NCBI GenBank assembly: GCA_001767525.1 | Contig: MELF01000020.1 | Coordinates: 147,742-187,657 of the forward strand | Length of the DNA: 39,916 bases | From: Acidobacteria bacterium RIFCSPLOWO2_12_FULL_68_19 | Lineage (GTDB): Bacteria > Acidobacteriota > Vicinamibacteria > Vicinamibacterales > UBA2999 | Reading direction: 5' to 3' | Shown: positions 1 through 39,916 of the stretch, piece by piece | How the letters are laid out: every line of letters begins with the position of its first letter | Numbering within the stretch: the stretch's first letter is position 1 | The notes under the pieces: model-generated | Databases searched by the model: none | What the model was told of the DNA's origin: nothing | Seen by the model: only the letters and a program-made list of their open reading frames with translations | Made by a program: the position numbers and the translations under genes

Positions 1-663
1 GAGAACCCGGTGGATCCCGCCACGGCGGGCAGTGTCGCCGGCCGCGTCACCTTCGAAGGCACACCGCGAACGCTCCCGCCGATGAAGATGGATTCCGATC
101 CCAACTGCGCGGCGCAGGCGCCGACCGCCCCGGACGAGTCGGTGGTCGTGGGCGGCGGCGGCGCGCTCCAGAACGTGTTCGTCTACGTGAAGGACGGACT
201 GGGCACTCTCCGGTTCCCGGTGCCGGCGGCGGCGGTGGTGCTCGATCAGAAGGGATGCCGCTACGTGCCGCACGTGCTCGGCGTGCAGGTCGGCCAGGGG
301 GTCGAGGTGCTCAACAGCGACCCGACGCTGCACAACGTGCACGCCGCGCCGGCGTCCAACAGCGAGTTCAACACCGGCCAGCCGATTCAAGGCATGAAGC
401 ATACCCACCGGTTCAGCACCCGTGAAGTGATGGTGCCGTTCAAGTGCGACGTGCATCCGTGGATGCACGCCTGGGTCGGCGTGCTCGACCACCCGTTCTT
501 CGCGGTCAGCGGCGCCGACGGCAGCTTCCAGTTGACGGGACTGCCACCGGGCACCTACACAATCGAGGCGTGGCACGAGACGCTCGGCACCCAGACGCAG
601 ACGGTCACGATCGGCGCGAAAGAAACGGGCAACGTCGCGTTTTCGTTCAAGTCGACCACCTAG
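1..663 (+). CDS. Cupredoxin-like protein with C-terminal carboxypeptidase-regulatory-like domain (5' partial)
   Basis: The frame is open to the left edge of the window, so the N terminus and any signal peptide are probably missing; a GTG at position 10 is the first possible start inside. Numbering from that GTG, residues about 95-160 look like a cupredoxin fold: LHNVH (His108) followed by the cluster KCDVHPWM, with Cys146, His149 and Met152 in the order of a type 1 copper site. Residues about 165-215 (GSFQLTGLPPGTYTIEAW) match the beta-sandwich carboxypeptidase-regulatory-like domain. Such proteins are usually periplasmic. It lies 12 bp upstream of heme A synthase, so a role near the respiratory chain or copper handling is plausible, but the context is only suggestive. 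Confidence 0.7.
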   Translation, partial: ENPVDPATAGSVAGRVTFEGTPRTLPPMKMDSDPNCAAQAPTAPDESVVVGGGGALQNVFVYVKDGLGTLRFPVPAAAVVLDQKGCRYVPHVLGVQVGQGVEVLNSDPTLHNVHAAPASNSEFNTGQPIQGMKHTHRFSTREVMVPFKCDVHPWMHAWVGVLDHPFFAVSGADGSFQLTGLPPGTYTIEAWHETLGTQTQTVTIGAKETGNVAFSFKSTT

Positions 664-675
664 GCACGAGGGACG

Positions 676-1665
676 ATGCTGCATCTCTTTGCGGCGTTCG
701 TGGCGGCCGCCACCGCCTTGCTCATCTTCGCGGGCGGCCTCGTCACCAGCACCGGCTCGGGTCTGTCGGTCCCCGACTGGCCGACGACCTACGGCTGGTC
801 GATGTTCACGTTCCCGATCGACAAGTGGGTTGGCGGCATCTTCTACGAGCACAGCCACCGGCTGATTGCGAGCACGGTCGGCATGCTCATCATCGTGCTC
901 GCCGTCTGGCTCCGGCGCGCGGAGGAGCGGCGATGGGTGCGCCGGCTCGGGTACGTGGCGCTCGCGGCCGTGGTGACGCAGGGCATCCTCGGCGGCATTA
1001 CCGTGCTCTGGTTCCTGCCCGATCCGATCTCGATCGCCCACGCGAGCCTCGCGCAGGTGGTCTTCTGCCTGACCGTGACGATCGCGCTCGTCACCTCGCC
1101 CGGCTGGCAGCGCGGCGCCGCCTCCTCCGATCGGAGGCTGCAGGCGATCGCCGCGGCGGCCACCGGCGCCGTCTACCTGCAGATCATCCTCGGCGCGACG
1201 ATGCGGCATATCGGCGCGGGGCTGGCGATTCCGGACTTTCCGCTCGCGTTCGGACGGCTCGTGCCGCCCGTCTGGACCGCGAAGATTGCCACGCACTATG
1301 CGCACCGGGTGGGGGCGCTCGCCGTCACGACGCTCGCCATCGCCACGGTGAGCCACGTACTCCATCACCACCGCGCGCGGGGGGAGCTGCGGCGGCCGTC
1401 GCTGCTGCTGCTCCTGCTGCTGGCCGTGCAGATCACGCTCGGCGCGCTGACCGTGCTGAGCGGCAAACAGCACGTGATCAATTCCCTGCACGTGGTGACG
1501 GGAGCATTCGTGCTCGGCACCTCGCTGGTGCTGACGCTACGGGCGTACCGGCCGCAATTCGGGTTTGAGGACGTGAGATCCGGAGTGCGAACCCCGCGAG
1601 CTGGGACCCACCTGGTCCCGGATCCCGGATCCCGGATCCCGTCTCCGGGAGGCGCCGGCGCATGA
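676..1665 (+). CDS. ctaA: Heme A synthase, COX15/CtaA family
   Basis: This integral membrane enzyme oxidises the C8 methyl of heme O to a formyl group, giving heme A for aa3-type oxidases. The 329-residue protein shows about eight hydrophobic segments and the internal twofold symmetry of the family: GSGLSVPDWP (res 27-36) in the first half and GAGLAIPDFP (180-189) in the second. The heme-ligand histidines are present in EHSHR (58-62), HASLAQ (122), THYAHR (206-211) and NSLHVVTG (His272). GAGGGACG just upstream is a plausible ribosome binding site. The last 30 residues do not resemble the family and are encoded by a GGATCCC heptamer repeat. Its stop overlaps the ctaB start (ATGA). Confidence 0.93.
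   Translation: MLHLFAAFVAAATALLIFAGGLVTSTGSGLSVPDWPTTYGWSMFTFPIDKWVGGIFYEHSHRLIASTVGMLIIVLAVWLRRAEERRWVRRLGYVALAAVVTQGILGGITVLWFLPDPISIAHASLAQVVFCLTVTIALVTSPGWQRGAASSDRRLQAIAAAATGAVYLQIILGATMRHIGAGLAIPDFPLAFGRLVPPVWTAKIATHYAHRVGALAVTTLAIATVSHVLHHHRARGELRRPSLLLLLLLAVQITLGALTVLSGKQHVINSLHVVTGAFVLGTSLVLTLRAYRPQFGFEDVRSGVRTPRAGTHLVPDPGSRIPSPGGAGA
1614..1640. repeat. Tandem GGATCCC heptamer repeat inside the ctaA 3' end
   Basis: Three exact GGATCCC units run at 1620-1640, preceded by a degenerate GGTCCC. They encode the Pro/Gly/Ser-rich tail of CtaA. A similar GGATCCC, GGAGCCCC, GGTCCC run is seen in the E2 linker around 30634-30655. Confidence 0.8.
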
Positions 1666-2600
1666 AGCCCGCTCCTCACGCCGCGACGGCCGGCCCGGTG
1701 TCCACCCCCGCCTCGTGGGATGCCTCCTCGGTCAGGCTCGCGTCGCGGGCGGGCGATTTCCTCGCATTGACCAAGCCGCGGCTCAACCTGCTCGTGCTCG
1801 TCACGGCGGCGGCCGGCCTGTATCTGGCGGCGCCCGAGGGTCTTCCAACGTCAATCCTGGTTCACACGCTCGTCGGCACGGCGCTCGTCGCCGGCGGCGC
1901 CGCCGCGCTCAACCAGGTGTGGGAGCGCGACAGCGACGCGCTCATGGCGCGCACGCGCGCGCGGCCGGTGCCGAGCGGCCGCGTCCGGCCCGCCGAGGGC
2001 TTGCGCTTCGCCCTCATCCTGTCGGCAGCCGGACTCGTGGAGCTGGCCGCGGGCGTCAACGCGCTGTGCGCGTCGGTGGCCGCGCTCACGCTCGTCACCT
2101 ACATCCTTGCCTACACGCCGCTCAAGCGCCGCACGTCGCTCTCGACCCTGGTCGGCGCGGTGCCGGGCGCGCTGCCGGCGCTCATCGGCTGGACGGCGGC
2201 GGGAGGCGGCCTCACGTTGCCGGGCCTCGTGCTCTTCGGCATCGTGTTCCTGTGGCAGATGCCGCACTTCCTGTCCATCGCCTGGCTCTACCGGCACGAG
2301 TACGCCGCCGCCGGCGTCCCGCTCCTGCCGGTCGTCGACCCCGACGGACGCCGCACCGGGCGCCAGGTGCTGCTCTACGCGGCGGCGCTCTGGCCGATGA
2401 GCCTGATGCCGACGCTCGTCGGCCTGACCGGCGGCTTCTACGTCGTGCTGGCGATGCTGCTCGGCAGCGTGCTGGTGGGGCTGGCCGTCCAGTTCGCCCG
2501 CGAGCGTTCCACCGCCGCCGCGCGGCGGCTGTTCCTGTACTCGATCACGTATCTGCCGCTGCTCTGGGGCGCGCTCGTGGCCGACCGGCTCTGGATTTGA
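1662..2600 (+). CDS. ctaB: Heme O synthase (protoheme IX farnesyltransferase)
   Basis: This UbiA-superfamily membrane prenyltransferase adds a farnesyl group to protoheme, supplying heme O to CtaA. The 312-residue product has about nine membrane segments. The first polyprenyl-diphosphate site is seen as NQVWERDSDALMART (res 84-98), followed by RPVPSG, and the second conserved region as YTPLKRRTS (151-159) with GAVPGALPALIGW after it. The ATG overlaps the ctaA stop by 4 bp, indicating translational coupling. About 30 extra N-terminal residues precede the first conserved block (LTKPRLN, 37-43). Confidence 0.94.
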   Translation: MKPAPHAATAGPVSTPASWDASSVRLASRAGDFLALTKPRLNLLVLVTAAAGLYLAAPEGLPTSILVHTLVGTALVAGGAAALNQVWERDSDALMARTRARPVPSGRVRPAEGLRFALILSAAGLVELAAGVNALCASVAALTLVTYILAYTPLKRRTSLSTLVGAVPGALPALIGWTAAGGGLTLPGLVLFGIVFLWQMPHFLSIAWLYRHEYAAAGVPLLPVVDPDGRRTGRQVLLYAAALWPMSLMPTLVGLTGGFYVVLAMLLGSVLVGLAVQFARERSTAAARRLFLYSITYLPLLWGALVADRLWI

Positions 2601-3017
2601 GTGGAGATTGCCGATCTCCCGGCCCTCAACGCCATCCTGAACGGAACGGCCGCGGCGTTCCTGACGACCGGGTACGTGCTGATTCGCCGCGGCCGGGTCG
2701 AGCCGCACAAGCGCTGCATGCTTGCGGCGCTCCTCACCTCGGCGCTCTTCCTCGTCTCCTACGTCGTCTACCACGCGAACGCCGGATCGCGCCCGTTTCC
2801 GGGTGAGGGGCCGATCCGGGTCGTCTACTTCGGGATTCTCGTCACGCACGTGACGCTCGCCGCGGTGATCCTGCCGCTCGCGCTCACCACGGCCGCCCGC
2901 GGGCTGGCGGCGCGGTACGACCGGCACGTGCGGATCGCGCGCTGGACGCTGCCGCTCTGGATCTACGTGTCGGTCACCGGCGTCCTCATCTACCTGATGC
3001 TCTACCAGCTGTACTAG
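2601..3017 (+). CDS. DUF420 membrane protein, oxidase-assembly (CtaM-like) candidate
   Basis: A 138-residue protein with four predicted membrane helices, starting with GTG directly after the ctaB stop. It has the His pattern typical of DUF420: EPHKRCM (res 35-41), YVVYHAN and VTHVTLA, so several histidines lie near helix ends. In firmicutes a DUF420 protein (CtaM) is needed to mature heme A-containing oxidase; here the position directly behind ctaA-ctaB supports the same role. The family is recognised from hydropathy, size and His placement, not from catalysis. No terminator with a T-run is visible in the 127 bp that follow. Confidence 0.8.
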   Translation: MEIADLPALNAILNGTAAAFLTTGYVLIRRGRVEPHKRCMLAALLTSALFLVSYVVYHANAGSRPFPGEGPIRVVYFGILVTHVTLAAVILPLALTTAARGLAARYDRHVRIARWTLPLWIYVSVTGVLIYLMLYQLY

Positions 3018-3144
3018 ACGAGATCGCGCAGGGCGAGATCCTCGCTGGTCCCACAGGTCAGGTGCGTTGACACAGCGCTGCGGGTGCTGTCGGCGGGTTG
3101 CCCACGCCGATCGCGGCCCCGATGCGGCCGGGCGGGGGGGCGCG

Positions 3145-3672
3145 TCAGTCGCCGTCCTTGCCGTGGAACCGCGAGTACTCCTCGAGATAGGTGAGCGACT
3201 CCATGGAGCTCATGCGGTCGAAGAAGAGCACGCCGTCGAGATGGTCGGCCTCGTGCTGCGCCACGCGCGCGGGAAAGTCCCTGAGCCGCAGCTCGACCGC
3301 GCGCCCATCCCGGTCGAGCGCCTTCAGGGTGACGTCGGTGAAGCGCGGCACCAGCCCGCGGATGTCGGGAATGCTCAGGCATCCCTCCCATCCTTCTCCC
3401 TTCACGGTGGTGTTGGGCACGATCTCGGGGTTGACGACGACGGTCGCCCGGGCCGAGGCGGCGGGCTCTTCCTCCAGCAGCGCGACGAAGAGCCGGACGC
3501 TCTCGTGCACCTGCGGAGCCGCCAGTCCGACGCCGGCGTACTCGTGCATCGTTTCGAGCAGGTCGTCGATGAGCCCTTGAAAGGCGGGCGAGAGCAGCTC
3601 GGACTTCTCGAGAGGGCGGCTGCGCTGCCGGAGCACCGGGTGCCCCATGCGCGCGACTTTCAGAATCGACAT
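3145..3672 (-). CDS. def: Peptide deformylase
   Basis: This metalloenzyme removes the N-formyl group from nascent proteins. All three family motifs are intact in the 175-residue product: GVGLAAPQ (res 47-54), EGCLS (96-100, metal ligand Cys98) and QHEADHLDG (139-147, ligands His140 and His144, catalytic Glu141). I chose the ATG at 3672; a TTG two codons upstream (3678) is an alternative. The start codon shares a CATG with the start of the divergent Nudix gene, and a TATAAT lies only 8 bp upstream, so the transcript may be leaderless. Confidence 0.95.
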   Translation of the reverse strand: MSILKVARMGHPVLRQRSRPLEKSELLSPAFQGLIDDLLETMHEYAGVGLAAPQVHESVRLFVALLEEEPAASARATVVVNPEIVPNTTVKGEGWEGCLSIPDIRGLVPRFTDVTLKALDRDGRAVELRLRDFPARVAQHEADHLDGVLFFDRMSSMESLTYLEEYSRFHGKDGD

Positions 3673-4213
3673 GATCAACGATTATAGAGTGGCGGTGGAC
3701 CCGCACGATCCTCACACGCCGTTCCGGTTCTGTCCCATGTGCGGCGGCACGCTCGAGTCGCGCCTGCTGAAGAACGGCGATCCACCCCGGCTCGTCTGCA
3801 CCGCCTGCGGCTTCGTGTTCTATCTCGATCCGAAGCTCGCCGTCGGCACCATCATCACGGCGGAGCGCAGCCGGGTCGTGCTGGTGAAACGGGCCATCGG
3901 CCCCGGCTACGGCAAGTGGGTCTTCCCGGGCGGGTACGTGGATCGCGGCGAGGAGATTCGCGCCGCCGCGGTGCGCGAGGCGCGGGAGGAAACGGGCCTC
4001 GACGTGCAGATCGACCGCCTCGTGAACATCTACTCGTACCCGGGACGCGTGCCGGTCATCGTCGTCTACGCGGCGACGGCCGTCGGCGGCTCTCTGGAAT
4101 GTGACGATGAGGGACTCGACGTGCGCCTCTTCGAGCCCGAGGCGATTCCGTGGGACGCGCTGGCGTTCCGCAGCACCCACGAGGCGCTGCGGGAGTTCCT
4201 CACGCGACGGTGA
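3671..4213 (+). CDS. Nudix hydrolase with N-terminal zinc ribbon
   Basis: A 180-residue pyrophosphohydrolase. A zinc ribbon is formed by CPMC (Cys21, Cys24) and CTAC (Cys43, Cys46), as in NADH/ADP-ribose pyrophosphatases of the NudC-like group. The Nudix box is complete: G88, E94, then REAREETGL (102-110). The substrate cannot be read from the sequence; ADP-ribose or a similar dinucleotide is plausible. The ATG at 3671 overlaps the def start on the other strand; GTG codons at 3689 and 3695 are alternative starts. The 3' end overlaps the convergent aldolase gene by 14 bp. Confidence 0.85.
3681..3686 (-). promoter_or_regulatory. Putative -10 element of def
   Basis: The minus strand reads TATAAT, eight bases before the def ATG, which is striking in DNA this GC-rich. 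No good -35 box is seen. Transcription would begin within a few bases of the start codon. Confidence 0.4.
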
Positions 4214-5291
4214 TGTCGCTCGTCAGATAGACGTCCTGGATCGCGTTCAGGAGCGCGACCCCGTCCTCGAGGGGCCGCTGGAACGCCTTGCGGCCGGAGA
4301 TGAGGCCCATGCCGCCCGCCCGCTTGTTGATGACGGCGGTCTTCACCGCCTCCTTCATGTCGCTCTCCCCCGCCGACGCGCCGCCCGAGTTGATGAGGCC
4401 CGCGCGCCCCATGTAGCAGTTGGCCACCTGATACCGGGTCATGTCGATCGGATGGTCGGAGGTGAGATCGGAATACACCTTCTTGTGCGTCTTGCCGAAG
4501 CCGAGCGCGTCGAATCCGCTGCGGCTGGTCTCGGGCAGCTTCTGCTTGATGATGTCCGCTTCGATGGTGACGCCGAGGTGGTTCGCCTGTCCCGTGAGAT
4601 CGGCGGCAAGATGATAGTCCGCCTCCTTCGTCTTGAACGCCGGATTCCGCAGGTAGCACCAGAGCACCGTGAACATGCCGAGCTCGTGCGCCTGCTGGAA
4701 CCACTCGGTGACTTCCTGGAGCTGACGCTTCGATTCCTCCGAACCGAAGTAGATCGTCGCGCCGACGCCCGCGGCGCCCATGTCGAACGCCTGCTCGACG
4801 GCGGCGAACCGGATCTGGTCGTACGAATTGGGATACGAGATGAACTCGTTGTGGTTGAGCTTCAGGATGAACGGAATCCTGTGCGCGTAGCGCCGGGCCG
4901 TTGCGCCGAGCACGCCGAGCGTGGAGGCCACGGCGTTGCACCCGCCCTCAATCGCCAGCTTGACGATGTTCTCGGGGTCGAAGTACGCCGGGTTCGGCGC
5001 GAACGACGCGCCGGCGGAATGCTCGATCCCCTGATCGACCGGCAGGATCGACACGTACCCGGTGCCGGCGAGCCGGCCGCTGCCGAAGAGCCGCTGCAGG
5101 CTGGTCAGCACGCGCGGCGACCGGTCCGACGGCGCGAACACGCGGTCGACGAAATCGGGGCCCGGCAGGTGGAGGCTCTGCTTCGAGATCGTCCTGCACT
5201 CGTGCCGGAGGAGAGCGGCGTCCCCGGCGAGGATGGCTTCGATCCGGGCGAGGGCGGACACGCTGCGATCGATCCCGGTTACTGTGGCCAT
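4200..5291 (-). CDS. Class I fructose-bisphosphate aldolase, DhnA/FbaB type
   Basis: This Schiff-base aldolase cleaves or forms fructose 1,6-bisphosphate in glycolysis and gluconeogenesis. The 363-residue protein belongs to the archaeal-type family of E. coli FbaB. The Schiff-base lysine is in ADIIKQKLP (Lys249); the acid DQGIEH segment (86-91), LNHNE (145-149) and the phosphate-binding [14 protein letters not shown] (326-339) are present. The start is ATG at 5291 with a GGGAGG site upstream; the open frame continues much further upstream but that part is the antisense of thiI. It overlaps the end of thiI by 13 bp, so the two are probably cotranscribed. Confidence 0.93.
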
Positions 5292-6484
5292 GTCGACCTC
5301 CCGTTCACCACCTTCGATCCTAACAGAGGAAATTGGAAATCTTCCACCGCCGCCTCGCGCACCGCGCCCTCGACGAGGGCCTCGATCGGGAGCGCCGTCT
5401 CGGCCGCTTCGATCTGCGGCAGCCGGGCGCGCGTCTGCGGGTTGCGCGGCGTGAACAGCGTGCAGCAGTCCTGGTCCGGAACGATCGAAATCGGGTAGGT
5501 GCCGATGCGGATGGCCTCGGCCGTGATCTCCTCCTTGTCCATGCCGATGAGCGGCCTGAACAGCGGCAGCGACGCCACGCGGCCGATCACGGCGAGGTTC
5601 TCCAGCGTCTGCGACGCCACCTGCCCGACCACCTCGCCGGTCACGAGCGCCTGCGCGCCCGCCGCGCGGGCGATCCGCTCGGCAATCCGCAGCATCAGGC
5701 GCCGGTAGACGACCACGCGCATCGGCCCGGGCACCGCGAGCACGACCTGCTGCTGGATTTCGCCGAAGGCGACCACGTGCAGCCGCGACCGCTGCTGCCA
5801 CGTCGTCAGCAGCGCCGCCAGTTCGCGCGCCTTCTCCTGCGACGCGCGCGACAGGATCGGGTAGCTGTGGAAGTGCACGAACGTCACCGTGCATCCGCGC
5901 TTCATCAGCCGGTAGGCCGCGACCGGCGAGTCGATGCCGCCCGAGAGCAGGCAGACCACCTTCCCGGCCGTGCCGGTCGGCAGCCCGCCGGGGCCGCGCT
6001 CCTTGCCGAAGGAGTAGAACGCCTCGTCCGAGAGCAGCTCGACGTGGACCACGAGCTCGGCGTGCTCGAGATCGACCTTCCAGCCGCGTGCCGCCTTGAT
6101 GCGGCCGCCCACCTCGCGCTCGACCTGCGGCGAGGTCAGGGGAAACCGCTTGTCGGCCCTGCGGGCCGACACCCGGAAGCTGCCGCACGCGCGCCCCTCG
6201 AGATCGCCGAGGATCGCCGCGGCGAGCGCCTCCAGGTCGAGCCCCGTGCGCGCGGCGTACGAGAAGGTGGCCACGCCGAAGGTCCGCCGGATGCGCTCGC
6301 CCACCGCCTCGCGCGTGGCGTTGGGCCCCAGCACGACCTCGATCCGCCCCATCAGGGGCCGCACCGCCCGGACGTCGAGGTCCGCGAGCGCCCGGCGCAG
6401 ATTGCGGACGAGCCGTCCCATGAACCAGGGGCGATTCTTTCCCTTGAGCGCGATCTCCTGGTAATGGACGATGACGGAGCTCAC
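5279..6484 (-). CDS. thiI: tRNA 4-thiouridine synthase ThiI (no rhodanese domain)
   Basis: ThiI adenylates and thiolates U8 of tRNA and in some bacteria also feeds sulfur to thiazole synthesis. The 401-residue product has an N-terminal ferredoxin-like region (res 1-60), a THUMP domain (about 60-165) and a PP-loop ATPase with SGGIDSP (181-187). [10 protein letters not shown] holds the conserved cysteine of the catalytic domain. The C-terminal rhodanese domain of the E. coli protein is absent, as in many bacteria, so an external sulfur carrier would be needed. The gene lies 4 bp downstream of the adenosyltransferase. Confidence 0.92.
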
Positions 6485-6488
6485 GGTC

Positions 6489-7028
6489 CTACCATTCGAT
6501 CTCCGGCGCGCCCGCCCGGCGATTCACGACGCGCGCCATGACGAAGAGGAGATCGGACAGACGGTTCAGGTAGGCGATGAGGATCGGCTCCACCGCGCCG
6601 GCGCCGAGGCCGACGACGCGCCGCTCGGCCCTGCGGCAGACGGTGCGCGCCAGGTGCAGCAGGGCGCCGGCCGCACAGCCGCCCGGCAGGATGAACCGCC
6701 GGAGCGAGGGGAGCTCGCCCTCGAGGTCGTCGATGACCTGCTCCAGCCATTCGACGTCGGCCTCCGCCACCGCCGCCTTCTTCACGCGGCCGGCAATGCG
6801 CGCGGAGGGGTCCGCCAACCGCGCGCCGAGCGCGAACAGTTCCTTCTGAATCCCTTCGAGCGCCGCGCCAATGTCGGGGCCGACGCCGGCCGCCCTCACG
6901 GCGCCAAGACAGGCGTTGAGCTCGTCGATGTCGCCGTACGCCTCGACGCGCGGATCGGCCTTCGACACGCGCGTGTTGTCGAAGAGCGACGTCTCGCCGC
7001 CGTCGCCGGTCTTGGTGTAGATCTTCAC
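6489..7028 (-). CDS. PduO-type ATP:cob(I)alamin adenosyltransferase
   Basis: The 179-residue enzyme makes adenosylcobalamin from ATP and cob(I)alamin. Family signatures are TKTGDGGETSLF (res 5-16, ATP binding), GDIDELNA (32-39), HLARTVCRRAER and YLNRLSDLLF near the C terminus. The start codon is GTG. It leads a three-gene minus-strand run with thiI and the aldolase; no functional link among these three is obvious. No other cobalamin gene is in the window, so the cell probably salvages or makes B12 elsewhere. Confidence 0.93.
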   Translation of the reverse strand: MKIYTKTGDGGETSLFDNTRVSKADPRVEAYGDIDELNACLGAVRAAGVGPDIGAALEGIQKELFALGARLADPSARIAGRVKKAAVAEADVEWLEQVIDDLEGELPSLRRFILPGGCAAGALLHLARTVCRRAERRVVGLGAGAVEPILIAYLNRLSDLLFVMARVVNRRAGAPEIEW

Positions 7029-7043
7029 CCTTCGAGAATCTCA

Positions 7044-7073
7044 GGGTGCCCCGAGTGGAGTCGAGGGGCACCC
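7044..7073. repeat. Palindromic intergenic element
   Basis: GGGTGCCCC (7044-7052) is followed after 12 bases by its exact reverse complement GGGGCACCC (7065-7073). It fills the 63-bp gap between two divergent genes and has no T-run, so it does not look like a terminator. The wording resembles REP-like palindromes common between genes in environmental genomes, but no second copy is in this window. Confidence 0.65.
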
Positions 7074-7091
7074 GTGGAATTATAGGTGTGG

Positions 7092-8192
7092 ATGTCGCCT
7101 CGTCCTCTGCCCGACGCGGCCGCCCGGCGCCGTTTCCGCCGGGCGCTCCTTGCGTGGTACGGCGCCAACGGCCGCGACCTGCCGTGGCGCCGCACCTCCG
7201 ACCCGTACCACATCCTCGTCTCCGAGGTCATGCTGCAGCAGACGCAGGTCGACCGCGTCCTGCCGAAGTACCACGAGTGGCTGGAGAAGTACCCGTCGCT
7301 CGGCGCGCTGGCGTCGGCGCCGGAATCCGACGTCGACCGCACGTGGCGTCCGCTCGGCTACAACATCAGGCCGCGCCGGCTGCACGCCATCGCGCGCGAG
7401 GCGGTCGAGCGCTACGGCGGCCGCCTGCCGTCCGACGAAGCGACGCTGCTCTCGTTCAAGGGCATCGGCGCCTACACGGCCGGCGCCATCCGGAGCTTCG
7501 CGTTCGGCCAGCGCGCGGCCATCCTCGACACCAACGTCGCCCGGGTGCTCTTCCGCGTGTTCGTCGGCCGCGGCGACGCGAGGGCGCACGCCACGCGCAA
7601 GCACCTCTGGGCCGTCTCCGAGGCGCTGGTGCCGCGCAAGCGCGTCTTCGACTTCAATCAGGCGCTGATGGATCTGGGCGCGATGGTGTGCGTCGCCCGC
7701 ACCCCTCGGTGCCTCGTCTGCCCGATGAAGAACCTGTGCCGCACCTACGGCCGGCATGCGCGTGCTCGCCGAGCGGGTGCGGGCGGCGTTCGACGCTCCC
7801 GCCGACGCCGCGTGAGGGTCGTCGTTGCCGCCGTCATCGAAAAGGGCGACCGCTTTCTCTTGACGCGCCGGCAGCCGGGCGTGCACCTGGCCGGGCTGTG
7901 GGAGTTCCCGGGCGGAAAGATCCATTCCGGGGAGAGCCACGGCGCGGCGCTCGCGCGCGAGCTGCGCGAGGAGCTCGGCGTCAATGCGGACGTCGGAGAG
8001 CTGGTGTACGAGACCACCCACTCGTATCCCGACCTCGCCGTGGCGTTGCACTTCTACCGCTGCCGCCTGCTGGGACGTCCCCGTCCGCTGCTCGGACAGG
8101 AGATGCGCTGGGTCCGGCGGGCGGAACTGCGATCGCTCGGATTCCCGCCCGCCGACACGGAGCTCATCGACCGTCTATCGGGAATCGACTGA
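7092..8192 (+). CDS. mutY: A/G-specific adenine glycosylase fused to a MutT-type Nudix domain
   Basis: MutY removes adenine mispaired with 8-oxoguanine. Numbering from a GTG two codons upstream (7086): the glycosylase domain (res 15-225) has SEVMLQQTQV with catalytic Glu47, a helix-hairpin-helix GIGAYTAGA (126-134), catalytic Asp148 in ILDTNVAR, and a 4Fe-4S loop with Cys202, 209, 212 and 218. The usual GLGYY motif reads PLGYN (89-93). After an Arg-rich linker (223-243) comes a Nudix domain (244-368) with a full box: G277-x5-E283-x7-REL..EELG. MutY normally carries a Nudix-like domain without these catalytic residues, so this part may also hydrolyse 8-oxo-dGTP. The ATG at 7092 is my choice. 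The 3' end overlaps ygfZ by 29 bp. Confidence 0.88.
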   Translation: MSPRPLPDAAARRRFRRALLAWYGANGRDLPWRRTSDPYHILVSEVMLQQTQVDRVLPKYHEWLEKYPSLGALASAPESDVDRTWRPLGYNIRPRRLHAIAREAVERYGGRLPSDEATLLSFKGIGAYTAGAIRSFAFGQRAAILDTNVARVLFRVFVGRGDARAHATRKHLWAVSEALVPRKRVFDFNQALMDLGAMVCVARTPRCLVCPMKNLCRTYGRHARARRAGAGGVRRSRRRRVRVVVAAVIEKGDRFLLTRRQPGVHLAGLWEFPGGKIHSGESHGAALARELREELGVNADVGELVYETTHSYPDLAVALHFYRCRLLGRPRPLLGQEMRWVRRAELRSLGFPPADTELIDRLSGID

Positions 8193-9150
8193 CCTCTGCC
8201 GCGGCACGGCCTGCCGGCGTGTCGATCTCGACGCGCGTTCCGGGCTCGACGAAATCCCGCTGGACGTAGCCCATCGCAATCGAGCCGAGCCGCGGTGAGC
8301 GTCCTGCGCTCGTGACCGCGCCGATGTCGCGGCCGGCGGCGAAGACCTTCGCGCCGCGCGCCGGCGTGTCGCCATCGACGCGAAGGCCGACGAGCTTGCG
8401 CGCGACGCGGCCGTGGCCGCGGTGCAGGACGCGGACGATGACTTCCTGCCCCACGTAGCATCCCTTCGAGAACGAGATCGCCCGGTCCTCGATCCCGGCC
8501 TCCAGTGGAATCGTGTCGTCCGTCATGTCGATGCCGAACACCGGGTAGCCGGCCTCCACGCGGGCGGCCTCGATGGCCGCCGGATCCGCCGCCACCGCGC
8601 CGGCAGCCTCGAGCCTGGCGTGAAGGTCCGCGGCGCGGGCCGGGGCGACGTAGATGCCAAAACCGGGGACGCCGAGCTGATCCACCCGCGCCACCATGGC
8701 CGGCGTACCGTCGAGCTCCATCCGCGCGTGCCGGTACGCGCCCCACGAGGCAAGGCCCGTCGCGCCGCGCAGGACGCGCTCGACCGTTGAGGCGGCGGCC
8801 GGACCGTGGATCCAGAGCGCCGCCAGCGTGGCCGAGAGGTCCCTCAGTTGCACCTCTTCGCCGAACAGACAGTGGTCGAGCCGCTCCAGCGTGGCCGAGG
8901 CGAGCTCCGACGGCACGTCGAGCAGGATCGTGTCACCCGTCTCGAACACGTGCAGGTCCGCGATCATGCGCCCCTGCGGCGTGAGCCAGGCGGCATAGCA
9001 GCCCTGGCCCGGGGCCAGTGCCTTGATGTCGTTGGTCAGCAGGCCGTGCAGGAAGCCGGCCCGGTCCCGGCCGCCGACGCCCAGCGGGGCCCTGGGCGCA
9101 ACGGCGCCGATCGCCGCGTGTTCCTCGAGGGCGCGATATGATTCGTTCAA
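8164..9150 (-). CDS. ygfZ: Folate-binding protein YgfZ/GcvT-like
   Basis: A 328-residue tetrahydrofolate-binding protein related to the glycine-cleavage T protein; YgfZ supports repair or assembly of certain Fe-S enzymes. The diagnostic KGCYVGQE is at residues 229-236 with the conserved Cys231, and the N-terminal FLHGLLTNDIKAL (33-45) and GRMIADL are typical. The start seems to be TTG at 9150; no in-frame ATG precedes the conserved region. It overlaps the start of the divergent hydrolase and converges on mutY. Confidence 0.88.
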   Translation of the reverse strand: MNESYRALEEHAAIGAVAPRAPLGVGGRDRAGFLHGLLTNDIKALAPGQGCYAAWLTPQGRMIADLHVFETGDTILLDVPSELASATLERLDHCLFGEEVQLRDLSATLAALWIHGPAAASTVERVLRGATGLASWGAYRHARMELDGTPAMVARVDQLGVPGFGIYVAPARAADLHARLEAAGAVAADPAAIEAARVEAGYPVFGIDMTDDTIPLEAGIEDRAISFSKGCYVGQEVIVRVLHRGHGRVARKLVGLRVDGDTPARGAKVFAAGRDIGAVTSAGRSPRLGSIAMGYVQRDFVEPGTRVEIDTPAGRAAAEVSRFPIDGR

Positions 9151-10859
9151 TGCCTGGTCGCTATTGTATCTGGGCGATTTGGCTGCTCATGGCGGTGCCG
9201 TTGGCCGCCGCGCCCTCGCAGGGCGACACGGCACAGCAGCCGCCACCGTCGACCACACGCGGGTACACCGTCTTTCTCGGCGGCGCTGTCGTCGGCCGCG
9301 AAGAGCTCACCGTCCTGACGACCGCAGACGGCCTCGACATCATCGGCAAGGGCCGGCTCTCCGGCTCGCAGGATCTCGTGATCAATCGCGCCGAGGTGCG
9401 CTACCGCCCCGACTGGACCCCGGAGGTCTACGAGCTCGAAGCGTCGGTCAACGGCGGCGACACGCTGCTCTATACGTCGTTTGCCGGCACGACGGCGGTC
9501 ACCAAGGGCGTGGACGCGGGACAGCAGGTCGCGCACACCGATACGGTGCCGCCGCAGCCGGTGGTCCTGCCGAACGTCTTCTTCGGCGCCTACGAGGCGC
9601 TGACGCGGCGTCTTGCCTCCGGCGCCCCCGCCCAGGAGCTGAACGTGTTCGTCGGGTTCGGCGCGCAGGGATCGCTGCGGCTGCTCAGCACGGCGGCGGA
9701 GCTGGTGCAGATCGGCACGTCGACGCTGAACGTCCGCCGGTACGCGCTGGCGTACGCCGGGCCGCGCGGCGCCGCGACGGTCCACGTCTACGCCGACGAC
9801 GCCGGGTCGCTGCTTCGCGTCAGCATCCCGGCGCAGCGCATCGACATCATGCGCGACGATCTCGCGGCGGCCACCTCGCGAACCGTCGTCTATTCGAATC
9901 CGACCGACGAAGCGGTCGTCATTGCCGGCGCGGGCTTCAACCTCGGCGCCACCCTCACGTGGCCCGCCTCGGCGAGGGGCTCCGGCGAGGCGGCCTCGGC
10001 GAAGGCCGCTGCCACGCGGCTGCCCGCCGTGGTGCTGCTTGCGGGCACCGCCGCCAACGAGCGCGACGGCGTGGTCGCGGGGGTACCCATTCTGGGGCAG
10101 CTGGCCGGCGCGCTCGCCGACGCCGGCTTCATCGGTGTCCGCTACGACAAACGCGGCCACGGCCAGAGCGGCGGACGCGCCGAATCGGCGTCGCTCGGCG
10201 ATCATGCCGACGACGCGCTCGCCGTGGTGCGCTGGCTGTCGAACCGGCGCGACGTCGATCGCGAGCGCATCGCCCTGGTCGGCCACAACGAAGGCGCCTG
10301 GACGGCGCTGCTCGCCGCCGCGCGCGAGCGGCGCATCGCCGGCGTTGCCGCGATCGCGGCGCCCTCGGCCACCGGGTCGGAGCGCGTGCTCGAGCAGCAG
10401 CGCCACGTGCTGGAACAGATGAAGGTCGCTCCCGCCGAGCGCGTGGCGAAGATCGAGCTGCAGGAGCGCATCAACACCGCCGTCATGACGGGGCGCGGGT
10501 GGGACTCCGTGCCGGCCGACCTGCGGAAGCAGGCCGACACGCCGTGGTTCCAGAGCTTCCTCGGCTTCAACCCGGCGCGCGCCCTCGAGGACGTCCGACA
10601 GCCGCTCCTCTTCATCCACGGCGAACTCGACGACGAGGTGCCGATCCTGCACCTCGATCGGCTTGGCGAGCTGGCGCGCAAGGCAGGCCGATCGCGATCG
10701 GTGGCTGTCGTCGCGGTGCGCGGCGTCAATCATCTCCTGGTGCCGGCCTCCACCGGCGAGGTCAGTGAATACGCGTCGCTGAAGGATCGACACGTCAGCG
10801 CGGAAGTGACGAGCGCCATCCGCGAGTGGCTGACGAAGACGTTCGCCCCGGGCCGCTGA
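9138..10859 (+). CDS. Secreted alpha/beta hydrolase-like protein with Asn in place of the nucleophile Ser
   Basis: A 573-residue exported protein: signal peptide at about 1-27 (hydrophobic IWLLMAVPLAAA), a beta-rich N-terminal domain (about 35-280) that I do not recognise, and an S33-like alpha/beta hydrolase domain (about 295-573). The strand before the nucleophile elbow, VRYDKRGHGQSGG, is normal for the family. The elbow itself reads GHNEG, so Asn384 stands where Ser is expected, while the acid (Asp498 in HGELDDE) and His532 (VNHLL) remain. Either the protein has lost esterase/peptidase activity or uses a different chemistry. ATG 9138 has GAGG upstream; ATG 9150 is an alternative. It lies 33 bp before panB. 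Confidence 0.8.
   Translation: MIRSMPGRYCIWAIWLLMAVPLAAAPSQGDTAQQPPPSTTRGYTVFLGGAVVGREELTVLTTADGLDIIGKGRLSGSQDLVINRAEVRYRPDWTPEVYELEASVNGGDTLLYTSFAGTTAVTKGVDAGQQVAHTDTVPPQPVVLPNVFFGAYEALTRRLASGAPAQELNVFVGFGAQGSLRLLSTAAELVQIGTSTLNVRRYALAYAGPRGAATVHVYADDAGSLLRVSIPAQRIDIMRDDLAAATSRTVVYSNPTDEAVVIAGAGFNLGATLTWPASARGSGEAASAKAAATRLPAVVLLAGTAANERDGVVAGVPILGQLAGALADAGFIGVRYDKRGHGQSGGRAESASLGDHADDALAVVRWLSNRRDVDRERIALVGHNEGAWTALLAAARERRIAGVAAIAAPSATGSERVLEQQRHVLEQMKVAPAERVAKIELQERINTAVMTGRGWDSVPADLRKQADTPWFQSFLGFNPARALEDVRQPLLFIHGELDDEVPILHLDRLGELARKAGRSRSVAVVAVRGVNHLLVPASTGEVSEYASLKDRHVSAEVTSAIREWLTKTFAPGR
9163..9168 (-). promoter_or_regulatory. Putative -10 element of ygfZ
   Basis: TACAAT on the minus strand, 12 bases before the TTG start of ygfZ, inside the coding sequence of the divergent hydrolase. 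This would give a leader of only about six bases. Confidence 0.3.
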
Positions 10860-10892
10860 TCCTCGTATCACGGCCTGGAATCCTGAAGACCC

Positions 10893-11714
10893 ATGCAGCA
10901 CAGGAGCGTGCGAGTCCCCGACCTGAAGGCGCGCAAGCAGCGCGGCGAGAAGATCGTCATGCTCACGGCGTACGACGCGACGATGGCGCGCCTGCTGGAC
11001 AGGGCCGGCGTGGACGGCCTGCTCGTCGGCGACACGGTCGGCATGGTGGTCCTCGGGTACGAGAACACGCTCCGCGTGACGCTCGACGACATCCTCCACC
11101 ACACCCGCGCCGTCTCGCGCGGCGCCACGCGGGCGCTCGTGGTGGCGGACATGCCGTTTCTCACGTACCAGGTCACGCCGGCCGAGGCGGTGCGGCACGC
11201 CGGCCGGCTGCTGCAGGACGGGGGCGCCGCGGCGGTCAAGCTGGAAGGCGGGCGTCCGGTAATCGACGCCGTCAAGCGGCTCGTCGACGTCGGCATCCCG
11301 GTGATGGGCCACCTCGGACTGCAGCCGCAATCGGTGCATCAAGTCGGGGGATTTCTCCGTCAGGCGACATGCCGCGACGAGGCGGACGCGCTCGTGGCCG
11401 ACGCGCACGCGCTCGAAGCGGCTGGCGCGTTCGCGCTCGTGCTCGAGGCCGTGCCGCACCACGTCGCACGGACGGTCACGGCGGAAATCGGCATCCCCAC
11501 GATCGGCATCGGTGCCGGGCCCGATTGCGACGGCCAGATTCTCGTCAGCCACGACATGCTCGGCCTGTTCGACGGATTCGTGCCTCCGTTCGTCCACCAG
11601 TACGCGCACCTGGCCGACACCATCGTCGCCGCCACCCAGGCCTACGCCGACGACGTACGGGAAGGGCGCTACCCGAAGGCCGCGCCCGAGGCCACGGCCA
11701 CGCGGGGGACCTGA
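10893..11714 (+). CDS. panB: 3-methyl-2-oxobutanoate hydroxymethyltransferase
   Basis: PanB makes ketopantoate from 2-oxoisovalerate and 5,10-methylene-tetrahydrofolate, the first step of pantothenate synthesis. The 273-residue TIM-barrel enzyme keeps the Mg-binding acids in VGDTVGMVVLGY (Asp47), VVADMPF (Asp86) and VKLEGG (Glu118), and the conserved HTRAVSRG and GHLGLQPQS segments. PanC follows after 7 bp, so the two form an operon; panD is not in the window. Confidence 0.96.
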   Translation: MQHRSVRVPDLKARKQRGEKIVMLTAYDATMARLLDRAGVDGLLVGDTVGMVVLGYENTLRVTLDDILHHTRAVSRGATRALVVADMPFLTYQVTPAEAVRHAGRLLQDGGAAAVKLEGGRPVIDAVKRLVDVGIPVMGHLGLQPQSVHQVGGFLRQATCRDEADALVADAHALEAAGAFALVLEAVPHHVARTVTAEIGIPTIGIGAGPDCDGQILVSHDMLGLFDGFVPPFVHQYAHLADTIVAATQAYADDVREGRYPKAAPEATATRGT

Positions 11715-11721
11715 CGCGGCC

Positions 11722-12603
11722 ATGGACGTGATTGACGCGGTCGCGCCGCTGCGGGATCGCGTGGCGGCCGCCCGCCGGGCGAGCCGGCGCGTGGGGTTCG
11801 TTCCAACCATGGGCGCGCTGCACCTCGGGCACGCGCGCCTCATCGAGCGCGCCCGGCGCGAGTGCGACTGCGTGGTCGTCAGCATCTTCGTCAACCCGCT
11901 GCAGTTCGACCGGCCGGAGGACCTCCGGCACTATCCGCGAACGCTGCCGGCCGATTTCGAGATGTGCGCCAGGCTCGGCGTCGACGTGGCGTTCGCGCCA
12001 GGGACCGCCGAGATGTATCCGGCCGATCCCTCGTGCACGATCCAGGTGGGACGGGTCGCCAGCCATCTGTGCGGGCGGCATCGGCCGGGCCACTTCGCCG
12101 GCGTGGCCACCGTGGTGATGAAGCTCTTTCAGATCGTGCAGCCCGATCGGGCGTACTTCGGCGAGAAGGACGCGCAACAGCTCGCCGTCATCCGGCACCT
12201 CGTGCGCGACTTCAACGTTCCGGTGCAGGTCGAAGCGGTGGCGACCGTCCGCGAGCCCGACGGCCTGGCCCTGAGCTCACGGAACCAGCGGCTGAACGCG
12301 GAGGAACGACGGCTCGCTCCCGCCCTGTATCGCGCGCTGTGCGAAGCCCGGCGGTCGGTCGCCGAGGGCACGACCGATCCCGAGCCGGTGCGGCGGGCCG
12401 CCGTCGCGGCGGTGCCGCGGCACGAAGGGCTGCGGCTCGAGTACCTGGAGCTGGTCGAGCCGGATACCATGCAGCCGGTCGAGAGCATCGACGGTCCGGT
12501 GCTGGCCGCCGGCGCACTCTGGGTGGGCTCGACACGGCTCATCGACAATCTGACGTGCGACCCGCCCGGGACAGGTGCTCCAGCCGGGCCTGTGAGAGAG
12601 TAA
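11722..12603 (+). CDS. panC: Pantothenate synthetase
   Basis: PanC condenses pantoate with beta-alanine using ATP. The 293-residue protein has the nucleotidyltransferase signature PTMGALHLGH (res 28-37, HxGH 34-37), FVNPLQF (56-62), FGEKDAQQ (146-153) and ALSSRN. The ATG at 11722 lies 7 bp after panB; the frame is open further upstream but overlaps panB. The C-terminal part is somewhat divergent but of normal length. Confidence 0.96.
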   Translation: MDVIDAVAPLRDRVAAARRASRRVGFVPTMGALHLGHARLIERARRECDCVVVSIFVNPLQFDRPEDLRHYPRTLPADFEMCARLGVDVAFAPGTAEMYPADPSCTIQVGRVASHLCGRHRPGHFAGVATVVMKLFQIVQPDRAYFGEKDAQQLAVIRHLVRDFNVPVQVEAVATVREPDGLALSSRNQRLNAEERRLAPALYRALCEARRSVAEGTTDPEPVRRAAVAAVPRHEGLRLEYLELVEPDTMQPVESIDGPVLAAGALWVGSTRLIDNLTCDPPGTGAPAGPVRE

Positions 12604-12612
12604 GACGACGTC

Positions 12613-13710
12613 ATGAAATCGACGGTGCCGGCGATGCTCGCGGTCGTCCTGCTCGCAGGGGCGGCGGCGGTGGGACAGACAGCGCTGCCCGGCAAGGGCC
12701 TCACCGAAGTCGAAGGGCTGAAGGTCGGCCACTTCACGCTGCCCGAGCGGCCGACCGGCTGCACCGTCGTCCTGGTCGACGGCCCTGGCGCGACCGGCGG
12801 CGTCTCGCAGCGGGGCGGCGCGCCCGGTACCCGCGAAACCGACCTGCTCAATCCCGGCACTCTCGTCGATACGGTCAATGCCGTCGTCCTCGCCGGCGGC
12901 AGCGCCTTCGGCCTCGATGCCGCGCAAGGCGTGGTCCGCTATCTCGAGGAGCGCGGCGTCGGCTACAAGACCAGTGCCGGGGTGGTCCCGATTGTCCCGG
13001 CGGCCATCCTCTTCGACCTCGGATTCGGCGGCGATCCGAAGATCAGGCCGACCGCCGAGTGCGGGTATCGCGCCGCCGCGGCGGCGAGCGACGGCGCCGT
13101 GGCCGAAGGAAACGTCGGCGCCGGGGCGGGCGCGACGGTCGGGAAGATGGGCGGAATCGCCGAGCAGCCCGGTCGTCCACCGGGCCGCAGACTGCCGATG
13201 AAGGCGGGAATCGGTTCGGCCGCCGTGCGGCTGCCGAACGGCCTGGTCGTCGGCGCGATTGCGGCGGTCAATGCCGCCGGCGACGTCGTCGATCCGGAGA
13301 GCGGCCGGGTGGTGGCGGGCACGCGAAATCCCGACGGCTCACTGGCCGACATCAGACGGCTGCTCCGATCCGGCGCGCTCACCGAACGGCCGCGTCCGGG
13401 GGAGAACACGACCATCGCCGTGGTGGCGACCAACGCGCGCCTCACCAAGGAACAGGCGCATCGTGTCGCGCTCATGGCCGACGACGGCCTGGCGCGCGCG
13501 ATCGTGCCGTCGCACACGGTCGGCGACGGCGACACCGTGTTCGCGCTGGCGACCGGGCGCTGGTCCGGCCAGGCCGACACGAGCATCGTTGGCGCGCTCG
13601 CCGCCGAGGCGCTGGCGGACGCGATCGTGCGCGCGGCGACGCAGGCCTCGAGCCTCGGCGGCCTGCCGGCGGCGCGCGCGCTGGGCACGGTGCCTCCCCG
13701 CTTCAGGTGA
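12613..13710 (+). CDS. P1/S58 family self-processing aminopeptidase (DmpA-like), exported
   Basis: This 365-residue protein belongs to the N-terminal-nucleophile family of DmpA and BapA, which cleave themselves into two chains and release N-terminal D-, L- or beta-amino acids. Residues 1-22 are a signal peptide (LAVVLLAGAAAVGQ). Family motifs: VGHFT (38-42), GAPGTRETDLL (69-79), LAGGSAFGLDAA (93-104). The expected autocleavage bond is Asn265-Thr266 in GENTTIAV, leaving Thr as nucleophile. It starts 9 bp after panC. Because PanC uses beta-alanine and some relatives release beta-amino acids from peptides, a supply role is conceivable, but this is speculation. Confidence 0.9.
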   Translation: MKSTVPAMLAVVLLAGAAAVGQTALPGKGLTEVEGLKVGHFTLPERPTGCTVVLVDGPGATGGVSQRGGAPGTRETDLLNPGTLVDTVNAVVLAGGSAFGLDAAQGVVRYLEERGVGYKTSAGVVPIVPAAILFDLGFGGDPKIRPTAECGYRAAAAASDGAVAEGNVGAGAGATVGKMGGIAEQPGRPPGRRLPMKAGIGSAAVRLPNGLVVGAIAAVNAAGDVVDPESGRVVAGTRNPDGSLADIRRLLRSGALTERPRPGENTTIAVVATNARLTKEQAHRVALMADDGLARAIVPSHTVGDGDTVFALATGRWSGQADTSIVGALAAEALADAIVRAATQASSLGGLPAARALGTVPPRFR

Positions 13711-13723
13711 TGCGCCCTCCCGT

Positions 13724-15139
13724 TTGAGCATCCACCTCGCCTTCCTCGTCGTCTACTCCGTTGGCGTGGTCGCCCTCGGGCTGTGGACGTCACGCCTCGT
13801 CCGCACGAGCGACGACTTCTTCGTGGCGGGCCGATCGCTCGGGCCGGGACTGCTGCTGGCGTCGATGCTCGCGGCCAACATCGGATCGGGCGCCACGGTC
13901 GGCGTGGCCGGGCTCGCCTACCGCGACGGCCTCAGCGCGTGGTGGTGGAGCGGCTCGGCCGGCCTGGCGTCGCTCGTCCTCGCCTTCTGGGTCGGTCCAC
14001 GGCTCTGGACGCTCGCACATCGACACGGCTTCTTCACCACCGGCGACTTCCTGGAGTTCCGCTACGGCGCGGGCGTGCGCGGCCTCATCACGGGCCTGAT
14101 TCTGCTGGGATCGCTGGCGATTCTGGCCGGTCAGATCATCGCGGGCGCCGCGATTCTGAACGTCCTGACCGGTGCACCGCGATGGGTCGGGTCGCTCATC
14201 GGCGGCTCGATCATGACCGTCTATTTCGCCGCCGGCGGCCTGCTCGGCACCGCCATGGTCAACACGCTGCAGCTCGCGGTGATGCTCGCCGGCTTCCTGC
14301 TGGCGCTCCCGTTCGCCATCGGCAGCGTCGGCGGACTCGACCCGATGTTCGCGGCCGCGCCGGCGCATTTTGCCGACTTCGGATTCTCCTCGGGATCGGG
14401 GTCGGGGTGGACGCTGCTCTTCCTCATCGGCCCGGCGTTCATCGTCTCGCCTGGACTCATCCAGAAGTCGTACGGCGCCGCGAGCACCGGAGCGCTCCGG
14501 GCCGGCGTGGCGATGAACGCGGTCGCGCTCATGCTGTTCGCCTTCCTCCCGGTGCTGCTCGGCATCGCCGCGCGCGTGGCGGTGCCGGGCATCGACGACC
14601 CAAACCTGGTGCTGCCGACGCTGCTCCGCGAGCGGCTGCCCGCGTGGCTGGGCGCGCTGGCCATGGCGGCGGTGTTCTCCACCGAGGTGGACACGTGCGA
14701 CGCCATCCTGTTCATGATCTCGACCTCGGCGTCGAAGGATCTCTACAAGCGGCACATGAACCCGGCGGCGACCGACGCCGAGCTGCTGCGCGTGGCGCGC
14801 CTGGCGGCGGTCGCCGGCGGCACGCTCGGCGTGCTGCTGTCGATCTACCTCGCCACCGTGATCGGCGCGCTGACGATCTTCTATTCGCTGCTCGGCGTCA
14901 GCCTGTTCGTTCCCGTGATCGGCGGCCTCGCCGTGAGGCGCGCCGGCTCGTCGGCGGCCATCGCCGCGATCGCCGCCGGCATGGCGGCGCTGCTCGCCGT
15001 GCGATTCGGCGCCGGCGCGGCCTATCCGTGGCTCGATCCGACGCTCGCCGGGCTGGTTGCCGCCGCGGCGGCATTTGCCGCGGCCATCCCGACGCGACGT
15101 CCCCAGGCCCGGTCCCGCAAAGAGGACCCGGCGATATAG
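13724..15139 (+). CDS. Sodium:solute symporter family transporter
   Basis: A 471-residue membrane protein with about 12-13 hydrophobic segments. SSS-family features are the N-terminal DDFFVAGRSLGPG followed by ANIGSGATVGVAG and GLAYRDG in helix 1-2, and EVDTCDAILFMISTS in the second half. The substrate (sugar, amino acid, proline, or other) is not readable. I start it at TTG 13724, 13 bp after the peptidase stop, because it immediately precedes the first helix and no ATG is available. Coupling to the peptidase would fit uptake of released amino acids; that is inference. Confidence 0.87.
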   Translation: MSIHLAFLVVYSVGVVALGLWTSRLVRTSDDFFVAGRSLGPGLLLASMLAANIGSGATVGVAGLAYRDGLSAWWWSGSAGLASLVLAFWVGPRLWTLAHRHGFFTTGDFLEFRYGAGVRGLITGLILLGSLAILAGQIIAGAAILNVLTGAPRWVGSLIGGSIMTVYFAAGGLLGTAMVNTLQLAVMLAGFLLALPFAIGSVGGLDPMFAAAPAHFADFGFSSGSGSGWTLLFLIGPAFIVSPGLIQKSYGAASTGALRAGVAMNAVALMLFAFLPVLLGIAARVAVPGIDDPNLVLPTLLRERLPAWLGALAMAAVFSTEVDTCDAILFMISTSASKDLYKRHMNPAATDAELLRVARLAAVAGGTLGVLLSIYLATVIGALTIFYSLLGVSLFVPVIGGLAVRRAGSSAAIAAIAAGMAALLAVRFGAGAAYPWLDPTLAGLVAAAAAFAAAIPTRRPQARSRKEDPAI

Positions 15140-15152
15140 CATTGACACTCAG

Positions 15153-16226
15153 ATGAACACCTATCGCATCGCAGTCATTGCCGGAGACGGCATCGGACAG
15201 GAAGTCATCCCCGCCGGCATCGAGGTCATCACCGTTGCCGCGTCGCAGCACGAGTTCCGCTGCGAGTTCACCGAGTTCCCCTGGGGCTCCGAGTTCTACC
15301 TGCGCACCGGGCGCATGCTCGACGCCGACGCGATCGAGCAGCTCCTGAAGTTCGACGCGATCTACCTCGGCGCGATTGGCGATCCCCGGGTGCCCGATCA
15401 CGTCTCGGCGCGCGAGCTGATCCTGCCGCTGCGGCAGCGGCTCCGCCAGTACGTGAACCTGCGCCCGATGCGCCTGCTGGCGGGCATCGCCTCGCCGCTC
15501 CGAGGCCGGACGGCGGCCGACATCGACATGGTGTGCGTCCGGGAGAACTCCGAAGGCGAGTACTGCGGCATCGGCGGGCGGCTGCACTCCGGCACCCCGG
15601 ACGAGCTCGCGCAGCAGACCGGAATCTTCACGCGGCGCGGGATCGAGCGCATCGCCAGGTACGCCTTCACGCTGGCGCGAACGCGGCCGCGGAAGCTCGT
15701 GGCCAGCGCCACGAAATCGAACGCGCTGCAGCACGCGATGGTCATGTGGGACGAGGTGGTGGCCGAGGTGGCGGCCGATTTTCCGGACGTGACGTACCGG
15801 AAGTACCACGTCGACGCGATGGCGGCCCGGATGATCACCCACCCGCAGACGCTCGACGTCATCGTCGCCTCCAACCTGTTCGGCGACATCCTGACCGACA
15901 TCGGCTCGGCGATCTCCGGCAGCCTGGGGGTCGGACCGAGCGGCAACATCAACCCCGACCGCACGACGCCGTCGATGTTCGAGCCGATCCACGGCTCGGC
16001 GCCCGACATCGCGGGCCGAGGCATTGCCAACCCGATTGCCGCCATCTGGGCCGGCGCGATGATGCTCGATCACCTGGGCGAGCGGACGGCTCACGACGCC
16101 GTCCTCGGCGCCATCGAGCAGGTGATCGGCGGCGAGCAGGTGAAGACCCCGGACCTGGGCGGCCGGGCCACGACGGCGGAAATGGCGAAAGCCGTGACGG
16201 CGGCGCTGACGACGAGCGATCGGTAG
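15153..16226 (+). CDS. Tartrate dehydrogenase / D-malate dehydrogenase (decarboxylating) family
   Basis: A 357-residue member of the beta-decarboxylating isocitrate/isopropylmalate dehydrogenase fold. It resembles the E. coli D-malate enzyme in many places: IAVIAGDGIGQEV (res 6-18), YLGAIGDP, YVNLRPMRL, VRENSEGEY (substrate loop), SATKSNAL and NLFGDILTDIG (metal-binding Asp), then EPIHGSAPDIAG and GAMMLDHLG. These point to tartrate or D-malate rather than isocitrate or isopropylmalate. The gene starts 13 bp after the symporter and may be cotranscribed with it, which would fit uptake of a hydroxy acid, though that is uncertain. Confidence 0.88.
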   Translation: MNTYRIAVIAGDGIGQEVIPAGIEVITVAASQHEFRCEFTEFPWGSEFYLRTGRMLDADAIEQLLKFDAIYLGAIGDPRVPDHVSARELILPLRQRLRQYVNLRPMRLLAGIASPLRGRTAADIDMVCVRENSEGEYCGIGGRLHSGTPDELAQQTGIFTRRGIERIARYAFTLARTRPRKLVASATKSNALQHAMVMWDEVVAEVAADFPDVTYRKYHVDAMAARMITHPQTLDVIVASNLFGDILTDIGSAISGSLGVGPSGNINPDRTTPSMFEPIHGSAPDIAGRGIANPIAAIWAGAMMLDHLGERTAHDAVLGAIEQVIGGEQVKTPDLGGRATTAEMAKAVTAALTTSDR

Positions 16227-16288
16227 CCGCCGTGACCGCCAGGGAGGGATCGCCGCTGTTGCTCCCGATTCCGATTGGCGAGGGTCCC

Positions 16289-18694
16289 TTACGTGTCGAT
16301 GACCTCGCGCACCCTGCGGACCAGTTCTGCCCGCGTATAGGGCTTGGTGAGGAGCCGCGCGCTGTCCTCCCGCACGCCGCGGCGCAGCACGGCGTCATCG
16401 GTGTAGCCCGACGCGTAGAGCACCTTCATCCCGGGCCTCAGCCCGCTCAGCCGCGCCGCCAGCTCGGGTCCGCTCATGCCCGGCATGACCACGTCCGTCA
16501 GCAGGAGATCCACCGTCCCGTTGAAGCGCTCGAGCGTCAGTAGCGCCGCGCCTCCGTGCTCGGCCTCGAGCACGACATACCCCGATGATTCGAGGAACCG
16601 CCGGGCGAGATGGCGCACGGCGGTGTCGTCCTCGACCAGGAGGATCGTTTCGCCGCGAGCCGCCGGCACCTCCTTTGCGACGGGGGACGGGGCAGCCGGC
16701 GCGGCATCGGCCCGCGGCAGGTAGATCTTGAACGTCGCGCCCCGGCCGGGCTCGCTGTACACCCAGATGCTGCCCCCGCTCTGCTTGACGATCCCGTATA
16801 CCGTCGCCAGGCCGAGTCCGGTGCTTTCGGCCGACGCCTTGGTCGTGAAGAACGGCTCGAAGACCCGGAGCTGTGTCGCTTCGTCCATGCCCACGCCGGT
16901 GTCGGTGATCGCGAGCATCACGTAGGGTCCGGCCTCCATCGACGGGTGCAATGCCGCGGCACCCTCGTCGACGTCGATATCGCGCGTCTCGACGACGATG
17001 GCGCCTCCGTGCGGCATGGCGTCTCTCGCATTCACCACCAGATTCAGGATGACCTGCTCCAGTTGCGTCCGGTCGGCTCTGACGCCGCCCAGCCTTTCGG
17101 CGAGCGTGTACCGGAGATCGATGTGCTCGCCGATCAGCCGGCGGAGGATGTCGGCCATGCCGACAACGACGGCGTTCAGATCGAGCACTTCGGAGCGGAG
17201 GATCTGGCGGCGACTGAACGCCAGGAGCTGACGCGTCAGGCCGGCCGCGCGCTCGCCGGCCGCACGGATCTGCGCGATATCCGCGTGCAGCGGATCCTGC
17301 GTTCTGATGTGTGCCAACGCGGCGTCGGCGATGCCGTTGATCACGGTGAGCAGATTGTTGAAGTCGTGGGCGACGCCTCCGGCGAGCCGGCCGATGCTCT
17401 CCATCTTCTGCGCTTGCAGGAACTGCGCCTGCAGCGCCGTGTACTCCGTGATATCGATATTCGCCCCGCGCAGCTTGATGGGGGTACCGTCCTCTCCGCG
17501 CTCCGCTGTGTACCGCGTCAGCATCTGTCGGTAGGAGCCGTCTTTGTGACGAACTCGGAATCTCGCCTCGCAGTGCGGCGCCGTACCGTCCAGGTACGCC
17601 GTCTGGATCTGACGCAAGCCAGCGAGATCGTCGGGATGAACGTGGCGGTGCCACTCACGGTAGTCGTCGGCGACCTCGTCGTCGGCGTAGCCGAGCTGCC
17701 GCTTGCACTCGGGTGACACTTCGACCTGATTCGTGCGGAGGTCCCGCTCCCACAGGCCGACGTTGCCGGCCTCGACGGCCCGTCTCAGCCGGTCTCGCGC
17801 CTCCAGCAGGGCCGCGTCCGCCTGCCGGCGGACGGTCATGTCGCGGATCGCCACCAGCACGATCAGGCCGTCGCCGGAGTCGTCGTAATTGAGGCTGATC
17901 TCGCACGGGAACTCCGTCCCGTCCTTGCGGAGGCCCCAGAGTTCCCGCCCCTCGGCCATCGGCCACGCGTGCGGATCGTCGACATAGCCCGCGCGGTGGC
18001 ACCGATGGGCGTCGCGATAGCGCGCCGGCAGCAGATCCTCAACCGCCAGCGCGAGCAGCTCCTCCCGCGAATACCCGAAGAGGCGGACAGCCTGGGCGTT
18101 GGCACGGAGCGTCCGGCCGGCGCGGTCGAAGGCCAGCGTCGCGTCGGGCGCGTACTCGAGCAGCCGCTCGTAGCGCCGCTCGTTGGCCCGGACGGCGGCT
18201 TCGGCCGCGACCCGGGCGGTGACGTCGGTCACGAACCCTTCGAGATAGAGCAGCGCACCGCCGGCGGAGTACACGCCCCGGCCGCGCTCCCACATCCAGC
18301 GCGTCTCGCCCGCCTTGGTGCGAATCCGGTATTCGGCCTCGAAGGGCCGGCGCACCTCGAGGGCCGCCTGCACCTCCTGCCAGACGCGCTCGGCATCTTC
18401 AGGAAGGATCTCCTTGCCGCACGAGATCGTGCGCGTCACCAGGTACTCGTCGACCGAGTAGCCCGTGATCGCCGTCACGCCGGCGCTGATGAAGATGGGG
18501 GTGTAGTCGGGATCGTTGGCGACGCGGTAGACGTAGCCCGGCAGGTCCGCCAGCAGGCTCTCCGACAGCGCGGGCTCGCGCAGGCGCGTCTGGACACGCT
18601 TCCCCGGTTTCGGGCCGCCCGCTGAACGGCGCGAAGGCGCCGGGCCCGACAGCGGCACACCCCGGCGCCCGGTTGTTCTCTGGCTGCGCGTCAT
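16289..18694 (-). CDS. Cytoplasmic hybrid sensor histidine kinase with three PAS domains and receiver
   Basis: An 801-residue protein without membrane helices. Order: Arg-rich N terminus (1-40), PAS1 with PAC (about 45-160), PAS2 (172-288), PAS3 (300-417), dimerisation domain with phospho-acceptor His443 in GGVAHDFNNLL, ATPase domain with NLVVNARDAM (551-560), DTGVGMD (598-604) and STGLGLATV (624-632), and a C-terminal receiver (683-801) with acidic E688-D689-D690, phospho-acceptor Asp734 in LLTDVVMPG and Lys784. No separate output protein is adjacent, so the target is unknown. The PAS ligands cannot be told. The start is ATG 18694, divergent from the E1 gene 56 bp away. Confidence 0.93.
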   Translation of the reverse strand: MTRSQRTTGRRGVPLSGPAPSRRSAGGPKPGKRVQTRLREPALSESLLADLPGYVYRVANDPDYTPIFISAGVTAITGYSVDEYLVTRTISCGKEILPEDAERVWQEVQAALEVRRPFEAEYRIRTKAGETRWMWERGRGVYSAGGALLYLEGFVTDVTARVAAEAAVRANERRYERLLEYAPDATLAFDRAGRTLRANAQAVRLFGYSREELLALAVEDLLPARYRDAHRCHRAGYVDDPHAWPMAEGRELWGLRKDGTEFPCEISLNYDDSGDGLIVLVAIRDMTVRRQADAALLEARDRLRRAVEAGNVGLWERDLRTNQVEVSPECKRQLGYADDEVADDYREWHRHVHPDDLAGLRQIQTAYLDGTAPHCEARFRVRHKDGSYRQMLTRYTAERGEDGTPIKLRGANIDITEYTALQAQFLQAQKMESIGRLAGGVAHDFNNLLTVINGIADAALAHIRTQDPLHADIAQIRAAGERAAGLTRQLLAFSRRQILRSEVLDLNAVVVGMADILRRLIGEHIDLRYTLAERLGGVRADRTQLEQVILNLVVNARDAMPHGGAIVVETRDIDVDEGAAALHPSMEAGPYVMLAITDTGVGMDEATQLRVFEPFFTTKASAESTGLGLATVYGIVKQSGGSIWVYSEPGRGATFKIYLPRADAAPAAPSPVAKEVPAARGETILLVEDDTAVRHLARRFLESSGYVVLEAEHGGAALLTLERFNGTVDLLLTDVVMPGMSGPELAARLSGLRPGMKVLYASGYTDDAVLRRGVREDSARLLTKPYTRAELVRRVREVIDT

Positions 18695-18750
18695 GCCACT
18701 CTGAGTTCGTATCGGCCGGAACGAGCCGCCTACATTACCATGTTCGCCGG

Positions 18751-21234
18751 ATGCCCACATCGGCCCACACCGCACCTACGGGCATTGCGAGCCGTCTGGC
18801 CGCGTTCGTGGTCGAACGGTTCCCGTTCGCGCTCCCCACGGTGCGCGAGGCGCTCGAGGCATGCGGCGCCGGCCGCCTCCCAGCGCGCGACGCGGCGCGG
18901 CTCGAATCGCTGCGCATCAGCTTCCGCCGGGAGCTCAACCGCTCCTTCGACGCGATCGACCTGAGCGAGGCGGGCGACACGACGCCCGGCGTCAGCGCGA
19001 TCGATCGTCTGGAGGCGGCGCGCAGGGAGCTCGTCGAGGCGTGCGACGGCTTTCTCGCCCGCGAGGCGATTGCCGCCTCCTTCACCAGCGAGGAGCGCCG
19101 CGAACTGCTGCGCGGCATGGTCCTCACGCGCGCCGTCGACAACCGGCTGAAGCAGTTCTTCCTCGGCAGCGACGTCCGCTACCGCGACGTGCCGTTCCAG
19201 GGCAAGGGATTCCGGTCCCTCGGACAGGAGGCGATCTACGCGGCGGCGCTCCGCCTGCGGCGCGGCGAGGCCTACCACGACCCCGAGCGCGGCTGGCAGG
19301 GCGACGTCGTCGGACCGATCATCCGCGATGCCGGCGTCGCGCTGGCGATGCGGCCCGAGCCGGCGACGATCCGGATGGTGCTGAACGCGCAGGAGGGGAA
19401 ACAGGGGCCGCCGATGGACGGCAAGGACCTCCACCTCGGCGATTTCGACCACGGGATCCTGCCCGCCACGGCGCCGCTCGCCGTCAGCACGATGACCGTG
19501 GCGGGGATGGCCATGGCCTTCGCGCGGCAGCGTTCCGGGCGCGTGGCGGTCTCCTTCATCGGCGAGGGCGGCTCGTCGCTCGGCGAGTGGCACGAGGCGA
19601 TCAACCTGTGCGCGGCGCGGCGGCTGCCGGCGGTGTTCTGCCTCGAGAACAACCAGACGGCGCTCTCGACGCCGGTCGGCGAGCAGTCGGCCGCGCGCGT
19701 CTTCGCCGACAAGGCCATCGGCTACGGCATCCCCGGACTCACCCTCGACGGCACCGACCCCGAGGCGATTGCGGCGGCATTCGCGTGGGCGGCCGACCGT
19801 GCCCGCGCCGGCAGCGGGCCGACGCTCATCGAGCTGGTGTGCATGCGGATGTGCGGCCACGCGCACCACGACGACATGCTGTACCTCGGCAAGGAGCCGC
19901 CGCTCTCCTGGACCTACGCGCCGCTGGCGCCGAACGCCTGCGCCGACCGCGGGCAGTACGCGTTCTGGATGAAGAAGGACCCGATCGCCGCGTATGCCCG
20001 CCGCCTCGCGGAGGACGGCGTCATCGAGGAGTCGGACCTGGAGCGCTTCAAGGCGGAGGCGGAGGCGATGGTCGACGCCGAGGCGCGCGCCGTCGTCGAG
20101 GCCCCGTGGCCGAAACCCGAGGCGGCGGCCGCCGGCGTCTGCGCCTCCGAGCCGCCGCGGATCAGGGTCGAACCGCTGGCGGCGTCGGGGCGGCTGCAGA
20201 TCGATCTCTCACCGCCGCTCCCTCCGCTCGACGCCGGTCCCCCGCACGACCCGAACGGCAGCACCTTCCTCGAGGCCATCACCGCCGGGATACGCGACGC
20301 CCTCCAGTCGGATCCGCGCGTCTTCGTCTACGGTGAGGACGTCGGCGGCCGCTACGGCAACGCTTTCCTGCTGCTGCGCCCGCTCCTGAAGCAGTTCGGG
20401 GATCGGATCGTGAACTCACCCCTGTCGGAAAGCGGCATCCTGGGCGTCTGCGTCGGTGCGGCCCTTGCCGGGCTGCGGCCGATTGGCGAGATGCAGTTCA
20501 ACGATTTCGTCGCCGCCGGCTTCAATCAGCTCGTCAACAACGCCGCCAAGATCCGGTACCGCTGGGGCGGGGCGGTTCCGATGGTGGTCCTGATGCCGTG
20601 GGGCGGCCTGCGGCACGCCGGTCCGTACCACAGTCAGAACACGGAGCCGTGGTTCTACCGCGTGCCCGGCCTCAAGATCGTCACGCCGTCGACGCCCCAC
20701 GACGCGCGGGCGCTGCTCGCGGCGGCCGTGGCCGACCCGGATCCGGTCCTTTTCTACGAGCACATCGCGCTCTATCGCGACCCCCGCGTCAAGCAGGCGC
20801 TGTCGTCGGGTCCGCCGTCGCCGATGCCGCTCGGCCGGGCCGCGCTCCGCCGCACCGGCGACGACCTCGCGATCGTCTCCTATGGGGCGTACGTCCACGT
20901 GGCGCTGCGGGCGGCGGCTCGGCTGGCGGCCGGCGGCATCGAGGCCAGCGTGCTCGATCTGCGCACGCTCGCGCCGCTCGACCGGGACGCGGTCCTCGCG
21001 GCGGCACGGCACTGCGGTAGAGTGCTCATCGTGCACGAGGACTCGCGCACCGGCGGCATCGGCGAGAGCCTGGCCGCCATCATCCAGGAAGAGGCCTTCG
21101 AGTCGCTCGACGCGCCCGTCCGGATTCTCGGCGCACTCGACACGCCGGTGCCGTACTCGCCGCCGCTCGAGGAGTACTTCCTGCCGTCGGACGGCGAGGT
21201 CGAGCGTGCGGCCCGCCTCCTGATGGCGTACTAG
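18751..21234 (+). CDS. 2-oxoacid dehydrogenase E1, alpha and beta subunits fused
   Basis: This thiamine-diphosphate enzyme decarboxylates a 2-oxoacid (pyruvate or branched-chain) and passes the acyl group to lipoylated E2. The 827-residue chain carries an unusual N-terminal helical region (1-110), an E1-alpha domain (about 111-450) with the ThDP motif GEGGSSLGEW to LENN (271-301; Glu replaces the usual Asp of GDG), a Pro/Ala linker (about 465-500), and an E1-beta domain (about 501-827) with YGEDVGG, PLSESGI and catalytic-site HSQ (His627). E1 subunits are more often separate genes. E2, E3 and lipB are encoded at 29163-32609 on the other strand. The alpha domain looks branched-chain type, but substrate is not certain. 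Confidence 0.9.
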   Translation: MPTSAHTAPTGIASRLAAFVVERFPFALPTVREALEACGAGRLPARDAARLESLRISFRRELNRSFDAIDLSEAGDTTPGVSAIDRLEAARRELVEACDGFLAREAIAASFTSEERRELLRGMVLTRAVDNRLKQFFLGSDVRYRDVPFQGKGFRSLGQEAIYAAALRLRRGEAYHDPERGWQGDVVGPIIRDAGVALAMRPEPATIRMVLNAQEGKQGPPMDGKDLHLGDFDHGILPATAPLAVSTMTVAGMAMAFARQRSGRVAVSFIGEGGSSLGEWHEAINLCAARRLPAVFCLENNQTALSTPVGEQSAARVFADKAIGYGIPGLTLDGTDPEAIAAAFAWAADRARAGSGPTLIELVCMRMCGHAHHDDMLYLGKEPPLSWTYAPLAPNACADRGQYAFWMKKDPIAAYARRLAEDGVIEESDLERFKAEAEAMVDAEARAVVEAPWPKPEAAAAGVCASEPPRIRVEPLAASGRLQIDLSPPLPPLDAGPPHDPNGSTFLEAITAGIRDALQSDPRVFVYGEDVGGRYGNAFLLLRPLLKQFGDRIVNSPLSESGILGVCVGAALAGLRPIGEMQFNDFVAAGFNQLVNNAAKIRYRWGGAVPMVVLMPWGGLRHAGPYHSQNTEPWFYRVPGLKIVTPSTPHDARALLAAAVADPDPVLFYEHIALYRDPRVKQALSSGPPSPMPLGRAALRRTGDDLAIVSYGAYVHVALRAAARLAAGGIEASVLDLRTLAPLDRDAVLAAARHCGRVLIVHEDSRTGGIGESLAAIIQEEAFESLDAPVRILGALDTPVPYSPPLEEYFLPSDGEVERAARLLMAY

Positions 21235-21245
21235 AGATTCAGCCT

Positions 21246-21545
21246 ATGTGGATTCTGCGCACGATCGACGAGGGCACGACGGAGAAGACGTTTCGCATCC
21301 TGCCGGGCGGCGTCCGGACGCTGGGGCGCGCCACCGGCGCCGACTTCATCCTCGACGCGCCGCTCATCTCGCGCGTTCACTGCCGGCTGACGGCGCTGCC
21401 GACGGGCGAGCTGGAAGTGAAGGACCTCGATAGCACCAACGGGACCTTCGTCAACGGACAGCGTGTGGACACGGCGCGCCTCGCGCCGGGCGATCGCCTG
21501 GGCGTCGGCCGCGTCGAGCTGCTCGCCCTGCGGGATGCCGACTGA
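21246..21545 (+). CDS. Small FHA-domain protein
   Basis: The 99-residue protein is a bare forkhead-associated domain, which binds phosphothreonine peptides. The key residues are present: LGRATGAD (Gly-Arg), SRVHC (Ser-x-x-His) and LDSTNGTFVNG. It starts 11 bp after the E1 gene and may be read from the same transcript. A membrane pseudokinase and receiver-like protein lie within 2 kb, so a phospho-signalling role is possible, but no active Ser/Thr kinase is seen nearby. Confidence 0.9.
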   Translation: MWILRTIDEGTTEKTFRILPGGVRTLGRATGADFILDAPLISRVHCRLTALPTGELEVKDLDSTNGTFVNGQRVDTARLAPGDRLGVGRVELLALRDAD

Positions 21546-21547
21546 AT

Positions 21548-22213
21548 TCAGGTTCGCCGCGTGGCGAGGTACTCCAGCACGAACGGATTGGCCGTTCGCT
21601 CGCGTCCGATGGTCGAGTCCGGCCCGTGGCCGGCATGCACGATCGCCTCGTCACCGAGCGGAAACAGCACCTCGGTAATCGACCGCATCAGCACCTCGTA
21701 ATTGCCGCCGGGCAGATCGGTGCGGCCGATCGACCCCGCGAACAGCGTGTCTCCGACGAACAAGTGCGCGTCCCCTGCCGCCTGCCCCCTGGCCCTGATC
21801 TCCAGACACACTCCGCCGGGGCTATGGCCGGGCGTGTGATGCACCCGCACCTGGTAGTCGCCGAACCGCACCGGCTGCGCGTCGTAGAACACGTCGACGG
21901 GCGGCGGCGGCTCGATCTCCAGTCCAAACATCTGGGCCTGCTGGACGGCACGCTCGTAGAGCGGCAGGTCGTCCCTGTGGAGGGAGACGGAGACGGGGAA
22001 CACGTCTTTCGCCGCGCCTACGCCGCTGATGTGGTCGATGTGGGCGTGCGTCAGCAGGATGTGCCTGACGCGCAGGCCGTGCGCGCGCACGGCGGCCACG
22101 AGCTCCGCGGCCTCGTCGCCCGGATCGATGACAACGGCCTCCCGCGAGCGCTCGCAGCCGGCGACGTAGCCGTTCTTGAAGAAGGGTGGAGCCGCGCGGG
22201 TCTCGAGGATCAT
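21548..22213 (-). CDS. Metallo-beta-lactamase-fold hydrolase (glyoxalase II-like)
   Basis: A 221-residue cytosolic protein. The metal site is intact: THAHIDH (res 55-61), HHTPGHS (third His), VGDTLFAGSIGRTD (bridging Asp) and HAGHGP (last His). The GSIGRTDL loop is typical of the hydroxyacylglutathione hydrolase-like group that also includes persulfide dioxygenases; the substrate is probably a thioester, but this is not decided by sequence. The ATG is 9 bp from the ATG of the divergent receiver-like gene. Confidence 0.9.
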   Translation of the reverse strand: MILETRAAPPFFKNGYVAGCERSREAVVIDPGDEAAELVAAVRAHGLRVRHILLTHAHIDHISGVGAAKDVFPVSVSLHRDDLPLYERAVQQAQMFGLEIEPPPPVDVFYDAQPVRFGDYQVRVHHTPGHSPGGVCLEIRARGQAAGDAHLFVGDTLFAGSIGRTDLPGGNYEVLMRSITEVLFPLGDEAIVHAGHGPDSTIGRERTANPFVLEYLATRRT

Positions 22214-22216
22214 AAT
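22211..22216 (+). promoter_or_regulatory. Putative -10 element of the receiver-like gene
   Basis: CATAAT lies six bases before the ATG at 22223 and overlaps the start codon of the divergent hydrolase. With transcription starting about seven bases downstream the mRNA would be leaderless. Confidence 0.35.
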
Positions 22217-22222
22217 GTCCGC

Positions 22223-22606
22223 ATGGTGCTCTGCGCGGTCGACGACCTGATCTTTTCCGTCAAGATTTCGACGGCGGCGAAATCGCTGGGCACTCCCGTC
22301 TTCTTCGAGCGCAACCCGGAGATGGTGCTGCCGCGCATCCGCGAGACGCGACCCTCTCTCGTCATCTTCGATCTGAACAGCGCGACGCTGCGCCCGCTCG
22401 ACGTGATCGCGGCGATGAAGGCGGACGGGGCGCTCGGCGCCGTCCGCACGCTCGGGTACGCCTCACACGTGCAGGCCGACGTGATCGCCGCCGCCCGCGC
22501 GGCGGGAATCGACGAGGTGCTGGCGCGCTCCGCCTTTTCCGATCGCCTCGGCGACATCCTCACGTCAGCATCAGCCAGGCCAGCGTCCCCAGGAGCAGCA
22601 GGATGA
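22223..22606 (+). CDS. Single-domain receiver-like protein
   Basis: A 127-residue protein that reads like a CheY-type fold: strand plus DD at the N terminus (CAVDDLIF), a helix, FFERN, then LVIFDLNSATLRPLDVI with an Asp at the phosphorylation position, LGYASHV in place of the usual LTA strand, and a C-terminal helix (FSDRLGDIL). The Lys expected near the last strand is missing (VLARSAF), so normal phospho-activation is doubtful. The last residues (SASARPASPG) are low-complexity and overlap the 3' end of the pseudokinase gene by 47 bp. Confidence 0.65.
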   Translation: MVLCAVDDLIFSVKISTAAKSLGTPVFFERNPEMVLPRIRETRPSLVIFDLNSATLRPLDVIAAMKADGALGAVRTLGYASHVQADVIAAARAAGIDEVLARSAFSDRLGDILTSASARPASPGAAG

Positions 22607-23462
22607 CGAGCGCCATCACGAGGGCGCGCCCCACATGGGCGCCGGCCGCCTCGGCGTGCTCGGGTTCGTCGCCGGCGCCGCCCCGCACGTCGAGAATGGC
22701 GGCGACGCTGCGCAGCTCGGCGGCCAGGGTCGCGGCGCTCTGAAACCGCGAATCGGGATTGGGCGCAACCGCCTTCAGCGCGACGTCGTCCAGCTCGGGC
22801 GGCACGTGGCGATTGGCGACGCTCGGCGCCGCGGCGCCCCGATGGAGCGGCCGCCTGGTGGTGAGCATCTCGTACAGCACCGCGCCGACCGAGTAGATGT
22901 CCGACCGCTCGTCGGTCGGCTGCCCCCGCGCTTCCTCTGGCGAGTCGTAGTCGCGCAACCGGACGGCGCCGCCGTCCTCGTCGAAGCCGCCGTGGGCGGC
23001 CAGCTCGAGCGCCGGGATCTTCACGTGCCCTTTCGCGGTCACGGCAATGGAATCGGGGCTGAGCCCGCCGTGGACGAAGCCGGCGGCGTGGGCGTCCGCC
23101 ACCGCGTCGGCCATCTGGATGGTCAGCTCGACGGCGCGCCGGACGTTCATCATCCGCCCGGCCATCTCCGCGCGCAGCGTTTGTCCCTTGAGGAACTCGT
23201 ACACCAGATAGACGCGCCCGTCGTGCTCGCCGGCGTCGAAGAGCGCGGTGATGTTCGGATGCGAAAGCACGGCCAGCGAGCGAACCCGCTCGAGGAGGGC
23301 CGTCCGCACGTCCGCGGCTCGGGCGAACTCGGGCGGCAGGAGGCGGACGCTGACGGTCCGGCCGAGGCGCGTGTCGCGCGCCCGATACAGCTCGCCCGGG
23401 CCGGCGGGTTCCAGCCGTTCGAGCAGGTTGTAGTGCGCGACCGCGCCGAGCGGCTGCATCAT
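22560..23462 (-). CDS. Membrane-anchored Ser/Thr pseudokinase
   Basis: A 300-residue protein with a PknB-like kinase fold (res 10-260) and one C-terminal membrane helix (about 278-299). The catalytic residues are missing: the VAVK lysine is Arg (VSVR, Arg40), the HRD motif reads HGG (131-133), KPEN is SPDS, and DFG aligns to ALE (151-153). The structural parts remain, e.g. LYRARDTRLGR, LSHPNI, YLVYEFLKG, SPEEARG and SDIYSVGAVLYEMLT. A scaffold or sensor role is likely. The ATG overlaps the SDR stop, so it is translationally coupled; a second ATG at 23459 is equally possible. Confidence 0.85.
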   Translation of the reverse strand: MMQPLGAVAHYNLLERLEPAGPGELYRARDTRLGRTVSVRLLPPEFARAADVRTALLERVRSLAVLSHPNITALFDAGEHDGRVYLVYEFLKGQTLRAEMAGRMMNVRRAVELTIQMADAVADAHAAGFVHGGLSPDSIAVTAKGHVKIPALELAAHGGFDEDGGAVRLRDYDSPEEARGQPTDERSDIYSVGAVLYEMLTTRRPLHRGAAAPSVANRHVPPELDDVALKAVAPNPDSRFQSAATLAAELRSVAAILDVRGGAGDEPEHAEAAGAHVGRALVMALVILLLLGTLAWLMLT

Positions 23463-24172
23463 CCCTTCTTGGGCGGCTTCGAGGGACGGATCTCCACGGC
23501 GCTCGGCAGGCTGCGCGGCGGGTGCGCAATCAGGTCCACGACGACCTGCGCGACGTCGTCCGGCGACAGCCGCCAGTCGTCGCTCCCCGGGCGGCGCGCG
23601 GCGAATTCGGTCGCGACCGACCCCGGCATCACGTAGGCGACGCGGATGCCGTCGTGGCGCACCTCCTGCATCAGCGCCTCGCTGAACGCGTTGAGCGCCG
23701 CCTTCGACGCGCAGTACGCGGCCGCCTCGGGAAACGGGTTCTTGCTCGCCAGGCTGCTGATGTTGATGATCCACCCTCCGCCGCGCGCGCGCAGGTGCGG
23801 CAGCGCCGCCCGCGAGCAGTAGAACACCCCGCTCAGGTTCGTGTCGATGATCCGGTGCCAGTCGTCCACCGACATGTCGGCGACCGGGCGAAACAGGCCG
23901 ATGCCGGCGTTGTTGACGAGGATGTCAAGGCCGCCGAACCGGCCGGCGACCTGTCCGATGGCCTCCTCCATCTCGGCGTGGCGTCTGACGTCGGCGCGTA
24001 TCGGCAGGATGGCGGCGCCGCCGCCCAGTTCGGCCGCCGCCGCGCGAAGCGTCGCGTCGGAGGTGGCGGTGATCGCCACCTGGACGCCCCGCGCGCCGAG
24101 CGCACGCGCAATCGCCAGACCGATGCCTCGGGACCCGCCGGTGACGACGGCAACTTTGCCCGTGAGCGCCAC
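23459..24172 (-). CDS. Short-chain dehydrogenase/reductase
   Basis: A 237-residue classical SDR. The cofactor loop TGGSRGIG (res 11-18), NNAG (87-90), NISS and the catalytic YCASK (Tyr153, Lys157) are all present, followed by VMPGSVATEF. Substrate is unknown; the wording is typical of 3-oxoacyl-ACP-reductase-like enzymes. I prefer the GTG at 24172 to the TTG at 24187 because homologues begin just before LTGKVAVVTG and a TATAAA lies right in front. The stop overlaps the pseudokinase start. Confidence 0.9.
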   Translation of the reverse strand: MALTGKVAVVTGGSRGIGLAIARALGARGVQVAITATSDATLRAAAAELGGGAAILPIRADVRRHAEMEEAIGQVAGRFGGLDILVNNAGIGLFRPVADMSVDDWHRIIDTNLSGVFYCSRAALPHLRARGGGWIINISSLASKNPFPEAAAYCASKAALNAFSEALMQEVRHDGIRVAYVMPGSVATEFAARRPGSDDWRLSPDDVAQVVVDLIAHPPRSLPSAVEIRPSKPPKKG

Positions 24173-24178
24173 GCCGCC

Positions 24179-24188
24179 TTTATACAAT
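24179..24188. promoter_or_regulatory. Overlapping divergent -10 elements (SDR and MDH-like genes)
   Basis: The AT-rich gap between the divergent genes reads TATAAA on the minus strand (24184-24179), six bases before the SDR GTG, and TACAAT on the plus strand (24183-24188), ten bases before the MDH-like ATG. Both would give leaderless or near-leaderless transcripts. Confidence 0.4.
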
Positions 24189-24198
24189 ACATGGGCTC

Positions 24199-25038
24199 AT
24201 GACCACGGTTGCGATCGCCGGCGCCGGCGAGATCGGCGGCGCCGCCGCCCACGCGCTCGCCGCCTCCGATCGCGTCGGGCGGCTGCTGCTCGTCGATCCG
24301 GCGGCCGCCGCCGCCGCCGGCAAGGCGCTCGACATCCGGCAGGCCGGGGCGATCGGCGGCTTCCATACCCGACTCGAGGGAAGCGACGACGGCACCCGCG
24401 TCGCCGGGTGTGCGGCGTGCATCGTCGCGGACCGCGTCGGTGGCGGCGAGTGGCGCGGTGAGGAAGGCCTGGCTCTGCTCCGGCAACTGAACCCTTGTCT
24501 CGACCGCGCGCCGGTCGTGTTCGCCGGCGCCGACCAAGGTGATCTGCTGGCGATCGCCGCCAGCGAGCTCGGCATCGAGCGCCGCCGGCTCATCGGGTCC
24601 GCGCCCGAGGCGTTCGCGTCCGCCGTCAGGGCCATCGTCGCCCTCGAGGCGAACTGTTCGCCCCGCGACGTGATGCTGGCGGTGCTCGGCGCGCCGTCCA
24701 AGCTGGTGGTTCCCTGGAGCGAAGCCTCGATTGGCGGCTACGCCCTGCAGCAGATCCTCTCACCCGTGCAGCTCGCGCGTGTCGAAGCACGGGTCGCTCA
24801 TCTCTGGCCTCCCGGCCCGTCCGCCCTTGGTGTGGCGGCGGCGCATCTGGTCGTGGCGCTGCTGTCGTCGGCTCGGCGGTCCTTCTCGGTGCTCACCCAA
24901 CTGGACGGCGAATTCGGCGTCCGGAACCGGCCCGGGTGCCTGCCGGCGCGGCTGTGCCCAAGCGGCATCGCCGAAGCGCGCGTGCCCGAGCTGTCGACGC
25001 GGGAGCGGGTCCACGTCCAGACGGCCCTTGGCGCGTAG
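24199..25038 (+). CDS. Malate/lactate dehydrogenase homologue lacking catalytic residues
   Basis: A 279-residue protein with the Rossmann start of the family (VAIAGAGEIGG, res 4-14; LLLVD, 29-33; GKALDIRQAG, 41-50). Downstream, RLIGSAPEAFASAVRAI aligns with the MDH segment RxxGxxxxLDSxRFR, but Asp and Arg are gone, and LGAPSKLVVPW replaces LGGHGDxMVP, so the catalytic His is lost. The NPxD motif is also absent (AGADQGD). It is also shorter than MDH, about 280 against 310 residues. A binding or regulatory role is more likely than oxidoreduction. It is divergent from the SDR and 15 bp before the M28 peptidase. Confidence 0.75.
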   Translation: MTTVAIAGAGEIGGAAAHALAASDRVGRLLLVDPAAAAAAGKALDIRQAGAIGGFHTRLEGSDDGTRVAGCAACIVADRVGGGEWRGEEGLALLRQLNPCLDRAPVVFAGADQGDLLAIAASELGIERRRLIGSAPEAFASAVRAIVALEANCSPRDVMLAVLGAPSKLVVPWSEASIGGYALQQILSPVQLARVEARVAHLWPPGPSALGVAAAHLVVALLSSARRSFSVLTQLDGEFGVRNRPGCLPARLCPSGIAEARVPELSTRERVHVQTALGA

Positions 25039-25040
25039 GT

Positions 25041-25046
25041 TACGAT
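25041..25046 (+). promoter_or_regulatory. Putative -10 element of the M28 peptidase gene
   Basis: TACGAT stands seven bases before the ATG at 25054, with no ribosome binding site between them. Confidence 0.25.
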
Positions 25047-25053
25047 CACATTC

Positions 25054-26571
25054 ATGCGGCGATCCCTCCGGGCGGCGCTCGTCCTGGCCCTGATGGCGAC
25101 GACCGGGCTCGCGGCGCCCCCCGTGCCCGAACCGGACCGTCTCCTCGAGCACATCAAGTTCCTGTCATCCGATGCGCTGCGGGGTCGCGGCAACGGCAGC
25201 GAAGGGCTGGAGCGGGCCGCCGATTACATTGCGGCGCAGTTCAAGGCCGCCGGTCTCCGCCCGGGCTTTCGAAACGGCGACTGGTTCCAACCGTTCGAAC
25301 TGGCAGCCGGCCTGAGCGTCGGCGAGGGAAACGGGCTCGTCATCCGGAGGCCGAGCAAATCGACACCGCTGACGCTGGGCGAGTCGTATTTCCCACTCTC
25401 GGCCACGCCGAGCGACTCGCCCGTCGTGCTCGACGGCGTGCCGGTCGTCTTTGCGGGATACGGGATCTCGGCCCCGTCGGTCGATTACGACGACTACGCG
25501 GGCCTCGACGTGAACGGCAAGGCGGTGCTCGTCTTCTCGCACGAGCCGCAGGAAGCGCGGCGCGACAGCCGTCTCAACGGCGCACGGCCGCTGCAGGAGA
25601 CGACGCTGTACAGCAAGGCGGCGGCGGCGAGGTCGCGCGGCGCCCGGGCGCTCATCGTCGTCTCCGATCCGTCGCACCAGGCCGACGAGGCGAACTACCG
25701 CACGTTCACGATCGACGCCGACCCGGAGGATCATGGCATTCCCGTGCTGCGAGTGCGGCGCGACGAGGTGGCGCCGCTCGTCCTGGAGCTGGGGCTCGAC
25801 CAGCTCGCCGCTGCGATCGACCGCGACCTCACTGCCCGATCGCGGGCACTCGCCGGTACCACGATCGACTATCGGCAGCGGCTCGCGGTCAGGCGCCGCA
25901 CGGTCCGGAACGTCGTCGGCGTGCTGCCCGGCGCCGACGCCGCCAAAGACGACGAAGCGATCGTGATCGGCGGCCATTACGACCACGTCGGCCTGGGCGG
26001 ACGATTCTCGAACAGCCCGGACCGCACGGGCGAAATCCACAACGGCGCCGACGACAACGCCTCCGGGATCGCGGCGCTCATCGAAATCGCGCGGACCTCG
26101 GCCGCCGATCGCGCCCGCTTCCCCCGGACGCTCGTCTTCGTGGCGTTCGCCGGCGAAGAGCGCGGGCTGCTCGGCTCCGCGTACTATGCCGAGCATCCAG
26201 TCGTGCCGCTCGCGGACACGGTGGCGATGCTGAACCTCGACATGGTCGGCCGTGCGCGCGGGGGCGTGGAAGTCGGCGGCCTCGGCGCGGCCTCGTCGCT
26301 GGGCGCCGACCTCGAGGCGGCGGCGCGGGACGCCGGCCTGGCCGCCCGGCCGGGCGGCCCGGGAGCCGGGCGCAGCGACGACTCCAACTTCATCGACCGG
26401 CGCATCCCGGCGCTGCACTTCTTCACCGGGTTCCACGAGGACTACCACCGGCCGACCGACGACTGGCCCCGCATCGACGCGGCGGGGACCGCGCGTGTGG
26501 CGACGCTCGCGCTCGAGCTGGCCGCCCGCATCGCCGCGCGCGACGATCGCCCAACGTTCACCGCCCGGTGA
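25054..26571 (+). CDS. Secreted M28 family zinc metallopeptidase with PA domain
   Basis: A 505-residue exported aminopeptidase/carboxypeptidase-type enzyme. Signal peptide 1-21 (ALVLALMATTGLAA), a PA insert (about 125-250, VVFAGYGISAPSVDYDDY), then the M28 catalytic domain with the two-zinc site: GGHYDHVG (His308), GADDNASG (Asp333), GEERGLLGS (Glu368/369), LDMVG (Asp396) and YHRPTD (His465). It probably trims peptides in the periplasm. Its stop overlaps the GTG of the next CNNM gene (GTGA). Confidence 0.94.
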   Translation: MRRSLRAALVLALMATTGLAAPPVPEPDRLLEHIKFLSSDALRGRGNGSEGLERAADYIAAQFKAAGLRPGFRNGDWFQPFELAAGLSVGEGNGLVIRRPSKSTPLTLGESYFPLSATPSDSPVVLDGVPVVFAGYGISAPSVDYDDYAGLDVNGKAVLVFSHEPQEARRDSRLNGARPLQETTLYSKAAAARSRGARALIVVSDPSHQADEANYRTFTIDADPEDHGIPVLRVRRDEVAPLVLELGLDQLAAAIDRDLTARSRALAGTTIDYRQRLAVRRRTVRNVVGVLPGADAAKDDEAIVIGGHYDHVGLGGRFSNSPDRTGEIHNGADDNASGIAALIEIARTSAADRARFPRTLVFVAFAGEERGLLGSAYYAEHPVVPLADTVAMLNLDMVGRARGGVEVGGLGAASSLGADLEAAARDAGLAARPGGPGAGRSDDSNFIDRRIPALHFFTGFHEDYHRPTDDWPRIDAAGTARVATLALELAARIAARDDRPTFTAR

Positions 26572-27884
26572 TCACCGCCCTCTTCGTCGTCCTGGCGTTG
26601 ATCCTGGTCAACGCCGTCTACGTGGCCGCGGAGTTCGCCGCCGTCAGCGTCCGCCGCAGCCGCGTCCACCAGCTGGCGGCCGACGGCAACCCGCTTGCCG
26701 CCTGGCTGCGGCCGCTCATCGAGTCGCCCTCGGCGCTCGACCGCTACATCGCCGCGTGCCAGATTGGCATCACCCTGTCCAGCCTGGTGCTCGGCGCGTA
26801 CGCACAGGCGAGGTTCGCCGTCCCACTGGCGCCGCTCTTCGTCGAACTCGGCGCCGTCCAGGACGTCGCCGCGCAGTCGGTGTCGGCGGCGGTCGTGCTC
26901 CTCGTCCTGACGGTGGCGCAGGTCATCTTCGCCGAGCTCGTCCCGAAGTCGCTGGCGCTGCAGTACCCCACACGCTCGGCGTTGTACACGCTGGTGCCGA
27001 TGGTGCCGTCGCTCTGGGTCTACCGGCCGTTCATCAGGTGGCTGAACGGCACGGGGCTCCTGGTCCTCCGGCTCATCGGGTCGCCCACGCGCGCGCACCG
27101 GCACATCCACTCGCCGGACGAGATCGAGCTGCTGATTGCCGAGAGCCGCGACGGCGGACTGCTCGAGCCCGACGAGCACCGGCGGCTGCAGCGCGCGCTG
27201 CGGCTCAACCTCCGCCAGGCGAAGCAGCTCATGGTGCCGCGGCGAAAGATTGCGGCCGTTGACATCGACACGCCGCTCGAGGAGGCGACCTCCATGGTCG
27301 CGCAGAGCCCGTTCTCGCGCCTGCCGGTCTACCGCGGCTCGATCGACAACGTGATTGGGATGCTCCACACCAAGGACCTCGTCCGCTGGCGCGTGAGCGG
27401 ACCGCCGGAGGCGACGCTCGCCACGCTGCTGCGCCCGATCGCCAGCGTGCACGAGAGCGTGACCGTGGATCGCATCCTCCGACAGTTGCGCGAGCGCCGT
27501 TCGCAGCAGGCGCTCGTCGTCGATGAGTTCGGCGGCACCGCCGGTCTCCTCACCCTCGAGGACGTGCTCACGGAGCTGCTCGGCGAGGTGAGCGACGAGT
27601 TCAAGGCGGACGAACCGGTGCCGGAGGCGCTGCCGGACGGCCGGTTCCGCCTGCCGGGCCGGATGCCGGTGGACGATGCCGCGGCGCTGCTCGACACCGC
27701 GTGGGACACGGAGGCGACGACGATCGGCGGCCTGGTGACCGCCGCGCTCGGCCAGTTGCCGGCGCCGGGCGACCGCGCGACGGCCGGCGACTTCGAGTTC
27801 GAGGTGGAGCGCATCGTCGACCGCGCGATCGACTCCGTGGTGGCGCGGCGCGTCACGCCGGAAACGGCCGGGCCGGAGCAATGA
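26568..27884 (+). CDS. CNNM/CBS-domain membrane protein (HlyC/CorC family), copy 1
   Basis: A 438-residue member of the family linked to magnesium and divalent cation efflux. An N-terminal CNNM (DUF21) membrane domain (about 1-185, three helices, with AELVPKSLALQ) is followed by a CBS pair (about 200-325, FSRLPVYRGSIDNVIGMLH and ALVVDEFGGTAGLLTLED) and a C-terminal CorC/HlyC domain (about 345-425). The start is GTG 26568, overlapping the peptidase stop; the frame is open far upstream but that part is antisense-like noise. The stop overlaps copy 2 (ATGA). Confidence 0.92.
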   Translation: MITALFVVLALILVNAVYVAAEFAAVSVRRSRVHQLAADGNPLAAWLRPLIESPSALDRYIAACQIGITLSSLVLGAYAQARFAVPLAPLFVELGAVQDVAAQSVSAAVVLLVLTVAQVIFAELVPKSLALQYPTRSALYTLVPMVPSLWVYRPFIRWLNGTGLLVLRLIGSPTRAHRHIHSPDEIELLIAESRDGGLLEPDEHRRLQRALRLNLRQAKQLMVPRRKIAAVDIDTPLEEATSMVAQSPFSRLPVYRGSIDNVIGMLHTKDLVRWRVSGPPEATLATLLRPIASVHESVTVDRILRQLRERRSQQALVVDEFGGTAGLLTLEDVLTELLGEVSDEFKADEPVPEALPDGRFRLPGRMPVDDAAALLDTAWDTEATTIGGLVTAALGQLPAPGDRATAGDFEFEVERIVDRAIDSVVARRVTPETAGPEQ

Positions 27885-29188
27885 TCGACGTCTTCATCGC
27901 GCTGGGCGTCATCCTCCTGCTCGTACTGGCCAACGGGCTCTTCGTCACGGCCGAGTTCGCCATCGTGGGCGCACCGCGTACGACGATCGAGCACCTGGCC
28001 TCGCAGGGAAACCGCCTGGCGCGGCTGGTGGCGGCCGTCATCGGGGATCCCCGGCGGCAGGACCGTTATATCGCCACCACGCAGGTCGGGATTTCGGTGG
28101 CGAGCCTTGGGCTGGGCATGTACGGCGAGCACGTCCTCGCGGAATGGATTGCCCGCCGGCTCGAACCGCTCGACGCCACGCGCTGGGTCACGGCGCACGC
28201 GGCCTCCAGCGTCGTCGCGGTCGGCCTGCTGACGTACCTGCACATCGTCATTGGCGAGATGGTCCCCAAGGCGCTGGCGCTGCGGCGCGCCGTCTCGGCC
28301 GTGCTGATCGTGTCGCCGTTGATCCTGTTCCTACAGGCGGCGCTGCTCCCCGTGATCGTGGGGCTCAACGCGGTGGGCAACGGGCTGCTGGGACTCTTCG
28401 GCATCCGGCGGCAGTCGGTCGCCGCGGAGCGGTACCACACCACCGAGGAGCTGGAATACATCATCGAGGAGAGCCACGAAGGCGGCATGCTGCGGGGCGA
28501 GTCCGGGCGGATCCTCCGCGAGCTGTTCGAGTTCGGCGATCTCACCGCGAGCGAGGTGATGGTACCGCGCGTCCTGCTGACGGGGATCGCCGTCGGCACC
28601 GCACCCGACGAGCTGCGCACCATCGTGCGGGACCGGGTGTACACCCGCTATCCCGTGTACATGGGCAGCCTCGACAACATCGTCGGCAGCCTCCACGTCA
28701 AACAGCTGCTCCGGCTCCTCGACGCGAACACGCCCGTCGAAGCGCGCGACGCGCGGCCGCTGCCGCACGTCCCGGGGCCGGCGCCGCTCGACGAGGTGTT
28801 GGCCGCCATGCGGCGCCACCGCGCCCAGATGGCGGTCGTCATGGACCAGCACGGGGGCACGGCGGGACTCGTCACGATGGAGGACCTGTTCGAAGAGGTC
28901 GTCGGCGATATCGAGGAGGGCCACGGCCTGACGTCGGTCGTCCGGGAGTCGTCCGACCGGATCCGCGCTCGCGGCACGGTCCGCCTGCAGGAGGCGGGCA
29001 GCGCCCTCGGCGTCCACCTCGATCACCCGAGAGCGACGACGGTCAGCGGCCTGGTGCTCCTGCTGCTCGGACGGCCGGCGAACGTCGGCGATTCGATCAC
29101 GTGGCAGAACGTACGTATCGACGTCACGGCCGTGGCCGGCCGCGGCGTTGCCGGCGCCCTCATCACGCGGTTGCCGCCGCCGGCATGA
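27881..29188 (+). CDS. CNNM/CBS-domain membrane protein (HlyC/CorC family), copy 2
   Basis: A 435-residue paralogue directly behind copy 1 with 4-bp overlap. It has the same plan: CNNM domain (IGEMVPKALALR), linker HTTEELEYIIEES, CBS pair (YTRYPVYMGSLDNIVGSLH, AVVMDQHGGTAGLVTMED) and CorC/HlyC domain. The two copies are clearly diverged, so they are an old pair and may act as a heteromer. The 3' end overlaps lipB by 26 bp. Confidence 0.92.
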   Translation: MIDVFIALGVILLLVLANGLFVTAEFAIVGAPRTTIEHLASQGNRLARLVAAVIGDPRRQDRYIATTQVGISVASLGLGMYGEHVLAEWIARRLEPLDATRWVTAHAASSVVAVGLLTYLHIVIGEMVPKALALRRAVSAVLIVSPLILFLQAALLPVIVGLNAVGNGLLGLFGIRRQSVAAERYHTTEELEYIIEESHEGGMLRGESGRILRELFEFGDLTASEVMVPRVLLTGIAVGTAPDELRTIVRDRVYTRYPVYMGSLDNIVGSLHVKQLLRLLDANTPVEARDARPLPHVPGPAPLDEVLAAMRRHRAQMAVVMDQHGGTAGLVTMEDLFEEVVGDIEEGHGLTSVVRESSDRIRARGTVRLQEAGSALGVHLDHPRATTVSGLVLLLLGRPANVGDSITWQNVRIDVTAVAGRGVAGALITRLPPPA

Positions 29189-29834
29189 CCTCGCGCTCGA
29201 ACACCTCGCCGAAACGCCGTGCCAGCGCATCCTCCGCCTCCTCGAGCGGGACGCGGCGGCCGACGAGCCGCTCGACCGACGTGACGCCGCGATCGGCAAT
29301 GCCGCACGGCACGATGAGGTCGAAGTAGCCGAGATCGGTGTTGACGTTGAACGCAAAGCCGTGGCTCGTGATCCAGCGGGAGATGCGGACGCCGATTGCG
29401 CCGATCTTCTGGCTCCCCACCCATGCGCCGGTCAGGCCGCCGATGCGCCCCGCCTCGATGCCGTAATCGGCACAGACGCGAATCATCACCTCTTCCACGT
29501 CCCGGACGTAGCGGTGCACGTCGCAGCGATCGGGCCGAAGATCGAGGATCGGGTAGCCGACGACCTGGCCTGGGCCGTGATAGGTGACGTCGCCGCCGCG
29601 GCCGGTCTCCGACACCTCGACGCCCAGCTCGGCGAGGCGTTCGCTGCTTGCGACGATGTGCGAGCGCCCGCCGTCGCCTCGCACGCCCAGCGTGATGACC
29701 GGCGGGTGCTGCAGGAGCAGGAGCAGGTCTGGGATTCGGCCGGCCCGGCGCTCCTCCACGAGCGCCCGCTGCAGCGCCAGCGCCTCCCCGTACCGCACGA
29801 CCCCGAGCCGACGAATCTGGAGATCCCGCGCCAC
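29163..29834 (-). CDS. lipB: Octanoyltransferase LipB
   Basis: LipB transfers octanoyl from ACP to lipoyl domains, the first step of lipoylation. The 223-residue product has RGGDVTYHGPGQ (res 79-90), GAWVGSQKIGAIGVRI with Lys143, and IVPCGI with the catalytic Cys177. GTG start, 3 bp after the E2 stop, so it is the last gene of the lpdA-E2-lipB run and its product would serve that E2 directly. lipA is not in the window. Confidence 0.95.
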   Translation of the reverse strand: MARDLQIRRLGVVRYGEALALQRALVEERRAGRIPDLLLLLQHPPVITLGVRGDGGRSHIVASSERLAELGVEVSETGRGGDVTYHGPGQVVGYPILDLRPDRCDVHRYVRDVEEVMIRVCADYGIEAGRIGGLTGAWVGSQKIGAIGVRISRWITSHGFAFNVNTDLGYFDLIVPCGIADRGVTSVERLVGRRVPLEEAEDALARRFGEVFEREVMPAAATA

Positions 29835-29837
29835 GGC

Positions 29838-31142
29838 TCAGACCTGATTGGGATCGAACTCCTCGATGAGCTTCTTCACGTCGGACATGAACTGGTCGGC
29901 AATGGCGCCGTCGATCAGCCGGTGGTCGTAGCCGAGCGTGAGATACGCCATCGTCCGGACGGCGATTGCATCGACGACGACGACGGGCCGCTTCTCGATC
30001 GTGCCCACGCCGAGAATGGCCACCTGCGGCTGGTTGATGATCGGCATCCCGAACTGGGCGCCGAACTGGCCGGGGTTCGTGATGGTGAAGGTGCCGCCGT
30101 GCACCTCGTCGGGCTTGAGCTGCTTCGACCGGGCGCGGTCGGCCACGTCGGCGATCGCGCGGCTCAGCCCGAGCAGGTTCTTCTCGCCGGCGCTCTTGAT
30201 CACCGGAACGATGAGCCCGGACTCGAGCGCCACCGCGATGCCGAGGTTGACGTCCTTCTTGTAGACGACGTTGTCGCCGTCGAGCGACGCATTGATGACC
30301 GGATGGCGCCTGATCGCGTCGATCACCGCCACGGCGATGAAGGCCAGATACGTCAACCGCACGCCGAGCCGCGCGTACTCCTCCTTTTTCTCCCGGCGCA
30401 GCCGCTCGACGTGGGAGAAGTTGACATGGAAGACCGAGTGCACGTGGGCGGAGGTGCGCCGGCTGAGCACCATGTGCTCGGCGATCTTCTTGCGGATCGG
30501 TGAGAGCGGCCGGATCTCGACCCCGGGCACCGGACCCGTGGCTCCTGGCCCGGGTTCCGCGGAACCCGCTTCAGGCGTTCGCAGCTCCGGCCGTGACGGT
30601 TCACCCGCGACGGGAGGGGCCGCCTCCGGACCCGGGATCCCGGAGCCCCGGTCCCGTCCCAGATGCGCCAGAATGTCGTGCTTGGTGACTCGGCCGCCGA
30701 CGCCCGAGCCGGCGATCCGGGAGATGTCGACGCTGTTCTCCTTCGCGATTCGGCGGACGAGCGGCGATGACCGCTGGCGGCGGAGTTCATCCCGCGAGGG
30801 GGACGCCGGCGCGGCAGGCACGTCGCGGGCACGGGTGGCTTCGGCGGGCGGAGCCGGCGCGGACGCCGCGGCCCGAGGCGGCTCGGGCGCGGCCACCGCC
30901 TCGCCCGGCTGCGCGATGGTGCCGACGACGCTGTTGACGGCAACCGTCTCGCCCTCCTTCACTGTGATCTCGGCGAGCACGCCGCCGGCGGGGGCGGGAA
31001 TCTCCGCATCCACCTTGTCGGTGGTGATCTCGAAGAGCGGCTCGTCGCGCTCGACCTGATCGCCCACCTTCTTGATCCAGCGGACGATCGTGCCTTCGGC
31101 GATTGATTCCCCCATCTGGGGCATCACGACGGGTGTGGGCAT
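29838..31142 (-). CDS. 2-oxoacid dehydrogenase E2, dihydrolipoamide acyltransferase
   Basis: A 434-residue acyltransferase core of the complex. One lipoyl domain (1-80) with Lys43 in TTDKVDAE; Ala/Pro linker; peripheral subunit-binding domain (about 124-160, SSPLVRRIAKENSVD and GRVTKHDIL); second linker (161-210) rich in Gly/Pro and encoded by GGATCCC-like repeats; catalytic domain with LGYDHRLIDGA near the C terminus. It resembles branched-chain or general E2 rather than the multi-lipoyl pyruvate type. Partner E1 is probably the fused chain at 18751. Confidence 0.92.
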   Translation of the reverse strand: MPTPVVMPQMGESIAEGTIVRWIKKVGDQVERDEPLFEITTDKVDAEIPAPAGGVLAEITVKEGETVAVNSVVGTIAQPGEAVAAPEPPRAAASAPAPPAEATRARDVPAAPASPSRDELRRQRSSPLVRRIAKENSVDISRIAGSGVGGRVTKHDILAHLGRDRGSGIPGPEAAPPVAGEPSRPELRTPEAGSAEPGPGATGPVPGVEIRPLSPIRKKIAEHMVLSRRTSAHVHSVFHVNFSHVERLRREKKEEYARLGVRLTYLAFIAVAVIDAIRRHPVINASLDGDNVVYKKDVNLGIAVALESGLIVPVIKSAGEKNLLGLSRAIADVADRARSKQLKPDEVHGGTFTITNPGQFGAQFGMPIINQPQVAILGVGTIEKRPVVVVDAIAVRTMAYLTLGYDHRLIDGAIADQFMSDVKKLIEEFDPNQV

Positions 31143-31151
31143 CGTCAGGCC

Positions 31152-31193
31152 TTGGGTGTTGGGCTCTAGGCTCCAGGCGTTGGGCGTTGGGCG
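31152..31193. repeat. Degenerate TTGGGCG heptamer array between lpdA and E2
   Basis: The 51-bp gap reads in a strict 7-bp period: TTGGGTG, TTGGGCT, CTAGGCT, CCAGGCG, TTGGGCG, TTGGGCG. It is not coding and lies inside the operon. The same heptamer family, inverted, occurs at 35839-35873. Confidence 0.8.
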
Positions 31194-32609
31194 TTACAAA
31201 TGTATCGCGGCGCCGTGGAGGGCGTGAGCCGCCTCGCCGATCGCCTCCGAGAACGTCGGGTGCGCGTGAATGGTCCTCACCAGATCTTCCACCGTGCACT
31301 CGAGCCGAAGCGCCAGCACGGCCTCGGCGATGAGCTCCGTCGACCGGGGGCCGATCATGTGGACGCCAAGCACCTCATCGTACCGCGTATCGGCCACGAT
31401 CCTGACGAACCCCTCGGTTTCGCCGGCCATCTTCGCCCGGCCGAGCACGCCGAACGGAAACGATCCGACCCGCACATCGTGGCCCCGGGCGCGCGCTTCG
31501 GCCTCGGTCAGCCCGACGCTCCCGATTTCGGGATCGCAATACGTGCAGCTCGGAACGTGGTCGTAATCGAGCGGCCGCACCTCCCGGCCCGCGAGGCGTT
31601 CGGCGACCAGAACGGCTTCGGCCGACGACACGTGCGCCAACTGCGGGTGCGCCGCGCCGTCAACCGTGATGACGTCGCCAATGGCCGCGATGTTCGGCAC
31701 CGACGTGCGGTACAGCGAATCGACCCTGATGTAGCCCTTGTCCATGCGGATGCCGAGCTCTTCCGCACCGAGCCCGCTCGTGACCGGCCCGCGCCCGGTG
31801 GCGACGAGCAGGATGTCGCCGGCGAGCGACTGGGTCTTGCCGTCCGGCGTCTCGGCGGCGAGACGAACGAGGTCGCCCTCGACGAACGCCCGGGTGACGC
31901 GCGTACCGGTGAGCACCTTGATGCCCTGTTTCCTGAACGACTTCTCGAGCTCCGCCGAAATCGCCTCGTCTTCGAGCGGGACGAGGCGCGGGAGCAGCTC
32001 GACGATCGTCACGTCGCTGCCGAACCGGCGGTAGATCGACGCGAACTCGACGCCGACGGCGCCGCTCCCCAGAATGACGAGCGAGCTGGGCACGCCGGGC
32101 AGGTGGATCGCCTCGTCGCTCGTGATGATCCGCCGCCGGTCGATCTCGATGCCGGGCACGCTTCGCGCCGCGGATCCGGTGGCAAGGATGACGTCGGCTG
32201 CCTCGAGCGTCTGCCGCTCGCCCTCGACCACCTCGACCCGGCCGCCGCCGGCGAGGCGCGCGGTGCCCTTCACCCAGTCGATCTTGTTCTTCCGGAAGAG
32301 GAACTCGATGCCCCTGGTCAATCCCGCGACGACCTTGTCCTTGCGCGCGTGGACCTGGCGCATGTCGATCGCCGGCGCCCCGGACGGCATCGACACGCCC
32401 CATTCGCCGGCGTTCTGGATCACCTCGAGCGCGTGCGCGTGCTCGAGGAGCGCCTTGGTCGGGATGCAGCCCCAGATGAGGCACGTGCCTCCGAGCGCCT
32501 TCTGCTTCTCGACGACGGCGACCTTCTTGCCGAGCTGCGCGGCGCGGATGGCGGCGACATACCCGCCCGGGCCGGCGCCGATGACGACCACGTCGTAGGA
32601 GGCTGCCAA
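31194..32609 (-). CDS. lpdA: Dihydrolipoyl dehydrogenase (E3)
   Basis: E3 reoxidises the dihydrolipoyl groups of E2 and makes NADH. The 471-residue flavoprotein has the FAD motif VIGAGPGGYVAA (res 9-20), the redox disulfide GGTCLIWGCIPTKAL (Cys43, Cys48; the usual CLNVGC reads CLIWGC), the NAD motif ILGSGAVGVEFA, and the C-terminal catalytic HPTFSE. It leads the minus-strand run lpdA-E2-lipB and is divergent from the NtrC-type regulator 44 bp away. Confidence 0.95.
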   Translation of the reverse strand: MAASYDVVVIGAGPGGYVAAIRAAQLGKKVAVVEKQKALGGTCLIWGCIPTKALLEHAHALEVIQNAGEWGVSMPSGAPAIDMRQVHARKDKVVAGLTRGIEFLFRKNKIDWVKGTARLAGGGRVEVVEGERQTLEAADVILATGSAARSVPGIEIDRRRIITSDEAIHLPGVPSSLVILGSGAVGVEFASIYRRFGSDVTIVELLPRLVPLEDEAISAELEKSFRKQGIKVLTGTRVTRAFVEGDLVRLAAETPDGKTQSLAGDILLVATGRGPVTSGLGAEELGIRMDKGYIRVDSLYRTSVPNIAAIGDVITVDGAAHPQLAHVSSAEAVLVAERLAGREVRPLDYDHVPSCTYCDPEIGSVGLTEAEARARGHDVRVGSFPFGVLGRAKMAGETEGFVRIVADTRYDEVLGVHMIGPRSTELIAEAVLALRLECTVEDLVRTIHAHPTFSEAIGEAAHALHGAAIHL

Positions 32610-32635
32610 ATGGACTCCTGAGGACCGATATCAAC

Positions 32636-32641
32636 TATACT
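32636..32641 (+). promoter_or_regulatory. Putative -10 element of the NtrC-type regulator
   Basis: TATACT is 12 bases before the ATG at 32654; a weak -35 (TGGACT, 32611-32616) would be 19 bases upstream. This looks like a housekeeping-type promoter, unlike the sigma-54 element downstream of the gene. Confidence 0.35.
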
Positions 32642-32653
32642 CGCGACGCGCGC

Positions 32654-34042
32654 ATGGCCGAACGCAGAAAGACGATTCTCGTGGTCGACGACGATGAAGG
32701 GATGCGCGAGACGCTGACGGCGCTGCTCAAGCGCGACTACCGCGTGCTCCGCGCGGCCACCGGCGAGGCCGCCCTGCAGATGATGGAAAAGGAAGACGTC
32801 GATCTGATGCTGCTCGACGTCCGCCTGCCGGGGATCAACGGCTTCGAGGTCCTGAAGATCACCAAGGAGAACTACCCCTACGTCGAGGTCATCGTGATCT
32901 CGGTGGTGAAGGAGCTCGAGGCCGCCATCGAGGCGATGCGCTGCGGCGCCTATCACTACATCTCCAAGGACTGGGACCTCGAGGGGGTGCGGACGCTCGT
33001 CGGCAACGCGAGCGAGCGGCAGGACCTGAGCCGCCACGTGATGCAACTGCGCGCCGAAGTGGCCGAGCAGTTCGAGCGCGAGTTCGTCGTCGGGCCGAGC
33101 CGCGCGACCCGCGACGTGATCGAGACGGCCAAGAAGGTCGCCAGGCTGTCGGCCACCGTCCTCATCCTCGGCGAGAGCGGTACCGGCAAGGAACTGCTGG
33201 CGCGCATGATTCACCGCGAGTCGGGCGCGCCCGAGGCGCCGTTTGTCGCCGTCAACCTGGCGGCGATCCCCCGGGAGCTGGTCGAGAGCACGCTGTTCGG
33301 CCACGAGAAGGGCGCCTTCACGGGCGCCATCAGGCAGCAGCTCGGCAAGTTCGAGCTCGCCAGCGGCGGCACCCTTTTTCTCGACGAGGTGGGCGACCTC
33401 CGGTACGAGCTGCAGGCCAAGCTGCTGCGTGCGCTCCAGGAAAGTGAAATCGAACGGGTGGGGGGGACCCATCCCATCAAGACCGACTTCCGCCTCATTG
33501 CCGCCACCAATACCGACGTGGAAAAGGCGGTCAAGGAAGGAACCTTCCGCGAGGACCTCTATTACCGCCTGAGGGTCATCCCGCTCAAGATGCCGGCGCT
33601 GCGCGACCGGATCGAGGACCTGCCGAATCTGGTGACCTTCTTCCTGCGACGCTACAACCTCAAGTTCCACAAGAACATCCAGGGCGTCGCCGATTCGACG
33701 CTGCGCATCCTCGGCGCCTACTGGTGGCCCGGCAACATCCGCGAGCTCGAAAACCTCGTCGAGCGGGTCGTGGCGGTTTCCGACAAGGACTGGGTCAACG
33801 ACGAGGACCTTCCGTACGAATTCCACGTGGCGCAGCTCGATGCACAGGAGCCGGCGTCGGACAACCTGCTCGAACGGGCCCTGTCGACCTTCGAGCGGAA
33901 CTTCATCATCCGGGCGCTCGAAAAGGCCGGGTGGAACGTCACGGCGACCGCGCGGGCGCTCGGGATCCCGCTCAGCACGCTGAAGTTCAAGATGGACCGC
34001 CTCGAAATCCGGGAGCTCGCTCGCAAGATTCGCGGCACGTAA
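32654..34042 (+). CDS. NtrC-family sigma-54-dependent response regulator
   Basis: A 462-residue activator. Receiver (1-125) with D12-D13, phospho-acceptor Asp55 (LLDVRLPG) and Lys105; AAA+ domain (about 145-375) with Walker A GESGTGKE (173-180), the sigma-54 contact loop GAFTGA (220-225), Walker B LFLDE (241-245) and the arginine-finger region FREDLYYRLRV; Fis-type helix-turn-helix (about 425-457, VTATARALGIPLSTLKFKM). All parts needed for phosphorylation-controlled sigma-54 activation are intact. It stands before the radical SAM gene, whose upstream region has a sigma-54 element; the likely partner kinase is at 37582. Confidence 0.95.
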   Translation: MAERRKTILVVDDDEGMRETLTALLKRDYRVLRAATGEAALQMMEKEDVDLMLLDVRLPGINGFEVLKITKENYPYVEVIVISVVKELEAAIEAMRCGAYHYISKDWDLEGVRTLVGNASERQDLSRHVMQLRAEVAEQFEREFVVGPSRATRDVIETAKKVARLSATVLILGESGTGKELLARMIHRESGAPEAPFVAVNLAAIPRELVESTLFGHEKGAFTGAIRQQLGKFELASGGTLFLDEVGDLRYELQAKLLRALQESEIERVGGTHPIKTDFRLIAATNTDVEKAVKEGTFREDLYYRLRVIPLKMPALRDRIEDLPNLVTFFLRRYNLKFHKNIQGVADSTLRILGAYWWPGNIRELENLVERVVAVSDKDWVNDEDLPYEFHVAQLDAQEPASDNLLERALSTFERNFIIRALEKAGWNVTATARALGIPLSTLKFKMDRLEIRELARKIRGT

Positions 34043-34124
34043 CAGGCCCGCCCAGGGCTGACCGACCAAGGCGTTGTACAGGCGGTCAATTCGTTGGCCG
34101 CTCTTGCCACGACCTCGCCAATCC

Positions 34125-34139
34125 GGGCAAAACGTGCCC
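34125..34139. promoter_or_regulatory. Inverted repeat, possible activator site
   Basis: GGGCA and TGCCC are separated by 5 bases. It is about 190 bp upstream of the expected transcription start, a normal distance for an NtrC-type enhancer, but the arms are short. Confidence 0.3.
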
Positions 34140-34186
34140 AATCGCCCGATCCTCCGGTGTTCTCCCGATGTGCCGTTGACGGCGTC

Positions 34187-34220
34187 GCCAACTGATTGGC
34201 CGGGCGCACAGGGGCGCCCG
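34187..34220. promoter_or_regulatory. Two abutting inverted repeats, candidate enhancer for the NtrC-type regulator
   Basis: GCCAA-4-TTGGC (34187-34200) is followed directly by CGGGCGC-6-GCGCCCG (34201-34220). Together they sit 80-110 bp upstream of the -24 box, where dimeric NtrC-type activators usually bind tandem palindromes. Binding is inferred from position and symmetry only; the two palindromes do not share one consensus. Confidence 0.45.
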
Positions 34221-34298
34221 AACGCGAATTGCCTGCCGACCCGGCGTTTTTCTTCGCAGTTTCTGCCGTCTTGGTCGAAGAAAGCGTGCACGTCATTC

Positions 34299-34314
34299 CG
34301 GCACGGCCGTTGCC
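34299..34314 (+). promoter_or_regulatory. Sigma-54 promoter (-24/-12) of the radical SAM operon
   Basis: The sequence CGGCACG, GCCG, TTGCC matches the consensus TGGCACG-N4-TTGCA at all positions but the first and last. The invariant GG (34300-34301) and GC (34312-34313) are exactly 10 bases apart. Transcription would start near 34325, giving a leader of about 60 bases before the ATG at 34385. The gene just upstream encodes a sigma-54 activator. Confidence 0.75.
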
Positions 34315-34384
34315 TCCCTCGACTGCTGACGCAGGGAATACCCGTCGTGCCGGTGTTTCCCGCGCGGCTCACCCAAAGAGCGCC

Positions 34385-35830
34385 ATGCATCTGTCGAAGT
34401 TCAACGTCCAGGTCCCGCTGCCGGAACGGAACGAAGTGTTCCTGATGAACACGTTCTCCGATGCGCAACTGCTCGCGCCTGCCGGCCTCACCGGCCTGCT
34501 CGACCGGATCGCCCGAGGTGAGTCCGCCTTCACCGCCCAGGAGCACGAGACAGTCGACACGCTGCTCGACAACGGCTTCCTCGTCCAGAGCCCCGAGGAG
34601 GAACGCGCTGCACTGGACCTGTACTTCCGGGACCTGCGCGAGGACACCGGACAGCTCCGGGTGACCGTGCTGACGACGCTGCAGTGCAACTTCGCCTGCG
34701 AGTACTGCTTCCAGGGCGATCACGGCGACCACAACAAGTTCGCCGAGAAGATGTCGCTCGAGACCGCGGCGCGCGTCGTCGACTGGATCGCGGGCCGGCT
34801 GGACGAGGTACGCCCCGAGAAGTTCGTCCTGACGTTGTTCGGCGGCGAGCCGCTCCTGAACCTGCCGGTCGCCTACGACCTCGCCGAGCGCTGCCAGCGT
34901 GAATGCGAAAGGCGCGGGGTGCGCCAGATCATCAGCCTCATCACCAACGGCCTGCTGCTCACCCCCGAGGTGGTCGATCGGTTGACGCCGTACGGCCTGT
35001 CCGGCGTCAAGATCACGCTCGACGGCGATCGCGAGACGCACAACCGCATGCGGCCGCTGCGCGGCCGGCAGGGGACGTTCGATCGCATCATCGAGAACGT
35101 GCGGCGGGTCGCCGACAAGGTGGCGGTCACGATCGGCGGCAACTTCGACGAGTCGTCGGCCGACAGCTATCCGGCGCTCCTCGACTTCCTGCGCGAGCAG
35201 GATTTCGCCGGCAAGATCGCCAAGGTCAACTTCAAGCCGGTCATCAAGCCGTTCGACCAGGCCGCAGCGCCGAAAGGCGTCATCCCGCTCACCGTTGTCG
35301 GGGACGGTGGAAAGCCGCTCAACGGCACGTGCATGACGACCGCAGGCGCCGGAGCGCTCACCGGCTCGGGCGTATGCGATTCGTGCCACTTCGCCGACGA
35401 GAAGATGGCCTTCCTGCGCAGCGAGACGCGGAAGCGCGGGTTCCCGACGCCCGACGGCGTGCACATGGGCCCGTGCGAGATTCACCGGCGTCACGCCCAC
35501 ACGATCGGTCCCGACGGCTCGCTCTACGCGTGCCCCGGGTTCACTGGGTCCAAGACCGAATCGACCGGGCACATCGAGTGGCGCGCGGAAGAGTGGCGGG
35601 CGGCCGCGGCCGCCCGGTTCGAGCGCCTCAGTCCAAGGAAGGATGAGTGCGCCGACTGTTCCTTCGTTCCCGTGTGCGGCGGCGGCTGCTCCGTCGCGGC
35701 ACACACCGAGCTTGGCGACATGCATCGGCCGTCATGTCACAAGGGTGCGTTCGAGTCGGCTGTGTTCAGCCTGGCCGAGCGCACCGCAACCGAGGTGGCT
35801 GTGGGCGCTGGGCCCCAGGCTTTCGGCTAG
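34385..35830 (+). CDS. Radical SAM/SPASM peptide maturase
   Basis: A 481-residue enzyme expected to make a carbon-based cross-link in a small peptide. N-terminal region (1-90; FNVQVPLPERNEVFLMNTFS) resembles the peptide-recognition segment of SPASM maturases. The radical SAM barrel has CNFACEYC (Cys101, 105, 108) for the 4Fe-4S cluster, FGGEPLLN (152-159) and ITNGLLL. Extra cysteines at 316, 331 and 334 precede a SPASM domain with Cys364, 383, 422, 425, 431, 435 and 451 (CADCSFVPVCGGGC), enough for two auxiliary clusters. ATG 34385 has a weak AAAGAG site. The last residues (VAVGAGPQAFG) are encoded by heptamer repeats. The 32-residue peptide gene 79 bp downstream is its likely substrate. I cannot assign it to a named maturase subfamily. 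Confidence 0.93.
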   Translation: MHLSKFNVQVPLPERNEVFLMNTFSDAQLLAPAGLTGLLDRIARGESAFTAQEHETVDTLLDNGFLVQSPEEERAALDLYFRDLREDTGQLRVTVLTTLQCNFACEYCFQGDHGDHNKFAEKMSLETAARVVDWIAGRLDEVRPEKFVLTLFGGEPLLNLPVAYDLAERCQRECERRGVRQIISLITNGLLLTPEVVDRLTPYGLSGVKITLDGDRETHNRMRPLRGRQGTFDRIIENVRRVADKVAVTIGGNFDESSADSYPALLDFLREQDFAGKIAKVNFKPVIKPFDQAAAPKGVIPLTVVGDGGKPLNGTCMTTAGAGALTGSGVCDSCHFADEKMAFLRSETRKRGFPTPDGVHMGPCEIHRRHAHTIGPDGSLYACPGFTGSKTESTGHIEWRAEEWRAAAAARFERLSPRKDECADCSFVPVCGGGCSVAAHTELGDMHRPSCHKGAFESAVFSLAERTATEVAVGAGPQAFG

Positions 35831-35873
35831 GCGTTCCGTAGCCCGAAGCCCAAGGTCCAAAGCCCAAGGTCAG
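35801..35873. repeat. Heptamer array and imperfect hairpin between maturase and peptide gene
   Basis: A 7-bp period runs from the 3' end of the maturase (GTGGGCG, CTGGGCC, CCAGGCT, TTCGGCT) into the gap, where it continues in inverted form (TAGCCCG, AAGCCCA, AGGTCCA, AAGCCCA, AGGTCAG). The two halves can pair: 35818-35829 with 35839-35850 over 10 of 12 positions, loop 9. The hairpin may set the ratio of maturase to peptide mRNA. Confidence 0.65.
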
Positions 35874-35895
35874 GTCATCGGCCATTCACCAGAAA

Positions 35896-35902
35896 AGAGG
35901 AG
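35896..35902 (+). promoter_or_regulatory. Strong ribosome binding site of the peptide gene
   Basis: AGAGGAG with a 7-base spacer before the ATG at 35910. It is the best Shine-Dalgarno in the region and supports translation of the short ORF at a high level. Confidence 0.75.
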
Positions 35903-35909
35903 TACACTC

Positions 35910-36008
35910 ATGAAGATTACCGTCATCAAGAAGGCCTCGACGCAAGCGAAGCCGCAGAACTTTTGCCCGTGGATTCAGGAGGACGAAGCACCGCAGGAGA
36001 AGAAGTAG
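35910..36008 (+). CDS. Putative RiPP precursor peptide, 32 residues
   Basis: A short ORF with ATG, strong ribosome binding site and a hairpin terminator after it, directly behind a SPASM maturase. The product starts MKITVIKKAS, continues with a Lys/Gln/Pro stretch, then the core-like NFCPWIQ (res 17-23) and an acidic-to-basic tail EDEAPQEKK. It has one Cys (19), one Trp (21) and one Phe (18) clustered around Pro20, good candidates for a thioether or aromatic cross-link. No GG leader cleavage site and no transporter or protease gene is seen. Recognition as precursor rests on position, size and composition; I cannot match it to a named family. Confidence 0.8.
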   Translation: MKITVIKKASTQAKPQNFCPWIQEDEAPQEKK

Positions 36009-36048
36009 AGCGCCTGCTCGGGGCTTCGCCCCCCTCCTCCGTTCGTAG

Positions 36049-36091
36049 ACGCCGCACCGCCTTGCGGGTTTGGTGCGGCGTTATTCTTTTA
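36049..36091 (+). terminator. Hairpin terminator after the peptide gene
   Basis: ACGCCGCACC (36049-36058) pairs with GGTGCGGCGT (36072-36081), 10 bp with a 13-base loop, followed by the T-rich TTATTCTTTT. A smaller hairpin (GGGGC-TTC-GCCCC, 36020-36032) precedes it. It would end most transcripts after the peptide gene and lower expression of the downstream binding protein and kinase. It overlaps the presumed start of the binding protein. Confidence 0.7.
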
Positions 36092-37585
36092 GCGGCGCTT
36101 CACGCGTGCACCCCGTCCGACCCGCCGAGTTCTCCCGGCGGTCGCGTGCTCACGATCGGGAGCCCTGAAAGCGGTGTCAGTCGCGGTGACCCAGGCATCG
36201 GTTCGCTGAGCTTCTCGACACTCGAAGGACTCACGCAAGTCGCCGTCAGCATCGACGGCCGCGCCTTACCCCGCCTGGCGGAAAGCTGGAGCTGGGAGAA
36301 CGGAGGAAGGCGTATCCGCCTCCAGCTGCGCGCCGGCGTGACGTTTCACGATGGCACGCCCTTCACATCGACGGTCGCTGCGCAGGCTCTGCGACGGAGA
36401 ATGGAGCAGCCTGGTAATCTTGCGCTGTACCCGTCCCTTGGCGACGTCGCGGAGATCCGGCCCGAAGGTGATCTCCAGCTCGTTCTCGAGCTGTCTCAGC
36501 CGTCGGCGTTCCTGCCCGAGGAGCTCGACCTGCCGATCGCCATCGGGCCCGGCAACACCGTCGGAACCGGACCCTTCAGGCTCGTGAGCCGGGATTCGTC
36601 GAGCATCGTCCTCGAGCGCTTCGACCGCTACTACCTGGGGGCACCGCACGTCGAGCAGATTGTCGTTCGCCCGTTCAACACTCTGCGCACCGCATGGACC
36701 AGTCTGCTTCGAGGCGAGGTGGACATGGTGACCGACGTGCCATCCGAAGCCGTCGACTTCATTCGGAACGACGACGTTCAGGTGATTCCGTTCGCGCGAA
36801 GCTATCAATTCCTCATTGCATTCAATTCGCAGAAGCCGCCGTTCACATCCTCCGCCGTGCGACGCGCCCTGAACGTCGCGGTCGATCGGGAGGCGTTGAC
36901 TGCCACGGTACTGCAGGGACAGGGGCAGACGTCTACGGGACCGCTCTGGCCCCGGCACTGGGCCTACGATTCGTCGATCGTCCCGTACAGCTACGACCCG
37001 CAGTTCGCGGTGACGCTCCTCGACGGCGCCGGATTCCCCCTGAGGACGAGGTCGCGAACACCTGACCGTCCGCCGTCGCGTCTGCGGTTCGCGTGTCTCC
37101 TTCCTGAAGGGTTCAGCTTGCTTGAACGAATCGGCCTTGAAATCCAGAGGCAACTGTACGACATCGGCGTCGACATGCAGTTCGATGTGGTGCCAGCGCA
37201 GGAGTTCGACGCACGCATGCGCGACGGCCGCTTCGAGGCGGCGCTCGTCGACATGATCAGCGGCCCGACGCTCGCGCGGCCTCACATCTTCTGGGGCTCG
37301 CCTCGCCGCGAGGGGCTGCATGCCTTTGGATACCAGAATCCTGAAGCAACTCGCCTGTTCGAACTGCTGCGTGCCTCGACGAACGAGGCCGCCATTCGCT
37401 CAGCCGTCGGCCGCCTGCAGCGCGTCCTGCTGGACGACCCGCCCGCCCTGTTCCTCGCCTGGAACCAGCGGGCGCGCGCCGTCAGCAGCCGGTTTCGCGT
37501 CCCGAACGAGCCCGGGCGCGATCCCCTGTTGACGATCCGGCAGTGGACCGAGAATACCGATAGCCCGCGCGTCTCGACGCAGTGA
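36062..37585 (+). CDS. Oligopeptide-binding lipoprotein (SBP_bac_5 family)
   Basis: About 507 residues. A short signal peptide ends in the lipobox LHAC, so it is probably lipid-anchored outside the inner membrane. The family 5 solute-binding fold is seen in LEGLTQV, LAESWSWENGGRRIRLQLRAG, VTFHDGTPFT, GTGPFRLVSRD, RYYLGAPHVEQIVVRPF and FTSSAVRRALNVAVDREAL. Ligands are typically peptides or nickel. No permease or ATPase gene is near, so a sensing role is likely. The start is unclear: TTG 36062 lies in the loop of the terminator hairpin; GTG 35969 or TTG 35963 would add an RRRR-containing stretch but overlap the peptide gene. Its stop overlaps the kinase GTG. Confidence 0.85.
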   Translation: MRVWCGVILLAALHACTPSDPPSSPGGRVLTIGSPESGVSRGDPGIGSLSFSTLEGLTQVAVSIDGRALPRLAESWSWENGGRRIRLQLRAGVTFHDGTPFTSTVAAQALRRRMEQPGNLALYPSLGDVAEIRPEGDLQLVLELSQPSAFLPEELDLPIAIGPGNTVGTGPFRLVSRDSSSIVLERFDRYYLGAPHVEQIVVRPFNTLRTAWTSLLRGEVDMVTDVPSEAVDFIRNDDVQVIPFARSYQFLIAFNSQKPPFTSSAVRRALNVAVDREALTATVLQGQGQTSTGPLWPRHWAYDSSIVPYSYDPQFAVTLLDGAGFPLRTRSRTPDRPPSRLRFACLLPEGFSLLERIGLEIQRQLYDIGVDMQFDVVPAQEFDARMRDGRFEAALVDMISGPTLARPHIFWGSPRREGLHAFGYQNPEATRLFELLRASTNEAAIRSAVGRLQRVLLDDPPALFLAWNQRARAVSSRFRVPNEPGRDPLLTIRQWTENTDSPRVSTQ

Positions 37586-39330
37586 AGAAGATCACCACAC
37601 GATTCGCGCTGCTCCTCGCGGCCGCCGCCGTGCTGCCGCTCCTCGCGTACGGCGTCGTGTCCATCGTCTCGCTCACGAGGGGCGCGCAGCAGGCGGTCAT
37701 CGCCGGCAACCTGAACGTCGCAAGCCAGGTGGCCGAACAAATCGACCTATACGTGAACGGCAGCGTGAAGATCCTGAGAGCCGTCGCCGCCGATCTGCAG
37801 CGCACCGGCCTCGAGCGGTGGCAGCAGGACCGCATCCTCAAAAATTTCGTGCTGCAGTTCCGCGAATTCAGGGAACTGACACTGCTCGACGAGAACGGCG
37901 CCGCCCTCGTCACCAGCCGCCTTGGCAAGCCGACGGCGATCGTCCCGGGTTCGGAAGGGGTCGCCATCAACGGCGTCCTGATGTCGCGCTTCTCCCTCGA
38001 CGACGATCTGTTGCCCACCGCCGATGTCGCTGTGCGTCTGGACGAGCGGGACGGCGGCGGCTGGCTCGTCGGCCGCCTCAACCTGGAAGAGCTGTGGCGC
38101 ATGGTCGACGGCATCCGGGTTGGCGAGACCGGCTACGCCCTCGTCGTGACCCGCGAAGGCCAGCTCCTGGCGCACGGCGACCCGGCGGCGAAGTCGCAGG
38201 TCGCGCGCGGCGATAACCTGAGCACGCATCCGCTCGTGGCCCGCATCGATGCCGTGGCGCCCGCCGCGCGCGTGGCTTCGGCGGAATACGACGGCGACCG
38301 CGGACAGATGGTCGGCGTGGCGGCGCACCTGCCGTCGCTCGGCTGGACGGTCGTGGTGGAGCAGCCCCGGGCCGAGGCTTTTGCCATTCCCATCCGTCTC
38401 CAGTGGCAGCTTGCAATTGCGATTGCCGCCGCGCTGATGATGATGCTCGGCGTCGGATACGTCTGGGGGTACCGCTTCCTCGACCCGATCCTCGCGCTGA
38501 CGCGCGGGACCAGGGCGCTGGCCGAAGGACGGCTGGACGCGCGGGTGAAGGTCACCTCGAAAGACGAGATCGGGCAGTTGGCGTCCGCCTTCAACAACAT
38601 GGCGGACAAGCTCGTCGAGCTGCAGGAGGACGTGCGCAAGAAGGAACGGCAGGCGCTCTTCGGCCGCGTCTCGATCGGGCTGGTGCACGACCTCTCGCAC
38701 CCGATCCAGAACATCGGCAACAGCTGCAAGCTGATGGTGAAGATGTTCGACGACCCGGAGTACCGCGACACGTTCAAGCGGACGATCGAGCGCGAGCTGG
38801 CCCAGGTCAAACGGGTGCTCGACGACCTGCGGAACGTGGCGCGGCCGATCCCGCTGCAGCGCTTCCCGCTCGATCTGAACAAGACGCTCGCCGAGCTCGT
38901 CGAGTCGATGCAGCCGACGGCCGAGCGGTCCGGCCTGAGGATCGAGACGGAATTCGTGTTCGGGCCGCTCTACATCGAAGGCGATCAGTTCGCCCTCAAC
39001 CGCGTGTACCGCAATCTGGTGATGAACGCGATGCAGGCCACGCCGCCGCGAGGCCGCGTCGTCGTCCGCACGCGGCGCGAGGACGACCACGCCGTCGTCG
39101 AAGTGGAGGATACGGGCTGCGGAATTCCGCGGGAGCGCCTGGCGACGATCTTCGAGGATTTCGTCACGACCAAGCGGCGCGGCCTCGGTCTCGGCCTCGC
39201 GATTGCCAAGAAGACCGTCGAGCAGCTGGACGGCGCCATCGCCGTCACGAGCGACGTCGGCGTCGGAAGCACGTTCACGCTGCGGTTCCCGCTCACCCCG
39301 GCGCGCCCCTCGCGCCTGGCGGCCGTCTGA
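37582..39330 (+). CDS. Membrane sensor histidine kinase with extracytoplasmic Cache-like domain
   Basis: A 582-residue kinase. Membrane helix 1 (about 7-31), periplasmic sensor (32-270) with a Cache-like pattern (LTLLDENGAALVTSRLG, GETGYALVVTREGQLLAH), helix 2 (275-298), HAMP (300-352, ending KDEIGQLASAFNNMADKL), dimerisation helix with His369 in GLVHDLSHPIQN, and ATPase domain with NLVMNAMQA (478-486), DTGCGIP (510-516) and GLGLGLA (534-540). GTG 37582 overlaps the stop of the binding lipoprotein, so both are made together. It has no receiver; the nearest response regulator is the sigma-54 activator at 32654. NtrB-like kinases of this form commonly pair with such activators. Confidence 0.92.
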   Translation: MKKITTRFALLLAAAAVLPLLAYGVVSIVSLTRGAQQAVIAGNLNVASQVAEQIDLYVNGSVKILRAVAADLQRTGLERWQQDRILKNFVLQFREFRELTLLDENGAALVTSRLGKPTAIVPGSEGVAINGVLMSRFSLDDDLLPTADVAVRLDERDGGGWLVGRLNLEELWRMVDGIRVGETGYALVVTREGQLLAHGDPAAKSQVARGDNLSTHPLVARIDAVAPAARVASAEYDGDRGQMVGVAAHLPSLGWTVVVEQPRAEAFAIPIRLQWQLAIAIAAALMMMLGVGYVWGYRFLDPILALTRGTRALAEGRLDARVKVTSKDEIGQLASAFNNMADKLVELQEDVRKKERQALFGRVSIGLVHDLSHPIQNIGNSCKLMVKMFDDPEYRDTFKRTIERELAQVKRVLDDLRNVARPIPLQRFPLDLNKTLAELVESMQPTAERSGLRIETEFVFGPLYIEGDQFALNRVYRNLVMNAMQATPPRGRVVVRTRREDDHAVVEVEDTGCGIPRERLATIFEDFVTTKRRGLGLGLAIAKKTVEQLDGAIAVTSDVGVGSTFTLRFPLTPARPSRLAAV

Positions 39331-39333
39331 GGA

Positions 39334-39364
39334 GAAAAAACAAACCCGGCGACGTGCGCCGGGT
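39334..39364 (-). terminator. Intrinsic terminator of the HU gene
   Basis: ACCCGGCG (39344-39351) pairs with CGCCGGGT (39357-39364) around a 5-base loop. On the minus strand the stem is followed by TTTGTTTTTT, a good U-run. It lies 34 bp past the HU stop and only a few bases past the kinase stop on the other strand. Confidence 0.8.
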
Positions 39365-39398
39365 CGGGGAAACGCGGCGTCCGGGCCCCGGAACGGGG

Positions 39399-39698
39399 CT
39401 ACTTCTTCGGCAGAACCGTGTCCTTGAGCTGCTTCGCGATGCGCGCCTTGACGACGGTCTTGGCCGGAATCTTGATGGCCTCGCCGGTCGCCGGGTTGCG
39501 CCCCATGCGCGCCTTCCGCTTCTGCACCACGAGCTTCACCATGCCGGGGAGCACGAACTCGCCGGCGCGCTTGAGCTCCTTCTCGGCGAGCGCGGTCAGC
39601 TCGTCGAAGAACTCCCGCGCCTGAGTGCGCTTCACCTCGAAGCGATCGGCGAAATGCGAGAAGAGTTCGGATTTGCCCATTCTCCGGGCCTCAGCCAT
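39399..39698 (-). CDS. HU-family DNA-binding protein
   Basis: A 99-residue histone-like protein. MGKSELFSHFAD and the arm motif GRNPATGEAIKIPAKTV are typical of HU/IHF. The arm ends in a Lys/Arg-rich tail. ATG 39698 has a GGGGGA site just upstream; MGKSEL at 39680 is the usual family start and remains possible, and a GTG at 39701 precedes it. The gene has its own promoter and terminator, so it is monocistronic. Confidence 0.93.
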   Translation of the reverse strand: MAEARRMGKSELFSHFADRFEVKRTQAREFFDELTALAEKELKRAGEFVLPGMVKLVVQKRKARMGRNPATGEAIKIPAKTVVKARIAKQLKDTVLPKK

Positions 39699-39793
39699 CA
39701 CGTCCCCCTTGCTGATGCGCGCCGACTCTCGGCCGCGTCGCAGATCTGGCGCGCTGTCACACTGCGGCGGACACTTGCGGCAAAACGCCCGTA

Positions 39794-39823
39794 ATGCTAC
39801 CTGCTCGCGTCCTGAAGTGTCAA
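39794..39823 (-). promoter_or_regulatory. Sigma-70-type promoter of the HU gene
   Basis: On the minus strand a perfect TTGACA (39823-39818) is followed after 18 bases by TAGCAT (39799-39794). Transcription from about 39787 leaves an 88-base leader before the HU start. Confidence 0.65.
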
Positions 39824-39847
39824 CGAAACGTATCGCGCCATGGTAAG

Positions 39848-39893
39848 TGTTACCGAAGGAAAGGTCGTCGCGCCAAAACTCATGTTACCGAAG
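39848..39893. repeat. Direct repeat upstream of the HU promoter
   Basis: TGTTACCGAAG occurs twice (39848-39858 and 39883-39893), 35 bp apart; the first copy overlaps a small palindrome GGTAA-GTG-TTACC (39842-39854). The rest of the 215-bp region up to the window edge shows no gene. It may be an operator for the HU gene or for a gene beyond the edge. Confidence 0.5.
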
Positions 39894-39916
39894 CCGGTGT
39901 GCCACAGGAGGGCACC

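Follow-up and report, generated by a model that had tools for sequence, protein, structure and literature searches.

The window analyzed here, i.e., the whole stretch of 39,916 nucleotides taken from contig MELF01000020.1, contains a run of genes and signals that all lie on the same strand and that, as argued below, seem to belong together (positions are those of the window):

32654..34042, + strand, NtrC-type (sigma-54) response regulator with Response_reg, Sigma54_activat and HTH_8 domains, the probable output of the circuit
34299..34314, + strand, -24/-12 promoter-like element CGGCACGGCCGTTGCC, 10 of 12 consensus letters, upstream of the maturase gene
34385..35830, + strand, radical SAM/SPASM peptide maturase (PF04055) with a putative RRE-like N-terminal domain
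35895..35902, + strand, Shine-Dalgarno-like AAGAGGAG, separated by 7 nt from the ATG at 35910, with similar sites in relatives
35910..36008, + strand, type A precursor peptide gene, 32 aa, MKITVIKKASTQAKPQNFCPWIQEDEAPQEKK, from the ATG at 35910 to the TAG ending at 36008
36048..36092, + strand, predicted intrinsic terminator or attenuator between the precursor and binding-protein genes
36062..37585, + strand, family-5 solute-binding lipoprotein (PF00496, E 8e-61), TTG at 36062 assumed, start codon uncertain
37582..39330, + strand, dCache-HAMP sensor histidine kinase (PF02743, PF00672, PF02518), overlapping the stop codon of the binding-protein gene

As translated, the peptide begins with a leader, MKITVIKK, and carries a single Cys (Cys19) with an acid, Glu24, at Cys+5; there is no Gly-Gly within it, and none of the Pfam and NCBIfam models matches it. 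A longer alternative frame of 121 aa, opening at 35643, also runs through the ORF, and the start at 35910 is favored over the one at 35643 because of the Shine-Dalgarno-like site, which agrees with the ribosome binding site of the original prediction, and because of the conservation described below. The terminator claimed in that prediction is borne out as well: positions 36048-36092 can form a GC-rich hairpin of 12 paired bases (G-T allowed; -25.2 kcal/mol) with a T-rich tail, which a simple scanner had passed over because of its loop limit of 8, and a dedicated scan returned a comparable hairpin with a T-rich tail in 12 of 14 hand-picked loci, 13 of which are from the window's family. No sigma-70 site was returned by a simple scan. 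Between the maturase stop and the precursor Shine-Dalgarno, a 12-base direct repeat, AAGCCCAAGGTC, occupies positions 35846-35857 and 35860-35871.

Counting the window, 67 maturase loci were available (the other 66 having been taken from 65 genomes of the class), five of which (L061, L083, L094, L105 and L140) end at or just past the maturase and were dropped, and an intact precursor relative is found 3' of the maturase in 60 of the 62 loci that are usable on that side (59 of 61 without the window), while the pooled pairwise dN/dS, calculated on 24 codons from 10 close rows with the window among them, amounts to 0.18. Taken together, these two results make the ORF more than a chance one, and neither the lack of a conserved peptide at homologous loci nor neutral change within it, named in advance as grounds for giving up the proposed 32-residue precursor, was seen. 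That the frame might be untranslated, or have arisen by chance, is scarcely credible in view of this conservation and selection, the Shine-Dalgarno and the terminator, and we consider 35910-36008 to be almost certainly a real RiPP precursor gene; the suggestion of a precursor peptide, made for the radical-SAM enzyme directly upstream, is supported as well.

The maturase was present in 66 of the 193 genomes of the class, window's included, and an even sample of the phylum gave matches in 18 of 396 genomes, again including the window's, all 18 of them in the window's order, which we take from the gp6 titles to be Vicinamibacterales; within the genomes searched, the RiPP family is found only in that order. 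A scan of genome contigs returned 12 close maturase relatives (L002-L013), 11 of them labelled Acidobacteria, some gp6, and one (L003) labelled Acidimicrobiia, and the peptide lies within about 400 bases 3' of the maturase in 11 of the 12. The one without it, L006, is on the same contig as L057, from which the precursor has been cleanly deleted, and in L085 it is broken by two stops; both L057 and L085 still have the maturase and the regulator, as well as the beginning of the binding-protein gene, and both contigs stop before the kinase. A profile search of the genomes of these two loci for another precursor copy returned none, although it was a weak search, the precursor known from G189 having escaped it as well. 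Two oddities of copy number may be mentioned here: one assembly (G142) holds two different maturase loci, L053 and L061, which points to either a paralogue or contamination, and in L079 (6787-7374), the Cys-type precursor is present as four near-identical tandem copies, with the Shine-Dalgarno sites repeated.

What is conserved within the peptide is not quite what had been expected from the window. Among the 55 Cys-bearing (“type A”) copies compared (one per locus, retrieved with a profile built from 14 peptides that all have a Cys, so that Cys-less types would be under-found), the Cys is present in 55/55, Pro at +1 in 44/55, Trp at +2 in 32/55 (Trp or Phe in 42/55), Phe at -1 in 21/55 (Phe or Tyr in 34/55) and Asp or Glu at +5 in 50/55, with mostly hydrophobic residues at +3 and +4 and with one Cys per copy in 51/55 and two in 4/55. 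The leader pattern MKI-V-KK is conserved too, and five copies found later all have the Cys and the acid at +5; the exceptions at +5 are the five f10 loci (L073, L086, L096, L098 and L108), which have A, S, T or C in place of the acid. The original prediction, which had named a Phe-Cys-Pro-Trp core and had proposed looking for a conserved xFCPWx downstream of homologous maturases, was therefore right about a conserved Cys peptide at that place and wrong about the core, as Phe and Trp vary while the acid at +5 is retained: the conserved core consists of a lone Cys together with hydrophobic residues and, at Cys+5, Asp or Glu. With such frequencies, Phe -1 and Trp +2 are unlikely to be obligatory ring partners.

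A second kind of precursor, without any Cys (“type B”), was overlooked in the original prediction. It was found in 12 copies in 10 of 60 fetched loci, mostly 5' of the type A gene, and later in one more:

downstream of the maturase, type B precursor genes in L065, L066, L068, L072, L076, L078, L079, L082, L087, L097 and L138

Its core reads P[WF]LVD, in which L-V-D is seen in all 12 copies, and since P-W or P-F was demanded by the search pattern, P[WF] is fixed by selection of the copies and L-V-D is not. Type B is possibly a second ligand or the substrate of a different modification, and the two precursor types may mean two ligands in some lineages.

As for the enzyme, its best NCBIfam match is TIGR04280 (246.9 bits), and membership of this geopeptide maturase family was rejected on account of the cut-off of 400, which was exceeded in 0 of 60 genomes of the phylum. 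The PapB model matches at 7e-38 and the DynA model at 2.5e-22. In the predicted model of the maturase (mean pLDDT 74), strands at 7-12, 17-22 and 27-32 together with three helices make up an N-terminal domain that we read as RRE-like, and no Pfam RRE model matches the protein; the C-terminal Cys set is conserved, and the best Foldseek hits of the model are 5why/5wgg, titled as a thioether-forming enzyme, which we take to be CteB. These features (PF04055, the Cys set, the fold match and an RRE from the model) are those of the SPASM-type radical SAM maturases with an RRE that are asked of ranthipeptide systems, as are the invariant Cys and the nearby conserved acceptor, D/E at +5, outside the f10 loci. 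According to PMC9413430, PapB joins Cys-Xn-Asp for n = 0-6 and takes Glu too. The conserved Cys and acid, the PapB match, the Cys-Xn-Asp range and the 5why/5wgg fold together make a Cys-X4-Asp/Glu thioether, i.e., Cys19-Glu24 in the window, the best guess from the sequences, one that could well turn out either way; that the maturase ties the peptide into a ring is probable, and the single ring originally proposed is consistent with the data in so far as at most one Cys-based ring is supported.

Such a thioether is, however, impossible for the Cys-less precursors of 11 loci, and both type B and the f10 loci misfit a universal Cys-acid link, which is why a link between Trp and Asp, or some other function for the acid, should be considered possible. 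In one such arrangement, the Cys and the +5 acid would be left unjoined, the acid would be a protease site, the product would be a short X-P-W-hydrophobic-hydrophobic peptide, like that of AgrD-type autoinducers with their C-X4-acid pattern, and the maturase would make some other change, e.g., a Trp-Asp cyclophane between W+2 and D+5. The retention of P[WF]LVD without a Cys in type B speaks for it, as do the W+2/D+5 spacing, which equals the Trp-x-x-Asn spacing of dynobactin, the DynA match and the AgrD models, which match 1/14 and 2/14 members (0.054 and 0.074). We nevertheless find this arrangement quite unlikely, given that the Cys of type A is invariant whereas Trp +2 is not, that the AgrD matches are at chance level and that no AgrB match was found in the genome.

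Several named peptide classes were likewise tried and put aside. Sactipeptides, with their alpha-carbon thioethers, have several Cys residues, to which the Cys counts given above do not conform; an AgrD autoinducer is not indicated, as the window peptide matches no such model and the genome contains no AgrB match; methanobactin models matched 3/14 precursors in Pfam (best E 0.03) and 1/14 in NCBIfam (0.22), i.e., at chance level across the 14 members. A double-Gly peptide exported by a C39 peptidase does not fit either, as the peptide lacks a GG and PF03412 finds no match in the genome, in agreement with the earlier remark that a double-Gly leader is lacking.

The remaining genes of the unit, i.e., the binding protein, the kinase and the regulator, as well as the sigma-54-type promoter, had also escaped the original prediction. 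Almost all loci of sufficient length share one gene order, regulator, maturase, peptide, binding protein, kinase and HU, with the regulator 5' of the maturase (some 3 kb off in L099). The binding protein has a lipobox-like LHAC; the lipobox pattern fits 38 of 53 binding proteins, a count to be read with uncertain start codons and several spurious-looking hits in mind, and several of those outside the pattern do have a Cys after a hydrophobic stretch. Its nearest solved chains are AppA (titled oligopeptide-binding), AgaA and NikA, and its best NCBIfam matches are nickel-type binding proteins, under their cut-offs. Immunity, export and uptake-permease genes are all lacking from the block, and so the absence of an export gene noted originally stands, as far as the block is concerned.

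To judge by sequence, the maturase, peptide, binding protein and kinase have been inherited as a block. The class includes 127 genomes in which no maturase match was obtained; 35 of these were chosen, 22 of them near-complete, and a kinase match was found in 3 and a binding-protein match in 1 of the 35 (0 of the 22 near-complete genomes for both); two of the three kinase matches are found where a contig begins, so that the other block genes have possibly been cut off. The third, L120, is probably a relic in which a partial kinase is found beside a 47-residue piece of the regulator and the remainder is missing. A regulator match was present in 14 of the 35, and at all 14 places fetched, HU directly follows the regulator and the four-gene block is missing. 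These 14 block-less rows fall in two places of the regulator tree, a clade of 13 and L122 inside the window's family, implying at least two changes, and the simplest reading is that of an old block, mainly inherited vertically and lost at least twice. We regard it as very probable that the peptide and sensor genes form one functional unit.

The regulators left behind are informative in this respect. Out of 61 loci with the block, 55 provided a regulator for comparison, six being cut or missing, and the receivers of these were compared with those of the 14 without it, which represent two losses and not 14 independent events. The second Asp of the DDD motif is kept in 53/55 with the block (the exceptions being L062 and L099) and lost in 14/14 without; the phosphorylatable Asp is kept in 55/55 and lost in 2/14; the third Asp of DDD is lost in 7/14 block-less regulators, all 14 of which retain the first Asp as well as the Lys. 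Compared with the window's receiver, 13 of the 14 block-less ones show an identity of 0.41-0.53 and L122 one of 0.74 (mean with the block 0.67), and the AAA+ and DNA-binding domains of the block-less regulators are at 0.71-0.86 (means with the block 0.76 and 0.73). Receiver decay where the module has been lost supports a kinase-regulator pairing beyond gene order alone, and the two do look like a pair. The block-less regulators themselves (L121-L134), in which the AAA+ and DNA-binding domains are kept and the receiver is altered, may act on other targets without phosphorylation.

The sigma-54 consensus reads TGGCACG-N4-TTGCW, and when at least 9 of its 12 letters were demanded, with GG and GC fixed, a -24/-12-type site preceded the maturase gene in 54 of the 61 regions, with 4.9 expected from letter shuffles; two of the seven regions without one have under 40 bases of sequence, and five have enough. 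A -24/-12 site and a neighboring activator, the attributes of a sigma-54 operon with an NtrC-type activator, are thus both recognizable.

A selected and conserved peptide, inheritance as a block, a recurrent promoter-like site and receivers that have decayed without the kinase are what the sequences show, and from these we infer the following course of events. The RRE-like domain at the N-terminus of the maturase would bind the leader (MKITVIKK...), and the enzyme would make one cross-link in the core, most likely the thioether from Cys19 to the Glu24 side chain; the modified peptide would leave the cytoplasm and be captured by the family-5 lipoprotein, which would signal its presence to the dCache kinase; the kinase would phosphorylate the adjacent NtrC-type regulator, and this, in turn, would fire the -24/-12 promoter from which maturase, peptide, binding protein and kinase would be transcribed as an operon. 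The peptide would therefore induce its own synthesis, with the terminator after the precursor gene providing for much peptide and little receptor. As a whole, i.e., a radical-SAM RiPP, a ring, a loop of binding protein, kinase and regulator, and self-induction, this is the best explanation we can offer, and a tentative one that falls a little short of an even call; autoinduction of the peptide operon, taken by itself, is possible and should be read with slightly more reserve. Several points speak against an autoinducing RiPP circuit: the absence of an exporter in the block and of any C39 peptidase or AgrB match in the genome, the two loci without an intact precursor (L057 and L085), the f10 loci without the +5 acid, the Cys-less precursors in 11 loci, the five promoter regions of adequate length without a -24/-12-type site, the fall of the binding protein-core correlation under the saturation-matched controls given below, and the receiver result, which stands for two losses and in which the first Asp and Lys survive in 14/14 and the phosphorylatable Asp in 12/14.

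The binding protein and kinase could, on the other hand, sense an outside cue (a nutrient peptide, a metal complex or a competitor's product), the peptide being the output, e.g., an antimicrobial or effector, in which case the block would serve inducible defence or nutrition and would not be a signal loop. The block, promoter and receiver data fit such an arrangement just as well, family-5 binding proteins have many ligands (cf. the nearest chains AppA, AgaA and NikA), and in L057 and L085 the maturase, regulator and binding protein persist although the peptide gene is lost or broken. Of four proteins compared, the binding protein diverges most (mean distance 0.63 vs. 0.30-0.46), as would be expected if its ligand varied like the core, which speaks weakly against an outside cue; no clear coevolution with the core is seen, however. 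Across 42 of the 55 loci (the 13 without all four proteins were left out), binding-protein and core distances gave a partial r of 0.325 beyond the maturase, regulator and kinase in a naive test, and controls matched for saturation lowered this to 0.14-0.17, or to 0.06-0.09 in the rank version (p 0.13-0.03), similar to the saturation-matched values of the maturase and kinase against the core (0.14 and 0.12). The lack of immunity, export and uptake-permease genes in the block is a further point against an outside cue, the sensing of which we hold to be a serious contender, albeit a rather doubtful one.

Still another role for the binding protein would be the recapture of a metallophore- or cofactor-like matured peptide, with the kinase monitoring it, towards which the weak methanobactin matches (3/14 Pfam, 1/14 NCBIfam) and the nickel-type proteins among the sub-cut-off matches of the binding protein could be taken to point. 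This is improbable, as those methanobactin matches are at chance level over the 14 members, the block contains neither a TonB receptor nor a permease, and a single Cys with few other ligands makes a poor chelator.

Should the autoinducing circuit be real, Acidobacteria would gain a testable peptide signal, RiPP maturases would be linked to binding-protein-dependent sensing, and the peptide may be a chemical signal that switches on its own production; the single-Cys X4 core and its Cys-less sister peptides pose a clean enzyme-chemistry question of their own. Most known cases of peptide autoinduction and of RiPPs under quorum control come from Gram-positive bacteria, and the titles and abstract starts searched contained no description of this RiPP family or circuit, which, as subscription journals were mostly outside the scope of the search, is no proof of absence in print. 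What may be at hand, tentatively, is a RiPP pheromone in Acidobacteriota: a ring-bearing secreted peptide, a lipoprotein co-receptor of a kinase and NtrC/sigma-54 feedback on its own operon.

Parts of this arrangement are familiar from elsewhere. The geopeptide maturases of TIGR04280 are the best-scoring family, yet the match is under the cut-off and no NCBIfam model describes the window precursor; dynobactin (DynA) shares the W+2/D+5 spacing and a model match, and differs in that the Trp is not conserved in type A. In lantibiotic autoinduction (NisRK/SpaRK) and in Agr, the peptide gene is likewise found beside its own sensor kinase and regulator, whereas the window has radical-SAM chemistry, a binding-protein partner, a sigma-54-type regulator and an autoinduction that is putative. 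A periplasmic binding protein reports to a sensor kinase in LuxP-LuxQ and ChvE-VirA; here, the neighbors of a family-5 lipoprotein gene are a dCache kinase gene and a RiPP locus, and the interaction is a putative one. The ranthipeptides of PapA/PapB and CteB share with the window system a radical SAM/SPASM maturase, the 5why/5wgg fold and a Cys-Xn-Asp/Glu motif inside the range reported for PapB (PMC9413430), and it departs from them in having one Cys and not several, the X4 spacing, Cys-less sister precursors and a link to a sensor circuit. Finally, the streptococcal RaS-RiPPs under Rgg/SHP control are also radical-SAM RiPPs tied to peptide quorum sensing (PMC13361665); they are Gram-positive systems in which short hydrophobic peptides, together with Rgg, control the locus, whereas here this part would fall to an NtrC-type regulator with its kinase and a binding protein.
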